From positions 3,702,501 through 3,766,500 of the forward strand of contig NC_011891.1 of NCBI RefSeq assembly GCF_000022145.1: a DNA stretch of 64,000 nt, written 5' to 3'. Positions 1 through 64,000 of this stretch are shown piece after piece. The DNA is from Anaeromyxobacter dehalogenans 2CP-1 (GTDB taxonomy: Bacteria; Myxococcota; Myxococcia; Myxococcales; Anaeromyxobacteraceae). Below the pieces are notes generated by a model. The model was not told where the DNA came from, did not search any database, and was given only the letters and a program-made list of their open reading frames with translations. The position numbers and the translations under genes are program-made. How positions within the stretch are numbered: position 1 is the first letter of the stretch; every line of letters begins with the position of its first letter.

Positions 1-1
1 A

Positions 2-940
2 TCAGCCGGGCGGGCGCCGGCGGCGCGCGACGTCGGAGCCGCCCGGTCCCGTGCGCCGGACCCACTCGATGGCGTCGCGCACGCGCCGGGGCACGAGCCG
101 CCGCGACGGGTAGACCGCGAACAGCTCCCGCCCCTCCGGCTCCCCCAGCGCGCACTCCAGCGCCACCAGCCCTCCCGCGCGGGCGATCATCTCGGCCGGC
201 GCGCGCACCACGCCGAGCCCCGCCAGCGCGGCCTCGACCGCGACGCGCGGGTCGGTCGCCGCGAAGCGCTCGTTCGGCCGCAGCTCGCGCACCACCCCGT
301 CCGCACCCAGGAACCGCCACGGCCGGCCCGGGTGCGTCACCACCGCCGGCGCCCGCGCCAGCGTCGCCGCGTCCACCCGCCGCCGGCCCCCGAGCGCGCG
401 CGCGACCACCTCCGGCGAGGCCGCCAGCGCGGACGGGATCGCCCAGAGCCGGCGCGCCACCACGTCGGCCTCGGCGACCGGCCCGACCCGGAACGCCAGG
501 TCGAGCCCCTCCTCCACCAGGCTCAGCACCGAGTTGGTGAGCCGCAGGTCCACGCTGACGCGCGGGTGGGCCGCCGCGTACGCGATGAGCGCCCGGCCGA
601 CCCGCTCCGCGCCCGTCACCACCGGCGCCGTCACCCGCAGCCTGCCGGAGGGCTCCTCCTCGCGATCGGCCGCGTCCTCGAGCAGGTCCCGGAGCTGATC
701 GAGCAGCGGCGCCGCGCGCGCGAGCAGCCGCGCCCCCTCGTCCGTGGCGGAGACGCGCCGGGAGGTGCGGTGCAGCAGGCGGACCCCGAGCCGCTCCTCC
801 AGGCGCGCCACCGCGCGGCTGACGGTGCTGGTCGGGACGCCGGTGCGCCGGGACGCCGCCACGAAGCTCGACTGCTGCGCCACCGCCACGAACAGCCGCA
901 GGTCCCCCGGATCGATCATCTCATCCATGGCACGAAGCAT
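2..940 (-). CDS. LysR family transcriptional regulator
   Basis: A 312-residue protein of normal LysR length. The N-terminal winged helix-turn-helix spans about residues 12-70 and contains the typical SFVAASRRTGVPTSTVSRAV core. A type 2 periplasmic-binding-like effector domain fills roughly residues 95-295, starting at SGRLRVTAP. In-frame ATGs also exist at 928 and 919; no strong ribosome site decides between them. It lies back to back with the SDR gene at 991, the classic arrangement for a LysR regulator acting on its divergent neighbour. Its effector is unknown. The gene is complete: its TGA is at 2-4. Confidence 0.9.
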   Translation of the reverse strand: MLRAMDEMIDPGDLRLFVAVAQQSSFVAASRRTGVPTSTVSRAVARLEERLGVRLLHRTSRRVSATDEGARLLARAAPLLDQLRDLLEDAADREEEPSGRLRVTAPVVTGAERVGRALIAYAAAHPRVSVDLRLTNSVLSLVEEGLDLAFRVGPVAEADVVARRLWAIPSALAASPEVVARALGGRRRVDAATLARAPAVVTHPGRPWRFLGADGVVRELRPNERFAATDPRVAVEAALAGLGVVRAPAEMIARAGGLVALECALGEPEGRELFAVYPSRRLVPRRVRDAIEWVRRTGPGGSDVARRRRPPG

Positions 941-990
941 ACCGGATCGTCCCGTTGATCACCCGCGCCGCCGCGGGCATGGATGCGTGC

Positions 991-1731
991 ATGACGACGA
1001 CGACTGGGGCCGGGCTGAAGGATCGGACGGTGGTGGTGGTGGGCGGCGGGTCGGGCATCGGCCTCGCGGTCGCGCGGGAGGCGCTGGCGCGCGGCGCGGA
1101 GGTGGTGCTGGCGGGGCGCTCCCGGGAGCGCCTGGCGCGCGCGCTCGGAACGCTCGGCGCCGGCGCGCGGGCGCGGGCCGTCGCGGCCGACGTCCGGCAG
1201 GAGGACGAGGTGATGCGGCTGTTCCGGGAGGTCCCGGCCGCCGACCACGTGGTCGCGACGGCGGTCGTGCCCGCGTACCAGCCCATCGCCGCGTTCGACC
1301 TCGAGGCGGCCCGCGCGGTGGTGGACTCGAAGCTGCTCGGCGCGCTGCTGCTCGCGAAGCACGGGGCGCCCAGGCTGCGGCCGGGCGGCTCGCTCACGTT
1401 CACCACCGGGATCGCCGCGGATCGCCCGATGCCACGGGGCGCGATGATCGCCGCCGTGAACGGCGCGCTGGCCGCCTTCGTGCGGGCCGCGGCGCTGGAG
1501 CTCGCCCCGCTGCGGGTGAACGCGCTCTCGCCCGGGTGGGTGGACACGGAGATCTGGGACGCGGTCGCCGGCGACGGCAAGGCGGCGACGTTCGCCGCGA
1601 TGGCCGAGCGGCTCCCCGCCCGCCGGATCGGGCGGCCGGAGGACGTCGCCCACGCCGCCGCGTTCCTGATGGAGAACGGCTTCACCACCGGGAGCGTGCT
1701 CCGGGTGGACGGGGGGCATCCGCTGGTCTAG
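991..1731 (+). CDS. SDR-fold protein lacking the catalytic Tyr-Lys
   Basis: A Rossmann-fold short-chain dehydrogenase/reductase family member of 246 residues. The nucleotide-binding GGGSGIG motif is near the N-terminus, and the C-terminal GRPEDVA...ENGFTTGSVLRVDGG pattern is typical of SDRs. The catalytic segment is atypical: where classical SDRs have Ser-(x)n-Tyr-xxx-Lys this one has TTGIAADRP followed by AMIAAVNGAL, so no Tyr-xxx-Lys is present, and the usual NNAG is replaced by ATAVVP. Oxidoreductase activity is therefore uncertain. ATG 979 and TTG 955 are alternative in-frame starts. It is probably controlled by the divergent LysR regulator, 50 bp away. Confidence 0.85.
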   Translation: MTTTTGAGLKDRTVVVVGGGSGIGLAVAREALARGAEVVLAGRSRERLARALGTLGAGARARAVAADVRQEDEVMRLFREVPAADHVVATAVVPAYQPIAAFDLEAARAVVDSKLLGALLLAKHGAPRLRPGGSLTFTTGIAADRPMPRGAMIAAVNGALAAFVRAAALELAPLRVNALSPGWVDTEIWDAVAGDGKAATFAAMAERLPARRIGRPEDVAHAAAFLMENGFTTGSVLRVDGGHPLV

Positions 1732-1806
1732 GCGGCGCTCCGCGACCCCGTCCTCACGAGGCGAGCGCCCCGGCCGCGCGCGCCGCCGGCGGCCGGGGCG
1801 CCCGGC

Positions 1807-2859
1807 TCACCCGCGGTCGCGGTCGCGGTACATCCGTCGCTGCGCCTTCTTGATGGGCCGCCAGCGCAGCTTCTCCGCCCGCGCCGCCGCGCCGCCGCGG
1901 CGGGCCTCCTGGAGCGCCGCCTCGCGCTCCAGCTTGCGCAGGCTCTCGAGCCGCCCGGCGTCGAGCCGGCCCGCCTCCACCGCCCCGGCCACCGCGCAGC
2001 CGGGCTCGCCGGCGTGGCGGCAGTCCCGGAACCGGCACCCGGCGGCGAGCGCGGCGACGTCGTCGAACGCGGCCGCGAGCCCTCCGGCGTCCCACAGCCG
2101 GAGCTCGCGGATCCCCGGGCCGTCGATCACGCAGCCCGCCCCGGGCAGCTCGAACAGGCGCCGTGCGGTGGTGGTGTGGCGCCCGCGCACGTCGCGCGCC
2201 CGGACGGCGCCGACCGGCTGCTCGGCGCGCCCGAGCAGCGCGTTCACGAGGGTGGACTTCCCCGCGCCGGAGGGGCCGACGAACACCGCCGTCCGCCCCG
2301 GCCCCACCAGGCCGGCCAGCGCGTCCAGGCCCTCCCCGCTCACGCCGGACGCGACCAGCACCGGCGCGCCCGCCGCGGCCGCCCGCGCCTCGGCGAGCGC
2401 CTCCCCGAGGTCGGGGACCAGGTCGGCCTTGGTGAGGACCACCGCGGGCTCGGCGCCGCTCGCGTGCACCGCGGCGAGCGTGCGCTCCAGGCGGCGCGGG
2501 TGGGCGCCCTCGTCCAGGCCCTGGACGACGAGCACGACGTCCACGTTGGCCGCGAGCACCTGCTCGACGGTGGCGCGGCCGGCGGCGTTGCGCGAGAGCG
2601 CCGAGCGCCGCTCCAGCACGCGCGCGATCACCGGCGGCTCGCCGGGCGTGGTGAGCACGAAGTCGCCTGCGACCGGCACCGGCTCGGCGCCGAGCAGGTG
2701 GCCGGGGACGATCGCCAGGCGATCGCCCGCCTCGAAGCGGACGCGCAGCCGGCGGCCGCGGTCCGCGACGACGCGGCCGACGAGGAGAGTGGAGGCTTCT
2801 TCAGAGGAGAGCTGCGCCGAGAAGTACGGACCCCAGCCGAGAGCTGCGAGGGTGGACAC
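1807..2859 (-). CDS. rsgA: Ribosome small-subunit-dependent GTPase RsgA
   Basis: A circularly permuted GTPase that assists late 30S ribosome maturation. It has an N-terminal OB-fold (about residues 25-90), then the G4 motif TKAD (143-146), P-loop GPSGAGKS (195-202), the switch threonines (229-231) and G3 DGPG (246-249), the permuted order that defines the family. A C-terminal zinc knuckle uses C275, C280, H282 and C288. The chosen GTG start (MSTLAALGW) gives 350 residues; a longer frame from 2910 exists but adds a low-complexity Arg-rich stretch. It stands alone, convergent with the SDR gene. Confidence 0.95.
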   Translation of the reverse strand: MSTLAALGWGPYFSAQLSSEEASTLLVGRVVADRGRRLRVRFEAGDRLAIVPGHLLGAEPVPVAGDFVLTTPGEPPVIARVLERRSALSRNAAGRATVEQVLAANVDVVLVVQGLDEGAHPRRLERTLAAVHASGAEPAVVLTKADLVPDLGEALAEARAAAAGAPVLVASGVSGEGLDALAGLVGPGRTAVFVGPSGAGKSTLVNALLGRAEQPVGAVRARDVRGRHTTTARRLFELPGAGCVIDGPGIRELRLWDAGGLAAAFDDVAALAAGCRFRDCRHAGEPGCAVAGAVEAGRLDAGRLESLRKLEREAALQEARRGGAAARAEKLRWRPIKKAQRRMYRDRDRG

Positions 2860-3071
2860 GGTTGGACCTCGAATGCACGAGCGGACGGACGCGCCGCCGT
2901 CGCGCCGCACGGGCGGACGCGTCGGAGGCGCACGGGTCGCGCGGGCGCTCGCGGGAGCGCGGCGCGCGACGACTCGGGCTAGAGGACACGATCGGTCACG
3001 AGTCTCTTCTAGGCGGCTGGCCGCCGGGCGTCAACCGCCCTGGCGGCGAGTGCGGCCGGATGGCGCGGCGT

Positions 3072-4484
3072 TCAGCGGCAGGCGCGCGTCGGCTCGGGGC
3101 TCCCGGCCCGACCGGCCCGGACGTTCCGATGCAGCTTCACCACCGCGTCGGCGATCCCGTCGGGGCCGATCCGCTTCGCGAGCACCTCGTCGGCGCCGCT
3201 GGCCCGGAGGCGCGCGGCCAGCGCGGGGTCCTCGCTCCCCGTGACCGCCACGATCGGCAGGTCCCGCTCGCCGCCCACGTGGCGGATGCGCCGCACCAGC
3301 TCCCCGCCGTCCACCTCCGGCATCACCACGTCGGTGACGAGGACGTCGAGGCTGAAGATCTCCTCCGCCAGCCTCAGCAGCCCGGCCAGCGCGTCGCGCT
3401 CCGTCACCACCTCGAAGCCGCGACCGGCGAGCGCCTCGGAGAGCATCGCGCGCGCGAGCGCGTCGTCGTCGACCACCAGCGCGCGCGGCCTCGCCGCGGT
3501 GAGCCCGGTGACCGCCGCGTCCAGCACGGCGCGCGCCGCCGGTCCGGCGCCGAACTCGACGCCCACGCCCCCGGCACGCCCATGGACCACGGTCGCCGCC
3601 AGGCCCAGCCGCTCGCCATGCGGCGTCGACAGGTCGAGGCGGATGGGCGTGCCCGGGACCACCGGGGCGCCCGTGCTCACGAACGCGCCGCCGTGGGACA
3701 CGTCCTCGAAGCGCGCCTCGACCGCGGCGGCCGGCGTGGTCAGGCGGGTGCGGCCGCCCACGCGGAAGCGTGGCGCGGACCGTCGGCCCCCGTCGGTGCG
3801 CGGCGGGCACGCTTCGGCCAGGTAGGCGTGCAGCCCTCGCCCCTCCTCCACCGCAACCACGAACCCCGCCGGCGCCGCGTCCCGCGGCTGGAACGGATCG
3901 CCCACCGCCACCGTGCGCACCGTCCCGGAGCAGGTGAGCTCCTCGCCCGGCGCTCCCTCGAGCCGCAGCACGAAGCGGTCGCCCAGCGGAGGCGAGAGCG
4001 GGCTCGGAACGAACAGCCGGCGTCTCGCAGGGTCGTAGGTCATCGCCTCCCATCCCGGGCCGCCCAGGGACAGCACCAGCACCGGCAGCGGCCCCGGCGG
4101 CTCGACCGGCTCGTCCAGCCCGGCAGCGGCGGCGAGCACCGTCACCCCTTCGGCGACGCGGTCCTGCCCGAGCGAGACCCGTGCGTCGCTGGCGCCGAGC
4201 GCGTCGACGACGTTGGCCCGGGTGGACGCGGTGGCCTGCGAGAGGGACAGCGCCACGCCGCCCGCCCGCGCGCACCAGAACGCCAGCCGCGCCACCGCGG
4301 CCGCCGGCTTCGGCGCGTCGAGCCGCACGACCGCCAGCAGGCCCTGCGACTCGCGCCGGAACCCCGCCTCGCAGCCTTCCAGGTCCTCGCGCACCAGCGC
4401 GAGGACGGTGGCGAGCGCACCCGTCACCTCGCGCGCGCGAGCGCCGTGGACGTGACCGAAGCTCACGACGACGGACTCCGGCAT
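3072..4484 (-). CDS. PilZ domain protein with C-terminal response receiver
   Basis: A 470-residue predicted cytoplasmic regulator. Residues 1-150 match nothing I recognise. Residues 160-220 look like a degenerate PilZ barrel. Residues 235-313 form a PilZ domain with both halves of the c-di-GMP signature, RxxxR (R235, R239) and DxSxxG (D261-G266). Residues 335-455 are a receiver domain with acidic D339/D340, phospho-acceptor D385, T415 and K437. It should therefore integrate c-di-GMP with phosphorylation. The start is fixed by a strong GGAGGTGAG ribosome site at 4491-4499. Its ATG overlaps the stop of the small upstream gene (TGATG), implying translational coupling. Confidence 0.88.
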   Translation of the reverse strand: MPESVVVSFGHVHGARAREVTGALATVLALVREDLEGCEAGFRRESQGLLAVVRLDAPKPAAAVARLAFWCARAGGVALSLSQATASTRANVVDALGASDARVSLGQDRVAEGVTVLAAAAGLDEPVEPPGPLPVLVLSLGGPGWEAMTYDPARRRLFVPSPLSPPLGDRFVLRLEGAPGEELTCSGTVRTVAVGDPFQPRDAAPAGFVVAVEEGRGLHAYLAEACPPRTDGGRRSAPRFRVGGRTRLTTPAAAVEARFEDVSHGGAFVSTGAPVVPGTPIRLDLSTPHGERLGLAATVVHGRAGGVGVEFGAGPAARAVLDAAVTGLTAARPRALVVDDDALARAMLSEALAGRGFEVVTERDALAGLLRLAEEIFSLDVLVTDVVMPEVDGGELVRRIRHVGGERDLPIVAVTGSEDPALAARLRASGADEVLAKRIGPDGIADAVVKLHRNVRAGRAGSPEPTRACR

Positions 4485-4705
4485 CAGTAGCTCACCTCCA
4501 GCACGGCGTGACGGTGGGTGCATGGTACGCCGTCGCGGGCGGCGGCGGCGCAGGGCGCGAGCAGCTCCACGCGCGGGCGCGCAGGATGCCCCGCAGGCGC
4601 GACCGCGGCCGCGGTGCGCGACGCGGCGCAGGCCGGGCCGGCGAGCAGCCAGGCGCCCGCGAGGCAGACGAGCGCAGGCCGTGACGGCGGGGTTCGTGCG
4701 GTCAT
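4484..4705 (-). CDS. Small exported protein coupled to the PilZ-receiver gene
   Basis: A 73-residue frame with a basic N-terminus followed by a hydrophobic signal segment (LVCLAGAWLLAGPACAA). The short mature part has three cysteines or so and ends in HRHAVLEVSY. Its TGA overlaps the downstream ATG by one base, and the SD of the next gene lies inside it. I do not recognise a family. The signal-like N-terminus and the overlap support a real gene, but its small size keeps confidence moderate. Confidence 0.55.
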   Translation of the reverse strand: MTARTPPSRPALVCLAGAWLLAGPACAASRTAAAVAPAGHPARPRVELLAPCAAAARDGVPCTHRHAVLEVSY

Positions 4706-5064
4706 CGATTCGCCGCAAGAGCACGGAGCGTACCGCCCGCCAGCGCGCGAGATGACGCAGGTTTGGGTCGCCGGCGGGGGTCGCCGCGCCACCACCCCCG
4801 CTGCATGGTGCGCCGCGGCGCGCGCACCGCCGACGAAGGGGGGCCGCGCGAAAATCCGCGCCTGCCGTGCGGTCTGCGCCCCGCGCGCTCGCGAGCCCGG
4901 CGCGGCGGGTCCCCCGGCACTCGCGAGTCGGGGGTCCGGTCCGCGACGCGCGGGACAGCGGGCGCGCGCGGGCACGGCGGCCGAGGGTGCGACCGACCGC
5001 CCACCTGCCCGCTCCGTCCGTCCTGGGATGGGCACGGCCCGCCCGTCCGGCTTATCCGGTGGAC
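4706..5064. other. Divergent intergenic region, no gene seen
   Basis: About 360 bp between the small exported gene and guaB1, read away from both sides. It must hold both promoters. I see no convincing -35/-10 pair, no riboswitch-like fold and no ORF with coding character. Confidence 0.5.
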
Positions 5065-6501
5065 ATGCGCTTCCTCCACCCGGAGCACGACGAGGCGCTC
5101 GAGCTGTCGCTCGAGGACGTGTTCCTCGTCCCCAGCTACTTCGACGGCGGCTCGCGGCTGGAGGTGGACCTCCGGCCGGTGGACTTCGCGGGCGGCTCCC
5201 ACCCGGTCGTCTCCGCCAACATGAACGCGGTCACCGGCAAGCGGATGGCCGAGACCATGGCGCGGCTGGGCGGGCTCGGCGTCCTGCCGCAGGACATGAG
5301 CCTCGAGACCGCGGCGCGGATCATCCAGCACATCCGGTCCGTGGACCCGCGCCACGACACGCCGCTCTCCGTCTCGCCCCGCGCCACGCTGCGCGACGTG
5401 CAGGGGATCATCCGGAAGCGCGCGCACGACATGGTGGTGGTGGTGGACGACGAGCGCCGCCCGGTCGGCATCGTGACGCACGCCGACCTGCGCGACCAGG
5501 ACCAGTACTCGCCGGCCGCGTCGTTCATGTCGTCGCGCCTCGTGACCCTCCCGGCGGGCACGCCGAACCGCGAGGCGTTCCTGCGGATGGAGGAGCAGCG
5601 GGTGAAGGCCGCGCCGGTGGTGGACGGCGCGGGCCGGCTGGTCGGCGTCCTCACCCGCGACGACGCCGTGCGCCTGGAGCTGCTCGCGCCGGCGCTCGAC
5701 CCCGCCGGCCGGCTCATGGTCGCTGCCGCGGTGGGGATCTCCGCCGACGCCGCCACCTCGGCCGCGCGGCTCGCCGAGCTGGGCGTCGCGGCGATCGTGC
5801 TCGACACCGCGCACGGGCACCAGCGCCGCATGGTCGAGGCGATCCGCGAGGTGCGGCGGGCCATCGGCGACCGGCTGCCGCTGGTGGCAGGGAACGTGTG
5901 CACGCCGGAGGGCACCCGGGACCTGCTCGACGCCGGCGCGGACGTGGTCAAGGTGAACGTGGGCCCGGGCGCGATGTGCACCACGCGCATGCAGACCGGC
6001 GCCGGGCGCCCGACGTTCACGTCCGTGCTCGCGTGCGCCCGCGAGGCGCACCGGCGCGGGCGGCACGTGTGGGCCGACGGCGGCGTCCGCGATCCGCGCG
6101 ACGTGGCGCTGTACCTCGCGGCCGGCGCCTCGCGCGTCATGATCGGGACGGCGCTCGCCGGCACGTACGAGAGCCCCGGCGACGTGAAGGAGGATCGCGA
6201 GGGGCGGCCGTACAAGGAGAACTACGGCATGGCGAGCGCGCGCGCGGTGAGCGATCGCACCGCCGGCATCGATCCGTTCGAGCGCGCGAAGAAGGGCTTC
6301 TTCCGCGAGGGCATCTCCACCTCGCGCATCTACATCCGCGAGGGCCGGGAGAGCGTGGGCGCGATCCTGGTGGACGTGATCACCGGGGTGCAGTCGGCGT
6401 TCACCTACGCCGGCGCGGCGTCGGTGCCCGAGTTCCACCGCAAGGCGGTGGTGGGCGTGCAGACCGCGGGCGGCTACGTCGAGGGCAAGCCCCGCGGGTG
6501 A
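5065..6501 (+). CDS. guaB1: GuaB1-family IMP dehydrogenase-related enzyme with CBS domains
   Basis: A 478-residue (beta/alpha)8 barrel of the IMPDH/GMP reductase superfamily. A Bateman module of two CBS domains (about residues 92-210) is inserted. The catalytic loop is GPGAMCTTR with nucleophile C305, and VLDTAHGH and WADGGVRDPRDVA fit the phosphate- and NAD(P)-binding elements. The C-terminal part (REGISTSRIYIREGRESVGAILVD) is typical of the GuaB1 subgroup rather than canonical GuaB. Actinobacterial GuaB1 has been reported to act as a GMP reductase, so a role in purine salvage is more likely than de novo GMP synthesis. GTG 5059 is an alternative start. Confidence 0.85.
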   Translation: MRFLHPEHDEALELSLEDVFLVPSYFDGGSRLEVDLRPVDFAGGSHPVVSANMNAVTGKRMAETMARLGGLGVLPQDMSLETAARIIQHIRSVDPRHDTPLSVSPRATLRDVQGIIRKRAHDMVVVVDDERRPVGIVTHADLRDQDQYSPAASFMSSRLVTLPAGTPNREAFLRMEEQRVKAAPVVDGAGRLVGVLTRDDAVRLELLAPALDPAGRLMVAAAVGISADAATSAARLAELGVAAIVLDTAHGHQRRMVEAIREVRRAIGDRLPLVAGNVCTPEGTRDLLDAGADVVKVNVGPGAMCTTRMQTGAGRPTFTSVLACAREAHRRGRHVWADGGVRDPRDVALYLAAGASRVMIGTALAGTYESPGDVKEDREGRPYKENYGMASARAVSDRTAGIDPFERAKKGFFREGISTSRIYIREGRESVGAILVDVITGVQSAFTYAGAASVPEFHRKAVVGVQTAGGYVEGKPRG

Positions 6502-6507
6502 GCGGCC

Positions 6508-6532
6508 GCGGCCCGGGACGCATCCGGGCCGC
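6508..6532. terminator. Bidirectional terminator hairpin between convergent genes
   Basis: A perfect 9-bp GC stem (GCGGCCCGG / CCGGGCCGC) with a 7-nt loop lies six bases after the guaB1 stop and before the end of the convergent TetR gene. There is no U-tract on either side. The position between convergent genes is the main support. Confidence 0.55.
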
Positions 6533-6579
6533 TCGGCGCCCGCCCGTTCGTCGCGCCAGGTGCACCGAGCCGGCCGGCG

Positions 6580-7239
6580 TCAGCGGGCGGCGTGCGTGCG
6601 GCGGCCGCGCGCGGCGCCACGACGCGGGGCGGCTGGGCGCAGCAGCGCGTCCCACGCCGCCATGGCGGACTCGACGATCCCGAGCAGCTCGGCGCGCGAG
6701 GCGCCGTCGCGCGCCCGGAGCGAGAGCCCCTGCAGCACGGTGGCGTAGAACGCGGTGAGCGCCTCCACGTCGGCCCCTGGCGGAAGGTCACCCTCGTCGA
6801 CGCCGCGGCGGAGCCTCCGGCGCACGTCCTCGACCGCCCGGGCGCGGCGCGCCCGCAGCAGCGCGTCCAGCGCCGCACCGTCGCCGTCTGCGCCGCCCTG
6901 GCATGCGCCCAGCACGATCATGCAGCCGCGTGGCTTCCCCGCCGCCGTGAGCCCCTCCACCGTCGCGCGAAGCATGCCGCGGAGGGCCTCCCGCGCGGTG
7001 CCCTCGTCCAGCGCGCACCGCCCGCCCGCGCCCTCGGTGGCCGCGTACAGGTCCAGCGCCTCCCGGAACAGCGCCGCCTTGCTCCCGAACGCCGCGTAGA
7101 GGCTGGGCGAGTTGATCCCCATGGCGCGGGTGAGGTCCGCCATGGAGGCGCCGTCGTACCCGCGATCCCAGAACACCTCCATCGCCTTCTGCAGCGCCTC
7201 GCCCCGGTCGAACGAGCGAGGCCGCCCGCGCGTGCCCAT
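6580..7239 (-). CDS. TetR/AcrR family transcriptional repressor
   Basis: A 219-residue protein. The N-terminal helix-turn-helix is complete: RPRSFDRGEALQKAMEVFWDRGYDGASM, then ADLTRAMGINSPSLYAAFGSKAALF. The C-terminal ligand-binding helical domain includes CMIVLGACQG and ALTAFYATVLQGLSLRARDG, resembling TetR proteins that control an adjacent oxidoreductase. The last ~25 residues are Arg/Ala-rich. The start is supported by a GGGGG ribosome site seven bases upstream. It is divergent from an SDR gene, with two matching operators between them. Confidence 0.92.
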   Translation of the reverse strand: MGTRGRPRSFDRGEALQKAMEVFWDRGYDGASMADLTRAMGINSPSLYAAFGSKAALFREALDLYAATEGAGGRCALDEGTAREALRGMLRATVEGLTAAGKPRGCMIVLGACQGGADGDGAALDALLRARRARAVEDVRRRLRRGVDEGDLPPGADVEALTAFYATVLQGLSLRARDGASRAELLGIVESAMAAWDALLRPAAPRRGAARGRRTHAAR

Positions 7240-7249
7240 GCCGGCCCCC

Positions 7250-7272
7250 TTTCTGTGTCGTACAGCATAGAA
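7250..7272. promoter_or_regulatory. TetR operator copy 1
   Basis: A 23-bp site 10 bp upstream of the TetR start. It reads TTTCTGTGTCGT then ACAGCATAGAA. It is an imperfect inverted repeat (TTCTGTG against CATAGAA), and its direct-orientation match to copy 2 at 7305-7327 differs at only 5 of 23 positions. Confidence 0.7.
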
Positions 7273-7304
7273 AGTCGGGCGGCTCCCTGGCAAGCGCCGT
7301 AGGC

Positions 7305-7327
7305 TTTCTATGTCGTTCAATACAGAA
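7305..7327. promoter_or_regulatory. TetR operator copy 2
   Basis: It reads TTTCTATGTCGT then TCAATACAGAA, ending 11 bp before the SDR start codon. A bound repressor would block the ribosome site or promoter of the SDR gene. Together with copy 1 this predicts autoregulation plus repression of the SDR. Confidence 0.7.
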
Positions 7328-7338
7328 CGGGAGCAACC

Positions 7339-8079
7339 ATGGGAAACCTGCAGGGCAAGGTGGCGCTGGTGACCGGAGGGAGCCGCGGGATCGGGGCCGC
7401 CATCGTGCGGCGGCTGGCGCGGGAGGGCGCGACCGTCGCGTTCACCTACGTCAGCTCGGAGGAGCCCGCCCGCCGGATCGCGGAGGCGGTGGAGCGCGCG
7501 GGCGGCCGCGCGCGCGCGTACCGCGTGGACAGCGCCGACCCGGTGGCGGTCGAGCGGATCGTGGACGAGGTCGCCGCCGAGCACGGGCGCCTCGACTTCC
7601 TCGTGAGCAACGCAGGCGTGGCGACGCTCAAGCCCGTCGAGGAGACCACCCTGGAGGACTTCGATCGGATCGTCGCGACCAACCTCCGATCGGTGTTCGC
7701 GGGCGCGCGCGCGGCCGCTCGCCACCTGCGCGCCGGCGGGCGCATCATCACCATCGGCAGCGCCCACGACGAGCGGGTCCCGTTCGCGGGCATCTCCGCG
7801 TACGCGGCCAGCAAGGCCGCGCTCGTCGGCCTGACCAAGGGCCTGGCGCGCGATCTGGGCCCGCGCGGCATCAGCGTGACGCTGGTGTCGCCGGGCCCGA
7901 TCGACACCGACATGAACCCGGCCAGCGGGCCGCTCGCCTCCACCGTCCTGCCGATGCTGGCCTTGCCGCGGTACGGGACGGGCGACGAGGTGGCCGGCCT
8001 GGTGGCGTACCTCGCCTCGGACGAGAGCGCGTTCGTCACCGGCGTCTCGCTCGCCATCGACGGGGGGATCACCGCCTGA
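7339..8079 (+). CDS. SDR family NAD(P)-dependent oxidoreductase (FabG-like)
   Basis: A classical 246-residue short-chain dehydrogenase with every signature intact: TGGSRGIG (12-19), NAG (91-93), N115, and the catalytic S141, Y155 and K159. The C-terminus (VTGVSLAIDGGITA) is typical. FTYVSSEE after beta-2 suggests NADP(H) preference. The TetR neighbour and its operator suggest an inducible detoxifying or quorum-molecule-type reductase rather than housekeeping fatty-acid FabG. The exact substrate cannot be told. Confidence 0.9.
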   Translation: MGNLQGKVALVTGGSRGIGAAIVRRLAREGATVAFTYVSSEEPARRIAEAVERAGGRARAYRVDSADPVAVERIVDEVAAEHGRLDFLVSNAGVATLKPVEETTLEDFDRIVATNLRSVFAGARAAARHLRAGGRIITIGSAHDERVPFAGISAYAASKAALVGLTKGLARDLGPRGISVTLVSPGPIDTDMNPASGPLASTVLPMLALPRYGTGDEVAGLVAYLASDESAFVTGVSLAIDGGITA

Positions 8080-8127
8080 CGGGCGAACGCGGCGCCATCG
8101 CGCCACCCGCTCCGGTAGAGTGGCGCG

Positions 8128-9087
8128 ATGGCGAACGCACCCGGTCACGCCTGCCCGCGCTGCGGCGCACCCCGCGCGCCCGGGCCGGAGTGCCCGGGGT
8201 GCGGGGTGATCTATGCGAAGGCCCGGCCGCGGCCGGTGCCTGCCACCCCGCTGCCGGATGCGCCGCAGCCGGAGCTCGGCGCGGAGGGCGGCGCGCTCGG
8301 GATGCCGCCGCCGGCGCGCTGGTCCGGCGCGCTGGACGGCGCCCGCCGCGAGCTGTGGATCCGGGCGGTCGCGCCGCCTGCCGCGCTGCTCGTCGCGCTC
8401 GCGCTGGTCGCGAGCGGACCCGGCCACGCGCTGCTCCGCACCTTCCTGTCCATGTGGATCCACGAGCTCGGTCACGCCACCACCGCCTGGCTGTGCGGCC
8501 ACGGCGCCTTCCCCGGCCCCTGGCGAACGCCGATCTCGGCGGCGCGGCTCCCGCTCGTGGTGGTGTCGGTCGCCGGTGGGCTCGCCGCGCTCGCCTGGCG
8601 AGGCTGGCGCACCGGGCGGCGGGCGCTCCTCGCCGCCGGCCTGGCCGGCCTCGGCGTCCAGCTCGTCTGCACGCTGCTGCCGGCCGGGACCGCCCGGGCG
8701 CTCATCACGTTCGGCGGCGACGCGGGGTGCATGGTGATCGGCGCGGCCCTGGTGGCGACGATCTGGTCCGATCCCGAGGGCCCGCTCGGCCGCGGCTCGC
8801 TGCGGTGGGGCTTCCTCGTCATCGGCGCGGCGGCGCTGGTGGACGCGCTGCACGGCTGGGTGCACGCGTGGCGCGACCCCGGGGAGCTCCCGCTCGGCGA
8901 GATCGAGGGCGTCGGCCTCTCCGACGCGAGCACGCTCATGCAGGTGCACCGCTGGAGCGCGTCCGCGCTCTCCGGCCGCTACGTGGCGCTCGGGCTCGCC
9001 TGCCTCGCGGGGCTCGGCGCGGCCTACGCGGTGATGCTGGCGCGGGCCCGGGCGGCGGTCGCGGGGGAGGCGCGGCCGGGCGCCTGA
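8128..9087 (+). CDS. Zinc-ribbon membrane protein with HELGH motif
   Basis: 319 residues. An N-terminal zinc ribbon (C9, C12, C22, C25) is followed by about six hydrophobic segments from residue 78 on. HELGH at 112-116 sits at the end of the second hydrophobic stretch, as in site-2-type M50 metalloproteases, and a later acidic residue could complete a metal site. I cannot see an obvious NPDG-type motif, so a protease function is plausible but unproven. It has its own short upstream gap and no clear operon partner. Confidence 0.7.
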   Translation: MANAPGHACPRCGAPRAPGPECPGCGVIYAKARPRPVPATPLPDAPQPELGAEGGALGMPPPARWSGALDGARRELWIRAVAPPAALLVALALVASGPGHALLRTFLSMWIHELGHATTAWLCGHGAFPGPWRTPISAARLPLVVVSVAGGLAALAWRGWRTGRRALLAAGLAGLGVQLVCTLLPAGTARALITFGGDAGCMVIGAALVATIWSDPEGPLGRGSLRWGFLVIGAAALVDALHGWVHAWRDPGELPLGEIEGVGLSDASTLMQVHRWSASALSGRYVALGLACLAGLGAAYAVMLARARAAVAGEARPGA

Positions 9088-9108
9088 GCCGTTCGGCTCG
9101 TGCCTCCG

Positions 9109-9200
9109 ACATAACGGACGCCGGTGAGCCCATAACTAGCGGTCTACGTCGGGCATCTACATAAAACGGACGCACGTCCTAGAAAACGGATTCGCGGTCT
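9109..9200 (+). promoter_or_regulatory. Repeated AT-richer control region upstream of the metB-like gene
   Basis: In very GC-rich surroundings, this stretch holds ACATAACGGACG (9109-9120), CATAACTAGCGGTCT (9131-9145), ACATAAAACGGACG (9159-9172) and AGAAAACGGATTCGCGGTCT (9181-9200). The repeated ATAA(AA)CGGACG and CGGTCT blocks look like multiple binding sites for one regulator. The regulator is unknown. Confidence 0.5.
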
Positions 9201-9250
9201 GATAGGAACATCCGCCCGGCCGCGCCCGCCGCACGGCCCCAGGAGCCGCC

Positions 9251-10531
9251 ATGTCCGAAGACGTCCACCTCGACTCCAACGTGCCAGGCAACCCGGCCTA
9301 CCACTTCACCATCGTCGCGCCCGGCACGCCGGCACGGGCGGGCTGGGCGGAGCGTGCGCCGCTCGTCCCCGGGGCCGCGCTCGCCACGCAGTGCGTCCAC
9401 GCGGGCGTGCAGCCCGACCCCGCCTACGGCGCGGTGATGCCGCCCATCTACCAGTCGTCCACGTTCGCGTTCCGCGACGTGTGCACCAACGCCGGCTACG
9501 ACTACACGCGCAGCGGCAACCCGACGCGCGCCGCGCTCGAGGAGGCCATCGCCACGCTGGAGGGAGGCGCCGGGGCGACCTGCACCACCACCGGCATGGC
9601 CGCGGTGCTGGTGGCGCTCAACCTGCTCCCGCACGGCAGCCACCTGCTCTGTACCGTGGACTGCTACGGCGGCACGTTCCGGACGCTCGAGCACGCGCGG
9701 CAGGCGTACGGGCTGGAGGTCACCTACCTCGACCTCGCCGACCTCGGCGCGGTCGAGCGCGCGCTGCGGCCGAACACCGGGATGGTCTGGATCGAGACGC
9801 CGTCGAACCCGCTGCTCCGCCTCACCGACATCCGCGCGGTGGCCGAGCTGGCGCACCGGCGCGGCGCGCTCGTGGTGGTGGACAACACGTTCCTCTCGCC
9901 GGCGCTCCAGCGCCCGTTCGAGCACGGCGCCGATCTGGTGGTGCACTCCACCACCAAGTACCTGAACGGCCACAGCGACGTGGTCGGCGGTGCGGTGGTC
10001 GCGCCCCGCGGCCGCACCGCGCTCCTGCAGCGCATCCAGTCGATGAACAACCTGCTCGGCACCTCCCAGAGCCCGCACGACGCCTTCCTGGTGCTCCGCG
10101 GCCTGAAGACGCTGGCGCTGCGCGTGAAGGCGCACGAGGCCGGCGCGCAGCGGGTGGCGGAGTTCCTGGCCGGCCACCCGCAGGTGGCGCGGGTTCACTA
10201 CCCCGGCCTCCCGTCGCACCCGCAGCACGCGCTCGCGCGCGCGCAGCAGCGCGGCTTCGGCGCCATGCTCAGCTTCGAGCTCCGCGACGGCCGCCCGGAT
10301 CGGGTGGACCACGTGCTGCGCACGCTGCGCTGGTTCACGCTGGCGGAGTCGCTGGGCGGCGTCGAGAGCCTGGTGGCGCACCCGGCCTCGATGACGCACG
10401 CGTCGATGACGCCGGAGGCGCGGCAGCGGGCGGGCATCACCGACTCCGTGATCCGGCTCTCCATCGGCATCGAGGACCCCGCGGACCTGATCGGCGACCT
10501 CGACCGCGCGCTCGCGTCGCTGCCGGCCTGA
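9251..10531 (+). CDS. PLP-dependent transsulfuration enzyme, cystathionine gamma-synthase-like
   Basis: 426 residues of the Cys/Met metabolism PLP family. The Schiff-base lysine is K236 in HSTTKYLNGHSD, D211 would hold the pyridine nitrogen, and YTRSGNPT (R87) binds phosphate. The LSPALQRPFEHGADLVVHSTTKYLNGHSDVVGG region closely follows MetB. The N-terminus is some 40 residues longer than in typical MetB, with no signal character. Cystathionine gamma-synthase is the likeliest activity, but gamma-lyase or O-acylhomoserine sulfhydrylase cannot be excluded by motif alone. A sulfur operon lies 8 kb downstream. Confidence 0.85.
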   Translation: MSEDVHLDSNVPGNPAYHFTIVAPGTPARAGWAERAPLVPGAALATQCVHAGVQPDPAYGAVMPPIYQSSTFAFRDVCTNAGYDYTRSGNPTRAALEEAIATLEGGAGATCTTTGMAAVLVALNLLPHGSHLLCTVDCYGGTFRTLEHARQAYGLEVTYLDLADLGAVERALRPNTGMVWIETPSNPLLRLTDIRAVAELAHRRGALVVVDNTFLSPALQRPFEHGADLVVHSTTKYLNGHSDVVGGAVVAPRGRTALLQRIQSMNNLLGTSQSPHDAFLVLRGLKTLALRVKAHEAGAQRVAEFLAGHPQVARVHYPGLPSHPQHALARAQQRGFGAMLSFELRDGRPDRVDHVLRTLRWFTLAESLGGVESLVAHPASMTHASMTPEARQRAGITDSVIRLSIGIEDPADLIGDLDRALASLPA

Positions 10532-10573
10532 GCGCCGCCGCGCTCGCCGCGGTCGTCTATACTCCGCCGCGAC

Positions 10574-11392
10574 ATGGCGACGGCCGAGAAGACGCGCACC
10601 GTGTTCGCGGTGCCGAGGATGGATTGCCCCTCCGAGGAGCGGATGATCCGCCTGGCCCTCGAGGGCGCGGCGGACGTCGCCGAGCTGCGCTTCGACCTGC
10701 AGGCGCGCACGCTCACCGTGCTCCACGCCGGCGATCCCGCGCCGCTCCTGGCCCGGCTGCAGCCGCTCGGGCTGGGCGCCGAGGTGGCGGCGTCGGCCGC
10801 GCACGACGGCGCGCTGGCCGGGGCCGCCGCGGCCGCGCCCGAGGCAGGGGCGGAGGCCCGCACGCTGCGGCTGCTGCTCGCCATCAACGCGGCCATGTTC
10901 CTGGTCGAGGTGGTGGCCGGCTGGCTCGCCGAGTCCACCGGCCTCATCGCCGACTCGCTCGACATGCTGGCGGATGCGCTGGTGTACGGCCTGAGCCTCT
11001 GGGCGGTCGGCCGCGCCGCCAGGGCGCAGCTGCGGGCCGCGCACGTGTCGGGCGTGCTCCAGGCGGCCCTGGCCGTCGGCGTGTTCGCCGACGTCGCGCG
11101 GCGGCTTGTCGGGGGCAGCGCGCCGGAGTCGCCGGCGATGATCGGCATCTCTGCCCTGGCGCTCGCAGCCAACGTGGGCTGCCTCGCGCTCGTCGCCCGC
11201 CACCGCCACGGCGGCGCGCACATGAAGGCGAGCTGGATCTTCTCGACCAACGACGTCCTCGCGAACCTGGGCGTCATCGCGGCCGGCGCGCTGGTCGCGT
11301 GGACCGGCTCGGCGCTGCCGGACCTGGTCATCGGCACGGCGGTGGCGCTGCTGGTGCTCGTCGGCGCGATCCGCATCCTGCGCCTGCGGTGA
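10574..11392 (+). CDS. Heavy-metal-associated domain fused to a CDF-type transporter
   Basis: 272 residues. An HMA-like ferredoxin fold occupies residues 8-70 but carries MDCPSEE (16-22), a single cysteine followed by two glutamates instead of CxxC. From residue about 97 there are four to six membrane segments of the cation diffusion facilitator type, with the DSLDMLAD metal-site pattern. No C-terminal cytoplasmic CDF domain is present, so the N-terminal HMA may replace it as metal sensor. Likely a divalent-metal exporter of the inner membrane; the metal is not evident. Confidence 0.8.
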   Translation: MATAEKTRTVFAVPRMDCPSEERMIRLALEGAADVAELRFDLQARTLTVLHAGDPAPLLARLQPLGLGAEVAASAAHDGALAGAAAAAPEAGAEARTLRLLLAINAAMFLVEVVAGWLAESTGLIADSLDMLADALVYGLSLWAVGRAARAQLRAAHVSGVLQAALAVGVFADVARRLVGGSAPESPAMIGISALALAANVGCLALVARHRHGGAHMKASWIFSTNDVLANLGVIAAGALVAWTGSALPDLVIGTAVALLVLVGAIRILRLR

Positions 11393-11429
11393 TAGCCTCG
11401 CCGGCGCCCCGTCCCCGAGGAGGCGTCCC

Positions 11430-11858
11430 CTGTCCCGCGTCCACGTCGAGCTGCCCGACACCTTCGCCTTCTCCACCGAGCTGCCGATCCGCATCGGCGA
11501 CGTGAACCACGGCGGGCACCTCGGCAACGACGCGGTGCTGTCGCTCGTGCACGAGGCGCGCGTCCGGCTGTTCGCGCGGCACGGCTGGACCGAGCTCGAC
11601 GTCCGCGGGCCGGGCATCCTGATGGTCGACGCCGCCGTGGTCTACCGGGCCGAGGGCGCCTGGGGGATGACGCTGCGGGTGGACGTCGCCGTCGCGGACC
11701 TGGGATCGCGCGGCTGTGACCTCGTCTACCGGCTCTCCGACGCGGCGAGCGGCAAGGAGATCGCCCGCGCCAAGACCGGCATCGTGTTCTTCGACTACGC
11801 CGCGCGGCGCGTCGTGCACGTGCCCGAGGCGTTCCGCGAGGTCTTCGGCCCTCCCTAG
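11430..11858 (+). CDS. Hotdog-fold (4HBT) thioesterase, probable CTG start
   Basis: A 142-residue acyl-CoA thioesterase-like protein with RIGDVNHGGHLGNDAVLSLVHEARVRLF, the hotdog signature seen in 4-hydroxybenzoyl-CoA thioesterase relatives, followed by VDAAVVYRAEGAWGMTLRV. No ATG, GTG or TTG exists in frame before the conserved strand. The only candidate with correct spacing is CTG at 11430, preceded at 6 nt by GAGGAGG (11417-11423). The next GTG (11502) would delete the first strand. This makes a non-canonical start likely. Confidence 0.8.
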   Translation: MSRVHVELPDTFAFSTELPIRIGDVNHGGHLGNDAVLSLVHEARVRLFARHGWTELDVRGPGILMVDAAVVYRAEGAWGMTLRVDVAVADLGSRGCDLVYRLSDAASGKEIARAKTGIVFFDYAARRVVHVPEAFREVFGPP

Positions 11859-11953
11859 TCCGCGGGCCCGCCGCCCCAAGGCGGTGCGTCACCCCGCGCG
11901 AACGATGGGTGTCACTCCCGGCGGCCGTTCTCGCGCCAGGGAGGACTCGATCC

Positions 11954-13192
11954 ATGGGACACGTGTTGCTTCGATCGCCGTCGCGCCATGCGCTGCTCAC
12001 CTCGCTCCTGCTCGCCGCCTGCGGAGGAGGAGGCTACGGCGGAGGGGGCGGAGGCGGAGGAGGTGGCGGCTACGGTGACGGCGGCGGCGGTGGGGGCGGA
12101 GGTGGCAGCGGCGACGCGGGGCTCGCCGCGCTGTGGGTGGTCCCCGAGTCCGCGCCGGCGCTGAGCGCCGCCGGGCAGGCTGGGTTCACGGCCGGAGAGC
12201 TGTTCTGCAACGCGCACACCGCCGCCCACGCGGGCGGCGAGATCCGCGGCCAGCTCGACCTGGGCGGCCCGCTGCGCATCGCCACGCTGGACGGCGCGCA
12301 GGAGACGCCGCCGGTCGTCACGAACGCGTTCGGCGCCGCGGCGTTCACGGTCGACCCCGGCACGCTCCGCATGCGCGGCGTGGTGGTGACCTCGGGGGTC
12401 CCCACCGCGAACGCCGCCCACGTGCACCTCGGGGCGCGCGACGCGCCGGGCGAGATCATCGTCCCGCTGGCCGGCGGCCCCGAGGTGTGGGTGGTGCCGG
12501 ACGGCGCCCCGCCGCTCACCACGGCCCAGCGCGAGGCGTTCGAGGCAGGCACGCTGTTCGTGAACGTCCACACCCCCGCCCACGCCGGCGGCGAGATCCG
12601 CGGCCAGCTCGACCACCGCGGCACCGCGCGGCTCGCGGCGCTGGATGGCGCGCAGGAGGTCCCCGCCACCGGCTCGAGCGGCTTCGGCGCGGGTCTGCTC
12701 GTGGTGGACGACGCGACCGGCCGGCCGGGGGGCTTCGTGATCTCCCGGAGGCTCACCGCCGAGTCCGCCGCGCACGTGCACCAGGCGGCGAGGGGCACCT
12801 CCGGCGGCATCATCGTCCCGCTGTTCGGGCGGCCCGGGCTGTGGGTGGTGCGCGACGACGCGGAGCCGCTCACCGCGGAGCAGCGGACCGCCTTCGACGC
12901 GGGCGGCCTGTACTACAACGTGCACACGACCGCCAACCCGGCCGGCGAGATCCGCGGCCAGCTCGGGCGCGGCGGCCCGCTCCGCATCGCCTCGCTGGAC
13001 GGCGCGCAGGAGACACCGCCGGTGACGTCCGCCGGCTTCGGGGCCGGGCTGCTCGCGCTCGACGACGGCGGCGGCGGCGAGGTGGGCGGGTTCGTGGTCG
13101 CGGCCGGCCTCACCGGCGCGACCGCCGCCCACGTGCACCAGGGCGCGCGCGGCGCCCCCGGGGACATCCTGGTGCCGCTCTCCGGTCCCTGA
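11954..13192 (+). CDS. CHRD-repeat lipoprotein with Gly-rich linker
   Basis: 412 residues. The ATG is set by GGAGGA (11940-11945). The signal peptide ends in the lipobox LAAC, followed by an almost pure Gly/Tyr/Ser linker of about 40 residues. The rest is CHRD-type repeats with DGAQETPP, AAHVHxGA and GGEIRGQL motifs. The array begins with a C-terminal half unit (ALWVVPES...GEIRGQLD), continues with two complete units, and ends after the N-terminal half of another (...GDILVPLSGP). CHRD domains occur in chordin and in exported bacterial proteins of unknown function. Probably lipid-anchored in the outer envelope. Confidence 0.85.
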   Translation: MGHVLLRSPSRHALLTSLLLAACGGGGYGGGGGGGGGGGYGDGGGGGGGGGSGDAGLAALWVVPESAPALSAAGQAGFTAGELFCNAHTAAHAGGEIRGQLDLGGPLRIATLDGAQETPPVVTNAFGAAAFTVDPGTLRMRGVVVTSGVPTANAAHVHLGARDAPGEIIVPLAGGPEVWVVPDGAPPLTTAQREAFEAGTLFVNVHTPAHAGGEIRGQLDHRGTARLAALDGAQEVPATGSSGFGAGLLVVDDATGRPGGFVISRRLTAESAAHVHQAARGTSGGIIVPLFGRPGLWVVRDDAEPLTAEQRTAFDAGGLYYNVHTTANPAGEIRGQLGRGGPLRIASLDGAQETPPVTSAGFGAGLLALDDGGGGEVGGFVVAAGLTGATAAHVHQGARGAPGDILVPLSGP

Positions 13193-13202
13193 GGCGCAGG
13201 GT

Positions 13203-14012
13203 TCACGCCGGGACGTGCACCGTCACCGCCAGGGCATCGGCGGTGACGTCGTACGTTCCGAGCGGGCGCGTGGCCGGTCCGTGCTGCACGGCGCCGTCGA
13301 GCGCGTAGCGCGAGCCGTGGCACGGGCAGATCACCTGGCCGCGCCCCGCGTCCCACCCCACGATGCAGCCGAGGTGCGTGCAGATCGCGTCGAGCGCGGC
13401 GTACGCGCCGCCGGCGAGCGCCACGACCACGAGCGCGAGCGGCCGCGGCGCGCCGCCCGGCCGGCCGGCCACCGAGCCACCGTCGGCGGCGAGCTGCGGG
13501 AAGTCCGCCAGCGGGAACACGACCGCGCCGTCCGTCCAGCGCGGGAACCCGGGATCTCCGGCGGTGAGATCGACCGCCACCTCGTCCAGCGCCGGGTCGT
13601 GGAACGCGGCGTAGGCCGCCAGCCCCTGGATCGCGGGCGGGCGCGTGACGCGGCCCAGCAGGTCGAAGGTGGAGGCGTGGCACGGGCAGATCACCTCGCC
13701 GCCCTCGAAGCCCACCGGGCAGCCCTGGTGCGTACACGTGCTCGACATGGCGGCGAAGGTGCCGTCGGCCGCGTGGACCACGAGCACCGGATCCGCGAGC
13801 CCGGGCGCGCGCGCCCGCACCGCGCCGCCCGGGCGCGCCAGCGCCGGATGGCGCGACAGCGTCAGCGTGAGCCGCCCGTTCACCGGCGCGGCGACGTCCA
13901 CCAGCGGGGCCGGGGACGTGTCGGGCGCGCAGGCGGGCAGCGCCGCGCCGGCGGCGGCCCCGGCGCCGCCGGCCAGCGCGCGGACGAGGAACTGACGGCG
14001 GGTGACGCTCAT
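13203..14012 (-). CDS. Tat-exported protein with two Rieske [2Fe-2S] domains
   Basis: 269 residues with a twin-arginine signal (TRRQFLVRAL) and a possible lipobox Cys at C28. Domain 1 carries CTHQGC...CPCHAS (ligands C93, H95, C109, H112; disulfide pair C98/C111). Domain 2 carries CTHLGC...CPCHGS (C211, H213, C229, H232; C216/C231). Both keep the bc1/b6f-type disulfide, predicting high-potential clusters. There is no membrane helix after the signal. It overlaps the yceI stop (ATGA), so the two are cotranscribed and coupled. Two such domains in one short chain is unusual; a periplasmic electron shuttle is inferred. Confidence 0.88.
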   Translation of the reverse strand: MSVTRRQFLVRALAGGAGAAAGAALPACAPDTSPAPLVDVAAPVNGRLTLTLSRHPALARPGGAVRARAPGLADPVLVVHAADGTFAAMSSTCTHQGCPVGFEGGEVICPCHASTFDLLGRVTRPPAIQGLAAYAAFHDPALDEVAVDLTAGDPGFPRWTDGAVVFPLADFPQLAADGGSVAGRPGGAPRPLALVVVALAGGAYAALDAICTHLGCIVGWDAGRGQVICPCHGSRYALDGAVQHGPATRPLGTYDVTADALAVTVHVPA

Positions 14013-14575
14013 CGCTCCACCTCCAGCTCGAGCCGCGCGTCCACGTCGACGCGATCGTCCACCTTCACGAACAGCAGCTCCGGCCGCTCGACCTGGTGCG
14101 CGTCCAGGCTCACCGGGAAGGTCGCCTCGACGTGGGCCCGGTCCGGCCCGTCGAAGTGCACGGCGGCCGCCGCCTCGACCGGCCGGGGGGACTTGAGCGT
14201 CAGCTCGCCGCGCAGCTGCACCCGCACGTCCACCGGGTAGCGGTCGGGTGGATCGAGGTGGCCGACGCCCTTGAAGATCACGTACGGCTGCCGCGCCGCG
14301 CCGGTGACCTCGAGCATGTGCGCGTCGCGGTTCGAGTTGCCGGAGTGGAACGAGTCGAGCGGCGCGCGGACCATCACCTGCACCGTCCCGTCCGGCAGCA
14401 CCCGCGCCTTCCCCTCCACGGCGCGGGACGTCCCCTCGACCGCGTGGAACTTGTGGACCAGCCGGTAGCGGAGCGTGCTGGCGGGCCCGACGTCGAAGGT
14501 GCGTGGGGCCGCCCCGGCGGGCGAGGCCGTTGGGGCGAGTGCGGCGAGGACGGACAGCGCGAGCGCGGCGATCAT
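14009..14575 (-). CDS. YceI-family periplasmic lipid-binding protein
   Basis: A 188-residue lipocalin-like beta barrel. A hydrophobic signal peptide (IAALALSVLAALAPTASPAGA) precedes the domain, which shows the family pattern LRYRLVHKFHAVEGTSR, the MEV/HMLEV helix region, and PYVIFKGVGHL. YceI proteins bind isoprenoid chains and often accompany quinone redox systems. It is the first gene of a two-gene unit with the tandem-Rieske protein and is divergent from the ECF sigma gene. An upstream in-frame ATG at 14632 was rejected because the signal peptide starts at 14575. Confidence 0.85.
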   Translation of the reverse strand: MIAALALSVLAALAPTASPAGAAPRTFDVGPASTLRYRLVHKFHAVEGTSRAVEGKARVLPDGTVQVMVRAPLDSFHSGNSNRDAHMLEVTGAARQPYVIFKGVGHLDPPDRYPVDVRVQLRGELTLKSPRPVEAAAAVHFDGPDRAHVEATFPVSLDAHQVERPELLFVKVDDRVDVDARLELEVER

Positions 14576-14608
14576 GCCGTCCAGACACCCGGCCTCCGCG
14601 CCCGGGGA

Positions 14609-14625
14609 CACCTGCACCCCAGGTG
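14609..14625. promoter_or_regulatory. Inverted repeat between the yceI and ECF sigma genes
   Basis: CACCTG-CACCC-CAGGTG is a perfect 6-bp inverted repeat with a 5-nt spacer. It is 33 bp upstream of yceI and 70 bp upstream of the sigma gene, well placed to control both divergent units. Confidence 0.45.
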
Positions 14626-14694
14626 CGCGCACCCCGTTGGGCTTGGCGCGCCGGGACCCACGCGCCCTGCCGCCGGTGTCGTTAGGAACGTGCG

Positions 14695-15186
14695 GTGCCG
14701 ATGGACGAGCAGGCGGCTGCCCGGCTCTACCGGACCTACGGGCCGGCCGTCTATCGCCGTTGCCTGCGGCTGCTGCGGGATCGCGAGCTGGCCCGCGACG
14801 CGACGCAGGACGTCTTCGTCCAGCTCCTGCGGCACTGGACCACGTCGACCGAGCCGGAGGCGGTGCTGCACTGGATCTACCGGGTGGCCACCAACCACTG
14901 CCTCAACCTCCTGCGCAACGCGCGGCGTCACGGGGAGCGATCCCTGGAGCTCGCCCCGGCGCGCGCGGCGGCGGGGACGGCCGCCGAGCCGCAGCGCCTG
15001 GTCGCGCAGCGGGTACTGTCGCGGTTCGACGAGGTGACGCAGGCGGTCGCGGTGGGGGTGTTCGTGGACGGGATGGAGCACGAGGAGCTGGCGCGTGCGC
15101 TCGGGATCTCCCGGCGTACGGTGAGCCGTCGCCTCGACCGCTTCGTCGAGTCCGCGCGCGAGTATCTGGCCCGAGGTGAGGGATGA
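14695..15186 (+). CDS. ECF-type RNA polymerase sigma factor
   Basis: 163 residues. Region 2 is visible as LYRTYGPAVYRRCLRLLRDRELARDATQDVFVQLLRH, and region 4 as a helix-turn-helix (MEHEELARALGISRRTVSRRLDRFVESAR). A GTG start is preferred because AGGA at 14684-14687 sits 7 nt upstream; ATG 14701 is the alternative. The TGA overlaps the ATG of the next gene, which has a Zn-binding anti-sigma-like N-terminus. Together they form a sigma/anti-sigma pair beside redox genes, suggesting envelope or redox stress sensing. Confidence 0.88.
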   Translation: MPMDEQAAARLYRTYGPAVYRRCLRLLRDRELARDATQDVFVQLLRHWTTSTEPEAVLHWIYRVATNHCLNLLRNARRHGERSLELAPARAAAGTAAEPQRLVAQRVLSRFDEVTQAVAVGVFVDGMEHEELARALGISRRTVSRRLDRFVESAREYLARGEG

Positions 15187-15923
15187 CGGCCTGCCCGTCC
15201 GACCTGAGGCTGGAAGCCCTGCTGCTCGCGCCCGACGGCGCCGACGCGGCGCACGTGACCGCGTGCCCGGCCTGCCAGGAGCGGCTCGCCGAGATGCGCG
15301 CCGAGGGCGAGGCGTTCGCACGCGAGGTCTACCCGGCCACGGTGGACGCGGTGGTCGCCTCGGTGCGGGCGACTCCGGCGGCTGCGCCACGGCCGGCGCC
15401 ACGGCTGCACTGGCTCCGCTTCGCCGTCCCCCTCGCCGCGGCCGCCGCGGTGGCCGTGTTCCTCCTGGTGCGCCTGCGTCCGGCGCCCACGGTGGAGCTG
15501 TCCGTGTTCGTGCAGGACGCGGCGCGCGCCGCGCCGGTGGCGGATGGCGAGCCGGTGCCCGCCACCGCGTCCCTCCGCTTCGAGGTCCACCCCAGCTCGC
15601 CCTGCTGCCTGTGGATCCTGTCGGTCGATCCCAAGGGGAACATCGCGCGCCTCTACCCGCCGAAGGGCGACAAGGCCTCCGAGGAGCTCATCCACCCGGC
15701 CGAGCCGCACGCGCTGCCCACCACCGCCGTGCTCGACGGGCAGGCTGGCCCGGCGCGCATCTTCGCGGTCTGCACCAAGGCGCCGGTGCCGTGGCCGAAG
15801 CTGAAGGACGCCGCGGCGAAGCGGCTCGAGAAGGGCGACGAGGCCGTGCGCCAGCTCCGCGCGATCGGCGGGCTGCCCCGGGGCTCGGCGCAGACGTCGG
15901 TGCTGATCGAGAAGCGCGGCTGA
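15183..15923 (+). CDS. Membrane anti-sigma-like protein with DUF4384-type extracytoplasmic domain
   Basis: 246 residues. The short cytoplasmic N-terminus contains HVTACPACQ, the HxxxCxxC arrangement of zinc anti-sigma domains. One membrane helix spans about residues 80-97 (WLRFAVPLAAAAAVAVFLLV). The periplasmic part (residues 100-246) has the LRFEVHPSSPCCLWILSVDPKGNIARLYPPKG pattern seen in DUF4384-like domains, with a vicinal Cys-Cys that could be redox sensitive. Translationally coupled (ATGA) to the sigma gene. Confidence 0.8.
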   Translation: MTACPSDLRLEALLLAPDGADAAHVTACPACQERLAEMRAEGEAFAREVYPATVDAVVASVRATPAAAPRPAPRLHWLRFAVPLAAAAAVAVFLLVRLRPAPTVELSVFVQDAARAAPVADGEPVPATASLRFEVHPSSPCCLWILSVDPKGNIARLYPPKGDKASEELIHPAEPHALPTTAVLDGQAGPARIFAVCTKAPVPWPKLKDAAAKRLEKGDEAVRQLRAIGGLPRGSAQTSVLIEKRG

Positions 15924-15926
15924 GCC

Positions 15927-16670
15927 TCAGAACAGCAGCACCGTCACCCCGACCGTCATCGCGCCGAGCGTCGCGTACCCCACGCCCTGGTGCACCGCGG
16001 CCAGGTCGCGCTCGGAGAGGCTGCCCGCGCGCCGGCGCGCCACGATGCCGAGCACGATCTGCGTGACCATGCCCGCCGTGGCGGCGCCCATCGCGATCTT
16101 GTGCAGCAGCGCGGTGTCGAGCCGGACCGGCTCCTTCAGCGGCTTCGGGGCGAGCACCCCCAGGAGCGCCGTCGAGAGGAACAGCGCGCTCGTGCCGTAG
16201 GCAAGGCCTCGGTGCCAGGCGTGGTAGCGACCGGTGTCGCCGCCGCCGCGGAAGCGATCGTCGAAGTCGAGCTGGCCGACCACGGTCGTGGCGGCGAGCG
16301 CCGCCCAGGTGGCCAGGCCGACGGCGGGGTGCAGCCTCAGCATCAGCCGGCGCCGCTGGAGCTGGCGCTCGACGCGCGGATCGGCCTGCTTCGCCGGCCG
16401 CCCCAGCAGGTCGAAGTCGAGGTCGGGCGGCGGCGGCTCGAGATCGGGGCGACGCTCGGGCGCCGCGTGCGGCGCGCCGACGTCCGCGTTCGAGGCCTCG
16501 CCGGCCTTTGCGCCGTCGCCCGCCTTCGCGGCCTGCCCGGCCTTCGAGGCCTGCCCGGCCTTCGAGGCCTCCCCGGTCTTCGCGGCCTCCCCGGCGCGCG
16601 CCGGCCCGGACCCGGCCAGCGCCAGGGCGAGCGCCACCCCCGCAGCTCCACGCACTGTGATCGCGGTCAT
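15927..16670 (-). CDS. Four-helix His-containing membrane protein, b561-like
   Basis: 247 residues. Signal segment, then an Ala/Lys/Gly/Glu low-complexity stretch built on repeated KAGEAS/KAGQA units (about residues 28-60), a Pro-rich linker, and four hydrophobic helices. Each helix region carries a histidine motif (LHPAVGL, YHAWHRGLAY, LLHKIAMG, VHQGVGY), as expected for a diheme b-type membrane cytochrome. Heme binding is inferred, not certain. It is convergent with the anti-sigma gene and divergent from the cytochrome c gene. Confidence 0.65.
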   Translation of the reverse strand: MTAITVRGAAGVALALALAGSGPARAGEAAKTGEASKAGQASKAGQAAKAGDGAKAGEASNADVGAPHAAPERRPDLEPPPPDLDFDLLGRPAKQADPRVERQLQRRRLMLRLHPAVGLATWAALAATTVVGQLDFDDRFRGGGDTGRYHAWHRGLAYGTSALFLSTALLGVLAPKPLKEPVRLDTALLHKIAMGAATAGMVTQIVLGIVARRRAGSLSERDLAAVHQGVGYATLGAMTVGVTVLLF

Positions 16671-16796
16671 CGTGGGTTCGGACACCCCGCACCGTTCCCG
16701 TGCGCCACCCGCCCTGCACACGGCCCGGATGAAGCCCCACGAAACGCGCCGCCGCGCCGGCGCATCCGATGCCTGGACCGGAACCGGAGGACCGAC

Positions 16797-18080
16797 ATGG
16801 CTCGACGCGTGAACGCAGGGACGGCCGCCTGGCTGCTGGGCGGCACGATCGTCACCTTCACCCTCGCCACCGCGGCGCTCGCGACGCCGAGGCGAGGGCC
16901 GAACGCCGCCATCACCGAGGGGCGGCACGTGTTCCGGTACGACACGTTCGGTGACGAGGCATTCTGGAGCGGCGTGCTGCGCCTGCACGAGCCGATCGCC
17001 GCCCTCACCCCGGTCCAGGCGCTCGGCGCGGGGCTCAAGGTCGACCTCGACGCGCTCCCCGCCGCCACGGTCGACGCGCTCCGCGCCGGCGAGGTGAACC
17101 TGAACGACCCCGCCGTCACGCTGGACCTGCTCGCGCGCGACGCGGTGGTGGGGGTGAAGGCGAAGGTCGAGGATGGTGCGCTCAGCGCCGTCGGCATCAC
17201 CTGCGCGCTCTGTCACTCCACCGTGGACGACGCGCTCGCGCCCGGGGTCGGCCACCGGCTCGACGGCTGGCCCAACCGCGACCTGAACGTCGGCGCGATC
17301 GTCGGGCTGTCGCCGAACCTCCAGCCGGTCGCGGACCTGCTCGGCGTGGACGTCCCGGCGCTGCGCTCGGTGCTGGACGCGTGGGGGCCGGGCAAGTTCG
17401 ACGCGACCGTGTTCCTCGACGGCAAGGGCTTCCGGCCGGACGGCAGGACCGCCGCCACGCTCATCCCGCCGGCGTTCGGCCTCGCCGGCGTGAACCTGCA
17501 CACGTTCACCGGCTGGGGCCAGGTCACCTACTGGAACGCGTTCGTGGCCAACCTGGAGATGCACGGCCAGGGAACGTTCTTCGACCCGCGCCTCGACGAC
17601 GCGACGAAGTTCCCGATCGCCGCGCGCAACGGCTTCGGGCACGTCCGCCCGCCCGAGGGCAAGCCCGACCTCGTCACGCCGAAGCTGCCCGCGCTCCACG
17701 CGTACCAGCTCTCGCTGGCCGCGCCCCGCCCGCCCGAGGGCAGCTTCGACCCGGCGGCCGCGGCCCGCGGCGGCGCGCTCTTCGCCGGCGCGGCGAAGTG
17801 CGCGAGCTGCCACGTCCCGCCCATCTTCACCGAGCCCGGCTGGAACCTGCACACGCCGGCCGAGATCGGGATCGACGACTTCCAGGCGAACCGCGGCCCC
17901 GAGGGCCGCTACCGCACCACGCCGCTGCGCGGCCTGTTCGCGCACGCGAAGGGCGGCTACTACCACGACGGCCGCTTCGCGACGCTCGGTGACGTGGTCG
18001 ATCACTACGACCAGCACCTCGACCTCCACCTCACGCAGGCGCAGCGCAGCGATCTCGTCGAGTACCTGAAGTCGCTGTAG
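16797..18080 (+). CDS. Periplasmic diheme c-type cytochrome
   Basis: 427 residues with a signal peptide (AWLLGGTIVTFTLATAALA) and two heme c sites, CALCH (136-140) and CASCH (335-339). The C-terminal third, with RGGALFAGAAKCASCHVPPIFTEPG and KGGYYHDGRFATLGDVVDHYD, resembles cytochrome c peroxidase/MauG-like diheme proteins. The N-terminal heme domain is more divergent. The ATG is preceded by GGAGG at 16786-16790. Its partner in the membrane may be the divergent His-rich protein. Confidence 0.85.
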   Translation: MARRVNAGTAAWLLGGTIVTFTLATAALATPRRGPNAAITEGRHVFRYDTFGDEAFWSGVLRLHEPIAALTPVQALGAGLKVDLDALPAATVDALRAGEVNLNDPAVTLDLLARDAVVGVKAKVEDGALSAVGITCALCHSTVDDALAPGVGHRLDGWPNRDLNVGAIVGLSPNLQPVADLLGVDVPALRSVLDAWGPGKFDATVFLDGKGFRPDGRTAATLIPPAFGLAGVNLHTFTGWGQVTYWNAFVANLEMHGQGTFFDPRLDDATKFPIAARNGFGHVRPPEGKPDLVTPKLPALHAYQLSLAAPRPPEGSFDPAAAARGGALFAGAAKCASCHVPPIFTEPGWNLHTPAEIGIDDFQANRGPEGRYRTTPLRGLFAHAKGGYYHDGRFATLGDVVDHYDQHLDLHLTQAQRSDLVEYLKSL

Positions 18081-18106
18081 GCGCATCCCTCCCGCGCCCG
18101 CAGCCC

Positions 18107-18135
18107 CGCGAGCCCGGCCCACGGCCGGGCTCGCG
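18107..18135 (+). terminator. Strong hairpin after the cytochrome c gene
   Basis: A perfect 13-bp stem (CGCGAGCCCGGCC / GGCCGGGCTCGCG) closes a 3-nt loop 27 bp after the stop. No T-tract follows, but the stability and position fit a terminator. Confidence 0.6.
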
Positions 18136-18161
18136 CCGTTCGGTCCGCCCGTCCGCCAAAC

Positions 18162-18213
18162 CGGACAATCGTCCGTTGTCCGCTTGACAGGAGCGACGTC
18201 CGTCATCCAAGAT
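18162..18213 (+). promoter_or_regulatory. Candidate promoter with overlapping palindromic operator for the sulfur operon
   Basis: A consensus -35 TTGACA (18184-18189) is followed, 18 bp later, by a weak -10 CAAGAT. Directly upstream is the inverted repeat GGACAA-TCGTCCG-TTGTCC (18163-18181), nested with CGGAC-AATC-GTCCG. A regulator here would contact the polymerase at -35. The leader to the first gene is then about 170 nt. Confidence 0.5.
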
Positions 18214-18390
18214 GCCCTCACCATGCGCTCCCCTGCTCCCGCAACCGACGCGCGCGCACGGCCGGTGCGGTGCGCCTGTCGTCCGCCGGCGCCCCCCGCG
18301 CGAATGCGCGGCTGACGCCGGCGAGCGCCCCCCTCTCCTCCCTTCCCGCCTGCCCCGGCGCGGCCCATGCCGCGCCCGATGGAGACGTCC

Positions 18391-19728
18391 ATGTCGAAAG
18401 CCGCCACCGCAGCCCTCCCATGGCACCGCCGCGAGGACACCTGGGCGATCCTGATCGCGCTCGGGCTGGTCCTCGCCGTCACCGCCGCGTTCTTCCTGGG
18501 CGGCGGGCGCGCCGTCTCGGCCACCGCGCTCTCGTTCCCGACCTGGTCCGAGGCGGGCAAGCTCCTGGGGGCGCTGGGCGCGAACCCGCTCGCGCCGCTG
18601 GCGCTGTTCGGGACGTTCCTGGCGGCGTTCTCCGTCGCGTCGCTCGTCATCGGCTGGGACGTCGCCCGGTACGCGGCCGGGTTCGCGCTGCTGTTCGCGT
18701 TCTCGATCGTGGTGACGGCGCTCGGCTCGAACGCGGTGCTGAAGCAGTGGCAGCTCGAGACCCCGCTGCTGGCGCTCGGGGTGGGCATGCTGCTCGGCAA
18801 CGCGGTGACGCTGCCCGCCTGGTTCCAGTCGGCGCTCCGCACCGAGTTCTACGTGAAGGTGGGCATCGTGCTGATGGGCGCGACGCTGCCGTTCACCATC
18901 ATCCTGCAGGCCGGCCCGCTCGCCATCGCGCAGGCCACCCTGGTCGCGGTCTCGACGTTCTTCACCATCCACCTCGCCGCCACGCGGCTGTTCGGGCTCG
19001 ACCCGCGCTTCGCGGCCACGCTCGGCGCCGGTGGCTCCATCTGCGGCGTGTCCGCCGCCATCGCCATCGGCGGCGCCTGCCGGGCGGAGAAGTCCCACGT
19101 CTCGGTCGCGATCTCGATGGTGATCCTGTGGGCGGTGGCCATGATCTTCGCGCTGCCCTTCGCCTGCCGCGCGCTCGGGCTCGCGCCCGGCGTGGCCGGC
19201 GCCTGGATCGGCACCTCGGAGTTCGCCGACGCGGCCGGCTTCGCCGCCGCCTCCGCCCTGGGGGACGAGCGCGCCGTGAAGACGTTCACGCTCATGAAGG
19301 TGGTCGGTCGCGACATGTTCGTGGGCGTCTGGGCGCTCGTGGTGGCCTTCCTCTCGGTGACCCGCTGGGACCGCGAGCGCGCCGGCGCGCCGGAGAAGGT
19401 CGGGACCGGCGAGATCTGGCGCCGGTTCCCGAAGTTCATCCTGGGCTTCCTGGCCGCGTCGCTCGGGGTCACGGTGATCCTCGCCTCGGTGGACTCCGGC
19501 GCCGGCACCCGGTTCGCCAAGGAGGCGATCGGGCCGCTCAAGAACCTGCGCGGCTGGGCGTTCACCTGGACGTTCCTGTCCATCGGCTTCACCACCCGCT
19601 TCCGCGAGCTGACCCGGTTCGGCTGGCGCCCGTTCGCGGCGTTCGCGGTGGGCGTGCTCGTGAACGTGCCGCTCGGCTACTGGCTGTCCACGCACGTCTT
19701 CGACGCCTACTGGCTCGCGGTGCGGTGA
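18391..19728 (+). CDS. YeiH-family putative sulfate/sulfite exporter
   Basis: 445 residues with ten or more hydrophobic segments. The family core is clear: LGVGMLLGN, KVGIVLMGATLPF, GAGGSICGVSAAIAIG, then AWIGTSEFADAAGF. The ATG at 18391 has GGAGA eight bases upstream; ATGs at 18367 and 18379 are in frame. It is longer at both ends than the ~345-residue E. coli YeiH. Being first in an operon with siroheme synthase and a siroheme reductase supports transport of a sulfur oxyanion, for example relieving toxic sulfite, though the direction of transport is inferred. Confidence 0.85.
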   Translation: MSKAATAALPWHRREDTWAILIALGLVLAVTAAFFLGGGRAVSATALSFPTWSEAGKLLGALGANPLAPLALFGTFLAAFSVASLVIGWDVARYAAGFALLFAFSIVVTALGSNAVLKQWQLETPLLALGVGMLLGNAVTLPAWFQSALRTEFYVKVGIVLMGATLPFTIILQAGPLAIAQATLVAVSTFFTIHLAATRLFGLDPRFAATLGAGGSICGVSAAIAIGGACRAEKSHVSVAISMVILWAVAMIFALPFACRALGLAPGVAGAWIGTSEFADAAGFAAASALGDERAVKTFTLMKVVGRDMFVGVWALVVAFLSVTRWDRERAGAPEKVGTGEIWRRFPKFILGFLAASLGVTVILASVDSGAGTRFAKEAIGPLKNLRGWAFTWTFLSIGFTTRFRELTRFGWRPFAAFAVGVLVNVPLGYWLSTHVFDAYWLAVR

Positions 19729-19736
19729 GGCGCGCC

Positions 19737-19970
19737 ATGGTCGACCACGTCACCCGCATCACCGTGGAGGCCGGCTCGCCCCGCGCCGCGGCGCTGGGCG
19801 GCGCGCTCGCGCAGCTCGGGTTCACCGTCCACGCGGGGCGCCGGGGCCTGGTGGCGGAGTCGAGCGAGGTCGAGGCGCAGGACGCCAAGCGGCGCCTCCG
19901 CGCGCTCGGCTTCGCCGACCGCGAGTACCGCGTGTCCCTCGAGTACGTCCGCCGCTGGGGGATCCTGTGA
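19737..19970 (+). CDS. Small conserved-looking protein in the sulfur operon
   Basis: 77 residues, no signal, an alpha/beta composition with VTRITVEAGSPRAAALGGALAQLGFTVHAGRRGLVAESSEVEAQDAKRRLRALGF. I do not recognise it by name. It lies 8 bp after the transporter and its TGA overlaps the GTG start of cysG (GTGA), so it is clearly part of the operon and translationally coupled. A small accessory role in sulfite or siroheme metabolism is a guess from context only. Confidence 0.75.
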   Translation: MVDHVTRITVEAGSPRAAALGGALAQLGFTVHAGRRGLVAESSEVEAQDAKRRLRALGFADREYRVSLEYVRRWGIL

Positions 19971-21316
19971 AAGCGCCGCTCGTGCCGCTGTTCGTGAAGC
20001 TCGCCGGCCGCGAGGTGGTGGTGGTGGGCGGCGGGGCCATGGCGGCCGTCCGCGTCCGCCAGCTCGCCGAGGCCGGCGCCCGCGTCAAGGTGGTCGCCCC
20101 GCAGATCCGCGAGGAGGTCGCCGGGCTGGCGGCGGAGCTGGTCCGCCGGCCGTTCCGCGGCGGCGACCTCGACGGCGCCTGGTTCGCCGTGGCGGCGGCG
20201 ACGCCGGAGGTGAACCGCGACGTGGCCTGGGCCGCCGAGGCGCGCCGCATCCTGGTGAACGCGGTGGACGATCCGGAGCACGCCACCGCCTACACCGCGG
20301 GCGTGGTCCGCCGCGGCGACGCCACCGTCGCCATCTCCACCGCCGGGCGCGCCCCCGCGCTCGCGGGCCTGCTCCGGGAGGCGGTGGACGCGCTGCTCCC
20401 GCCCGAGGTGGCCGGCTGGGTGGACGCGGCCGAGGCGGAGCGGCCGGCCTGGAAGGCCGCGCGCGTGCCGCTCGCGGCGCGCCGCGGGCGCCTGCTCCGC
20501 GCGCTGAACGCGCTGCACGGCGAGCCGCCCGAGGCCCCCGTCCCGCCCGGCTTCGTGTCGCTGGTGGGCGCCGGCCCCGGCGACGCGGGCCTGCTCACCC
20601 GCCGCGGCGCCGAGCGGCTCCGGACGGCGGACGTGGTCCTGTACGACGCGCTGGTCGACCCCGCGGTGCTCGCGCTCGCGCCCTCGGCCCACCGCTTCCA
20701 CGTGGGGAAGCGCGCCGGGCGCCCGAGCGTCTCGCAGCGCGCCATCGAGCGGCTGCTGGTGCGGGCCGCCCGCGCAGGCAAGCGCGTGGTCCGGCTGAAG
20801 TGCGGCGATCCGTTCGTGTTCGGCCGCGGCGGCGAGGAGGCCCTGGCCCTCGCCGCCGCCGGCGTGCCGTTCGAGGTGGTCCCCGGCGTCTCGTCCGCGG
20901 TCGCAGCGCCGGCACTCGCCGGCATCCCGGTGACGCACCGCGGGACCTCCGCCGCGTTCGCGGTGGTGGCCGGGCACGCCGAGGCGTCGTACGGCCCGGT
21001 GCTCGACGGCCTCGCGCCGGGCACGCTCTCGCTCGTGGTGCTCATGGGCGTGGGCGAGCGCGCCGGCATCGCCGCGCGGCTCCGCGCCCGCGGGTGGGCC
21101 GCCGAGACGCCCGCCGCGCTCGTCCTGGGCGCGTCGGGCGAGCTCGTCCACACCTGGCGCGGCCGCCTCGCCGACCTGCCCGGCCTCGCGCTCCCGCCGG
21201 ACCGCACCCACCTGCCCGGCACGCTCGTGGTCGGGGCCGTCGCCGCCCTCTCCCTCCGCTCCCCGCACTCCACCGAAGCGCAGCCCGCCGCCCGCGCCGA
21301 CGCCCGGCCGACCTGA
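19967..21316 (+). CDS. cysG: Siroheme synthase: dehydrogenase/ferrochelatase plus SUMT
   Basis: 449 residues fusing two activities. Residues 1-165 are the precorrin-2 dehydrogenase/ferrochelatase module, with the NAD-binding VVVVGGGAMAAVRVRQLAEAG and the VNAVDDPEHAT motif. Residues about 185-435 are uroporphyrinogen-III C-methyltransferase (VGAGPGDAGLLTRRGAERLRTADVVLYDALV, LKCGDPFVFGRGGEEA, GIPVTHRG). Together they convert uroporphyrinogen III to siroheme, the cofactor of the enzyme encoded next. GTG start overlapping the preceding stop. Confidence 0.95.
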   Translation: MKAPLVPLFVKLAGREVVVVGGGAMAAVRVRQLAEAGARVKVVAPQIREEVAGLAAELVRRPFRGGDLDGAWFAVAAATPEVNRDVAWAAEARRILVNAVDDPEHATAYTAGVVRRGDATVAISTAGRAPALAGLLREAVDALLPPEVAGWVDAAEAERPAWKAARVPLAARRGRLLRALNALHGEPPEAPVPPGFVSLVGAGPGDAGLLTRRGAERLRTADVVLYDALVDPAVLALAPSAHRFHVGKRAGRPSVSQRAIERLLVRAARAGKRVVRLKCGDPFVFGRGGEEALALAAAGVPFEVVPGVSSAVAAPALAGIPVTHRGTSAAFAVVAGHAEASYGPVLDGLAPGTLSLVVLMGVGERAGIAARLRARGWAAETPAALVLGASGELVHTWRGRLADLPGLALPPDRTHLPGTLVVGAVAALSLRSPHSTEAQPAARADARPT

Positions 21317-21325
21317 AAGGACCCC

Positions 21326-23143
21326 ATGACCGCCACGCCCGCCACCCCGCGCGACCGCGCCTCCTTCGCGGACGACGCCGAGATCTCCGCCTTCGTCGAC
21401 ACGCTGGGCCGCTTCGAGCGCGGCGAGCTCGACGCCGAGGCCTGGCGCGCGTACCGCGTTCCCCGCGGCGTCTACGGCCAGCGCCAGGACGGCGTCCACA
21501 TGCTGCGCATCAAGCTGCCGCAGGGCGCCGTGACCGGCGCGCAGCTCCGGGCGATCGCCGACGTCGCCACCCGCTGCTCGCGCGGCTTCGGGCACGTCAC
21601 CACGCGCCAGAACTTCCAGCTCAACTACGTCCGCCCCGCCGACCTCGAGCCCGCCATGCGGCGGCTCGCCGAGGCCGGCATCACCACCTCGGGCGCGTGC
21701 GGCAACACGGTGCGCAACGTGCTCGCCTGCCCGCGCGCCGGCGTCTCGCCGGACGAGGTCTTCGACGTGACCCCGTACGCGGAGGCGTTCACCCGTCACT
21801 TCCTGCGCCACCCGCTCGGCCACGCGCTTCCCCGCAAGTTCAAGGTGGCGTTCGAGGGCTGCGCCCGCGACCACGTGGCGACCGCCATCCAGGACCTCGG
21901 CTTCCGCGCCCGCCTGCGCGACGGCGCGCGGGGGTTCGCGGTGACGGTGGCCGGCGGGACCTCGTCGCTGTGCACCGTCGGCGCGCTCCTGGTGGACTTC
22001 CTGCCGGCCGCGGACGTCCTCGCGCTGGGCGAGGCGGTGGTCCGGGTGTTCCACGCGCGCGGCGATCGCGTGAACCGGCACCGCAACCGGCTCAAGTTCC
22101 TGGTCCGCGCGCTCGGCTTCGAGCCGTTCCGCGCGCTCGTCCTGGCGGAGCTGGCGCAGGTGCGGGCCGAGGGCGCCCCGGCGCTGCCGTTCGACCCCGA
22201 GCGCCCGCCGGTCGAGGCTCCGCCCGCCACCGCGCGCCCGCCCGCGCCCTCGGTCGCCGACCTCGCCGCGCGGGTTCGCGGCGCCCGGCTCCGCGGGCCG
22301 GGCGAGCCGCCGCCGCTCCGGATCGTCACCGAGCCCGCGCCGGCCGCGCTGGCGGCGTTCCGCGCCACCAACGTGCTCCCGCAGCGGCAGGCCGGCCACG
22401 CCATCGTGGCGGTGTCGCTCGCCCAGGGCGACGCGACCGCGGCCCAGCTCGAGGCGCTCGCGACGCTGGCCGAGGCCTACGGGGACGGCGCGGTGCGGTT
22501 CACCAGCGGCGGCCACGTGCTCCTGCGCTGGGTCCGCGAGGAGGACGTGCCGGCGCTCCACGCGCGGCTCTCGGCCGCCGGCCTCGGGCGCGACGGCGCC
22601 GGGACCGCGGCAGACGTGGTCGCGTGCCCGGGCGCGGACGTGTGCCGCCTGGCGGTGACGCGCACCCGCGCGCTCGCGCGCCTGGTCGAGGACGAGGTGC
22701 GGCACGCCGTTTCGGGCGCCGGCACGGCGGCGCTGCCCGTCGCCATGTCCGGGTGCCCGAACGGCTGCAGCCAGCACCACCTCGCCGCCATCGGGCTGCA
22801 GGGCAGCGCGCGCAAGCTGGGCGGCCGCGCCGTGCCGCAGTACTTCGTGCTGCTCGGCGGCCACGTGGACGCGGGGGGCGCCACGTTCGGCCGGCTCGCC
22901 GCCAAGGTGCCGGCGCGGCGCATCCCCGAGGCGGTGGCGCGGCTGACGTCGCTCTACCTCGCCGAGCGCCACGCCGGCGAGGCCGCCGGGCCGTTCTTTG
23001 CGCGCGCCCTCGACCGCGCGAAGACGATCCTGGCGGACTACGAGCAGCTGCGGCTCGAGGACACCCGGCCCGAGGACTTCGTCGAGCCGGGCGCCACCGA
23101 GGACTTCCGCCCCGGCGCGGACGCCGGGGAACGCGCCGCGTAG
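21326..23143 (+). CDS. Siroheme [4Fe-4S] sulfite/nitrite reductase
   Basis: 605 residues with the two repeated ferredoxin-like/catalytic halves of the family. The cluster and siroheme thiolate ligands are C434, C440, C477 and C481 (CPGADVC...SGCPNGC). RGFGHVTTRQNFQLNYV matches the siroheme-contact region. Sulfite and nitrite reductases cannot be separated by these motifs alone. The operon with a YeiH transporter and cysG favours assimilatory sulfite reduction. AAAGGA ribosome site 7 nt upstream. Confidence 0.9.
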   Translation: MTATPATPRDRASFADDAEISAFVDTLGRFERGELDAEAWRAYRVPRGVYGQRQDGVHMLRIKLPQGAVTGAQLRAIADVATRCSRGFGHVTTRQNFQLNYVRPADLEPAMRRLAEAGITTSGACGNTVRNVLACPRAGVSPDEVFDVTPYAEAFTRHFLRHPLGHALPRKFKVAFEGCARDHVATAIQDLGFRARLRDGARGFAVTVAGGTSSLCTVGALLVDFLPAADVLALGEAVVRVFHARGDRVNRHRNRLKFLVRALGFEPFRALVLAELAQVRAEGAPALPFDPERPPVEAPPATARPPAPSVADLAARVRGARLRGPGEPPPLRIVTEPAPAALAAFRATNVLPQRQAGHAIVAVSLAQGDATAAQLEALATLAEAYGDGAVRFTSGGHVLLRWVREEDVPALHARLSAAGLGRDGAGTAADVVACPGADVCRLAVTRTRALARLVEDEVRHAVSGAGTAALPVAMSGCPNGCSQHHLAAIGLQGSARKLGGRAVPQYFVLLGGHVDAGGATFGRLAAKVPARRIPEAVARLTSLYLAERHAGEAAGPFFARALDRAKTILADYEQLRLEDTRPEDFVEPGATEDFRPGADAGERAA

Positions 23144-23146
23144 CGC

Positions 23147-23165
23147 TCCCGCGCATCACGCGGGA
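23147..23165. terminator. Short hairpin after the sulfite reductase gene
   Basis: TCCCGCG-CATCA-CGCGGGA, a 7-bp perfect stem 3 bp after the stop and before a convergent gene. No T-tract. Confidence 0.5.
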
Positions 23166-23204
23166 CGTGCGCGGTCGTGCGATCGCCCCGGCGCCGCGCG
23201 ACGG

Positions 23205-23735
23205 TCAGGAGCCGTGCTGCGCGGGGTCCATCATCGGGCAGCCGTGCTCCTGCATGTAGGTCGCGTGCTGGCGCACGGTGGACTGCAGGGCCTGGAGGTC
23301 CGCCGGATCGTTCGGCGTCACCACCAGCCGCGCGCCCTGCGGCACGTCCTCGACGCTCGCCTGCGAGGGCGGCGGCATCTGCATGCCCGCCATACCTCCG
23401 TGCATGCCGTGCATCGCGCCGTGGTCCGCGTCTCCGCCCGCGTGGTGGCGGGCGTGCATCGCCGCCATCGCGTGCACGCGCTCGCGCAGCGCGGACACCT
23501 GGTCGGGATCGCTCGTCGTGAACGTCACCGCCTCGCCGCTGGAGGTGTCCTCGGCGGAGAGGCGGGTGCCGGGCACGCTCATCGGGCACATCCCCGCCAT
23601 CCCGCCCGGCGCCGTCGCGGCGCCCGGCGTCGCGGCGGCGGCCCCTCCCGTGCCGGGTTCCGGGGCGGCGTGCCCCGCGTGCATGCACGCGGTCGCCCCG
23701 ACGAGTGAGAGAACGAACAGAAGCGACCGACTCAT
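23205..23735 (-). CDS. Met/His-rich lipoprotein, possible copper binder
   Basis: 176 residues. The signal peptide ends in ATAC, a plausible lipobox. The mature chain is unusually rich in Met and His: GGMAGMCPMS, HAMAAMHARHH, HGAMHGMHGGMAGMQM, and EHGCPMMD near the C-terminus. Such clusters resemble periplasmic copper-handling proteins. The central region (TRLSAEDTSSGEAVTFTTSDPDQVSALRERV) and the VVTPNDPADLQALQSTVRQH region look like duplicated helices. No named family recognised. A multicopper oxidase lies elsewhere in the window, not adjacent. Confidence 0.75.
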   Translation of the reverse strand: MSRSLLFVLSLVGATACMHAGHAAPEPGTGGAAAATPGAATAPGGMAGMCPMSVPGTRLSAEDTSSGEAVTFTTSDPDQVSALRERVHAMAAMHARHHAGGDADHGAMHGMHGGMAGMQMPPPSQASVEDVPQGARLVVTPNDPADLQALQSTVRQHATYMQEHGCPMMDPAQHGS

Positions 23736-23876
23736 GGCTGCCCTCCTTGCCAGCGCCTGGCGAGACCCGGGAAGCTGAGCCCGGGGTGCCGTGCCCGGCG
23801 CTGCCCGCCGGGGTCGCCGCCCCGTCGTTCCGCGCAGCGCCCGGTCCCTGGCGCGTTCGGGGCGCGCGCGCCTCAG

Positions 23877-24035
23877 AGCGCGTGAATCCATCCCCGGACC
23901 GAGCCAGGCGGTCGAGACGCGAGCAGCGCGAGGCGCGACGACCGAGCATGCCCGTCGGCATGTGAGGGAGGAGCAACGACGCGATGCGACGCGGATCGGC
24001 CGCCGCGGCGACGGGAGGGGATGGGTTCACGTGCT
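23877..24035. mobile_element. MITE-like element copy A (159 bp), flanked by CTCAG
   Basis: Ends form imperfect inverted repeats: AGCGCGTGAATCCATCCCC at the left and the complement of GGGGATGGGTTCACGTGCT at the right. An internal hairpin CATGCC-CGTC-GGCATG lies at 23947-23962. Direct repeats CTCAG flank it at 23872-23876 and 24036-24040, a likely 5-bp target duplication. Copies B (42397) and C (51811) share about 95 percent of bases by eye. No transposase is encoded; a 51-codon frame runs through the element on the minus strand but is probably incidental. Confidence 0.85.
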
Positions 24036-24040
24036 CTCAG

Positions 24041-25537
24041 GGACCGTGAAGTAATCCGTCCGCGCTGCGGGTGCGGCGCGGGCAGGCGCCCGGGGTCGAG
24101 CGCGCCCACCTTCGGGGACGCGGGGGCGTCGGAGGGCTCGTTCAGCCGGCGGAGCTCGGTCCGGCGCCGGGAGTCCCGTCCGGAGGCGATTAGGCCGAGA
24201 GTCTGCTCGCGATGAGACGCATGATGTTGAAGCTGATCGCGGCGAGCAGCACGATCGTCTTCACCTTTACCAGCCCTCGGACGTTCAGCCGGTCGAGTCG
24301 CCGGTGCACACGGAGATCTGCGTTCGTCCTCTCGGCGAGGACGCCGCGCTGCACGTAGACGCGCTTGGCGTCCTCTGTCCCCATCCGCACGCGCCAGGCC
24401 CCGATCGCAGGTGTGTCGTTGCGCTTCGGAGCGTGCGGATCGACGGCTTTGCTCTTCGGCTTCGGCAGCGGCGCATACGGAGTCGCGCCCCGCTCTGCGA
24501 TGGCCTCGATGTTGTCGAGCGTCACGAAGCCACCGTCGACCAGGTACTCGCGTGGCGTCTCGCCCGTTCGGCGCCGGATCTCGTCGAGCATCGGCACGAC
24601 GTGCGGCTGGTCGGTACCGTTGTTCGTGACGTCGGTGCCCACGATGACACCGCTCTCGTCCGTCGCGAACTGCACGTTGTAGGCGGGCCGGAACCCACCG
24701 TCCGCCATCTTCATCACGCGGCTCTCCGCGTCCGTGGTGCTGACGCGGATCTCGCCGCGACGCCTCGCGTCCGAGGGCTTCTTCTCGTCTCGCTCGACGC
24801 GCTGCTTCTCGACGACTTCGACCTCCGCAAGTGCGGCCTCGACGGCATCGAGCCGAGCTTGCGCGGCCCGCTCCTTCGCAGCCTGCACACGCTTCGTCGA
24901 AGCTGACGGATCGCTCTCGATCTCGCGCCTGAGCTTTCGGACCTGTTCCTCGGCTTCTTTGCGGCAGCGCTCCAGTGACTGACGACGCCGGAAGCTCGCC
25001 GCGCCGGCGCTCGCCCGGACCTTCATCCCGTCCTGCGCCACGCGCCGGAGCTGCACCACGCCTTCCTTCATGAGCGCGGCCAGCACCTGCGTCATGAGCC
25101 GGTCGAGCTTCTTCCCGTGCTCCACGCGAAAGTCGGCGAGCGTATGGTGGTTCACCGGCACCCCGCCGCAGATCCAGCGGTAGGGCGCGTCCCGCTCGCA
25201 CAGCCGCTCGAGCAACCGCGCGCTCCCCACGCCCTCCGAGTTGGCGAACAGCCACAGCGCGAGCAGCACCGCCGGGTCCGTCGCTGGCCGCCCAGCATTG
25301 CTGCCGCGCGACGCGATCTCGTCGTAGAACGCCGACAGGTCCAGCCGCTCGACCAACGTCCAGATGGCGCGAACCGGGTGCTCGTCCGGGACCAGCGCTT
25401 CGAGGTCCGTCGGCTGCAGCGAGAGTTGATTTCGGACCGGCCTCACCACCCGCGGCGCGTCGTGTTCGCTCACGCCCCGAGAAGATCACGGCCGGCGGCC
25501 ACAGTCCATGGGGCACCGGCCGATTCCTTCACGCTCT
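24041..25537 (-). mobile_element. IS1182-like insertion sequence, complete
   Basis: About 1497 bp bounded by imperfect inverted repeats GGACCGTGAAGTAATC (left) and AGAGCGTGAAGGAATC (right, read inward), and flanked by CTCAG at 24036-24040 and 25538-25542. The left CTCAG is shared with MITE copy A, so the IS inserted at the end of the MITE or the reverse. The terminal AGxGCGTGAA is shared with the MITE ends. A single intact transposase fills most of it. 24041-24189 inside the left end has no gene. Confidence 0.8.
24190..25473 (-). CDS. IS1182 family DDE transposase
   Basis: 427 residues and apparently intact. An N-terminal DUF772-type helical domain (about residues 15-135; RPATDPAVLLALWLFANSEGVGSARLLERL) is followed by a DDE nuclease fold with D148 (QDGMKV), D313 (LVDGGF) and E381 (LAERTNADL), interrupted by a charged coiled coil (160-235). 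GTG start. Codon use is less extreme in GC than its neighbours, as expected for a mobile gene. No frameshift or stop was seen, so it could be active. Confidence 0.92.
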   Translation of the reverse strand: MSEHDAPRVVRPVRNQLSLQPTDLEALVPDEHPVRAIWTLVERLDLSAFYDEIASRGSNAGRPATDPAVLLALWLFANSEGVGSARLLERLCERDAPYRWICGGVPVNHHTLADFRVEHGKKLDRLMTQVLAALMKEGVVQLRRVAQDGMKVRASAGAASFRRRQSLERCRKEAEEQVRKLRREIESDPSASTKRVQAAKERAAQARLDAVEAALAEVEVVEKQRVERDEKKPSDARRRGEIRVSTTDAESRVMKMADGGFRPAYNVQFATDESGVIVGTDVTNNGTDQPHVVPMLDEIRRRTGETPREYLVDGGFVTLDNIEAIAERGATPYAPLPKPKSKAVDPHAPKRNDTPAIGAWRVRMGTEDAKRVYVQRGVLAERTNADLRVHRRLDRLNVRGLVKVKTIVLLAAISFNIMRLIASRLSA

Positions 25538-25610
25538 CTCAGCGCCCCGGCGACGCGCACATCGCGGCGCGGGCGTCGCCGATCCACACGTCGGGCTGCC
25601 CGCCCGCGCG

Positions 25611-25943
25611 TCAGCGCACGCCGTGCCACCACGCGTCGGTCGCGTCCCACGCGGCCTGGTGGTCAAGCCCCTTCATCATCTCCTCGGTGTGCTTCCAGCC
25701 GCGCGCGGCCATCGCCTCCCCGTCGTCGGTCCGGACGGCGGCGTCCCACGCGGCCTGGTGATCCTTTCCCTTCATCATCTCGGCCGCATGCCCGTGCATC
25801 CGGGCGGTGAGATCGGTGCGCGACGCCGACGCGCGCACGGCCTCGCGCGCCTCGTCGGTGCCGGTGGGGACCTGCGCGGCGCGGGCTGCGCCGGCGCCGA
25901 GCGCGAGCGCGGCGGCGAGCGGGATCGAGTGGCGGAGCTTCAT
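25611..25943 (-). CDS. Small exported protein with a duplicated MMKGxDHQAAWDA motif
   Basis: 110 residues with a signal peptide (IPLAAALALGAGAARA). The mature part holds two near-identical helical repeats, EMMKGKDHQAAWDAAVR and EMMKGLDHQAAWDATDA, about 34 residues apart. GGAGGAG lies 7 nt before the ATG. Family not recognised. It precedes a second small exported gene in the same orientation 21 bp away in the genome order, so the two may be cotranscribed. Confidence 0.7.
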   Translation of the reverse strand: MKLRHSIPLAAALALGAGAARAAQVPTGTDEAREAVRASASRTDLTARMHGHAAEMMKGKDHQAAWDAAVRTDDGEAMAARGWKHTEEMMKGLDHQAAWDATDAWWHGVR

Positions 25944-25964
25944 GGTCGTCTCCTCCCGGGCGGT

Positions 25965-26237
25965 TCAGCGCGTGCAGGCGCAGGCCATCCGCGCAGCCTC
26001 GGGCCGGGCCGGCCGCTCGCGTGCCGGCGCCTGGGCCGGGTAGCGGGTGTCGTCGTAGCTCGGGCCCGCGGCGACCGCGCCGGTGCCGGCGGTGCCGCTG
26101 GTGGCGAGGGTGGCGTGCGTCGCCTCCCCGTAGTTGACGTCGTCGTGCGAGCCCGCGTTCGGCGGCAGGTCGGCGGCGAGGGCGGAGCCACCGAGCAGGG
26201 TGGCGGCGGCGAGGGCGAGGAAGGTCGGGGTGCGCAT
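25965..26237 (-). CDS. Small exported protein of unknown function
   Basis: 90 residues, signal peptide LALAAATLLGGSALAA. The mature part has SHDDVNYGEATHATLA and PSYDDTRYPAQAPARERP, then a Cys-Ala-Cys near the end (ACACTR). GGAG ribosome site in CCAGGAGACAAC. Resembles the short periplasmic proteins that accompany cytochrome loci, but no family is recognised. Confidence 0.65.
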   Translation of the reverse strand: MRTPTFLALAAATLLGGSALAADLPPNAGSHDDVNYGEATHATLATSGTAGTGAVAAGPSYDDTRYPAQAPARERPARPEAARMACACTR

Positions 26238-26591
26238 GTTGTCTCCTGGTGCGGGCGTCCCGCCCGCGTCTTCGTCGTGGATTCGACGTGATCCAGGGAC
26301 TGCAGCGCTCGTGCCGGGCGGCGCGAGCGGAGCGGGCCGCGAAACGCGCGAGATCCGGGGCGGTCGCGGTCGCCGGAGCGGCGCGCGGCGTGACCGCTGC
26401 CGTCACATCGTGATCGCGCGCGATCCGCTCCTGCGCGAGCTGCCGCAGCCCGGCCGTTGTCCCCGGCCGCGAGCGCGCCAGCGTCGCGGCGTGACGCTCG
26501 CCGCCGCCCTGTGCGCGATCCCGCCGTTCGACCGGCTGCCCGACGAGAGGCGGTGGGCGCGCCCGGCGACGAGGTCGCGCTGGCCCCGGCG
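26238..26591. other. 354-bp intergenic stretch, nothing assigned
   Basis: Lies between two minus-strand genes. Frames on both strands are open because of the GC content but have no start/ribosome-site support and no recognisable motif. I see no hairpin or repeat that stands out. Confidence 0.4.
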
Positions 26592-27218
26592 TCACATCGC
26601 GCTGCGCGAGCGCGGCGCGCCGCCGGTGCCGGCGAGCTCCTGCAGCGCCTCGCGCGCCGCCGGATCCGCCTCGAGCACCTGCCGCGGGAGCCGGCGCAGC
26701 GCGAGGGCCGCGAACTCCGGCATGCCCGCGACCTCGAGCGGGAGCCACAGGTGCGCACCCTGGTCGGTGGTCACGTGGAACCAGCGCTGCGCGCCGTTGA
26801 AGGACAGCTTCGCGACGCTCCCCCACCCGACCAGCAGGCGGCCGAACACCCCGACGCGCTCGAGGCCGGTGTCGTGGACCATCACGTGCGCGCGCGCGGC
26901 GGAGGCGAGCTGGAACACCGCGACCGAGAGGAGCAGGAGGACCACCGCCGCCCCGCCGGCCATCCCCACCGGCCCGACCCGGCGCGGCTGCGCGCCCCAC
27001 GACCGGATCATCAGCGCAGCCACCAGCACGGCGGGGACGAGCGCGGTGACGCAGGACAGCAGCGCGTTCCGCGGCGGCGTCCGGAGCACCAGCGGCTGGC
27101 CCGGCTTCCAGGGCACGTGGGATGGCGCGGCCCGGCGCCGGCGGCCCCGGAGCCGCGCGGCCTGCGCAGCGAACATGAACACCGCGAGCACCGCGAACGC
27201 GATCAGGCTCTCGCGCAT
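26592..27218 (-). CDS. Membrane protein with PH-like cytoplasmic domain
   Basis: 208 residues. An N-terminal helix (ESLIAFAVLAVFMFAAQA), two further helices (about residues 55-75 and 85-105), and a C-terminal region with MVHDTGLERVGVFGRLLVGWGSVAKLSFNGAQRWFHVTTDQGAHLWLPLEV, the strand pattern of bacterial PH-like (bPH) domains. Function unknown. The extension to 27236 (MVQTGR) lacks support. Divergent from the Mut7-C gene. Confidence 0.65.
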   Translation of the reverse strand: MRESLIAFAVLAVFMFAAQAARLRGRRRRAAPSHVPWKPGQPLVLRTPPRNALLSCVTALVPAVLVAALMIRSWGAQPRRVGPVGMAGGAAVVLLLLSVAVFQLASAARAHVMVHDTGLERVGVFGRLLVGWGSVAKLSFNGAQRWFHVTTDQGAHLWLPLEVAGMPEFAALALRRLPRQVLEADPAAREALQELAGTGGAPRSRSAM

Positions 27219-27423
27219 GCGGCCAGTTTGCACCACGGGCCGCCGTCCGGTGAAGGCCGCCCCTGGGGGCGTTCACCGCTTCGAGGTGGGTCGCGGGATG
27301 ACGACCGCCCCGGTCGGCCCGTGCGCGCGGCGGGAGGGGGGGCGCTCCGGCGCCGGCGTGCTCGGGCGTCCCCCGACACGCCCGCGACACCGCCGCGGAC
27401 GACGCCTAACGTCGGATCGGCCC

Positions 27424-28182
27424 ATGGCCCGCGCCACGTTCCGCTTCTACGCCGAGCTGAACGACTTCCTGCCGCCGCGCCGGCGCGGCGTTCCGTTCGA
27501 GCACGCCTTTCACGGCCGCCCTGCCGTCAAGGACGTGATCGAGTCGCTGGGCGTGCCGCACACGGAGGTGGACCTCGTCCTCGCGGACGGGGAGTCGGTG
27601 GGCTTCTCCTGGCCGCTCCGGGACGGGGCGCGCGTGAGCGTCTACCCGGTGTTCGAGGCGCTCGACATCGGACCGCTCGCGCGCGTCCGCCCGGCCCCGC
27701 TGCGCGAGGTGCGCTTCGTGCTCGACGGCCACCTGGGCCGGCTCGCGCGGCACCTGCGGATGCTCGGGTTCGACGCGCGCTGGTGGCCGGACGCGGGTGA
27801 CGAGGAGCTCGCGGCCGTCTCCGCCGGCGAGGGCCGCGTCCTGCTCACCCGGGACCAGGGCCTGCTGAAGCGCCGCGTGGTGACCCACGGCTACTGGGTC
27901 CGGGCCACCGACCCGCGGCGGCAGCTCACCGAGGTGGTCCGGCGGCTCGACCTGGCGCGCGCCGTCGCACCGTTCCGGCGGTGCCTGCGCTGCAACGCGC
28001 CGCTCGAGCCGGTCGCGCCGGAGGCCGTGGCGGATCGCGTGCCGCCGGCGGTGCGCGCGCGGCACCGCGCGTTCCGCCGGTGCCCGCCGTGCGGCCGCGT
28101 CTACTGGGCCGGCTCGCACCACCGGCGGATGGCGCAGCTCGTCGCCGAGCTGCTCGCCGAGTGCGCGCCCGGCGCGCGCTGA
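27424..28182 (+). CDS. Mut7-C RNase-fold protein with ThiS/ubiquitin-like N-terminus
   Basis: 252 residues. Residues 1-82 are a MoaD/ThiS-like beta-grasp (ARATFRFYAELNDFLPPRR...DGARVSVYPVFEALDI). From about residue 95 is a Mut7-C domain related to PIN nucleases (RFVLDGHLGRLARHLRMLGFDARWWPDAGDEEL, VLLTRDQGLLKRR), ending in a zinc ribbon (CLRCN...CPPCGRVYWAGSHHRRM). The family is predicted to act on RNA; substrate unknown. Stands alone. Confidence 0.9.
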   Translation: MARATFRFYAELNDFLPPRRRGVPFEHAFHGRPAVKDVIESLGVPHTEVDLVLADGESVGFSWPLRDGARVSVYPVFEALDIGPLARVRPAPLREVRFVLDGHLGRLARHLRMLGFDARWWPDAGDEELAAVSAGEGRVLLTRDQGLLKRRVVTHGYWVRATDPRRQLTEVVRRLDLARAVAPFRRCLRCNAPLEPVAPEAVADRVPPAVRARHRAFRRCPPCGRVYWAGSHHRRMAQLVAELLAECAPGAR

Positions 28183-28390
28183 GCCTCGTCCTGCGCCGCC
28201 GACGGGTGCGATGCGAGACCGCGCCGGCCGCGGCGCTCGCCGGGCGCGTCGCGCTCCGGGACGAGCGACCGCCCCGTGCGCGGCGTGCCCCGGGGCGCAG
28301 GAGGTTCCCCGGCGTGCTCGATTGCGCAGACACGATTGCCGCACCGGTCCATTCGATTGATCTCGGATTGTGGCGTGGTCGGTCGTCGCA

Positions 28391-28419
28391 TTGACCGGTG
28401 GGGTTCGGGCGCGTCTCAT
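28391..28419 (+). promoter_or_regulatory. Candidate promoter of the decaheme cytochrome gene
   Basis: TTGACC (28391-28396), a 17-bp spacer, then TCTCAT (28414-28419). The predicted leader to the ATG is about 50 nt and includes the strong AGGAGGGGGA ribosome site. Only a sequence match; no transcript data. Confidence 0.45.
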
Positions 28420-28474
28420 CGCGCTCCGACGTTCGCGGGGTTCCGTAGCGCACCCGACGTAGGAGGGGGAAGTC

Positions 28475-31045
28475 ATGAGGAAGCTGATGATGCTCGTCGC
28501 GATCGCGGTCGCGACGGCGCTGTCCGCCGGCTGTCAGGGCGACAAGGGGCCGGTGGGCCCGCAGGGGCCGCAGGGCGACAAGGGGGACCAGGGCGACAAG
28601 GGTGATCAGGGAGCGCCGCCGCTCGCCACCACCGAGGCGTGCGCCGGCTGTCACGCAGGGTCGATCGCGTCCGTCCACGCGCTCGCGCCGAACGACGCGG
28701 TCCAGGTGACGCTGTCCACCGACGACCGCTACACGATCAGGGTGAACCCGGAGACGCACGCGGTGACCTTCCGCTTCAACGTGAAGGTGAACGGCGTGAA
28801 CCGGATCGACTTCACGGACAAGGCGGCGACGCTGCGCGCGCACAACGAGGACGCGTTCTGGGTCTACGACCCGGCCCTCCGCGCCGGCCGCCGCACCAAG
28901 ATCCCGTGCGGCACCGTCGCGAGCGCCACCTGCGATCCGAACGTGCAGTGGGCCGTCTCGAGCAACGGCAGCGGCAACTACACCATCACCGTGTCCGGCT
29001 TCGCGGCGGACCCGGCGCCCGGCACGACGTTCATGCTGAGCACCATGGGCCCGGACGAGATGACCGCGACCGTGGTCGCCACGCTCGGCGAGGCGGCGCA
29101 CGGCTCCGTGAGCGACGAAGCCTGCCTGAACTGCCACGGCAACCACATCTGGCGCGGCGCGGCCCATGACGTGACCAACCCGCAGGGCATCGGCCCGTGC
29201 GTGGTCTGCCACAACCGCGACGGCGCGGTCGAGACGCGGCTGACCGGGTACGTCGCCGCGAACGCCAACGTCACGCCGCCGATCGTGGGCGTCGATCCCG
29301 CCGAGGGGACCCGCGGTACCGGCCTCATGGGCATCGTCCACGGCATCCACAACTCGAAGAACATGCCGGACGGCGTCTACCACTGGCTCTGGACCAACGG
29401 GACCAGCTTCCACGACTTCTCGAACGGCTTCCCGGGCAACATGAACAACTGCGCCACCTGCCACCGAGGCCCCGACCAGCTCGCCGCGGCCGCCGGTGCC
29501 CCGGTGTCCTTCGCGCTGTGCGTGTCCTGCCACGACGACCTGGGCGCGTTCCCGAGCGCGCCGAGCTCCGGCACCTACAACCATGCCGCGTTCACGCCGT
29601 TCTCCTCCTGCAGCCCGTGCCATGACGGCCAGACCGCCGCGATGTTCCACGACGGCCAGGTCACCGAGCGCGCCGGCCTGATCTGGGACGGCGCCGACCA
29701 GTCGATCGTGCTCGCCTCGACCATCAAGCTGGCGATCACCGGCGTGACGGTCGGCGTCGCGGACGTGACGGTCACCTGGACCGCGACCAACCCGGACGAG
29801 GGCGGCGCGGCCTGGGATCCCTGCAACGACGATTACGCCGTCGGCCCGGTGTTCTTCCGGACGCCGCCGGATCTGGCGACCGAGGGCTGCACCAACACGA
29901 CCGCCGGCTGCGGCAACTCGATGAGCTTCATCCGGTCGTACGCGCAGGCGGACGACTGGGTGAACGACGGCCTCACCGGCGCGTCCACCACCATCCTGCC
30001 CGGCCAGCCCAACGGCTCCACCCTGCTCACCACCGCCAACACCACCTGCGACGCGAACCACGTCGCCACGACGGTGCTGCCGCTCCAGGGCACCACGGCC
30101 ACCCGCGGCATCCTCGCGCTGCAGGGCAAGCCGCAGGTCCGGTTCTCGAACGGCAACGTCGTCTGGGTCCGCGCCACCACCCCGACCCGCGAGTTCCTGG
30201 TCGCCGACGGCGCGGTGCCCGACGTCGTCCGCCGCCAGATCGTCTCGGTGGACAAGTGCAACGCGTGCCACTTCGGCACGCTGTACCAGCACGGCGGCAG
30301 CCGCGTGGACAGCATCGAGCTGTGCGTCATGTGCCACAACCCGGCGTCGAGCGAGCAGAACCGCCGCGTGGACATCGGCATCAGCGCCGCGAACGCGTAC
30401 GACGGCCTGAACGGCCAGACGTACGACCTCCGCACGATGGTGCACGCGATCCACTCGGCCGGCGAGACCGGCCGAGGCCTCATGTACTACCGCACCAACG
30501 GCATCTTCTTCTTCGGCTCCGCCGAGGCGCTGGCGGTGCTGCCGAACTGGCCGTCCGGCGACGCGTGCGTCACCTGCGTGGACGAGGAGGACGGGCCGCT
30601 GACCTACTGCAAGGTGTACGGCTCCTCCGCCACCGGCAAGGACTACTCGGTCGTGGCGAACACCGACGGCACCTGCAAGGCGCAGGCGGACCTGCCCGCC
30701 AGCACCGACGGGACGTGGCGCCCGCACCGCTTCGTGGAGGTGGAGTACCCGCGCGCGCTGAACGACTGCGGCGCCTGCCACGTGGACACGCTCACGGGCA
30801 CCACCGCGGACGTGCTGCCGGATCCGAGGCAGGTGGTCGGGGTCACCTACGACGCCGGCGTGGCGCCGTGGAACGTCCTCGCCGACGACCAGCTCCTCGG
30901 CCCGACCACCGCGTCGTGCATGAGCTGCCACCAGTCCGATGACGCGATCGAGCAGTTCCGGCTGCGCCGGCACGCGTACGACAACGGCTGGGCGCCATCG
31001 GAGTTCGAGAACGGCCGCCAGACGCTGATCGACGCGGTGCCGTAG
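28475..31045 (+). CDS. OmcA/MtrC-type decaheme c-type cytochrome lipoprotein
   Basis: 856 residues. Lipobox LSAGC ends the signal peptide. Next comes a collagen-like Gly-x-y stretch (about residues 26-48, GPVGPQGPQGDKGDQGDKGD). Ten CxxCH heme sites begin at residues 56, 217, 242, 326, 349, 379, 595, 617, 768 and 815, in two groups either side of a heme-free beta-rich block (about 390-590). An eleventh site, CVTCV at 698, lacks the histidine. This is the layout of surface cytochromes that pass electrons to metals or extracellular acceptors. No porin or periplasmic partner is adjacent, so it may work with a distant conduit. Confidence 0.93.
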   Translation: MRKLMMLVAIAVATALSAGCQGDKGPVGPQGPQGDKGDQGDKGDQGAPPLATTEACAGCHAGSIASVHALAPNDAVQVTLSTDDRYTIRVNPETHAVTFRFNVKVNGVNRIDFTDKAATLRAHNEDAFWVYDPALRAGRRTKIPCGTVASATCDPNVQWAVSSNGSGNYTITVSGFAADPAPGTTFMLSTMGPDEMTATVVATLGEAAHGSVSDEACLNCHGNHIWRGAAHDVTNPQGIGPCVVCHNRDGAVETRLTGYVAANANVTPPIVGVDPAEGTRGTGLMGIVHGIHNSKNMPDGVYHWLWTNGTSFHDFSNGFPGNMNNCATCHRGPDQLAAAAGAPVSFALCVSCHDDLGAFPSAPSSGTYNHAAFTPFSSCSPCHDGQTAAMFHDGQVTERAGLIWDGADQSIVLASTIKLAITGVTVGVADVTVTWTATNPDEGGAAWDPCNDDYAVGPVFFRTPPDLATEGCTNTTAGCGNSMSFIRSYAQADDWVNDGLTGASTTILPGQPNGSTLLTTANTTCDANHVATTVLPLQGTTATRGILALQGKPQVRFSNGNVVWVRATTPTREFLVADGAVPDVVRRQIVSVDKCNACHFGTLYQHGGSRVDSIELCVMCHNPASSEQNRRVDIGISAANAYDGLNGQTYDLRTMVHAIHSAGETGRGLMYYRTNGIFFFGSAEALAVLPNWPSGDACVTCVDEEDGPLTYCKVYGSSATGKDYSVVANTDGTCKAQADLPASTDGTWRPHRFVEVEYPRALNDCGACHVDTLTGTTADVLPDPRQVVGVTYDAGVAPWNVLADDQLLGPTTASCMSCHQSDDAIEQFRLRRHAYDNGWAPSEFENGRQTLIDAVP

Positions 31046-31062
31046 CGACCGCTGCGAGGCGG

Positions 31063-31081
31063 CGGGGAGCGATCCTCCCCG
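31063..31081 (+). terminator. Hairpin after the decaheme gene
   Basis: CGGGGAG-CGATC-CTCCCCG, 7-bp perfect stem 18 bp after the stop, followed by TTGCT. A plausible weak terminator. Confidence 0.5.
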
Positions 31082-31189
31082 TTGCTCCCGAGGGGCGGGG
31101 GTGCCATCCGGCGCCTCCGCCCCGATCGTTCGGCGCCCTGCCCTGCCTCCGCGGTGACCGCGGCGACGGCCGCGGACGCCGATCGCTGC

Positions 31190-31744
31190 TCAGGGTGCGC
31201 GAGCCGGCGCCTCCGCCGGCGTACCCGGTTGCGGCGGCGCCGGCCGCCGCTGCGCGCTGCCCAGCGCCTCGGCGCGTCGCGCGAGCAGCGCATCGAGCTG
31301 CTCGAGCTGCTCCGGCCGGAAGATGCGCCGGATCCCATGGACGCTGGCGGCGTCCAGGGCCTGATAGTCCGCGAGCAGGCGCTGGTCCCGGACCTGGACG
31401 GCCCCAGGCGGCGGGGCGGCGCCGGTGCCGCCGCGGAGCGCTCCCTCGCCCGGCCCCGACGCCCCGTTCTGCGGCCCCGACCTCGCCGCCTCCACGTCGC
31501 GGTCGCGCTCCGCGACCAGCTCCCGGGCGCGGAGCTGGACCTCGCTCAGCTTCAGCTCGAGCGTGACGACCTGGCCGGCGTCGAGGCCGAGCGTGTCGCG
31601 GCTCCTCAGGATGACCTGCAGTGACGGCTCGGGGAGCGCGGCGCCCTTCCCGCGGGCGTCGCGCGGCTGCGCGGCGGCGGCGAGCGGCGCGACGAGGAGG
31701 AGCGCGGCCAGCTGGCGCGCGCACTGCGTGAACGATCGGTTCAT
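31190..31744 (-). CDS. Exported helical protein, Spy/CpxP-like size, unknown
   Basis: 184 residues. Signal peptide CARQLAALLLVAPLAAAA, then RDTLGLDAGQVVTLELKLSEVQLRARELVAERDRDVEAA and a second helix around IRRIFRPEQLEQLDALLARRAEALG, a helical hairpin with an intervening Gly/Pro-rich loop. The LxPEQLxxLxALLxR pattern resembles periplasmic LTXXQ/CpxP-type sensors, but the match is weak. ATG 31744 chosen over 31750. Not obviously linked to the kynurenine genes upstream. Confidence 0.6.
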   Translation of the reverse strand: MNRSFTQCARQLAALLLVAPLAAAAQPRDARGKGAALPEPSLQVILRSRDTLGLDAGQVVTLELKLSEVQLRARELVAERDRDVEAARSGPQNGASGPGEGALRGGTGAAPPPGAVQVRDQRLLADYQALDAASVHGIRRIFRPEQLEQLDALLARRAEALGSAQRRPAPPQPGTPAEAPARAP

Positions 31745-31813
31745 GGTCACGATACGTGGTGCCCGGGGTTGCGCGGCGGTGACGTCCCGTCGACGGATGG
31801 TCCGGCCATCATC

Positions 31814-32992
31814 TCACGGCTCGCTTCGGAGCTCCCGCGCCGCCTCGCCCAGCCGCTCGATGGCGGCCTCGAGCTGCGCGTCGTCGAGGTAGGGCGCCGG
31901 GCCGAGCCGCAGGTGGCGCCCGCGGCTGTCGGCGAGCACGCCGCGCGCCACGAGCGCGCGCTGCAGGGCCGCCGCGCGGGGCGTGTCGAGCGCCAGGAAC
32001 GCACCGAACCGGTCGAGCGGCGTGCTGCGGTCGCGCCCCACCAGCGCGTCGTCCAGGCCGAGCGCGTCGAAGCGCGCCGCGAGCAGGTCCACCTGGCGCC
32101 GGTAGCTCGCGCGGAGCGCCTCCGGGGTCAACCCCTGCGCGCCGAAGTAGTCCATCACGCGCGCCGCGCGGTAGTGGCTGGTCGGGTCGTAGGTCGAGCC
32201 CGCGAACGCGGCGGCGCCGCGGCCATACGGGACGAGGTCCGGGCGCGGCGCGTCCGCCAGGGCGTCGAACTCGGCGTACCAGCCGGTGACGGCCGGCCGC
32301 AGCCCGCGCGCGTGGGGCGGCAGGCGCAGGAAGCAGTTCCCCTCGCCCAGCTGCAGGTACTTGTACCCGCCGCCCACGATCCAGGCCGACCCGAGCCCCA
32401 CGGCCGGGAGCGCGAACGGCATCGCGCCGAGCGCGTGGTAGGCGTCCACCAGCAGCTCGACCCCGCGGGCCGCACACGCCTCCGCGAGCCCTCCGAGCCC
32501 GGGGACGATCCGCGCGTCCTCGTACAGGACCGCCGAGACCAGCACCGCGGCGGTCCGGTCGCCGGCGCGCGCGGCCAGCCGCTCGGCGAGCGTGTCCACC
32601 GGCCGCGCCGGCAGGACCTCCACCTCGAGCCAGTCCTCGCCGAGGCGGGCGAGCTGCCGCCGCAGCGTGTGGAACTCGCCGTCGGTCGTGACCAGCCGCC
32701 GGCGCCGCCGCAGGTCGAGCGCCGAGAGGAACCGCAGCACCAGCTCGTGCGTGCTCCCACCGAGCGCGAGCTCGCCGCCGGGATCGGCGAGCAGCGCCCG
32801 GAACCCCTCCCGCACCCGCTCCGCCTTCGCGAGCGCCCGCCCCCACTTCCCGTCCACCTCGCGCGCCGCGTCCTCGAACGCCTCGAGCACTCCCTCCCGC
32901 GCGACGTCCGGCCAGGCCTGGTGCGAGTGGCCCGTGAGCAGCAGCCGCTCCGCCACCCGGAACCGCGTGTAGTGGCGCGCGAGCGGGTTCAC
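31814..32992 (-). CDS. kynU: Kynureninase-like class V PLP enzyme
   Basis: 392 residues of the aminotransferase class V fold. The PLP lysine lies in GGGYKYLQLGEGN, and VDAYHALGAMPF holds the conserved Asp/His. Kynureninase splits kynurenine to anthranilate and alanine. The GTG start overlaps the kynA stop (GTGA), so the two enzymes are translated together, strengthening the assignment. Overall the sequence is divergent from well-known KynU, so a related C-C hydrolase is an alternative. Confidence 0.8.
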   Translation of the reverse strand: MNPLARHYTRFRVAERLLLTGHSHQAWPDVAREGVLEAFEDAAREVDGKWGRALAKAERVREGFRALLADPGGELALGGSTHELVLRFLSALDLRRRRRLVTTDGEFHTLRRQLARLGEDWLEVEVLPARPVDTLAERLAARAGDRTAAVLVSAVLYEDARIVPGLGGLAEACAARGVELLVDAYHALGAMPFALPAVGLGSAWIVGGGYKYLQLGEGNCFLRLPPHARGLRPAVTGWYAEFDALADAPRPDLVPYGRGAAAFAGSTYDPTSHYRAARVMDYFGAQGLTPEALRASYRRQVDLLAARFDALGLDDALVGRDRSTPLDRFGAFLALDTPRAAALQRALVARGVLADSRGRHLRLGPAPYLDDAQLEAAIERLGEAARELRSEP

Positions 32993-33786
32993 AGCGCGCC
33001 CCGCACCGCCCACAGGTCGGGGAACGCCGGGGTGAACAGCGTCGTGCGCAGGTACTGCGCGCCCGCCGAGCCGCCCGTGCCCGGCTTGTCGCCGATGGTC
33101 CGCTCGACCATCTTCACGTGCCGGTAGCGCCACTCCTGCACGCCCTCGTCGAGGTCCACGAAGCGCTCGCACACCAGGGCCGCCTCGCCGTCGGCGCGGT
33201 ACACGTCCAGCAGCACGCGCTGCACCGCCTCGGACGGCTGGCGCCAGCCCGCCGCGCGCGCCTCGGGGACCGGCGGCGGCGCGAAGCCCTGGGTCGCGAG
33301 GTAGCGCAGGAGCGAGTCGAACAGCGACGGCGCCGCCATCGCCGCCGCGATCGGCGCGTGCCCCGGACCGCCCGGCGGATAGGGTGCGAGCATCCGCTCG
33401 TCCCGGCGCCCGAGCATCGCCTCCAGCACCCGGAACTGCGCCGACTGGAACCCGCTCGCCGCCTCCAGGCGGCTGCGGAACGCGGTGAACTGGCGCGGCG
33501 TCATCGTCTCGATGACGTCCACCTGGGACACGACGGTCTTCAGGATGGTGAGGACGCGCTTCAGCGTCGCGAGCGCGTGGCCGCCCTCGCCCCGGTGCAG
33601 CCGCTCCTGCAGGTGGGCCAGCTCGTGGACCACCTGCTTGAACCAGAGCTCGTAGACCTGGTGCACCACGATGAACAGCAGCTCGTCGTGCTCCTCGGAG
33701 CGCGGCCGCTGCGCCGAGAGGAGCTCGTCGAGCGCGAGGTACGAGCCGTAGGTCAGGGCCGCCGAGTGGGCCGAGGGATCGGTCAT
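32989..33786 (-). CDS. kynA: Tryptophan 2,3-dioxygenase
   Basis: 265 residues, normal for bacterial TDO. Family features include LTYGSYLALDELLSAQRP, EHDELLFIVVHQVYELWFKQVVHEL, LKRVLTILKTVVSQVDVIETMTP, FRSRLEAASGFQSAQFR, and WRYRHVKMVERTIGDKPGTGGSAG, whose His is the proximal heme ligand. It opens the indole ring of tryptophan to N-formylkynurenine. GGAGGA ribosome site. The kynurenine formamidase that should follow is not in this window. Confidence 0.95.
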   Translation of the reverse strand: MTDPSAHSAALTYGSYLALDELLSAQRPRSEEHDELLFIVVHQVYELWFKQVVHELAHLQERLHRGEGGHALATLKRVLTILKTVVSQVDVIETMTPRQFTAFRSRLEAASGFQSAQFRVLEAMLGRRDERMLAPYPPGGPGHAPIAAAMAAPSLFDSLLRYLATQGFAPPPVPEARAAGWRQPSEAVQRVLLDVYRADGEAALVCERFVDLDEGVQEWRYRHVKMVERTIGDKPGTGGSAGAQYLRTTLFTPAFPDLWAVRGAL

Positions 33787-33911
33787 GCGTCCTCCGGCGG
33801 GGATGCCTAACACGGGCCGGGGCGGTCCGCCCCGCCGCGCTCCGTCGGGGACGCGGCGCCGCCCAGCCCGACGTGCCGGCGCCCGTGGACGGCGCGCGCC
33901 GCGACGCGCAC

Positions 33912-33979
33912 CGTGAAGCTTTCCTGAACGGCCCATGCGCGATCCGCCCGTTTCGTGGCGCCGCGCGCGCGCGTAGCTT
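33912..33979 (+). promoter_or_regulatory. Shared LysR-regulon motif and promoter, site 1 (alcohol dehydrogenase)
   Basis: A 34-bp block at 33912-33945 starts CGTGAAGCTTTCCTGAACG and ends CATGCGCGATCC. It matches sites at 39202 (30 of 34) and 40289 (27 of 34). A promoter-like TTTCGT (33951-33956), 17-bp spacer, TAGCTT (33974-33979) follows, in the same spacing as at site 3. Confidence 0.75.
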
Positions 33980-34033
33980 CCTCCCCGCCGCCCGGCTCCC
34001 GGTGGAGCCGCGGCGAGCCCCGGAGGAAGCCAC

Positions 34034-35092
34034 ATGTTCCACGCCAAGGCGTACGCCGCCACCAGCCCGACGTCCCCGCTCGCAGCCACCACGATCCCGC
34101 GCCGCGACCCGACCCCGCGCGACGTCCAGATCGAGATCCTCTACTGCGGCATCTGCCACTCCGACCTGCACACCGTGCGCAACGAGTGGAGCAGCCTCGC
34201 GTCCACCGTCTACCCTTGCGTGCCGGGCCACGAGATCGTCGGCCGCGTCGCGAAGGTCGGCGCCGAGGTGACGCGGTTCGCGCCCGGCGACCTCGTCGGC
34301 GTCGGCTGCATGGTGGACTCCGACCGCACCTGCCCCGAGTGCCGGGCCGGCCTCGAGCAGTTCTGCGCGGGCCAGGTCCTCACCTACGGCGCGCCGGACA
34401 GGCACCTCGGCGGCGTGACCTACGGCGGCTACTCCGGCAGCGTCGTGGTGGACGAGCACTTCGTGCTGCACGTCCCCCCGAACCTCGATCCCGCCGCCGC
34501 CGCGCCGCTCCTGTGCGCCGGCATCACCACCTGGTCGCCGCTGCGGCACTGGGGCGTGAAGGAGGGCAAGAAGGTCGGCGTGGTCGGCCTGGGCGGGCTC
34601 GGCCACATGGGCGTGAAGTTCGCGCGCGCGCTCGGCGCGCACGTGGTCGTGTTCACGACCTCGCCCGGCAAGCGGGAGGACGCGCTCCGCCTCGGGGCGC
34701 ACGAGGTGGTCCTCTCCCGCGACGCGAACGAGATGCGCAAGCACGCCGGCAGCTTCGACTTCATCCTCGACGCGGTCGCCGCCGACCACGACCTCAACGC
34801 GTACGTGGCCCTGCTCCGCCGCGACGGCAACCTGACGCTCGTCGGCGCGCCGGAGAAGCCGCTCCCGGTCGCCGCGTTCGGCCTGCTCCTCGGCCGCCGC
34901 AGCATCTCCGGCTCGCCCATCGGCGGCATCGCCGAGACGCAGGAGATGCTCGACTTCTGCGGCTCGCACGGCATCACCGCCGACGTCGAGGTGATCCCGA
35001 TGCAGCAGGTGAACGAGGCCTACGAGCGGATGCTCCGCTCGGACGTGAAGTACCGCTTCTCGATCGACATGGCCTCGCTCCAGGCGGGGTGA
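34034..35092 (+). CDS. Zinc-dependent NAD(P) alcohol dehydrogenase, YahK/cinnamyl-type
   Basis: 352-residue medium-chain dehydrogenase. Catalytic zinc site C41 and H66 (GICHSDLH, VPGHEIVG), structural zinc cysteines C92/C100/C103/C111 or a close set, and coenzyme motif GLGGLGHMGVKFA. The family reduces aldehydes with NADPH and oxidises primary alcohols. GGAGG ribosome site 8 nt upstream. The shared motif upstream suggests LysR control together with the cupin gene at 40370. Confidence 0.92.
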   Translation: MFHAKAYAATSPTSPLAATTIPRRDPTPRDVQIEILYCGICHSDLHTVRNEWSSLASTVYPCVPGHEIVGRVAKVGAEVTRFAPGDLVGVGCMVDSDRTCPECRAGLEQFCAGQVLTYGAPDRHLGGVTYGGYSGSVVVDEHFVLHVPPNLDPAAAAPLLCAGITTWSPLRHWGVKEGKKVGVVGLGGLGHMGVKFARALGAHVVVFTTSPGKREDALRLGAHEVVLSRDANEMRKHAGSFDFILDAVAADHDLNAYVALLRRDGNLTLVGAPEKPLPVAAFGLLLGRRSISGSPIGGIAETQEMLDFCGSHGITADVEVIPMQQVNEAYERMLRSDVKYRFSIDMASLQAG

Positions 35093-35171
35093 AGGCCCGC
35101 GCCGGCTCCCGCGCGGCGGTAGGATCGCGCCGCCGGGGGCCCGGGCCCGCGGTGAGACGGAGGTCGCGACG

Positions 35172-35912
35172 ATGTCCCCGAAGCGCTCCAGGTCGTCCGG
35201 CCGTTCCGGGCGACCGTACGTCATCTGCCACATGGGCCCCTCGGTGGACGGGCGCATCGTCACCGACGGCTGGCCGCGGTCCGCGCGGCTGAGCGCCGAG
35301 TACGAACGGATCCACGCCGCGCTCGGCGCCGACGCCTGGATCATCGGTCGCATCTCCATGGCGCCGTACGCGGGACGGGCACCGCTCCCGGCGCGCGGGC
35401 CCCGGGCACGCGTCCCGCGCACCGACTTCATCGCGCGGGCCGAAGCGCCCTCGTACGCGATCGCCCTCGACCCTTCCGGCAGGCTGCGCTGGGAGTCGGG
35501 CGCCATCGACGCGGAGCACGCCGTCACGGTCCTGACCGAGCGGGTCCCGGACCGCTACCTCCGCTTCCTGCGCGACCGCGGCGTGTCGTACCTGTTCGGC
35601 GGCCGGGACCGGATCGACGTGCCGGCGGTCCTCGGGAAGCTGCGCGCGCGCCTCGGCATCCGCCGGCTGCTCCTCGAGGGCGGCGGCAAGATCAACGGGT
35701 CCTTCCTCGCCGCGGGCGTCATCGACGAGCTGAGCCTGCTCGTCGCCCCGGTGGCCGACGGGAGCGTCGGGACGCCCGCCCTGTTCGACGCGGGCGAGTC
35801 CGGGCCCAGGCTGCGCCTCCGGCTGCTCTCGGCGGAGCGCCGCCCCGGCGATCTGCTGTGGGTCCGGTACCGCGTCGTGAACGCGGCCGCCCCGGCCCGC
35901 GGCCGCCCCTGA
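35172..35912 (+). CDS. RibD C-terminal/dihydrofolate-reductase-like protein
   Basis: 246 residues. YVICHMGPSVDGRIVTDGWP, ADAWIIGRISM and IRRLLLEGGGKINGSFLAAGVIDELSLLVAPV are the signature of the RibD reductase domain. Stand-alone members often have uncharacterised NADPH-dependent roles. It lacks the deaminase half of RibD. The first ~14 residues are a basic, Ser-rich extension. Convergent with the ABC permease gene. Confidence 0.82.
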   Translation: MSPKRSRSSGRSGRPYVICHMGPSVDGRIVTDGWPRSARLSAEYERIHAALGADAWIIGRISMAPYAGRAPLPARGPRARVPRTDFIARAEAPSYAIALDPSGRLRWESGAIDAEHAVTVLTERVPDRYLRFLRDRGVSYLFGGRDRIDVPAVLGKLRARLGIRRLLLEGGGKINGSFLAAGVIDELSLLVAPVADGSVGTPALFDAGESGPRLRLRLLSAERRPGDLLWVRYRVVNAAAPARGRP

Positions 35913-35928
35913 CGCGCGGCAGCCGCCG

Positions 35929-36741
35929 TCAGCTCACCGTCTCGGCGCTGTACCGCGCCAGCAACCCGGTGCGGACCGCGTACCGGTAGACGCGGACGAA
36001 CGCCCACCCCGCGAGCACGATGGTCCCGGCCGCCAGCAGCGCTCCCTGCCCGAGCGCGGTCCACGCCACCGGCCGGCCGGCGGTGAGCGCGCGCAGCTGC
36101 TCGAACACGTACGACGGCGCGAGCAGCCAGGACACGGCCTGCATCCAGCGCGGCAGCGTGGCGATGGGGTAGAACACGCCCACGAACGGCGAGAGCACCG
36201 CCGGGATGGGCCAGATCAGCCACTCGGCCGCCGGGCCGAGGCGCAGCACGATGGCGCAGCCCAGGATCCCGAGCGCGATCCCGAACATGAACAGGATCAG
36301 CAGCGCCGGGACGATGGCGAGCCCGTAGGCGACGAACGAGAGCCCGAACGCCGCCGTGGCGAGGCCGAGCATGACCGCGAGCCCGAGCGTGCTCGTGAGC
36401 ACGCTCGACACCACCAGGCCCGAGACGTACTCGCCGGTAGTGATGGGGGTCGCGAACACGTTCAGGAAGTTGCGCGACCACACGTCCTCGAAGAACGCCA
36501 TCGTCACGCCGTGCATCACCCGCGAGAAGAAGTCCCAGAGCAGGACGGCGCCCAGGAGCATCGGGACGAAGTCGAGCCCCGACGCGGCGACCTGGTTCAG
36601 GTAGCGGGAGATGAAGCCCCAGAGCACCACGTCGATCGCCACCCAGGCGAACAGCGGCAGGATCCGCGCCGGGCTCCCGCGCAGCAGGTACGCCTGCCGC
36701 AGCACGACCGCCGACACCCGCCGGACGCGCGACGCGATCAC
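35929..36741 (-). CDS. ABC-2 type exporter permease
   Basis: 270 residues, six predicted membrane helices, ABC-2 family (NFLNVFATPITTGEYVSGLVVSSVLTSTLGLAVML, SPFVGVFYPIATLPRWMQAVSWLLAPSYVFEQLR). GTG start overlapping the ATPase stop (GTGA). Third gene of an antiporter-ATPase-permease operon. Substrate unknown; drug- or polysaccharide-type exporters share the fold. Confidence 0.88.
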   Translation of the reverse strand: MIASRVRRVSAVVLRQAYLLRGSPARILPLFAWVAIDVVLWGFISRYLNQVAASGLDFVPMLLGAVLLWDFFSRVMHGVTMAFFEDVWSRNFLNVFATPITTGEYVSGLVVSSVLTSTLGLAVMLGLATAAFGLSFVAYGLAIVPALLILFMFGIALGILGCAIVLRLGPAAEWLIWPIPAVLSPFVGVFYPIATLPRWMQAVSWLLAPSYVFEQLRALTAGRPVAWTALGQGALLAAGTIVLAGWAFVRVYRYAVRTGLLARYSAETVS

Positions 36742-37490
36742 GGCTGCTCCAGCGCGAGCGGCTCGCGCGCGACGGTGATGAACAGGTCCTCGAGCGAGGC
36801 GCGCCCGTGCTCGCCCGGCAGCGTGCGCGGGTCGCCCTCCAGCAGGATCCGGCCGTGGGACAGGAACAGCACGCGGTCGCAGACCTCCTCGACCTCGCGC
36901 ATGTTGTGCGAGGTCCACAGCACGCCCTGCCCCTCGCGCGCGGCGACGCCGCGGATCCGGACCCGCAGCTCGCGCGCCACGGCCGGGTCGAGGGACGCGG
37001 TCGGCTCGTCGAGCAGGAGGAGCCGCGGCGCGTTCAGCATCGCCTTCGCGATGGTGACCCGCGACTGCTCGCCCGACGAGAGGACGCCGGTCTTCGTGTC
37101 GCGGAACGGGACGAGGTCCAGCTCCGCGAGCAGCGCCTCCACGCGGGCGCGGACGTCGCGGACGCCGTAGAGGAGCCCGAACACCGTCAGGTTCTGCGAG
37201 ACCGTCAGGTTCCCGGGCAGCGGCGCGTACACCGCCGCGAAGCTGGTGCGCGCGAGCGCCTCCGAGCGCCGCCGCGCCAGGTCGACGCCGTCGATCCAGA
37301 TCCCGCCGGAGGTCGGCGCCAGCACGCCCAGGATCATGCTGATGGTGGTGGTCTTGCCCGCGCCGTTCGGGCCGAGCAGCCCGACGATCTCGCCGGGCGC
37401 GACGTGGAACGTGATCCCGTCCACGGCCGGAGTCGCGCCGTAGGCCTTGCACAGCCGCTCGACGCGCAGGATGGGGCCGTGCCGGGTCAC
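36738..37490 (-). CDS. ABC transporter ATP-binding protein
   Basis: 250 residues with Walker A GPNGAGKTT, a signature-like LSSGEQSRVTIAKAML, Walker B LLLLDEPTASLDP and H-loop TSHNM. DrrA/CcmA-like exporter subfamily. The GTG start overlaps the antiporter stop, and its own stop overlaps the permease start, so all three are translationally linked. Confidence 0.92.
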   Translation of the reverse strand: MTRHGPILRVERLCKAYGATPAVDGITFHVAPGEIVGLLGPNGAGKTTTISMILGVLAPTSGGIWIDGVDLARRRSEALARTSFAAVYAPLPGNLTVSQNLTVFGLLYGVRDVRARVEALLAELDLVPFRDTKTGVLSSGEQSRVTIAKAMLNAPRLLLLDEPTASLDPAVARELRVRIRGVAAREGQGVLWTSHNMREVEEVCDRVLFLSHGRILLEGDPRTLPGEHGRASLEDLFITVAREPLALEQP

Positions 37491-39118
37491 GAGGCCTCCG
37501 GCGCCTCGTCGCGGGCCAGCCGCCGCAGGCCCAGCTCCTCGAGATCCAGCTCCTCCTCGACGCGCTGGAACGCCGCGTCCCCGATCGTACCCTCGGCGCG
37601 CAGCGACAGGAGCCGCCCGCGCTCCGCCTCCACCGCCCGGCGCGCCACGGCGGCGCCCTGGGTGCGCGGCGGCCCACCGTCGGCCTCGCCCGCGGGCGCC
37701 TCCGCGGCCCCGCCGCGCAGCTCCGCCTCGGCGCCGCGGAGCATCACCTCGTAGCGGTGCCGCAGCACGCGCGAGAGCTCGTCACCCGCCGCGCCGTCGG
37801 TCGCCGACAGGCCGGCGCGCAGCGTCTCGACGCGCGCGAGCCGGACCTCCCGATCGACCGAGCGATCTCCCTCGAGCCGCAGCGCGCGCAGCAGGGGGCG
37901 GAGCGTCATCCCCTGCAGGACCAGCGTCCCGAGCACCACCGCGAACGCGGTGAACACGACCAGGTCCCGGTGCGGGAACGCCGGCGCGCCCCGGCCGCCG
38001 GTGGGCAACGCCAGCGCCGCGGCGAGCGTCACGATGCCGCGCATGCCGCACCAGCCGACCACCGCGGCGCCGCGCGGCGAGAGCCCGATCGCGTCCGGCC
38101 GCTCCGGCGCCCCGTCGCACGCTGGGCGGCAGCGCAGCCGACTCACGGCGGCCGTGGCGGACACCCACGCGATGCGCGCCACGATGGCGGCGAGGCCCAC
38201 CGCCCCCGCCACGCCGGCGTACCGGAGGAGCGTGGCCGCGTCGATCCGCCCCAGGATCGCCTTCAGCTGGAAGCCGACCAGGATGAACGCGAGGACGTTC
38301 AGCACGAAGACCGCGAATCCCCAGACGGCATACGACGGGATGCGGACGCGCGCGGCCATCTGCCCCGCGGCGCGCTGGGCGCTCGCCATGGCGAAGACGA
38401 CGACGGTGAGGATGCCCGAGAGGTGGAGCCGCTCGGCGAGCATCCAGACCGCGAACGTCCCGCAGAACTGGACCACCACGGCGATGGGCACGTCCTCGAT
38501 GCGCGCGATGAGCGGCGGGATCACGCGGGCGAGCGCGTACCCGAGCGCCACGCTCCCCACCGTCGCGACCAGCAGCAGCGGCAGCGCCTCGAGCGGCGAG
38601 AGCGCGCCCGCCACCGCCGCGCCCACCGCCAGGCGGTAGACGAGGAGCGCGCTGGCGTCGTTGAACAGGCTCTCGCCCTCGAGGATCACCATGAGGCGGT
38701 GCGGCGGGCGGAGCTGCCCGAGCACCGCGGTCGCGGCCGCCGCGTCCGGGGGCGCCACGATGGCGCCGAGCGCCACCGCCACCGCCCAGGGCATGCCGGG
38801 CACGAGCGCGCGGGCGACCACCGCCACCACCACCACCGTCAGCGCGACCGCGCCGACCGCAAGGCCGGCCACGGTGCGCCAGCTCGCCCGCAGGTCGCGC
38901 TGGGACGCGTCGTAGGCCGCGTCGAGCAGCACCGGCGCGACGAACAGCGTCAGCGCAAGGTCCGGCTCGAGGACCAGCGTCGGCGTGCCCGGCACGAGCG
39001 CGAGCGCCGCGCCTGCGAGCGCCACCAGCGCCGGGTACGGCGTCCCGATCCGCCGGGACAGGGCGGTGAGGGCCGCGCCGGCGAGGAGCAGGCCGATGAT
39101 GATCTCGAAGACGAGCAT
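37487..39118 (-). CDS. CPA1-family Na+/H+ antiporter
   Basis: 543 residues with about twelve hydrophobic segments up to residue 410 and a charged cytoplasmic tail. Typical motifs are ALGAIVAPPDAAAATAVL, EGESLFNDASALLVYRL (the ND pair of the ion site) and GMRGIVTLAAALALP. The tail holds EVMLRGAEAELRGGAAEA and LRAEGTIGDAAFQRVEEELDLEELGLRR, as in YjcE/NhaP-like proteins. It heads the operon and is divergent from the LysR gene with regulon site 2 between them. Confidence 0.9.
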   Translation of the reverse strand: MLVFEIIIGLLLAGAALTALSRRIGTPYPALVALAGAALALVPGTPTLVLEPDLALTLFVAPVLLDAAYDASQRDLRASWRTVAGLAVGAVALTVVVVAVVARALVPGMPWAVAVALGAIVAPPDAAAATAVLGQLRPPHRLMVILEGESLFNDASALLVYRLAVGAAVAGALSPLEALPLLLVATVGSVALGYALARVIPPLIARIEDVPIAVVVQFCGTFAVWMLAERLHLSGILTVVVFAMASAQRAAGQMAARVRIPSYAVWGFAVFVLNVLAFILVGFQLKAILGRIDAATLLRYAGVAGAVGLAAIVARIAWVSATAAVSRLRCRPACDGAPERPDAIGLSPRGAAVVGWCGMRGIVTLAAALALPTGGRGAPAFPHRDLVVFTAFAVVLGTLVLQGMTLRPLLRALRLEGDRSVDREVRLARVETLRAGLSATDGAAGDELSRVLRHRYEVMLRGAEAELRGGAAEAPAGEADGGPPRTQGAAVARRAVEAERGRLLSLRAEGTIGDAAFQRVEEELDLEELGLRRLARDEAPEAS

Positions 39119-39201
39119 TCGGGCCGGACGCCCCCGATGCCGGCCACCCGCGGCGGGCACGTCCTCCGCCACCATTCTGTCGCGAGTCGCTCCCGCCGTG
39201 C

Positions 39202-39235
39202 CGTGAAGATTTCCCGAACGCCCCATGCGCGTTCC
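39202..39235. promoter_or_regulatory. Shared LysR-regulon motif, site 2 (LysR/antiporter divergent region)
   Basis: Begins CGTGAAGATTTCCCGAACG and ends CATGCGCGTTCC; matches site 1 at 30 of 34 positions. It is 84 bp from the antiporter start and 88 bp from the LysR start, the classical place for LysR binding. Downstream TAGGAT at 39274-39279 may be a -10 for lysR. Confidence 0.72.
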
Positions 39236-39322
39236 GGGGCACCGACGCTCCCCCGTCGGCCGAAAGAGGATCGTAGGATCCCGGCGGCCGCACCGGCGCC
39301 GGCAAGGAGGAGGACGCGCACC

Positions 39323-40240
39323 ATGGCCTTCACACCGCTCAACGCGCTCAACGCGTTCATCGCGGTCGCCCGTCGCCGCAGCTTCGCCGCGGCCGCGCGG
39401 CACCTCGGCGTCTCCACGTCGGCCCTCAGCCAGTCCGTCCGGCAGCTCGAGACACGCCTCGGCGTCACGCTCCTCACGCGGACGTCGCGCACCGTGGCCC
39501 TCACCGACGCGGGGCAGCGCCTGCTCGAGAACGCGGGGGCGGCGGTGGACCAGGCGCTGGAATCGCTGAAGACCGTGTCCGTCCGGCCCGGCGAGGTCAC
39601 CGGCCGCGTGCGGCTCACCGTGCCCAGCACCGCGGTCACGCCCGTGCTCGCCCGGCTCCTGCCGCGGTTCATCGAGCGACACCCCAGGGTGGAGGTCGAG
39701 GTGCAGGTGGAGAGCCGGTTCGTGAACATCATCGCCGAAGGGCTCGACGCCGGCATCCGGCTGAGCGAATCCATCGAGCGCGACATGGTCCAGGTGCGGC
39801 TCACCGAGCCCGGCCGCTTCGTCGTGGTCGGCGCGCCCTCCTACCTCGCGCGGCGCGGCACGCCGGAGAAGCCACAGGATCTCCTGCAGCACGACTGCAT
39901 CTGCATCCGCTCCAGCGTGCACGGGGCGAGGTACGCCTGGGAGCTCGAGCGCGGAAAGAAGTCCTGGCGCGTCCCGGTCCAGGGGACGGTGACCACGAAC
40001 GATCCGGTGCTGATGCACGCCCTGGCCGTCGCCGGCGTGGGCCTGCTCTACTCGTTCGAGCCCGAGGTCGCTGACGACCTGCGCAGCGGGCGGCTCCGGC
40101 TCGTGCTCGAGCCCTACGCCGCGGCGGTGCCGGGCTTCTTCCTCTACTTCCCCAGCCGCGCGCAGGTGTCCCCGGCGCTCCGGGCCTTCGTGGACGTCGC
40201 CCGCGAGGTGGCGGGGCAGTCGAGGACGCGGGCGGGCTGA
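39323..40240 (+). CDS. LysR family regulator, predicted owner of the 34-bp motif
   Basis: 305 residues. Helix-turn-helix at about residues 20-42 (SFAAAARHLGVSTSALSQSVRQLETRLGVTLLTRTSR), effector domain 92-300. It belongs to the YafC/DmlR-like branch that often controls aldehyde reductases and quinone oxidoreductases. AAGGAGG ribosome site 10-16 nt upstream. The repeated motif at its own promoter and at two oxidoreductase-type genes predicts it regulates them. Confidence 0.92.
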   Translation: MAFTPLNALNAFIAVARRRSFAAAARHLGVSTSALSQSVRQLETRLGVTLLTRTSRTVALTDAGQRLLENAGAAVDQALESLKTVSVRPGEVTGRVRLTVPSTAVTPVLARLLPRFIERHPRVEVEVQVESRFVNIIAEGLDAGIRLSESIERDMVQVRLTEPGRFVVVGAPSYLARRGTPEKPQDLLQHDCICIRSSVHGARYAWELERGKKSWRVPVQGTVTTNDPVLMHALAVAGVGLLYSFEPEVADDLRSGRLRLVLEPYAAAVPGFFLYFPSRAQVSPALRAFVDVAREVAGQSRTRAG

Positions 40241-40288
40241 TCCGCGCCGGCGCTCGCCGCGGCGTTCGCGCGTTCCGCGCGACCGCCA

Positions 40289-40356
40289 CGTGAAGGCTTC
40301 CTTCACGCCTCATGCGCGTTCCTCCCGTTTCGCCGCGACTCGCCCGCGCGTAGGTT
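40289..40356 (+). promoter_or_regulatory. Shared LysR-regulon motif and promoter, site 3 (cupin gene)
   Basis: The 34-bp block (40289-40322) contains a perfect inverted repeat GTGAAG-GCTTC-CTTCAC, suggesting the binding half-sites. The promoter TTTCGC (40328-40333), 17 bp, TAGGTT (40351-40356) follows, 13 bp before the start codon, so the message may be nearly leaderless. Confidence 0.75.
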
Positions 40357-40369
40357 CCCGCCCGTCGCC

Positions 40370-40891
40370 ATGAACGTCCTCGCCACCGCCGCCTCGCTGC
40401 TCCTCCTGTCCCCGCCGTCCGCGCCCGCTGCCCGGGCCACGGCACCACGATCGGCCGACGCCTCGCGGACGGCGCCCGCCGGAGGTCCGACGCAGATGCG
40501 CATCACACGTGCAGGCACGCAGGTTTCGCAGAAGGGACCGGCCGATTGGTTCACCGGCACGGTCCGGGTGGACATGCTGTTCCAGGCGAACGATCCGGCG
40601 CGGGCCAGCGGCGGCCAGGTCACGTTCGAGCCGGGCGCCCGCACCGCGTGGCACACCCACCCGCTCGGCCAGACCCTGATCGTCACCTCCGGCGCCGGCC
40701 GCGTGCAGCAGTGGCGCGGTCCCATCGAGGAGCTCCGGCCCGGCGACGTGGTGTGGATCCCGCCCGGCGTGAAGCATTGGCACGGCGCCGCGCCCGCGAC
40801 CGCGATGACGCACCTGGCGATCCAGGAGGCGCTGGACGGGAAGGCCGCCGACTGGATGGAGAAGGTCACCGACGAGCAGTACGCACCGTGA
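40370..40891 (+). CDS. Exported cupin, mandelonitrile-lyase-like
   Basis: 173 residues with a signal-like N-terminus ([19 protein letters not shown]) and a single cupin barrel: [28 protein letters not shown] and [32 protein letters not shown]. The metal-binding His set (HTH, later H and H) is complete. Closely follows the bacterial metal-dependent cupins annotated as (R)-hydroxynitrile lyases. The natural reaction is uncertain. Co-regulation with an alcohol dehydrogenase is predicted. Confidence 0.85.
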
Positions 40892-41023
40892 ATCAGGGCC
40901 GCCGGCGCCGCCGCCCGGACCCCGCCGGAGAGGGGACCTCTCCCGAGCCGGCCCGCCCTGCCCGACGTCCGCTAGCATCGCGTGCACCCTCGAGACCCGG
41001 CTCACGGGTGGAGCGAGAACCCG

Positions 41024-42286
41024 ATGGCGAACGCGCAAGATCCCGGCGGACTCCTCGCCACGCTCGACGCATTGCTCCCGGACCTGGAGAGCCTCTACAC
41101 CGACCTCCACGCGCACCCCGAGCTCTCGATGCAGGAGACCCGCACCGCGGCGATCGCGGCGGACCGGCTTCGCGCCGCCGGCTACGAGGTGACCACCGGC
41201 ATCGGGAAGACCGGCGTCGTCGGCCTGCTTCGCAACCGCGATGGTCCCACGGTGATGCTCCGCGCCGACATGGACGCGCTGCCGGTGAAGGAGCTGACCG
41301 GGCTCCCGTACGCGAGCACCGTCACGGCGACCGACGCGGAGGGCAGGAACGTCCCGGTGATGCACGCCTGCGGCCACGACATGCACGTGGCGTGGCTCGC
41401 CGGAGCGGCGACGTTGTTCGGGCGCGCCCGCACCGCGTGGCGGGGGACGCTGCTCACGGTGTTCCAGCCGGCCGAGGAGATCGCCACCGGCGCGCAGGCG
41501 ATGATCGACGACGGGCTGTTCACGCGCTTTCCCAGGCCCGACGTGGTGCTCGGTCAGCACGTCATGGTCGGCGCGGCGGGCGTGCTGGGCTGGCGCGCCG
41601 GCGTCATGACCTCCGCGGGCGACAGCCTGCAGATCCGGCTGTTCGGGCGCGGGGCGCACGGCTCGATGCCCCAGGCCAGCATCGACCCGGTGGTGATGGC
41701 GGCCGCCACCGTGCTCCGCCTCCAGACGATCGTCTCCCGCGAGCTGGCCGCGAGCGAGGCGGCCGTCGTCACCGTGGGCGCCCTGCAGGCCGGCACCAAG
41801 GAGAACGTCATCCCCGACGAGGCGCTCATCAAGCTGAACGTGCGCACGTTCGACGAGGGCGTGCGAACGCGCGTGCTCGCCGCCATCGAGCGGATCGTGA
41901 AGGCCGAGGCGGCCGCGTCGGGGGCGCCCAGGCCGCCCGAGATCACGCCGCTCGATCGCTACGGCGCCGTCGTGAACGACGCCGAGGCGACCCGTCGCGT
42001 CGTCGAGGCGTTCCACCGGAGCTTCCCGGCGGAGCGCGTGCAGGAGGTGGCGCCGACGTCCGCGAGCGAGGACTTCGGCTGCTTCGGCGCCCAGTGGCAC
42101 GTGCCCGCCGTGTTCTGGTTCGTGGGCGGGACCGATCCGGAGTCCTACCGCAACGCCCGGGCGGCGGGCCGGCTGGGAGAGCTCCCCACCAACCACAACC
42201 CGCGCTTCGCGCCGGTGCTGCACCCGACGCTGCGCACCGGCGTCGAGGCCGCGGTGTCGGCCGCGATGGGCTGGCTCGCGCCGTGA
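41024..42286 (+). CDS. M20D family amidohydrolase/carboxypeptidase
   Basis: 420 residues from ATG 41024; a GTG at 40982 is the alternative. Signature motifs: LHAHPELSMQE, VMLRADMDALPVKE, HACGHDMHVAWL (metal cysteine/His), FQPAEEIATGAQAM and APTSASEDFGCF. The GAHGSMPQASIDP segment is the dimerisation domain. Cleaves N-acyl or N-aminobenzoyl amino acids such as hippurate. 133 bp downstream of the cupin gene, possibly cotranscribed. Confidence 0.92.
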   Translation: MANAQDPGGLLATLDALLPDLESLYTDLHAHPELSMQETRTAAIAADRLRAAGYEVTTGIGKTGVVGLLRNRDGPTVMLRADMDALPVKELTGLPYASTVTATDAEGRNVPVMHACGHDMHVAWLAGAATLFGRARTAWRGTLLTVFQPAEEIATGAQAMIDDGLFTRFPRPDVVLGQHVMVGAAGVLGWRAGVMTSAGDSLQIRLFGRGAHGSMPQASIDPVVMAAATVLRLQTIVSRELAASEAAVVTVGALQAGTKENVIPDEALIKLNVRTFDEGVRTRVLAAIERIVKAEAAASGAPRPPEITPLDRYGAVVNDAEATRRVVEAFHRSFPAERVQEVAPTSASEDFGCFGAQWHVPAVFWFVGGTDPESYRNARAAGRLGELPTNHNPRFAPVLHPTLRTGVEAAVSAAMGWLAP

Positions 42287-42396
42287 CCGCCCCGGGCCAG
42301 TCCGGCCCGTGACGCGGCGGGCGGCCAGCGGGTGCACGTGAGCCGATCGGTCTCGGCGCCGCGGCCATCCACCGCGGAACGGCCTCCAGCGCACGG

Positions 42397-42555
42397 AGCG
42401 CGTGAATCCATCCCCGGACCGAGCCAGGCGGTCGAGCCGCGAGCAGCGCGAGGCGCGACGACCGAGCATGCCCGTCGGCATGTGAGGGAGGAGCACCGAC
42501 GCGATGCGACGCGGATCGGCCGCCGCGGCGACGGAAGGGGATGGGTTCACGCGCT
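42397..42555. mobile_element. MITE-like element copy B (159 bp)
   Basis: Same length as copy A, with inverted repeats AGCGCGTGAATCCATCCCC and GGGGATGGGTTCACGCGCT (one mismatch) and the CATGCC-CGTC-GGCATG hairpin at 42467-42482. Flanks are CACGG (left) and CTCAC (right), so no target duplication remains. About five substitutions separate it from copy A. Confidence 0.85.
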
Positions 42556-42560
42556 CTCAC

Positions 42561-42741
42561 AGCGCCTCCCGTTCGCGTGGGGCCCGTCGCGAGGCACACG
42601 ATGGCGTCGCCGAGCCGGGCACACGAGGACCGAGCAGCGCAGGCGTGCCCGTCGGCACGTCGAGCAGCGCAGGGACGAGTCTGCCCGGCGCAGGCAGCCA
42701 GCGTGCGCCGCAGCAGGGCTCCACGCGAATGGGCGGCGCTA
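42561..42741. repeat. Region with a second hairpin and a 13-bp direct repeat
   Basis: CGTGCC-CGTC-GGCACG (42644-42659) has the same CGTC loop as the MITE hairpin. It is bracketed by CGAGCAGCGCAGG at 42631-42643 and 42661-42673. It looks like a relative of the MITE or a different small repeat, but only one copy is in the window. No gene. Confidence 0.4.
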
Positions 42742-42963
42742 TCAGCCCTCCCGGCTGGACCGCCCGAGCAGCTCCGCCTTGTCGATGGCCGCGCGAAGCG
42801 CCTCGGACGGCTCGCGCGTGCGGTCCCCGTCGCGCAGGAGCCGCTGCGCCTGGCTCACCGCGCGCGCGAACTCGAGGTTCCCCAGCATGCGGTCCGGCTC
42901 GCCGGTGAGCCGCTCGGTGAGCTTGCGGAGCCGCGCCTTCATCTCGCCGAAGTTCTCGTTCAT
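42742..42963 (-). CDS. Small helical cytoplasmic protein
   Basis: 73 residues: FGEMKARLRKLTERLTGEPDRMLGNLEFARAVSQAQRLLRDGDRTREPSEALRAAIDKAELLGRSS. Charged and helical, no signal. AGAGAGATG context with a weak GAAGAGAG ribosome site. Family not recognised. Confidence 0.6.
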   Translation of the reverse strand: MNENFGEMKARLRKLTERLTGEPDRMLGNLEFARAVSQAQRLLRDGDRTREPSEALRAAIDKAELLGRSSREG

Positions 42964-43072
42964 CTCTCTCTTCTAGGCTCGACGGGGGTGCGCCGCTCGT
43001 CGGCGCGGAACTGGCCCTTGCCGGGCGGGCATGGGCCCGAGCGGCCGGCGCAGTGGATCCCAGGAATGGCGA

Positions 43073-43096
43073 AGCCCGGCCTGCTGGGGCCGGGCT
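43073..43096 (-). terminator. Hairpin downstream of cspA
   Basis: AGCCCGGCC / GGCCGGGCT, 9-bp perfect stem with a 6-nt loop, about 38 bp beyond the cspA stop. No T-rich tail. Confidence 0.5.
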
Positions 43097-43133
43097 CCGT
43101 CTCCGCTGTGAAGCGGATCAACAGGTCAGCGGA

Positions 43134-43337
43134 TCAGATCGGACGGACGTTGGCCGCCTGCAGGCCCTTCGGGCCCTTGGTCACGTCGAACTCGACCTTC
43201 TGCCCCTCTGCGAGGCTCCGGAAGCCCTCGGCCTGGATGGCGGTGTGGTGGCAGAACACGTCCTCGCCGCCGCCGTCCTGGGTGATGAAGCCGAAGCCCT
43301 TCGCATCGTTGAACCACTTCACGGTACCGGTAGCCAT
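43134..43337 (-). CDS. cspA: Cold-shock protein CspA family
   Basis: 67 residues, one cold-shock OB-fold with both RNA-binding motifs, GFGFI and DVFCHH (a Cys where VFVHF-type sequences have Val/Phe). Nucleic-acid chaperone. The start is ATG at 43337, and a promoter lies about 75 bp upstream (43415-43443). The first-strand motif [13 protein letters not shown] is intact. Confidence 0.95.
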
Positions 43338-43414
43338 CTCTCACGACACTTTCTTCGTTCTCGAGCGGCGATGTCCGCCGTCGTGCCCTGCCCAGAGTGG
43401 GCCGGGGAACCCGC

Positions 43415-43443
43415 TGTATAGCCTTAACTTTCTGTAAAGTCCA
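43415..43443 (-). promoter_or_regulatory. cspA promoter
   Basis: On the minus strand, TGGACT (-35, 43443-43438), a 17-bp spacer and TATACA (-10, 43420-43415). The AT-rich spacer contrasts with the GC-rich surroundings. It predicts a leader of about 70 nt before the ATG. Confidence 0.7.
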
Positions 43444-43554
43444 CCGGTCGAGCGGCGCGGCGACGAGTTCCCCCTTCGGAGGCGACTCGGGGATCGACGC
43501 GCGGCGGACGGGCCGACGCCCCATGGCAGCGGCGTCCGGCGCGGGAGCGGCCGC

Positions 43555-45174
43555 TCACATCCCGCCCATCCCGTCGTCCATGAGGTGCCACATTCCCATC
43601 ATCCCGATGTCCTCGTGCTCGAGGATGTGGCAGTGGAACATGGTCATCCCGCCGTGGTCGCGGATCGGCATGCGGAAGGTCGCGCTGCCCCACTTCGGGA
43701 TGATGATCGTGTCCTTCCACGCGGGAGCGCTCGTGTACAGCGCCGCGTACCTCGCGATGCTCGCGTCGCCGCCGCTGATCGAGAGGACCTGGGCGTCGTT
43801 CACGTGCTGGTGCCACGGGTGGTCCATGCCGCTCTCGTTCACGACCTCCCAGATCTCGTCGTCGCCGACCATCGAGTGATGCTCGCAGCTGCGGATGGAG
43901 CCGTCCGCGAGCTGCTCGAAGGTGATGCCGTTGATGTAGCCCCGCCCCTGCCCCATGCTGAGCGCGAACCTCGGCCGCGCCAGCGCCGGATCGTCGGAGA
44001 GCCTCGTCGTCCCCGGGGCCACCGCGGCGGGGAGCGCCTGGGCGGCGCGCGTCCGGCTCGCGATCCGGACCGTGAGCAGCGTCACCTGCGCGCTCGCCAT
44101 GTTCCCGTGCCGGGCGTACGGCAGCGCGAGCAGCTTGTAGTCGCCCTTGTCGGCGGTCCCGAACGGCACGAGCAGGTCCACGCGCTCGCCCGGCGCCATC
44201 AGGAGCTCGGACCGCGCCGCGGTGGGCCGATCGAGGAGCCCACCGTCCGCGCCCACCACGTGGAACGGGTGGCCCTGGAGCGAGAGGCGGTAGAAGCGGG
44301 CGTTGCTCACGTTGAGGATGCGCAGCCGTCGCACCTCGCCCGCGGTGACGGCGAGGTACGGGTTCACCTGGCCGTTGACGGTGACGACGTTGCCTTCCCT
44401 GCCCCGCATGTACTCGGAGAGCATCGTGTAGGGCGCGGGGGCGCCGTTCGAGACCGTGACGTCCTTGAGCACGAGGAGCGTCGCCGGGTACGGATCGAGC
44501 GCGGTGATCTCGCCGTCGGAGACGTCGATCGCGCCCACCAGCCCGTTCCACATCTGCTCCGCCACGGAGCCGTGGAGGTGCGGATGGTAGAGCGCGATCG
44601 AGCCCGGCCGCTGCATCGCGAGGTCGTAGTCGTAGGTGAGGCCCTGCCCGCCGCCCTCGATGCGGAGGTGCACGTCGTCCGCCGGCAGGCCCGTCATCGC
44701 GTCCGCCCCGGGGGACACGTGCAGCCCGTGCACGTGCACGTTGGTGGGATGGCGCTCGTGGCCGAGCAGGTTCAGCGCCGGGTCGGCCGGGAGGCCGTTC
44801 GTGAACTCGAGGCGGATGCGCTGGCCGGGGCCGGGCTCGGCCCGGAGCACCGGCGCCACGAAGCGGCCGTCCAGCGGCGCGCCGAGGTCCCGGTACACCA
44901 TCGCGTTCGCGCTCGCCCCGTCGATCGCGACCGGCGCCTGGCACGCCTCCAGCCGGTAGTGGAGCATGCCGCCCGGCGACCCGGAGACCGGCGTCGCGAC
45001 GGGGAGCGCTCTCAGCGGCCCGCTGACCGGCGGATCCGTCACGGTGGTCGTACCCCCGCCTCCCCCGCCCCCGCGCATCATCCGTGCGAGCGCACCGCGC
45101 GCCGTCGCCGCACCCGCGACCGCTGCCGTCGTGCGCACCAGGAACTGCCGCCTGCCGATCGGCTTCCCGCGCAT
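43555..45174 (-). CDS. Tat-exported multicopper oxidase
   Basis: 539 residues. Twin-arginine signal GRRQFLVRT, then three cupredoxin domains. Copper motifs: HVHGLH, HPHLHG, HPWHQH and the C-terminal HCHILEHEDIGMM, giving complete type 1 and trinuclear sites; the axial position is Met. A Gly-run at residues 35-43. Bilirubin-oxidase/CueO-like; metal or phenolic substrates are likely. The frame is open upstream to 45279 but the Tat signal fixes the start at 45174. Confidence 0.92.
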   Translation of the reverse strand: MRGKPIGRRQFLVRTTAAVAGAATARGALARMMRGGGGGGGTTTVTDPPVSGPLRALPVATPVSGSPGGMLHYRLEACQAPVAIDGASANAMVYRDLGAPLDGRFVAPVLRAEPGPGQRIRLEFTNGLPADPALNLLGHERHPTNVHVHGLHVSPGADAMTGLPADDVHLRIEGGGQGLTYDYDLAMQRPGSIALYHPHLHGSVAEQMWNGLVGAIDVSDGEITALDPYPATLLVLKDVTVSNGAPAPYTMLSEYMRGREGNVVTVNGQVNPYLAVTAGEVRRLRILNVSNARFYRLSLQGHPFHVVGADGGLLDRPTAARSELLMAPGERVDLLVPFGTADKGDYKLLALPYARHGNMASAQVTLLTVRIASRTRAAQALPAAVAPGTTRLSDDPALARPRFALSMGQGRGYINGITFEQLADGSIRSCEHHSMVGDDEIWEVVNESGMDHPWHQHVNDAQVLSISGGDASIARYAALYTSAPAWKDTIIIPKWGSATFRMPIRDHGGMTMFHCHILEHEDIGMMGMWHLMDDGMGGM

Positions 45175-45612
45175 GGTGATCCCTTTCGATGTCGGGGGGT
45201 CCACGTGCAGGAGAGCCACGCACCGTTCCGCGGACAACCACACAGCCGGGGAATGCGGCGAAACGCTCGGGCGCGCCATTCACCTTGGGTGATCGATGCC
45301 GGGGAAGGCTGCCGCAGGTCAGGCCATCGGGTGCGCGCGGCGAGCCCTGGCATGGCCGCGCCACCACGCGCGCCGGGCGGTGAACCGGGGTCGACCTCCC
45401 GCTTGGGTCGCGCGCGATGAGATCCGACGGGCTACGACGTCGAGGGCCACATGACCCCCCACCACGACGCCCTCGCCGCGCGCCCTCGCACGCCTCGCAC
45501 GCCCCGATCGCCCACGCGACCTCGTCCGCGCGCCTTCGCCACGCTCGCCAGCGTGCTCTGCGCCTGCGCGGCCGCCGGCACCCAGCACACCTCCAGCCTC
45601 GAGAGACCCGCC
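45175..45612. promoter_or_regulatory. Divergent region with a palindromic site
   Basis: 438 bp between the oxidase and the hydrolase. The only distinct element is TCACC-TTG-GGTGA at 45280-45292, a perfect 5-bp inverted repeat about 106 bp upstream of the oxidase. The plus frame is open from 45451 and includes a possible signal-like stretch (FATLASVLCACAAAG), so the hydrolase might start earlier. Confidence 0.4.
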
Positions 45613-46431
45613 ATGAACGCCCCCGAACGCCCCCGCTCCTCCGGATACGCGGACGTCGACGGCCTGCGCCTCTACTACGAGATCCGCGGCACCGGCGGGG
45701 CGCCGCTGGTCCTCCTGCACGGCGGCCTGCACAACAGCGCGCTCGACGCCCCCGTCGCCGAGCGCCTCGCCGCGCACCGCCAGGTGATCTCGGTGGACCT
45801 GCAGGCCCACGGCCGCACCGCCGACGTCGAGCGACCGCTCCGCTTCGAGCGGCTCGCCGACGACGTCGCCGCGCTGCTCGCCCAGCTCCGGATCCCGCGG
45901 GCCGATCTTCTCGGCTACTCGCTCGGCGGCGGGGTTGCCCTGAGGACGGCGATCCAGCACCCCGAGCGCGTCCGCAGGCTGGTCCTCGTGTCGGTGCCGT
46001 TCTCCGACGCGGGGTGGTACCCCGAGGTGAAGGCGGGGTTCCAGCACCTCGGCCGCGCGCTCGCAGAGCCGATGCGGCCGTCGCCCGTGTACCAGACGTA
46101 CGCCGCCATCGCGCCGCACCCCGAGCGCTTTCCCGACCTGCTCGACAAGCTGGGGGAGCTCGAGAACCGCCCATACGACTGGTCGGCGGACGTCGCGCAG
46201 GTGACCGCGCCCACCCTGCTCGTCTACGCCGACGCGGACGCCATCCGGCCCGAGCACGCGGTCCAGCTCTTCCAGCGGCTCGGCGGCGGGCGCCGCGACG
46301 GCGGCCTCGATCGCAGCGGCGTGTCGAAGGCGCGGCTCGCGATCCTCCCCGGGCTCACCCACTACGAGGTGTTCGAGTCGCCCGCGATGCCCGTCGCGGT
46401 CGAGCCGTTCCTGGATGCGCCGGAAGGGTGA
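45613..46431 (+). CDS. Alpha/beta-fold hydrolase
   Basis: 272 residues from ATG 45613. LVLLHGGLHNS (oxyanion His-Gly), the nucleophile elbow GYSLGG, a candidate acid at ADADAIRP and the catalytic His in LTHYEVF. Small-molecule esterase or epoxide/haloalkane-type fold, substrate unknown. A 54-codon in-frame extension to 45451 has a possible export signal. Confidence 0.85.
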   Translation: MNAPERPRSSGYADVDGLRLYYEIRGTGGAPLVLLHGGLHNSALDAPVAERLAAHRQVISVDLQAHGRTADVERPLRFERLADDVAALLAQLRIPRADLLGYSLGGGVALRTAIQHPERVRRLVLVSVPFSDAGWYPEVKAGFQHLGRALAEPMRPSPVYQTYAAIAPHPERFPDLLDKLGELENRPYDWSADVAQVTAPTLLVYADADAIRPEHAVQLFQRLGGGRRDGGLDRSGVSKARLAILPGLTHYEVFESPAMPVAVEPFLDAPEG

Positions 46432-46538
46432 CGCGACGTCCCGGCGGGCGGGCGCCACGGCGACTCGCGCACGCTCGCGGCCGGTTTGCCGGCCGCGAGC
46501 GGCTTGCGCAGCTTGTCGATGACCCCTGGAGGAACGCC

Positions 46539-47708
46539 GTGAGCCTCGACCTGACGAAGGAGCGGGGGACCCCGCTCGACAAGCAGCAGTTCACCTGGAA
46601 GGACTTCCTGCGGCACCAGTACTCGAAGCTCGACGCCGACGCGTTCACCCGCGTGCGGGTGATCCTGATGAACGGGATCGAGCAGGAGGCGCTGCGCTTC
46701 CAGCACGCCTGCGCCCGCATGAACGCGCGCCTCCAGCAGCCGCTCGCCCGCATCCGCCGCGTGGAGCAGCACCAGGCCACGCTGGTGAACTGGCTCAACC
46801 CCGCCGACCAGTCGCCGCTCGAGACCACCATCGGCTACGAGCAGGTGGCCATCGAGGTCACCGCGCACCTCGCGCAGCACGAGCCGGATCCGTACGTGGC
46901 GCAGGCGTTCCGGTTCGGGCTGCTCGAGGACTTCGACCACATGTACCGGTACTCGGCCCTGCTCGATCGCCTGGAGGGGAAGGACGCGAACAACATCCTG
47001 CAGAGCTACACCGACGTGATGCCCGGTCGCCCGACCGAGCAGGAGCACCGCGCCCCGGAGGACGACCTGCGCGACCACTACGATCGCGCGAAGGCGCAAC
47101 CGCTCACCAAGCTGAACACGCTCACGCTCATGGCGGGCGAGCAGCAGACGCACGCCTACTACATGAACATCGGGCCGATCTTCTCGGACCCGGTCGCGCG
47201 GGCGCTCTACGCGGAGATCGCGTCGATCGAGGAGCAGCACGTCACCCAGTACGAGTCGCTCATCGATCCGGACGAGAGCTGGCTGGAGAAGTGGCTCCTG
47301 CACGAGGCGACGGAGGTCTGGAACTACTGGAGCTGCCTGCAGCAGGAGCGCGAGCCGGCGGTGAAGGCGATCTGGGAGCGATTCCTGGACTACGAGCTCG
47401 GCCACCTGCACGCCGTGCGGGAGCTGTTCGAGTCGGTGGAGAAGCGGGACGCCGCCGCGGTGCTGCCCCGGTCGCTCCCGGAGCCGCTGCGGTTCGAGAG
47501 CCAGCGCGAGTTCGTGCGCCAGGTCCTGGAGCGAGAGGTGGACCTGCGGGCGAGCGGGACGCGCTTCGTGCCGCTGGAGGAGGAGTCGCCGGCGTCGATC
47601 GCGTACCGCCGGCGGATGAACGCCGACGGCTCGCCCACGGAGATCGTCGCCGGCGGCTATCGCTGGCGGCCCGGGACCGAGCTCGCCGGGACCACGTCGG
47701 TCCACTAG
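46539..47708 (+). CDS. Helical ferritin-like protein, unknown family
   Basis: 389 residues, almost wholly alpha-helical. Repeated acidic/His motifs fit di-metal four-helix bundles: NGIEQEALRFQHA, LLEDFDHMYRYSALL, AGEQQTHAYYM, EIASIEEQHVTQYESL, and YELGHLHAVRELFE. They suggest two ferritin-like bundles in tandem. The GTG start is set by TGGAGGA (46527-46533) and lies 14 bp ahead of another ferritin-like gene, an apparent operon. Di-iron binding is inferred. Confidence 0.75.
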   Translation: MSLDLTKERGTPLDKQQFTWKDFLRHQYSKLDADAFTRVRVILMNGIEQEALRFQHACARMNARLQQPLARIRRVEQHQATLVNWLNPADQSPLETTIGYEQVAIEVTAHLAQHEPDPYVAQAFRFGLLEDFDHMYRYSALLDRLEGKDANNILQSYTDVMPGRPTEQEHRAPEDDLRDHYDRAKAQPLTKLNTLTLMAGEQQTHAYYMNIGPIFSDPVARALYAEIASIEEQHVTQYESLIDPDESWLEKWLLHEATEVWNYWSCLQQEREPAVKAIWERFLDYELGHLHAVRELFESVEKRDAAAVLPRSLPEPLRFESQREFVRQVLEREVDLRASGTRFVPLEEESPASIAYRRRMNADGSPTEIVAGGYRWRPGTELAGTTSVH

Positions 47709-47721
47709 GGAGGGGAACGCC

Positions 47722-48504
47722 ATGGCGCAGAAGCACTCGAAGAAGCCCACCGACATGGGGACGAACCGGACCGGCATCGCGGCCTCCCCGGTGGACGCGA
47801 AGAAGGCGGTGGAGGGGGCGCAGCGCGCCGCTGCGACGGAGGGGGGCGCGGAGCGCCTCGCCGACTTCCGCGCGGAGTGGTCGAAGGCGGCGCCGCCCGC
47901 CGGCACCATGCCGCCTCCCGCGACGGTGAAGGGCGCCGTGAAGAGCCTCTCCAAGGCCGTCCGGGGGGAGACCGCGAACGTGCTGCTCGACAAGCTCGGC
48001 GAGCGGCTGGCGTTCGAGCGCACCGGAGTCCGGCTCTACGAGGCCGTGCTCGCGAAGCTGCCCGCGAGCAGGACGAGCGACGGCGACCTCGGCGCCCCCG
48101 AGCTGCGGCAGCTTCGCGACGAGGAGCACCGCCACATGCTCGTCGTCACGGAGGCCATCGAGCAGCTCGGGGGCGATCCCACCGCGGTGACGCCCTGCGC
48201 GAACCTCGCCGGCGTGCAGGGCCTCGGGCTCGTCCAGTCCCTCGCCGACCCGCGCACGACGCTCACGCAGTGCCTCGACACGCTGCTCGCGGCGGAGCTC
48301 ATCGACAACGACGGGTGGAAGCTGCTCATCGCGCTCGCCGAGGGGATGGGCCAGACCGAGGTGGCGAAGCGCTTCACGGAGTGCCTGGCCGAGGAGGACG
48401 AGCACCTCCTCAAGGTGCGGGCCTGGGTCGCCGAGCGGCTCGAGATCCAGGCCGGGACGGGGCTCCCGCGGGCCGACTTCGGGGAGCCGGCGCAGCCGGT
48501 CTGA
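47722..48504 (+). CDS. Ferritin-like domain protein with long N-terminal tail
   Basis: 260 residues. Residues 1-85 are a disordered-looking Lys/Ala/Pro-rich tail; residues 90-250 form a four-helix ferritin-like bundle (AFERTGVRLYEAVL, EEHRHMLVVTEAIEQLGGDP, LAAELIDNDGWKLLIAL, LAEEDEHLLKVRAWV). The metal motifs Glu...ExxH and EExxH are present. Likely operon partner of the previous gene, and possibly a stress-protection protein. Confidence 0.78.
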   Translation: MAQKHSKKPTDMGTNRTGIAASPVDAKKAVEGAQRAAATEGGAERLADFRAEWSKAAPPAGTMPPPATVKGAVKSLSKAVRGETANVLLDKLGERLAFERTGVRLYEAVLAKLPASRTSDGDLGAPELRQLRDEEHRHMLVVTEAIEQLGGDPTAVTPCANLAGVQGLGLVQSLADPRTTLTQCLDTLLAAELIDNDGWKLLIALAEGMGQTEVAKRFTECLAEEDEHLLKVRAWVAERLEIQAGTGLPRADFGEPAQPV

Positions 48505-48588
48505 CCTTCATCCTTCTTCACGTTCGCGACGCGCACCGGACAAGCGCGCACGCGAGGATGCTCCCGTGACCTTCACGGAGGCATCCCC

Positions 48589-49050
48589 ATGAGCTCGTTC
48601 CTGTCCGGCGCCCTCGGTGCCGTCGTCGTCCTCCTCGCCGCCGGCGTCGTCCGCGCCGCCGCCTTCCGCCGGTGGCGGCGCCACGGCCACGGCCAGGTCC
48701 GCGCCGGCTGGCTCCTCCGCCGCATCGGCGCGAGCCCGGACCAGGAGCGCGCCGTCCGCGCCGAGCTGGACGCGCTGTCCGAGGCGTTCAGGGCGCTCCG
48801 CGCCGACGCGCACCCGCTCCGCGGCGACCTCGCCGACCTCATCGTCGCGCCCGGGCTCGACGCGACGCGCGTGCGCGAGGCCATCGAAGCGCGGCTCGCC
48901 AGCGCCTCGGCGCTCCGGGCCCGCGTCGCCGAGGCGGTCGCCCGCGTCCACGACGTGCTCGACCCGGCGCAGCGCGAGCGGCTCGCGATCCTCCTGCGCG
49001 AGGGGCCGCGCCGGCACGGCTGCGGCGGGGTTCACGGCGCGCACGCGTGA
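48589..49050 (+). CDS. Periplasmic heavy-metal-sensor-like (Spy/CpxP) protein
   Basis: 153 residues. An N-terminal helix/signal (FLSGALGAVVVLLAAGVVRAAA), then HGHGQVRAGWLLRRIGASPDQERAVRAELDALSEAFRALRADAHPLRGDL and RLASASALRARVAEAVARVHDVLDPAQRERLAILLREG, the LTXXQ-type helical hairpin. Ends in a His/Cys-rich tail (GCGGVHGAHA). No adjacent two-component system. Confidence 0.75.
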   Translation: MSSFLSGALGAVVVLLAAGVVRAAAFRRWRRHGHGQVRAGWLLRRIGASPDQERAVRAELDALSEAFRALRADAHPLRGDLADLIVAPGLDATRVREAIEARLASASALRARVAEAVARVHDVLDPAQRERLAILLREGPRRHGCGGVHGAHA

Positions 49051-49193
49051 GCGGCGGCCGGGGCCGGGGCGCCGCGCCGCCCTGACGCGCTCCCGGCGCG
49101 CTCGCGCGCCCGACCCCGGATGTCCGCGCCGCGCCGGCGCGGACCGGGGTAGAGGTAGACGCGAAGAGGGGGCCCGCGGAGCCCGCCCAGCGA

Positions 49194-49946
49194 ATGGCCC
49201 AACCCGTCCTCGAGCTGCACCAGCTCACGAAGCGGTTCCGCGGGCCGGCGGCCATCGGGCCGGTGTCACTCACCGTGAGCCGTGGCGAGGCCGTGGCGCT
49301 CCTCGGGCCGAGCGGCGCCGGCAAGTCCACCCTGCTCCGCCTGGCGCTCGGCCTCCTCCGTCCCGACGCCGGCGAGGTCCGCTTCCTCGGCGCGCCGATC
49401 GGACCCGGCGACCACGCGGCGCGCAGGCGCATCGGCTACGTCGTCCAGGGCGGTGGCCTCTTCCCGCACCTGACCGCCGCCGCGAACACCACCCTCGTCG
49501 CGCGCCATCTGGGCTGGGCCGCGGAGCGCGTCCGCGCGCGGCTGGCGGAGCTCGCGGCGCTGGCGCGCCTCCCGGCCGACGCGCTGGAGCGCCACCCGGG
49601 CGCGCTCTCGAGCGGGCAGGCGCAGCGGGTCAGCCTGATCCGGGCGCTGATGCTCGATCCCGAGCTCCTGGTCCTCGACGAGCCCCTCGGCGCGCTCGAC
49701 CCCATCACGCGGGCCGGGCTCCAGGAGGACCTGCGGGCCGCCTTCCGGGCGCTGTCGAAGACGGTCGTCCTGGTCACCCACGATCTCGCCGAGGCGGCCT
49801 TCCTCGCGGACCGGCTGGTGCTGCTCCGGGACGGCCGGGTGGTCCAGGCGGGGACGCTCGAGGATCTCGCCCGTCACCCCGCCGATCCGTTCGTCGCCCG
49901 GTTCGTCGGCGCCCACCGGGCCCTCGTCCTCCCGGAGGTGCGGTGA
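49194..49946 (+). CDS. Osmolyte ABC transporter ATP-binding protein (OpuCA-like)
   Basis: 250 residues. Walker A GPSGAGKST, Q-loop VVQGGGLFPHLT, signature LSSGQAQRVSL (variant LSSGQ), Walker B LLVLDEPLGALDP and H-loop VTHD. No CBS domains follow, unlike OpuCA of Firmicutes. Overlaps the permease fusion by TGATG. Confidence 0.9.
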   Translation: MAQPVLELHQLTKRFRGPAAIGPVSLTVSRGEAVALLGPSGAGKSTLLRLALGLLRPDAGEVRFLGAPIGPGDHAARRRIGYVVQGGGLFPHLTAAANTTLVARHLGWAAERVRARLAELAALARLPADALERHPGALSSGQAQRVSLIRALMLDPELLVLDEPLGALDPITRAGLQEDLRAAFRALSKTVVLVTHDLAEAAFLADRLVLLRDGRVVQAGTLEDLARHPADPFVARFVGAHRALVLPEVR

Positions 49947-51415
49947 TGCTCGCGGTGGCCCTCGCCCTCGCCGCGCTGGCGACCCCCGGGGTCCGCGTCG
50001 GCTCGAAGGCCTTCACCGAGTCGGTCGTCCTCGGCGAGATCGTCGCGCAGACCGCCGCGTCGACGGGGACGGCCGCCGTCCACCGCCGGGCGCTCGGCGG
50101 GACGCGGGTGGTTTGGGAGGCGCTCACGCGGGGCGAGATCGACGTCTACCCCGAGTACACCGGCACCCTCGTCCGCGAGATCCTGGCCGGCGAGCCGATC
50201 GCCGACGACGCCGCCCTCCGGCGCGCGCTGTCGGCGCGCGGGGTCGGCGTGGCGGCCGTGCTCGGCTTCGACAACACCTACGCGCTCGGGATGCGGCGTG
50301 CAGCCGCCGAGCGGCTCGGCATCCGGACCATCTCGGACCTGCTCCGGCACCCCGGGCTCCGGTTCGGCTTCACGAACGAGTTCGTGGACCGCGCCGACGG
50401 CTGGCCCGCGCTCCGGTCGCGCTACGGCCTCTCGGCGTCGTCGGTGCGCGGGCTCGACCACGACCTCGCCTATCGCGCGCTGGCGGAGGGCGCGCTGGAC
50501 GTGGTGGACCTCTACTCGACGGATGCCCAGATCGCCCAGCTCGACCTGTCGGCGCTCGACGACGACCGGCGGGCGTTCCCGCGCTACGACGCGGTGATCC
50601 TCCAGCGGCTGGATCTCGACGCGCGCGCCCCTGCGGCCGTCGCAGCCATCCGCCGGCTCGCGGGCACCATCACCGCGCGAGAGATGACCGCCATGAACGC
50701 GCGCGTGCAGCTGGAGCACGCCGACCCCGGCGAGGTGGCGGCGGCTTTCCTCGCGGAACGGCTCGGGCTCGCGCCGGCACCGGTGGCGACGGACGGGCTC
50801 GCGCGCCGCGTCGCCGATCGCACGCTCGAGCACCTCGTGCTGGTCGCCGTGGCGCTCACCGGCGCGATCCTCGCCGCCGTGCCCCTCGGCATCCTGGCCG
50901 CGCGCCGCCCGCGGCTCGGCCGGCTCGTCCTCGCGATCGTGGGGGTGGTGCAGACCGTCCCCTCGCTCGCGCTCCTCGTGTTCATGATCCCGCTCCTCGG
51001 GATCGGGGCGCGCCCCGCCATCGCGGCGCTGTTCCTGTACGGGCTCCTGCCGATCGTGCGGAACACGCACGCCGGGCTCACCGGGCTGGCCCCGGAGCTG
51101 CGGGAGTCGGCCGAGGCCCTCGGGCTTCCGCCGCTCGCCCGGCTCCGGCGGGTGGAGCTGCCGCTCGCCACCCCCGCCATCCTGGCCGGCGTGAAGACCT
51201 CCGCGGTCATCACGGTCGGCACCGCGACGCTCGGCGCGCTCGTGGGGGCCGGCGGCTACGGCCAGCCCATCCTCACCGGCATCCGGCTGCTGTCGGTGCC
51301 GCTCATCCTCGAGGGCGCGGTCCCCGCGGCGCTCCTCGCGCTGGGCGTGCAGGGGCTGTTCGATCTGGCCGAGAAGCTCCTCGTGCCGGCGGGCCTGCGG
51401 GCGGAGCGGGGGTGA
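49946..51415 (+). CDS. Fused substrate-binding protein-permease of an osmolyte ABC transporter
   Basis: 489 residues. A signal-like N-terminus, then an OpuAC-type binding domain (about 15-270; RVGSKAFTESVVLGEIVAQ, ALTRGEIDVYPEYTGTLVREIL, FTNEFVDRADGW), then a BPD permease of about six helices (about 285-480; EAA-like loop ESAEALGLPPLARLRRVELPLATPAILAGVKTSAVITVGTATLGALVG). Binding domain first, permease second, the reverse of the usual permease-binding order. Carries glycine betaine/choline-type osmolytes. Confidence 0.9.
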   Translation: MLAVALALAALATPGVRVGSKAFTESVVLGEIVAQTAASTGTAAVHRRALGGTRVVWEALTRGEIDVYPEYTGTLVREILAGEPIADDAALRRALSARGVGVAAVLGFDNTYALGMRRAAAERLGIRTISDLLRHPGLRFGFTNEFVDRADGWPALRSRYGLSASSVRGLDHDLAYRALAEGALDVVDLYSTDAQIAQLDLSALDDDRRAFPRYDAVILQRLDLDARAPAAVAAIRRLAGTITAREMTAMNARVQLEHADPGEVAAAFLAERLGLAPAPVATDGLARRVADRTLEHLVLVAVALTGAILAAVPLGILAARRPRLGRLVLAIVGVVQTVPSLALLVFMIPLLGIGARPAIAALFLYGLLPIVRNTHAGLTGLAPELRESAEALGLPPLARLRRVELPLATPAILAGVKTSAVITVGTATLGALVGAGGYGQPILTGIRLLSVPLILEGAVPAALLALGVQGLFDLAEKLLVPAGLRAERG

Positions 51416-51435
51416 CCCCCCGGCCCGCCGCGCGC

Positions 51436-51806
51436 GTCTGCGGCGGCGGCCCAGGCGGTCCACGCGAAGAACGCGGTCAGGCGCCGGAGGTCGTCGGGGC
51501 TGGAGACGAGCCCCGGCGAGAGCCCGGTCCTCGCGCTCGGCTGCGAGAAGAACGCACGCGGCGACTCGCGCGCGTGCTCGAACGCCGCCGCCTGGCCCTC
51601 GGTGAACCTCAGCACCCCGGTGGCCGGATCGTAGCGGTTCTCGCGGAGCTCGGCCCACGTCCGCGGGCCCCCCTCCCGCTCCGACTCGCCCAGGCCGCGG
51701 GTGAGGAGCAGCTCCTGGCCCGCGAGGACGTCCTCGCGGTCGAACCCCACGCGGCCTCGCGGATCGACGGTCCGCTCCGGGATGGGGGCGAGGCCGTGTA
51801 GGTGCG
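51436..51806 (-). pseudogene. norB: Remnant of quinol-dependent nitric oxide reductase
   Basis: On the minus strand LAPIPERTVDPRGRVGFDREDVLAGQELLLTRGL is followed directly by AELRENRYDPATGVLRFTEGQAAAFEHA and VSSPDDLRRLTAFFAWTAWAAAA. These are N-terminal signatures of the single-subunit quinol NO reductase. The GHGAYxGPD segment expected between TRGL and AELRENR is missing, and nothing of the catalytic membrane domain follows. The beginning abuts the truncated MITE copy C; the end overlaps the Opu permease stop. So it is a double-truncated fragment. Confidence 0.75.
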
Positions 51807-51810
51807 GTAG

Positions 51811-51918
51811 GCGAGGCGCGACGACCGAGCATGCCCGCCGGCATGTGAGGGAGGAGCAACGACGCGATGCGACGCGGATCGGCCGCCGCGGCGACGGGAG
51901 GGGATGGGTTCACGCTCT
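51811..51918. mobile_element. MITE-like element copy C, left end missing
   Basis: 108 bp corresponding exactly to the right two-thirds of copy A, including the hairpin CATGCC-CGCC-GGCATG (51830-51845) and the right inverted repeat, followed by CTCAG (51919-51923). The first ~51 bp, with the left inverted repeat, are missing where the NO-reductase remnant begins. Confidence 0.85.
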
Positions 51919-51919
51919 C

Positions 51920-54745
51920 TCAGCCCCGGCGACCGCGCAGGACCCGCTTCTTCAGCTCGCCGATCCAGACGACGGAGCTCGCCACGGAGACGCAGAGGAG
52001 CCAGTCGCCGGCGTCGAGCGGGACGGTGCGGAACGGGCGCTGCAGGAAGGGCAGGTGGACGACCGCGACCTGCAGCGCCGCCGAGCCGGCCACCGCCAGC
52101 CACAGCCACCGGTTGGCGAAGAGCCGGTGGAACGTGCTGTGGTGCTCGAAGCGTGAGTTGAAGGTGTTGAAGAGCTGGAAGAACACGAGCGTCGTGAAGC
52201 CCATCGTCCGCGCGCGACCGATCCCCTGCCCCGCGTCCGCGCCGGAGACGAGCCCGCCGGGGAGCTCCCAGTCCATCACCAGCAGCGTGCCGACCGCCAT
52301 GACGACGCCGATGAAGACGATGTCGAGCCAGGCGCGGCCGGGGAGGACGCGGCTGCGCGGATCGCGCGGCGGCCTCAGCATCACGTCGTGATCGGGCGGC
52401 TCGACCCCGAGCGCCAGCGCCGGCCCGGAGTCGGTCAGCAGGTTGATCCACAGGATCTGGGTGGCGAGGAGCGGCACCACCAGCGCGGAGCCCTCCTCCG
52501 CCACGAGGCCGATCGTCCCGGCGAAGACCACGCCCAGGAACATGACCAGCACCTCGCCGATGTTCGACGACAGCAGGAAGCGGAGGAAGCGCTGGATGTT
52601 CGCGAAGATCGACCGCCCCTCCTCCACCGCGGCCACGATCGACGCGAAGTCGTCGTCGGCCAGCACCATGTCCGCGGCGCCCTTCGCCACGTCGGTGCCG
52701 GTGATCCCCATCGCCACGCCGATGTCGGCGGCCTTGAGCGCCGGTGCGTCGTTCACGCCGTCGCCGGTCATCGCGGCGATCTCGCCGTTCGCGTGCAGCG
52801 CCCGGACGATCCGCAGCTTGTGCTCCGGGGCGACGCGGGCGTAGACCGCGACCTCGCGCACCGTGTCGCGCAGCTCCGCCTCGTCCATCCGTTGCAGCGC
52901 CGTGCCGGTGACCGCCGCGGCGCCGGACTCCGCGATCCCGAGCTCCGCCGCGATCGCGGAGGCCGTGGCCGGATGGTCGCCGGTGATCATGACGGGACGC
53001 ACCCCCGCGCGCTTCGCCCGCGCGACCGCGTCGCGTGCCTCGGGCCGCGGCGGGTCGATCATCCCCACCACCCCGAGGAACACGAGCGCCTGCTCCAGCT
53101 CCTCGGTCACCGCCTCCGCCGCCGCGTCGCGGCCGAGGGCGCGGTAGGCGACGCCGAGCGTGCGCAGCGCCTCCGCGGCGAGCGCGTCCACCGCGCGCCC
53201 GAGCTCCTCGCGGCGGGCCGGCGTGAGCGGTCGCGTCCCCGCGCCGACGCGCTCCTCGGTGCAGCGCGCCAGCAGCACGTCGGGCGCGCCCTTGGAGAAG
53301 ACCATCGTCCGGCCCGGGTCCTGGGCGTCGGTGTGGGCCGTGCTCATGAGCTTGCGCTCGGACGAGAACGGCACCTCGCCGACGCGCGGGAAGCGGCCAT
53401 GGAGCGCCTCCGACGCGTGGCCGACCTTGCGCGCCGCGACGACCAGCGCGCCCTCCGTCGGATCGCCCTGGACCGTCCAGCGCCCGCCTTCCTGGCGGAG
53501 CGCCGCGTTGTTCGCCAGCTCCCCGGCCGCGAGCGTCCGGGACACCTCCTCCAGCAGCGCCGGGTCCTCGACCGGCTCCCCGCCCTGCTGCACCTCGCCC
53601 GCCGGATCGTAGCCGGTCCCGGTGAGGTCCACGCGGCCGCTCGCCGTCACCACGGCGCGGACCGTCATCTCGTTCCGGGTGAGCGTCCCGGTCTTGTCCG
53701 AGCAGATGGTGGTGGTCGAGCCGAGCGTCTCGACCGACGACAGCTTGCGGACGATGACGTTCCGCTCCGCCATGCGCCGCGTCCCGAGCGACAGCACGAT
53801 GGTGGTGATGGCGGTGAGGCCCTCCGGCACCGCCGCCACCGCGAGCGACACCGCGAGCAGCAGCACGTCCAGGAGGTCCGCCAGCGCGTTCAGGTGCTCC
53901 ACCAGCACCAGCGTCGCGCCGATCACGACGGCGATCGCGACCACCGCCGCGCCGAGCAGCTTCCCCACCCCGTCGAGCTCCTTCTGCAGCGGCGTCGGGG
54001 CCTCCTCCGTCGCCTGCAGGGAGGCGGCGATCCTGCCGATCTCGGTGGCCCGCCCGGTGCCGGTGACCACCGCGCGGCCGCGCCCCGCCGCGATCGCGGT
54101 CCCGCTGAACACCATGTTCGTCCGGTCGCCGATCCCCGCCTCCTCGGCGAGCGGCGCGGAGTCCTTCGAGGCGGCGGTGCTCTCGCCGGTCAGCGCCGAC
54201 TCGGCGGCCCGGAGCGCGATGGACTCGACCACCCGTGCGTCGGCCGCGATCGTGTCGCCCTCCTCGAGCAGGAGCAGGTCGCCCGGCACGAGCTCGGGCG
54301 TCGGCACCATCCGCTGCTCGCCGTCGCGCAGCACGCGGGCGCTCGGGGCCGACATCGCCTCGAGCGCCGCCAGCGCCTGCTCGGCGCGGCTCTCCTGCGC
54401 GAACCCGAGCACGCCGTTCAGGAGCACGACCGCGAGGATGGTGAGCGCCTCGTACGGCACGGGCCCCTCGGGCTCGAGCCACCAGGCGGCGAACGACACC
54501 GCGGTCGCGACGAGCAGGAGGCCGGTGAGGACGTCCTTGAACTGGGCGAGGAACCGGCGCCAGGCCGGGACGGGCGGCGCGGACGGCAGCTCGTTCCGCC
54601 CGTACCTGCGGAGTCGGTCCCGAGCCTCTCCGTCGGTCAGCCCGCGCTTCCCGTCCCCGGCGAGCGAGGCGACGACGTCGCGGGCGGTGCGGCGGTACGG
54701 CGGGCGATCCTGGGGCGCGGCGGCGACTTCCGGGAGTGCGACCAT
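51920..54745 (-). CDS. P-type Ca2+-transporting ATPase (PII type)
   Basis: 941 residues. Ten membrane helices, the TGES actuator motif (ALTGEST), phosphorylation motif CSDKTGTLT, KGAPDVLL in the nucleotide domain, TGDHPATA and TGDGVNDAPALKAADIGVAMG, and ion-site AVPEGL in helix 4. Lacks the extra N-terminal binding domain of plant/fungal pumps. Its TGA sits within the CTCAG flank of MITE copy C. Resembles bacterial SERCA-like calcium or divalent pumps. Confidence 0.92.
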   Translation of the reverse strand: MVALPEVAAAPQDRPPYRRTARDVVASLAGDGKRGLTDGEARDRLRRYGRNELPSAPPVPAWRRFLAQFKDVLTGLLLVATAVSFAAWWLEPEGPVPYEALTILAVVLLNGVLGFAQESRAEQALAALEAMSAPSARVLRDGEQRMVPTPELVPGDLLLLEEGDTIAADARVVESIALRAAESALTGESTAASKDSAPLAEEAGIGDRTNMVFSGTAIAAGRGRAVVTGTGRATEIGRIAASLQATEEAPTPLQKELDGVGKLLGAAVVAIAVVIGATLVLVEHLNALADLLDVLLLAVSLAVAAVPEGLTAITTIVLSLGTRRMAERNVIVRKLSSVETLGSTTTICSDKTGTLTRNEMTVRAVVTASGRVDLTGTGYDPAGEVQQGGEPVEDPALLEEVSRTLAAGELANNAALRQEGGRWTVQGDPTEGALVVAARKVGHASEALHGRFPRVGEVPFSSERKLMSTAHTDAQDPGRTMVFSKGAPDVLLARCTEERVGAGTRPLTPARREELGRAVDALAAEALRTLGVAYRALGRDAAAEAVTEELEQALVFLGVVGMIDPPRPEARDAVARAKRAGVRPVMITGDHPATASAIAAELGIAESGAAAVTGTALQRMDEAELRDTVREVAVYARVAPEHKLRIVRALHANGEIAAMTGDGVNDAPALKAADIGVAMGITGTDVAKGAADMVLADDDFASIVAAVEEGRSIFANIQRFLRFLLSSNIGEVLVMFLGVVFAGTIGLVAEEGSALVVPLLATQILWINLLTDSGPALALGVEPPDHDVMLRPPRDPRSRVLPGRAWLDIVFIGVVMAVGTLLVMDWELPGGLVSGADAGQGIGRARTMGFTTLVFFQLFNTFNSRFEHHSTFHRLFANRWLWLAVAGSAALQVAVVHLPFLQRPFRTVPLDAGDWLLCVSVASSVVWIGELKKRVLRGRRG

Positions 54746-54898
54746 GTCCGTGGCTCTTGCCCACCGCGGCCACCGGGCCCGTGCCGCAGCCGTGGGTCCG
54801 CATCAACGTACGCCCGCCGCGGCCGGATCCGGGCGCCGACATCGGGGGGTGGGGCATTGCGCAGCAGGCGGCTGCGCACCTGCGGGACCTTTCCCCGC

Positions 54899-56527
54899 TC
54901 AGGGAGCGGTCGCTCGATCCGCCTTCTCTCCGGACGCAGGCGCCGCCGCTGCGTGCGTCTCCGGCAGGAGCGGGAGCGTGACGACGAGCTCGGTGCCGCG
55001 GCTCCCGTCGTCGCCGCGGGCGGCGATCGTGCCCCCGTGGAGGTCCACCAGCCCCTTCGCGAGCGCGAGCCCGAGCCCGAGCCCCGCTCGATTGCGATCC
55101 AGCGTGTCGGCCCCCTGGGCGAACGGCTCGAAGAGCCGGGAGCGGACCTCCGGCGCGATCCCGACCCCGTCGTCGCGGACGCGCACGACCGCAATCCCCG
55201 GCTCCTCGCGCGCGACCGACACCTCGGTCTTTCCGTCGGGGCCCGCGAACTTGGCCGCGTTGGAGAGCAGGTTGCCGATCACCTGCGCGAGCCGGACGGC
55301 GTCGCCGTCCACCCACAGCGGCCCGTCGGCGACCCGCAGGTCGAGACCGGCGCCGCCGCGGACGAACAGGGATCTGTGGTCATCCACGGTCCGGCAAACG
55401 ACCTCGGCGAGATCCATTCGCGCGCGGCGGACCTGCACCTTGCCGCTCGCGAGGCGGGTCGCGTCGAGCAGATCGTTCACGAGCCTCGTCAGGTGACCGA
55501 ACTGCCGGCCCATGATGGCGCGCGCGCTCGCTGCGCGCTCGCTGCCTGGCGCCACGCGGTCGAGCAGGTGCAGCGCGTTGCCGATGGAGCCGAGCGGGTT
55601 CCGGAGCTCGTGCGAGAGCATGCTCAGGAAGTGGGTCCGCCTGCCGATCGCGTCACGGAGCTCCTGCGCGACCCGGCGCTCCTCGTCGTGCAGCCGGAGG
55701 GACGCGAGGTAGGCGCCGAGCAGCGAGGCGACCACCGAGAGCAACTGGAGATCCTGTTCACCGTACGCGGCGTCGTCGCGCTCGACCAGGAGGACGCCGG
55801 CGAGCGCGTCCAGCGCGACGAGCGGCACCGCGAGGTGCGACGCCGGCCCGGCGGGGATCGGCGGGAGCGCGCCGGGGGCGTGGTCGAAGAGCGACGCGAG
55901 CAGCGCCTCCGCCCTGGTCTCCAGGCGACGGCGCTCGGGCTCGGGCAGCGGCGGCTCGAGCAGGAGCCGGGGCGCGGCCGCCGCCGTGGCGTTCACGAGC
56001 GCGCACCGATCGTGGGGTACGAGGCGGCGGAGGGCAGCGAGCGCGCGCCGGACGCGCGCCTCCGCGTCCTGACCGGCCTCGAGCGCGTGCGCGAGGTCGG
56101 CGAGGACCGAGGCCGTGGGGGGCGGGGTCACGGCGTGGGCTCCGTCACCCTGCCTCCTCGCCGCGGGGCCCGCCTCGACCAGCTCCGGCGCCCGCGCGAG
56201 CCGGCGCGCGATCACGAGTCCGGCGAGCTCACGGAACGACGGGTGGAGATCCTCGCGCACCAGCCGCCGCAGCTGCTCGACGGCCTCGCGCCGCGCGGGG
56301 TCGTGCCACGCGCCGGGGAGCACCCACGCGTATCCGAGCCCCTCGCGCCTCAGGACGACCGCGGCCAGCTCCGGCTGCTTCTCCGCTGCACGCTTCAGCG
56401 CCCGCCGCAGCAGCGCGGCGGTCGCCGCCGAGCCGACGAGGTCCGCCACCTCGTCCCACAGCCGCTGGAACAGCTCGGCGGCGGACGCGCGGCGGTGCGA
56501 AGCAGGCTCTCGGCTCGGGGACGACAT
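54899..56527 (-). CDS. GAF-domain sensor histidine kinase
   Basis: 542 residues, soluble (no membrane helix). Residues 1-140 are uncharacterised helical; GAF-like 150-280; dimerisation/phospho-acceptor FLSMLSHELRNPL with H306; ATPase with NLLSNAAKF, DDGVGI, GLGLGLALAKG and GGTIAARG. No receiver in the protein or next to it. Divergent from the CheB/CheR hybrid 335 bp away, which also has a HisKA-ATPase core of the same subtype, so they could share a pathway. Confidence 0.88.
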   Translation of the reverse strand: MSSPSREPASHRRASAAELFQRLWDEVADLVGSAATAALLRRALKRAAEKQPELAAVVLRREGLGYAWVLPGAWHDPARREAVEQLRRLVREDLHPSFRELAGLVIARRLARAPELVEAGPAARRQGDGAHAVTPPPTASVLADLAHALEAGQDAEARVRRALAALRRLVPHDRCALVNATAAAAPRLLLEPPLPEPERRRLETRAEALLASLFDHAPGALPPIPAGPASHLAVPLVALDALAGVLLVERDDAAYGEQDLQLLSVVASLLGAYLASLRLHDEERRVAQELRDAIGRRTHFLSMLSHELRNPLGSIGNALHLLDRVAPGSERAASARAIMGRQFGHLTRLVNDLLDATRLASGKVQVRRARMDLAEVVCRTVDDHRSLFVRGGAGLDLRVADGPLWVDGDAVRLAQVIGNLLSNAAKFAGPDGKTEVSVAREEPGIAVVRVRDDGVGIAPEVRSRLFEPFAQGADTLDRNRAGLGLGLALAKGLVDLHGGTIAARGDDGSRGTELVVTLPLLPETHAAAAPASGEKADRATAP

Positions 56528-56861
56528 GCCGCGGCACTCCGGGTGAAGCTCGCGTCGTGGGCGGTCACGCTACCACCTCGGTCCGCAGCCGCGCGGGCTG
56601 CCCCAAGAAGCCGGGCGGTTCGCCGAGCACAGGGCCGGTCGGCGCAGATGGGGGAGCGGCCGGACGCCGGTACGCCCCCGTGCGACCGCGTCGGCACCTC
56701 GGTTACTGCTTAGATCTGGGCCGACGCGGGTGTAGACCTCGGATCGCCGCCGGTGGGCGGGAGGCGTGCAGCCGCTCCACCACCACCCCTCTCCGCCGGG
56801 CGGGGCCGCTTCTCACCCGTCGAGCCCGGCCCGTCGAGCGGGGAAAAATCGAGCCGCGACC
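56528..56861. other. Divergent intergenic region between two kinases
   Basis: 334 bp. Contains a possible earlier GTG start (56766) for the hybrid protein with a Pro/His-rich leader, but the better ATG is 56862. I see no tRNA, terminator or convincing promoter. Confidence 0.4.
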
Positions 56862-59800
56862 ATGGCCACGCCGAGTCCCGAACGAACGGCGAGCGACGCG
56901 CAGGAAGCCGAGTGGCGCGCCAGGGAGGGCGAGCGCCTCCTCGTCGTCGGCATCGGCGCCTCGGCAGGCGGCCTCGAAGCGCTCGAGCGCTTCCTCCGGC
57001 AAGTACCGCCGGACAGCGGCCTCGCCTACGTCGTCGTGCAGCACCTCTCCCCGGAGCACGAGAGCAGCCTCGCCGACATCCTGGCGCGGGCCACGCAGCT
57101 GCCGGTCGAGCTCGCGTCGGAGGGGAAGCGCATCGAGCGCGATCACGTGTACGTCATCCCACCCGCGGCGGGGCTCGTCGTGGAGCGCGGCGCCCTGCGG
57201 CTCGTCCCCTTCGACCACAGGGGCGCTCGCCTGCTGGTGAATGCGTTCCTGACCTCGCTCGCGGAGGACCAGCGCGAGAACGCCGTCGGCGTCGTGCTCT
57301 CGGGGACGGGCTCCGACGGCGCGCTCGGCATCGCGGCCGTGAAGCGGCACGGCGGCCGGACCTTCGCGCAGGCCGCCGGCGACGCCAGGTACGAGAGCAT
57401 GCCCGCCGCCGCGATCGCGACGGGGATGGTGGAGCAGGTCCTCCCCGCCGAGGAGATCCCGGCGGCCCTCGTCAAGCTCGCCGCGGAGCGGCGGCACCAT
57501 CCGCCCGAGAGCGCGCGGGGCGAGGCGGAAGGCCTCCGGCAGGCGCTCGAGACCGTCGGTCGGACGACGGGACACGACTTCAGCCGCTACAAGCGGACCA
57601 CGATCCTCCGCCGGCTCCACCGGCGGATGGCCGCCACCGGGCTCGGCTCGGTCCGGGAGTACGCCGCCCTGCTCGAGGGCGATGCCGACGAGACGCGGTT
57701 CCTCGCCGAGGACCTGACGATCAACGTCACGAGCTTCTTCCGCGACGACGGGCCGTTCCAGGTGCTCGAGCAGGTCGTGATCCCCGACCTCCTGAAGCGG
57801 CGGCGGGCCGAGGGAGTCCGGCTCTGGGTGCCGGCCTGCTCCTCCGGCGAGGAGGCCTACTCGCTCGCGATCCTCTTCTGCGAGCGCGGCGACGAGCTGC
57901 CGCGCCCGCCGCAGATCCAGGTCTTCGCGACGGACATCGACGCCTCGGCCCTCGCGGAGGCGCGGCGAGGCCAGTACACGAGCGTCGTCGAGCGGCAGGT
58001 GAGCGCCGAGCGGCTGGCCCGGTTCTTCACGAGGCGCGGGGACTCGTACTCGGTCACGCGGCCGCTCCGCGACCTCTGCATCTTCACGGAGCACGATCTC
58101 GTCAGGGATCCGCCGTTCTCGCGCATGGACCTCGTGTCCTGCCGCAACCTGCTCATCTACCTCGAGCCCGCGCTCCAGAAGCGGGTCATCGAGCTCCTGC
58201 ACTACGCGCTCCGCCCGGGCGGCTACCTGCTCCTCGGCAAGGCCGAGATGATCGACGCGCAGGAGCTGGAGCTGTTCGAGGTCGTGGACAAGACGGAGCG
58301 CGTGTTCCGCCGGCGCGAGGTGGACCGGCGCCCGGCGATCCTCCCGCCAGGGAGGCGGGCGCTGCCCCTCGAGCTGGCGGCGCCCAGCCGGCGGGGCGAT
58401 CCCGAGGTGAGGAGCGCCGCCGATCGCTCGCGCAGCATCGTGCTCGAGGAGTACGCGCCTCCGTCGGTGGTGGTCGATGCCCGCGGCGAGATCCGGTACT
58501 ACTGGGGGACGAAGCTGGCCTTCTTCCTGCCCCCCCGCGCCGGCGCCCCCTCGACGAACCTGATGCACGTCGCCCGGCGCGAGCTCCGGGTCGAGCTCTC
58601 CGCCGCCCTCCACAACGCCGCGCGCCAGGCGAAGCCCGTCACGTACAAGGACGTGGTGGTGGAGGCGGAGGGCGTCCAGCGCCGGCTGAACATCGTCGTC
58701 CGGCCGCTCCCTCCCTCGGAGCGGGATCCAGACGAGCTGTTCCTCGTCGTGTTCGAGGAGCTGCAGTCCGTTCCCATCGCGCACGGCACGCCGCTCGACG
58801 CGCCGACGCTGGAGCGACACCGGCAGCTCCAGCGCGACCTCGAGAGCACCCAGGAGCGCCTCCAGGTCACGATCGAGGAGCTCGAGAACGCGAACGAGGC
58901 GCTCCGCAGCTCCAACGAGCAGCTGCAGGCGATGAACGAGGAGATGCACTCCGCCAACGAGGAGCTCCAGACCTCCCAGGAGGAGCTGCAGTCGGTGAAC
59001 GAGGAGCTCAACACCCTCAACGCCGAGCTGAACAAGAAGGTGGACGAGCTCGAGCTGCTCTACGGCGACATCCAGAACCTGTTCCAGAGCACACAGATCG
59101 CGACCATCTTCCTCGACCGTCAGTCCCGGATCGCGCGGTTCACGCCGGCCGCGACGGCGGTCTTCCGGCTCGCCGACGGCGACGTGGGGCGGCCGCTGTC
59201 CGACTTCGCCGCCCGGTTCGACGCCCAGGGCGTGCCCCAGGAGGTGGCGACGGTGCTCGAGACCCTCGCGCCCGTCGAGCGCACCGTCGGGCTGGTGGAC
59301 GAGAAGCGGTCGTTCCTCATGCGGATGAACCCGTACCGCACCCCATCCAACGTGATCGCGGGGGTGGTGGTCTCCTTCATCGACATCACCCAGCTGAAGG
59401 AGACGGAGGCGGCCCTGCGGCGGGCGGTGGAGGAGCGCGAGCGCGCGGAGCAGTCGCTCCGAGACGAAGACCGGAGGAAGGACCAGTTCCTCGCGGTCCT
59501 GTCGCACGAGCTCCGGAACCCGCTCGCGCCCATCCTGAGCAGCCTCCACGTCCTCGAGCATGCGACGGCGGACACCGGCGCAGCGGCCAAGGCGCACGAG
59601 ATCATCGCCCGCCAGGTGGGGTACCTCGCCCGGCTCGTGGACGACCTCCTCGACGCGACGCGCATCGCGAACGGCAAGCTCCAGGTCGAGCGCCGGCCGC
59701 TGGACCTCCGCGAGCTCGCGCGGCGTACGGCCGAGGACCACCGCGTCAGTTTCACCACGCGTGAGGTGGCGCTCGAGGTCGCGCTCCCCGACGAGCCGGT

Positions 59801-60590
59801 GTGGGTCGAGGGGGACGCGACCCGCCTCGCGCAGGTGATCGGGAACGTGCTCCAGAACGCGGCGAAGTTCACGCCCGGCGGCGGTTCGGTCCGGCTGTCC
59901 CTCGAGGCCGCCGATCCCGTCGCGGTGCTGCGCGTCCGGGACACCGGCGTCGGGGTCGATCCCGCGATGATCCCGCGCCTGTTCCAGCCGTTCTCGCAGG
60001 CCGACACGACCCTCGACCGCCGCCTCGGCGGGCTCGGGCTCGGCCTCGCGCTCGTGAAGGGGCTCGTCGAGACGCACGGCGGCACGATCGCGCTGTCGAG
60101 CGGCGGCAAGGGGATGGGCACCGAGGTGATCGTGCGGCTCCCGCTCATGGCAGCGCCGGCAAGGGTCGAGGTCGCGCCGGCCGCGGCGCCGCCGCGCCCG
60201 CGCCGCATCCTGGTGATCGAGGACAACATCGACGCCGCGGAGAGCCTGCGGCTCGCGCTCGAGATGGAGGGCCACGAGGTGGCCGTCGCGCACGACGGTC
60301 CGCACGGGATCAGGCGAGCGCGCGAGCTCACGCCGGAGGTCGTGCTCTGCGACATCGGGCTCCCGGAGATGGACGGCTACGCGGTCGCGAGGGCGCTCCG
60401 CCACGAGCCTGGCCTCAGGAACACGCTCCTGATCGCGCTCACCGGCTACGCGCTTCCCGACGACCATCGGCGCGCCGTCGAGGCCGGGTTCGACGCGCAC
60501 CTGACCAAGCCCACGACCGTCGAGGGCGTGCAGGAGGCCATCGATCGTGCGCCACCGCCGGCGTCACCGGGCGGCGGCGCGCCGCCGTGA
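56862..60590 (+). CDS. CheB-CheR-PAS-histidine kinase-receiver hybrid
   Basis: 1242 residues. CheB methylesterase at 27-210 with the triad S34, H61, D152. CheR methyltransferase at 225-490 (NVTSFFRD, WVPACSSGEEAYS). A long acidic coiled coil (about 660-735, repeats of NEELQ-type). A PAS domain (about 740-850). A HisKA with H882 (VLSHELRNPL), ATPase (VLQNAAKF, GVDPAM, GLGLGLALVKG) and a C-terminal receiver with D1164 (CDIGLPEMDG). Such hybrids link chemotaxis-like modification to signalling. No membrane segment, so the input is cytoplasmic. Confidence 0.92.
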   Translation: MATPSPERTASDAQEAEWRAREGERLLVVGIGASAGGLEALERFLRQVPPDSGLAYVVVQHLSPEHESSLADILARATQLPVELASEGKRIERDHVYVIPPAAGLVVERGALRLVPFDHRGARLLVNAFLTSLAEDQRENAVGVVLSGTGSDGALGIAAVKRHGGRTFAQAAGDARYESMPAAAIATGMVEQVLPAEEIPAALVKLAAERRHHPPESARGEAEGLRQALETVGRTTGHDFSRYKRTTILRRLHRRMAATGLGSVREYAALLEGDADETRFLAEDLTINVTSFFRDDGPFQVLEQVVIPDLLKRRRAEGVRLWVPACSSGEEAYSLAILFCERGDELPRPPQIQVFATDIDASALAEARRGQYTSVVERQVSAERLARFFTRRGDSYSVTRPLRDLCIFTEHDLVRDPPFSRMDLVSCRNLLIYLEPALQKRVIELLHYALRPGGYLLLGKAEMIDAQELELFEVVDKTERVFRRREVDRRPAILPPGRRALPLELAAPSRRGDPEVRSAADRSRSIVLEEYAPPSVVVDARGEIRYYWGTKLAFFLPPRAGAPSTNLMHVARRELRVELSAALHNAARQAKPVTYKDVVVEAEGVQRRLNIVVRPLPPSERDPDELFLVVFEELQSVPIAHGTPLDAPTLERHRQLQRDLESTQERLQVTIEELENANEALRSSNEQLQAMNEEMHSANEELQTSQEELQSVNEELNTLNAELNKKVDELELLYGDIQNLFQSTQIATIFLDRQSRIARFTPAATAVFRLADGDVGRPLSDFAARFDAQGVPQEVATVLETLAPVERTVGLVDEKRSFLMRMNPYRTPSNVIAGVVVSFIDITQLKETEAALRRAVEERERAEQSLRDEDRRKDQFLAVLSHELRNPLAPILSSLHVLEHATADTGAAAKAHEIIARQVGYLARLVDDLLDATRIANGKLQVERRPLDLRELARRTAEDHRVSFTTREVALEVALPDEPVWVEGDATRLAQVIGNVLQNAAKFTPGGGSVRLSLEAADPVAVLRVRDTGVGVDPAMIPRLFQPFSQADTTLDRRLGGLGLGLALVKGLVETHGGTIALSSGGKGMGTEVIVRLPLMAAPARVEVAPAAAPPRPRRILVIEDNIDAAESLRLALEMEGHEVAVAHDGPHGIRRARELTPEVVLCDIGLPEMDGYAVARALRHEPGLRNTLLIALTGYALPDDHRRAVEAGFDAHLTKPTTVEGVQEAIDRAPPPASPGGGAPP

Positions 60591-60612
60591 CGCGCGAGGT
60601 CGCTCCTCCGGG

Positions 60613-60816
60613 TCACGGCGCCCGGTCCGCGTCCGCGGTGCTCTCCAGCTCCTCCGCGCAGGCGACGAGCGCGTCCGCCATGATCCGGCGCCGCCGTCGG
60701 TTCCACCAGCGCGCGTGGTCGGTCAGCTCGAGCGCGGCGAGGCGCGCGACGCAGGCAGCCACTCGCGTACCGGAGTCCTGCCCTGCGGAAAAGCTCGTGG
60801 CGTCGTAAGCGGTCAT
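60613..60816 (-). CDS. Small protein of unknown function
   Basis: 67 residues: TAYDATSFSAGQDSGTRVAACVARLAALELTDHARWWNRRRRRIMADALVACAEELES. Ends 22 bp from the hybrid stop, convergent. No signal; a basic RRRRR tract in the middle. No family recognised. Confidence 0.5.
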   Translation of the reverse strand: MTAYDATSFSAGQDSGTRVAACVARLAALELTDHARWWNRRRRRIMADALVACAEELESTADADRAP

Positions 60817-61038
60817 GTCCGTCGCCCTCCGGCGGCCTCGCGGCGGAGCAACGGCTTCGATTCGAGGCGGCCCTGATCTCCTAGCGCGCGGCGCGCGGCC
60901 CTGCCCGCGCTTCGCCCTTCGCCCGTCGCCGGGCGCGGGGGGAGCGGCCCGGCGCTGCCGCGCGCGCCGTGTTAGATCTCCTGCACAGCCCGCCGCATCT
61001 CTCCCGATGACGCGCCGACTGCGTCCCGGGAGGGTGCA

Positions 61039-64000
61039 TTGTTCGTGGCGTCCAGGCTCGAGTCGTCCTTCTTCGGCCGGTCGCGCGGCGGCGCGGTCGC
61101 CGCCCCCCTGAAGCCGTTCCGCGACGAGCTGCTCAGCCTCGAGCGGCTCGACGAGCGCGCCCGCTCGCTCGCCGCGCGCTTCACGGTGGACCCGTCGGGC
61201 CGCGCGGCGCGGACCGTCCTGCCGCGCTTCGAGGACAACGTCCGGGCGCTGCGCGACGGCTATCGCTCGCTCGCCGGGGACGTGCGCCGCGGCGAGTTCG
61301 TCACGCCCGCCGCCGAGTGGCTCCTCGACAACTACCACCTCGTCGCGTCCGAGAGCCGCGACGTCCGCCACAACCTCCCGCGGCGCTACTACCGCGAGCT
61401 GCCCAAGCTCGCCGCCCGCGAGGAGGCGGGGAACGCCCGCGTCTACGCGCTCGCGGTCGAGCTCATCCGCCACAGCGACAGCCGCCTCGACCGCGCCCAG
61501 CTCGTGCGCTGGCTCGACGCGTTCCAGACGGTCGCGCCGCTCACCATCGGCGAGCTCTGGGCCTGGCCGAGCATGGTCAAGCTGGCGCTCGTGGAGAACC
61601 TGCGGCGCCTCGCGGACGAGGCGCTCGTCGCCCGCGCCGCCCGGCGGGCCGCCGACGCCTACCTGGCGCGCTTCGACGCCGCGGGACACGGCTCCGCGCC
61701 GCCCCTGCCGCGCGTGCTGCACCCGGCGCTCGTCGTGCAGCTCCTCCAGCGCCTGCGCGAGTACGGGCCCCGCCTCTCGTCCGTCCGGAGCGACCTCGAC
61801 CGGCACCTCGCCGCGGACCGCCGGACGGCGGAGGAGGCGATCCGGAGCGAGCACCAGCACGAGGCCGTCGCCCAGGTCTCGGTGGCGAACGTGGTCACGA
61901 GCCTGCGCCTCTGCGCGACGCTCGACTGGACCAGCTTCGTCGAGGGCGTGAGCCTGGTGGAGCGGGTGCTGCAGCGAGATCCCGCGGGCGTCCACGCGCG
62001 CATGGACTTCCTCACCCGCGACCGCTACCGCCAGGCGGTCGAGGAGCTCGCAGAGCCCACCGGGGAGGCCCAGGTCCGCGTCGCGCTCCGCGCGGTCGAG
62101 AGCGCGCGGGAGGCGGCGGAGGCCGGGGGGCCGGGCGCGCGCGCGGCGCACGTCGGGTCCCACCTCATCGGGAAGGAGCGCCGCGAGCTCGAGGTGGACG
62201 TGGCCTGGCGCCCGGGCCCGAGGAAGCGGCTCCGGCGGTTCGCGTTCGCCCACGCGACCGCCGCCTACCTCGGCGGGATCGCGGTCGCGACGGCGGCGCT
62301 CGTCCTCGCCGGGCTGGCGTACGCGCACCGCGCCGGCGCCTCCGCGCCGGCGTCGCTCGCGGTGGCGCTGCTCCTCCTCCTTCCGGCGAGCGAGGTGGCC
62401 GTCGCGCTCGTCCAGCGCCTGGCCGCGCGCCTCGCTCCGCCCCGGCGCCTCCCCCGCCTCGACCTGGCCGGCGGGATCCCCGAGGACGCGCGGACGCTCG
62501 TGGTCGTCCCGACGCTGCTCACGAGCGTCGAGGGCGTCGAGCGGCAGCTCGAGCACCTCGAGGTTCTCGCGCTCGGGAACCTCGACCCGCACGTCCACTT
62601 CGCGATCCTCGGGGACTTCGCCGACGCCGAGTCCGAGGCCGCGCCCGCGGACGCGGGGATCCTCGCGGCCGCCCGGAGCGGGATCGCGGCGCTGAACGCC
62701 CGCCTCGGCGACGGCCGGGACGACCGGTTCTTCCTGTTCCATCGCGCGCGCCGCTGGAACGCGGCCGAGGACGTGTGGATGGGGTGGGAGCGCAAGCGCG
62801 GGAAGCTCCAGGAGCTGAACCGGCTGCTCCGCGGCGCGACGGACACGAGCTACGACGTGCAGGTCGGCGACGTCGGCGTCCTGCAGCGCGTGCGCTACTG
62901 CATCACGCTCGACTCCGACACGCGCCTCCCGCGAGACGGGGCGAAGACGCTCGTCGGCATCATCGCGCATCCGCTCAACCGGCCCGTGCTCGACCCGCGC
63001 TCCGGCCGCGTCACCGAGGGCTACGGGGTCCTGCAGCCGCGGGTCAGCGTCACGACCGCGAGCGCGGCCAGCTCGCGCTTCGCGCGGATCTTCGCCGGCC
63101 ACACCGGCGTGGATCCGTATACCACCGCGGTCTCCGACACCTACCAGGACCTGTTCGGCGAGGGCAGCTTCACCGGCAAGGGCCTCTACGACGTGGACGC
63201 CTTCACCGCGGCGCTCGAGGGACGCGTCCCGGACAACACCCTCCTCTCCCACGATCTGTTCGAGGGCCTCCACGCCCGCACCGGGCTCGTGACCGACGTC
63301 GAGGTCGTGGACGACTACCCCTCGAGCGTCCTCGCCCACGCGCGCCGCCAGCACCGCTGGACGCGCGGCGACTGGCAGATCCTCGGCTGGCTCCTGCCGT
63401 TCGTGCGGACGACGGCGGGCCTCGCGAGGAATCGCCTCCCGCTCATCTCCCGCTGGAAGATCTTCGACAACCTGCGGCGCGCGCTGCTCGCGCCCGCGAC
63501 GGTCGTCCTCCTCCTCGCCGCGTGGACCGCGCTCCCGGGCAGCCCGGCGCTCTGGACGGCCGCGGTCCTGGCGTCCGTCGCGCTCCCGCTGCTCCCGCTC
63601 GCGCTCGCGGCCCTCCGCGGCCCGAGGCGCCACCAGCCGGTCCGGGCCTTCCTGCGCGCGCTCGCCGACGACGCGGTCGCCACCTCGGCCCGCGTCCTCC
63701 TGCAGGTCACGTTCCTCGCGAACCAGGCGTTCGCGATGGTGCACGCGATCGCGGTCACGCTGGTCCGGCTCACCGTCACGCGGCGCGGCCTGCTCGAGTG
63801 GGAGACCGCCGCCGCCAGCGCCGCGCGCGGCGCCGGGCTCGAGGCGCGGTCCTTCCTCGCCGGCATGGCCGCGGGCCCTGCGATCGCGCTCGCCGGCGGG
63901 ATCCTCGTCTCCGCGCTGCGGCCCGCAGCGCTGCTCCCGGCCGCCCCGCTGCTCCTGCTGTGGGCGCTCGCGCCGCTCGTCGCGCACCGGCTCTCGCAGC
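61039..64000 (+). CDS. Cyclic beta-glucan synthase-like protein (NdvB type), 5' part
   Basis: At least 987 codons, continuing beyond the window. Start is TTG 61039 (5 nt after GGGAGG) or GTG 61045. N-terminal helical region with WLLDNYHLV and HNLPRRYYRELPKL, two membrane helices (about 415-460), a glycosyltransferase domain with ITLDSDTRLP (DxD) and HRWTRGDWQ, then more membrane helices. This is the GT84 layout of cyclic beta-1,2-glucan synthases; the GH94 phosphorylase half should lie downstream. Role: periplasmic glucan synthesis, inferred. Confidence 0.85.
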   Translation, partial: MFVASRLESSFFGRSRGGAVAAPLKPFRDELLSLERLDERARSLAARFTVDPSGRAARTVLPRFEDNVRALRDGYRSLAGDVRRGEFVTPAAEWLLDNYHLVASESRDVRHNLPRRYYRELPKLAAREEAGNARVYALAVELIRHSDSRLDRAQLVRWLDAFQTVAPLTIGELWAWPSMVKLALVENLRRLADEALVARAARRAADAYLARFDAAGHGSAPPLPRVLHPALVVQLLQRLREYGPRLSSVRSDLDRHLAADRRTAEEAIRSEHQHEAVAQVSVANVVTSLRLCATLDWTSFVEGVSLVERVLQRDPAGVHARMDFLTRDRYRQAVEELAEPTGEAQVRVALRAVESAREAAEAGGPGARAAHVGSHLIGKERRELEVDVAWRPGPRKRLRRFAFAHATAAYLGGIAVATAALVLAGLAYAHRAGASAPASLAVALLLLLPASEVAVALVQRLAARLAPPRRLPRLDLAGGIPEDARTLVVVPTLLTSVEGVERQLEHLEVLALGNLDPHVHFAILGDFADAESEAAPADAGILAAARSGIAALNARLGDGRDDRFFLFHRARRWNAAEDVWMGWERKRGKLQELNRLLRGATDTSYDVQVGDVGVLQRVRYCITLDSDTRLPRDGAKTLVGIIAHPLNRPVLDPRSGRVTEGYGVLQPRVSVTTASAASSRFARIFAGHTGVDPYTTAVSDTYQDLFGEGSFTGKGLYDVDAFTAALEGRVPDNTLLSHDLFEGLHARTGLVTDVEVVDDYPSSVLAHARRQHRWTRGDWQILGWLLPFVRTTAGLARNRLPLISRWKIFDNLRRALLAPATVVLLLAAWTALPGSPALWTAAVLASVALPLLPLALAALRGPRRHQPVRAFLRALADDAVATSARVLLQVTFLANQAFAMVHAIAVTLVRLTVTRRGLLEWETAAASAARGAGLEARSFLAGMAAGPAIALAGGILVSALRPAALLPAAPLLLLWALAPLVAHRLSQ

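Follow-up and report, generated by a model that had tools for sequence, protein, structure and literature searches.

Two adjacent genes of Anaeromyxobacter dehalogenans 2CP-1, whose genome is a single contig of 5,029,329 bases, raise the question of whether the first of them encodes a ferritin of a described kind or another type of metalloprotein, and of what this protein would do beside the ferritin-like protein encoded after it. We analysed a 64,000-nt stretch of this genome (the window) that carries both genes, and refer to their products as P1 and P2.

Gene arrangement at the locus

Both open reading frames proposed in the initial annotation, of 389 and 260 residues, were confirmed at their coordinates (Table 1), but the 14 bp that it placed between them is by measurement a 13-nt gap (47709–47721) from the P1 stop to the P2 start. 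A GGAGG-type ribosome-binding site precedes each gene at a normal distance, and the starts of P1 homologues match the annotated P1 start in the alignment. RefSeq labels P1 a 'hypothetical protein'. By Pfam, an alpha/beta hydrolase gene lies 5′ of P1 on the same strand (45451–46431) and a gene for a Metal_resist-family protein lies 3′ of P2 (48589–49050).

Table 1. Features of P1 and P2, with nucleotide positions in the window and residue positions in each protein
Feature	Residues	Coordinates	Strand	Description
P1 ribosome-binding site		46528..46532	+	GGAGG, from sequence
P1	1–389	46539..47708	+	389 aa, GTG start; duplicated ferritin-superfamily protein, two predicted di-metal sites
P1 repeat unit 1	31–150	46629..46988	+	from helices, conservation and repeat offset 155
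P1 hairpin 1 (unit 1)	helices 35–61, 63–84			E48, E76xxQ79
P1 hairpin 2 (unit 1)	helices 93–114, 118–146			E101, D131xxH134
P1 inter-unit linker	151–185	46989..47093	+	possible inner-bundle B–C crossover, on the inferred topology
P1 repeat unit 2	186–305	47094..47453	+	from helices, conservation and repeat offset 155
P1 hairpin 3 (unit 2)	helices 188–214, 218–240			E201, E231xxH234
P1 hairpin 4 (unit 2)	helices 248–269, 273–301			E256/E259, E286xxH/Q289
P1 C-terminal extension	306–389	47454..47705	+	small helices, two short strands, last ~8 residues disordered
P2	1–260	47722..48504	+	260 aa, ATG start; single-site ferritin-like protein
P2 N-terminal motif	15–23	47764..47790	+	N-R/K-T-G-x-x-x-S-P; candidate docking peptide, low-confidence N-terminal region
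P2 four-helix domain	85–244	47974..48453	+	four long helices in model; E99, E135xxH138, E192, E225xxH228

Between the hydrolase stop (46431) and the P1 start (46539), the leader contains a perfect GC-rich inverted repeat (46473–46502; stem of ~13 bp, loop TTTG), and folding of the 121-nt leader gave a z of −2.08 against shuffles. We do not call the repeat a terminator because it has no T-run, and a scan for promoters and terminators found none. Farther out, a 574-aa frame on the reverse strand (43555–45279) has by eye the look of a multicopper oxidase (HCHILEHED-type motif), and 49194–51415 on the forward strand holds, again by eye, an osmoprotectant-type ABC ATPase frame followed by a fused substrate-binding/permease frame.

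Repeat, ligands and relatives of P1

Profile searches placed P1 in no described family. Its best Pfam match reached an E-value of only 0.071 and passed no cut-off, and NCBIfam searches with 46 P1 members gave sub-threshold matches only, among the matches listed. Within that listing, the weak matches were to MbfA, an iron exporter (37 of 46 members), EncB-family encapsulin cargo (32 of 46, best 1.8e-5), rubrerythrin (8), encapsulin-associated ferritin (5) and deformylating oxygenase (3). As sequence evidence these matches are coherent and point mainly to ferroxidase-type relatives (MbfA and EncB); distant P1 members added sub-threshold matches to EncFtn-like (PF22277), rubrerythrin and Metal_hydrol profiles. 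A PDB sequence search with P1 alone found no relative, the whole P1 profile gave only a chance match (E 0.76), hairpin 4 gave none, and searches with the inner domain and with hairpin 3 reached EncB, COG1633 and a designed di-iron protein at only E 0.34–0.66. Foldseek with the P1 model returned nothing under E 0.05 in the PDB or under 0.1 among viral models, and PADLOC gave no match. The lack of any curated cut-off passed in Pfam or NCBIfam tests P1 against their described ferritin-like families, and not against the superfamily as a whole.

P1 is nonetheless a confidently predicted helical protein. An AlphaFold2 model computed from the 46-row alignment (pLDDT 92.2, pTM 0.91) has eight long helices, and profile self-comparison revealed an internal repeat with a period of exactly 155 residues; among the offsets from 40 to 229, this alone gave a summed profile score above zero across residues 31–306. 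The best ungapped self-segment (70–150 versus 225–305) scored 43.7, whereas none of 200 column shuffles exceeded 29.9, and the helix boundaries of the model agree with the offset to within 2 residues. A weaker second offset of 100 lays hairpin 2 onto hairpin 3, and E201 stands two positions out of repeat register with E48. By hhalign, hairpins 2 and 4 matched over 42 gapless columns (E 3.7e-5), and the remaining hairpin pairs were not significant. These profile comparisons show that P1 arose when a four-helix unit of about 120 residues was duplicated in tandem.

All four hairpins carry a conserved Glu in their first helix and an (E/D)xx(H/Q) motif in their second, 27–30 residues later. The occurrence of E-(26–34)-[ED]xx[HQ] in four of four hairpins had a frequency of 5e-5 in 20,000 shuffles (conserved columns within helices), so the Glu/His helix motifs that were initially noticed go beyond chance. 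Eight positions are invariant across the 46 members (E101, D131, H134, E201, E231, H234, E259 and E286), as are E/D at 76 and H/Q at 289, where Gln replaces His in 14; E48 is kept in 45, Q79 in 44 and E256 in 42. Therefore, P1 probably carries two di-metal sites, predicted from the four Glu...(Glu/Asp)xx(His/Gln) hairpins, and by these hairpins in predicted helices it matches the ligand pattern of the ferritin-like superfamily. As to whether the predicted structure might lack a helical metal site, the model is confident and helical and places the conserved ligands in its four hairpins.

The earlier view that P1 fits no ferritin, bacterioferritin or Dps is borne out by its length and by every profile: a classical subunit is a four-helix protein of 150–180 residues, and we rejected that assignment for a protein of 389 residues with eight long helices and a 155-residue repeat. 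Its further suggestion of a new di-metal family gains support, at the level of sequence, from a strict helical ligand pattern that passes no family cut-off.

P1 shares features with several known systems. With bacterioferritins and ferritins it would share a four-helix bundle that places six ligands at each site (against bacterioferritin, Z 12.8 with P1 and 17.9 with P2), but its chain has eight helices and an internal duplication, and it reaches the cut-off of no ferritin profile. The erythrin group (symerythrin, rubrerythrin and MbfA) contains the nearest sequence relatives, symerythrin for P2 and, weakly, MbfA for P1; however, we found no rubredoxin or membrane domain, P1 is doubled, and P2 is extended at its N terminus by a long region that carries a motif of its own. 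Mn catalases are helical di-metal proteins, and KatB aligns with P1 residues 17..307 (Z 11.9, rmsd 3.9, 153 aligned), but no sequence similarity to P1 was found. To our knowledge, no Mn catalase has an internal duplication.

EncFtn and EncB share with P1 the helix hairpin E-(30)-E-x-x-H, together with the weak EncB and PF22277 matches. The EncFtn ligands are Glu32, Glu62 and His65 (PMC5012862), and their 30 + 3 spacing is the same in P1 hairpins 2 and 3. EncFtn is one dimerising hairpin, whereas P1 has four per chain, and no encapsulin shell was seen near P1 among the neighbour families listed; we therefore rejected P1 as a cargo protein of this type, which would be a short two-helix subunit accompanied by a shell gene. 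Ferritins have been proposed to arise by duplication of an EncFtn ancestor (PMC5012862), and P1 looks like a further duplication after that proposed step.

The pairing of the hairpins was read from alignment ranges alone. In VIA-align, bacterioferritin matched the P1 model over 128 residues within 31..304 (Z 12.8, rmsd 2.6), a score that is not decisive, as a Z under ~13 can reflect an arrangement common among helical bundles. A match of 128 residues across this range would be expected if hairpins 1 and 4 lay in one bundle, with hairpins 2 and 3 between them in sequence. In the model, the loops between hairpins 1–2 and 3–4 have 8 and 7 residues and the linker between hairpins 2–3 has 41. Because the two short loops look too short for a ferritin B–C crossover, and because the structural match spans 31..304, we favour a nested arrangement, with hairpins 1 and 4 as an outer pair and hairpins 2 and 3 as an inner pair, over simple tandem bundles (1 + 2 and 3 + 4), which are disfavoured though the nested alternative is not proven. 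The strict ligand set of hairpins 2 and 3 (E101, D131, H134, E201, E231 and H234) would then form a di-iron site that includes His, and hairpins 1 and 4 would wrap this inner pair and form a second, Gln-containing site (E48, E76, Q79, E256/E259, E286 and H/Q289).

P2 and the partners of P1

The initial description of P2 as ferritin-like stands. P2 passes the Pfam Ferritin cut-off (PF00210, 27.1 bits against 24.5), its profile finds symerythrins as the nearest solved relatives (E 7e-6), and its predicted fold matches bacterioferritin (Z 17.9, rmsd 2.3, 147 aligned); a DUF892 match in Pfam was sub-threshold. A four-helix bundle with the E..ExxH..E..ExxH pattern puts it in the ferritin-like superfamily, and all 46 members keep E99, E135xxH138, E192 and E225xxH228 without variation. 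P2 is thus an ordinary single-site ferritin-like protein, nearest to symerythrin. It is not a rubrerythrin, as neither its sequence nor Pfam reveals a rubredoxin-like Cys4 domain; symerythrin-type relatives are likewise not known to have one. A comparison of whole-domain P1 and P2 profiles was not significant, and we rejected a whole-domain likeness between the two.

The disordered tail once ascribed to P2 was misplaced. Low confidence sits mainly in its N-terminal ~80 residues (10-residue blocks average a pLDDT of 46–89, with values below 50 confined to residues 10–17) and not in a C-terminal tail. This N-terminal region contains two conserved motifs, the first with N15 in 45, T17 in 44, and G18 and P23 each in 42 of the 46 members, and the second, G-x-x-P, with G61 and P64 each in 45. 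A natural reading is that the first, the NRTG...SP peptide, is a putative docking peptide for P1.

We searched genome contigs for P1 with a pattern scan, which confirmed 98 relatives, of which 80 were kept; the count is a lower bound because the scan needs exact 8-residue stretches in common with the query. P1 occurs in Myxococcota, Pseudomonadota, Bdellovibrionota, Acidobacteriota, Planctomycetota, Nitrospirota, Fibrobacterota, Chloroflexota and Methanoculleus archaea, several of these being metagenome bins whose labels may be wrong, and in plasmid-collection records from Streptantibioticus, Nonomuraea, Tistrella, Pandoraea and Subdoligranulum; phage records held none. Outside Chloroflexota, P1 keeps 62–70% identity to the window protein across bacterial phyla (~47% in Methanoculleus) and is much more conserved than P2, at 33–52% in the same bacterial rows. 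The distribution is patchy: P1 was present in 55 of 156 Myxococcota genomes and in 4 of 301 in a Chloroflexota sample, and P1–P2 was missing from all eight other genomes of the genus that were searched. P2 matches occurred in 66 of the 156 Myxococcota genomes, and P2 homologues also exist without P1.

Adjacency of P1 and P2 is maintained across phyla. Of the 80 loci, 66 have a P2 homologue directly after P1 and in the same orientation, with a gap of −14 to 65 bp where P1 is intact (one second copy, at −76, probably has a misassigned start). Within Myxococcota, P2 adjoins P1 in 54 of the 55 genomes with P1, three of them damaged (G082, G084 and G137), and in the sole exception (G099) the contig ends 198 bp past the P1 match. 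The 14 loci without P2 are one from Chloroflexota (L074) and 13 from Methanoculleus. Whole-genome searches of six of the 14 (five Methanoculleus and one Chloroflexota) found no P2; therefore, P2 is not essential to P1. In two other Chloroflexota genomes, a P2-like gene lies just after P1 or overlaps it, one of them with 33% identity to P2 (E 5e-13).

Several loci bear traces of gain, loss or rearrangement. In G001 (C341:21376-21807, L129), the hydrolase and Metal_resist genes are ~430 bp apart compared to ~2.06 kb in the window (46444–48503), so the pair is there a clean insertion or deletion. In one shortened locus (L135, G084:C1:619451-620236), a P1 that has a large gap within it continues in frame into sequence resembling P2, and a shortened P1–P2 remnant occurs in another Myxococcota genome (G137:C859:17872-18191); the remnants in G084 and G137 look like decayed or fused relics. 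Three related genomes (G033, G092 and G093) have P2-like paralogues far from P1, with one in-frame TAG stop in a 182-residue open frame. In a Kofleriaceae bin, two tandem P1–P2 pairs share one contig (L014:779-6118).

Other proteins take the place of P2 in some loci. A hemerythrin (HHE) gene lies 26 nt 3′ of P1 in Streptantibioticus and adjoins P1 on the opposite strand in Nonomuraea, and the gene after P1 in Tistrella encodes an HHE–DUF892 fusion of 379 aa. The P1 proteins of these three form one clade (support 100/99). HHE partners thus number only three, two of which are closely related. In Pandoraea, a DUF892 gene stands third, after P1–P2. The DUF892 (YciE/YciF) and HHE proteins are partners of P1 and not its relatives. 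In most lineages, then, P1 has a neighbour of a di-metal type; the exceptions are Methanoculleus, L074, G284 and Subdoligranulum, where none was seen, and some anaerobes carry P1 alone.

No third conserved gene was found beside P1–P2. Among 30 hand-picked neighbours, 23 of which had a Pfam family, SDR, DJ-1/PfpI, Usp, Hsp20 and PNPOx-like genes gave early hints of a general-stress operon. We then listed the two nearest genes per side (90–480 aa) for 64 loci with a crude gene caller, 186 in all, and took the first 150 for a Pfam scan, of which one, a second P1 copy, was dropped. Among the remaining 149, from L009–L060 and set against no far-gene control, no stress, iron or redox family was enriched (SDR 4, Usp 2), which weakens the case for a general-stress operon. 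Neighbouring genes therefore give little genomic support for a stress role.

Proposed function and significance

We propose that P1 represents a new ferritin-superfamily architecture, in which hairpins, duplicated twice over, would have given a single chain that holds a pair of interlocked ferritin bundles with di-metal sites of unequal kind. P1 may thus serve as the conserved centre of a modular system in which P2, hemerythrin or hemerythrin–DUF892 can each act as the second di-iron component. We consider the chances of this proposal evenly balanced.

As to function, our leading though tentative reading, held at slightly less than an even chance, is that P1 and P2 are a two-protein di-metal system with a protective role in Fe(II)/O2 or peroxide chemistry. 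P1 would bind P2, perhaps via the N-terminal peptide of P2, and the complex would oxidise Fe(II) with O2 or peroxide, protecting the cell under oxidative or iron stress. P1 would be the core, and its partner could give way to a hemerythrin or hemerythrin–DUF892 protein or, in some anaerobes, be missing. This chemistry fits because of the ferroxidase-type relatives, the two strict ligand sets, the di-metal-type partner and the occurrence in aerobes and anaerobes alike.

The high conservation of P1 could instead reflect a substrate pocket rather than iron storage. P1 would then be an oxygenase or oxidase, with di-iron or Fe/Mn centres, whose substrate is organic, with P2 or hemerythrin as its iron or oxygen donor. 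The identity of P1 across phyla, 62–70% against 33–52% for P2, is unusual for a storage protein, its C-terminal extension is conserved, its two inferred sites are unequal, one being Gln-rich, and deformylating oxygenase is among the weak matches listed (3 of 46 members). We nevertheless consider this account unlikely, if a serious contender, as pathway genes do not recur beside P1 and its weak matches are mainly to the ferroxidase types MbfA and EncB.

Less probable again is that P1–P2 acts as a peroxidase or catalase, rubrerythrin-like or Mn-catalase-like, and not as an Fe(II) oxidase. The symerythrin relationship of P2, the KatB alignment and the retention of P1 in anaerobes are consistent with it, but we saw neither a rubredoxin domain nor a redox partner, whether fused or adjacent, and Mn catalases rank no better than bacterioferritins against P1. 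That one or both P1 sites are without metal and P1 is a scaffold or regulator organising P2 is improbable: Gln stands for His in the outer set at 79 and, in 14 of 46 members, at 289, but every inner ligand is kept in 46 of 46, archaea included, and Methanoculleus has P1 without P2.

A search of the open-access literature found no paper on the P1–P2 pair. What this analysis adds is a duplication with a 155-residue period, a double ferritin fold that is probably nested, an almost constant pairing with P2, and a partner that can be exchanged. That no Pfam family covers a protein found in archaea and conserved at 62–70% between bacterial phyla exposes a genuine gap in annotation, and the internal repeat of P1 is a testable case of ferritin fold growth by hairpin duplication. 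Partner exchange, with most lineages keeping a neighbour of a di-metal type, suggests a common iron or oxygen chemistry that is open to direct study in two small soluble proteins.
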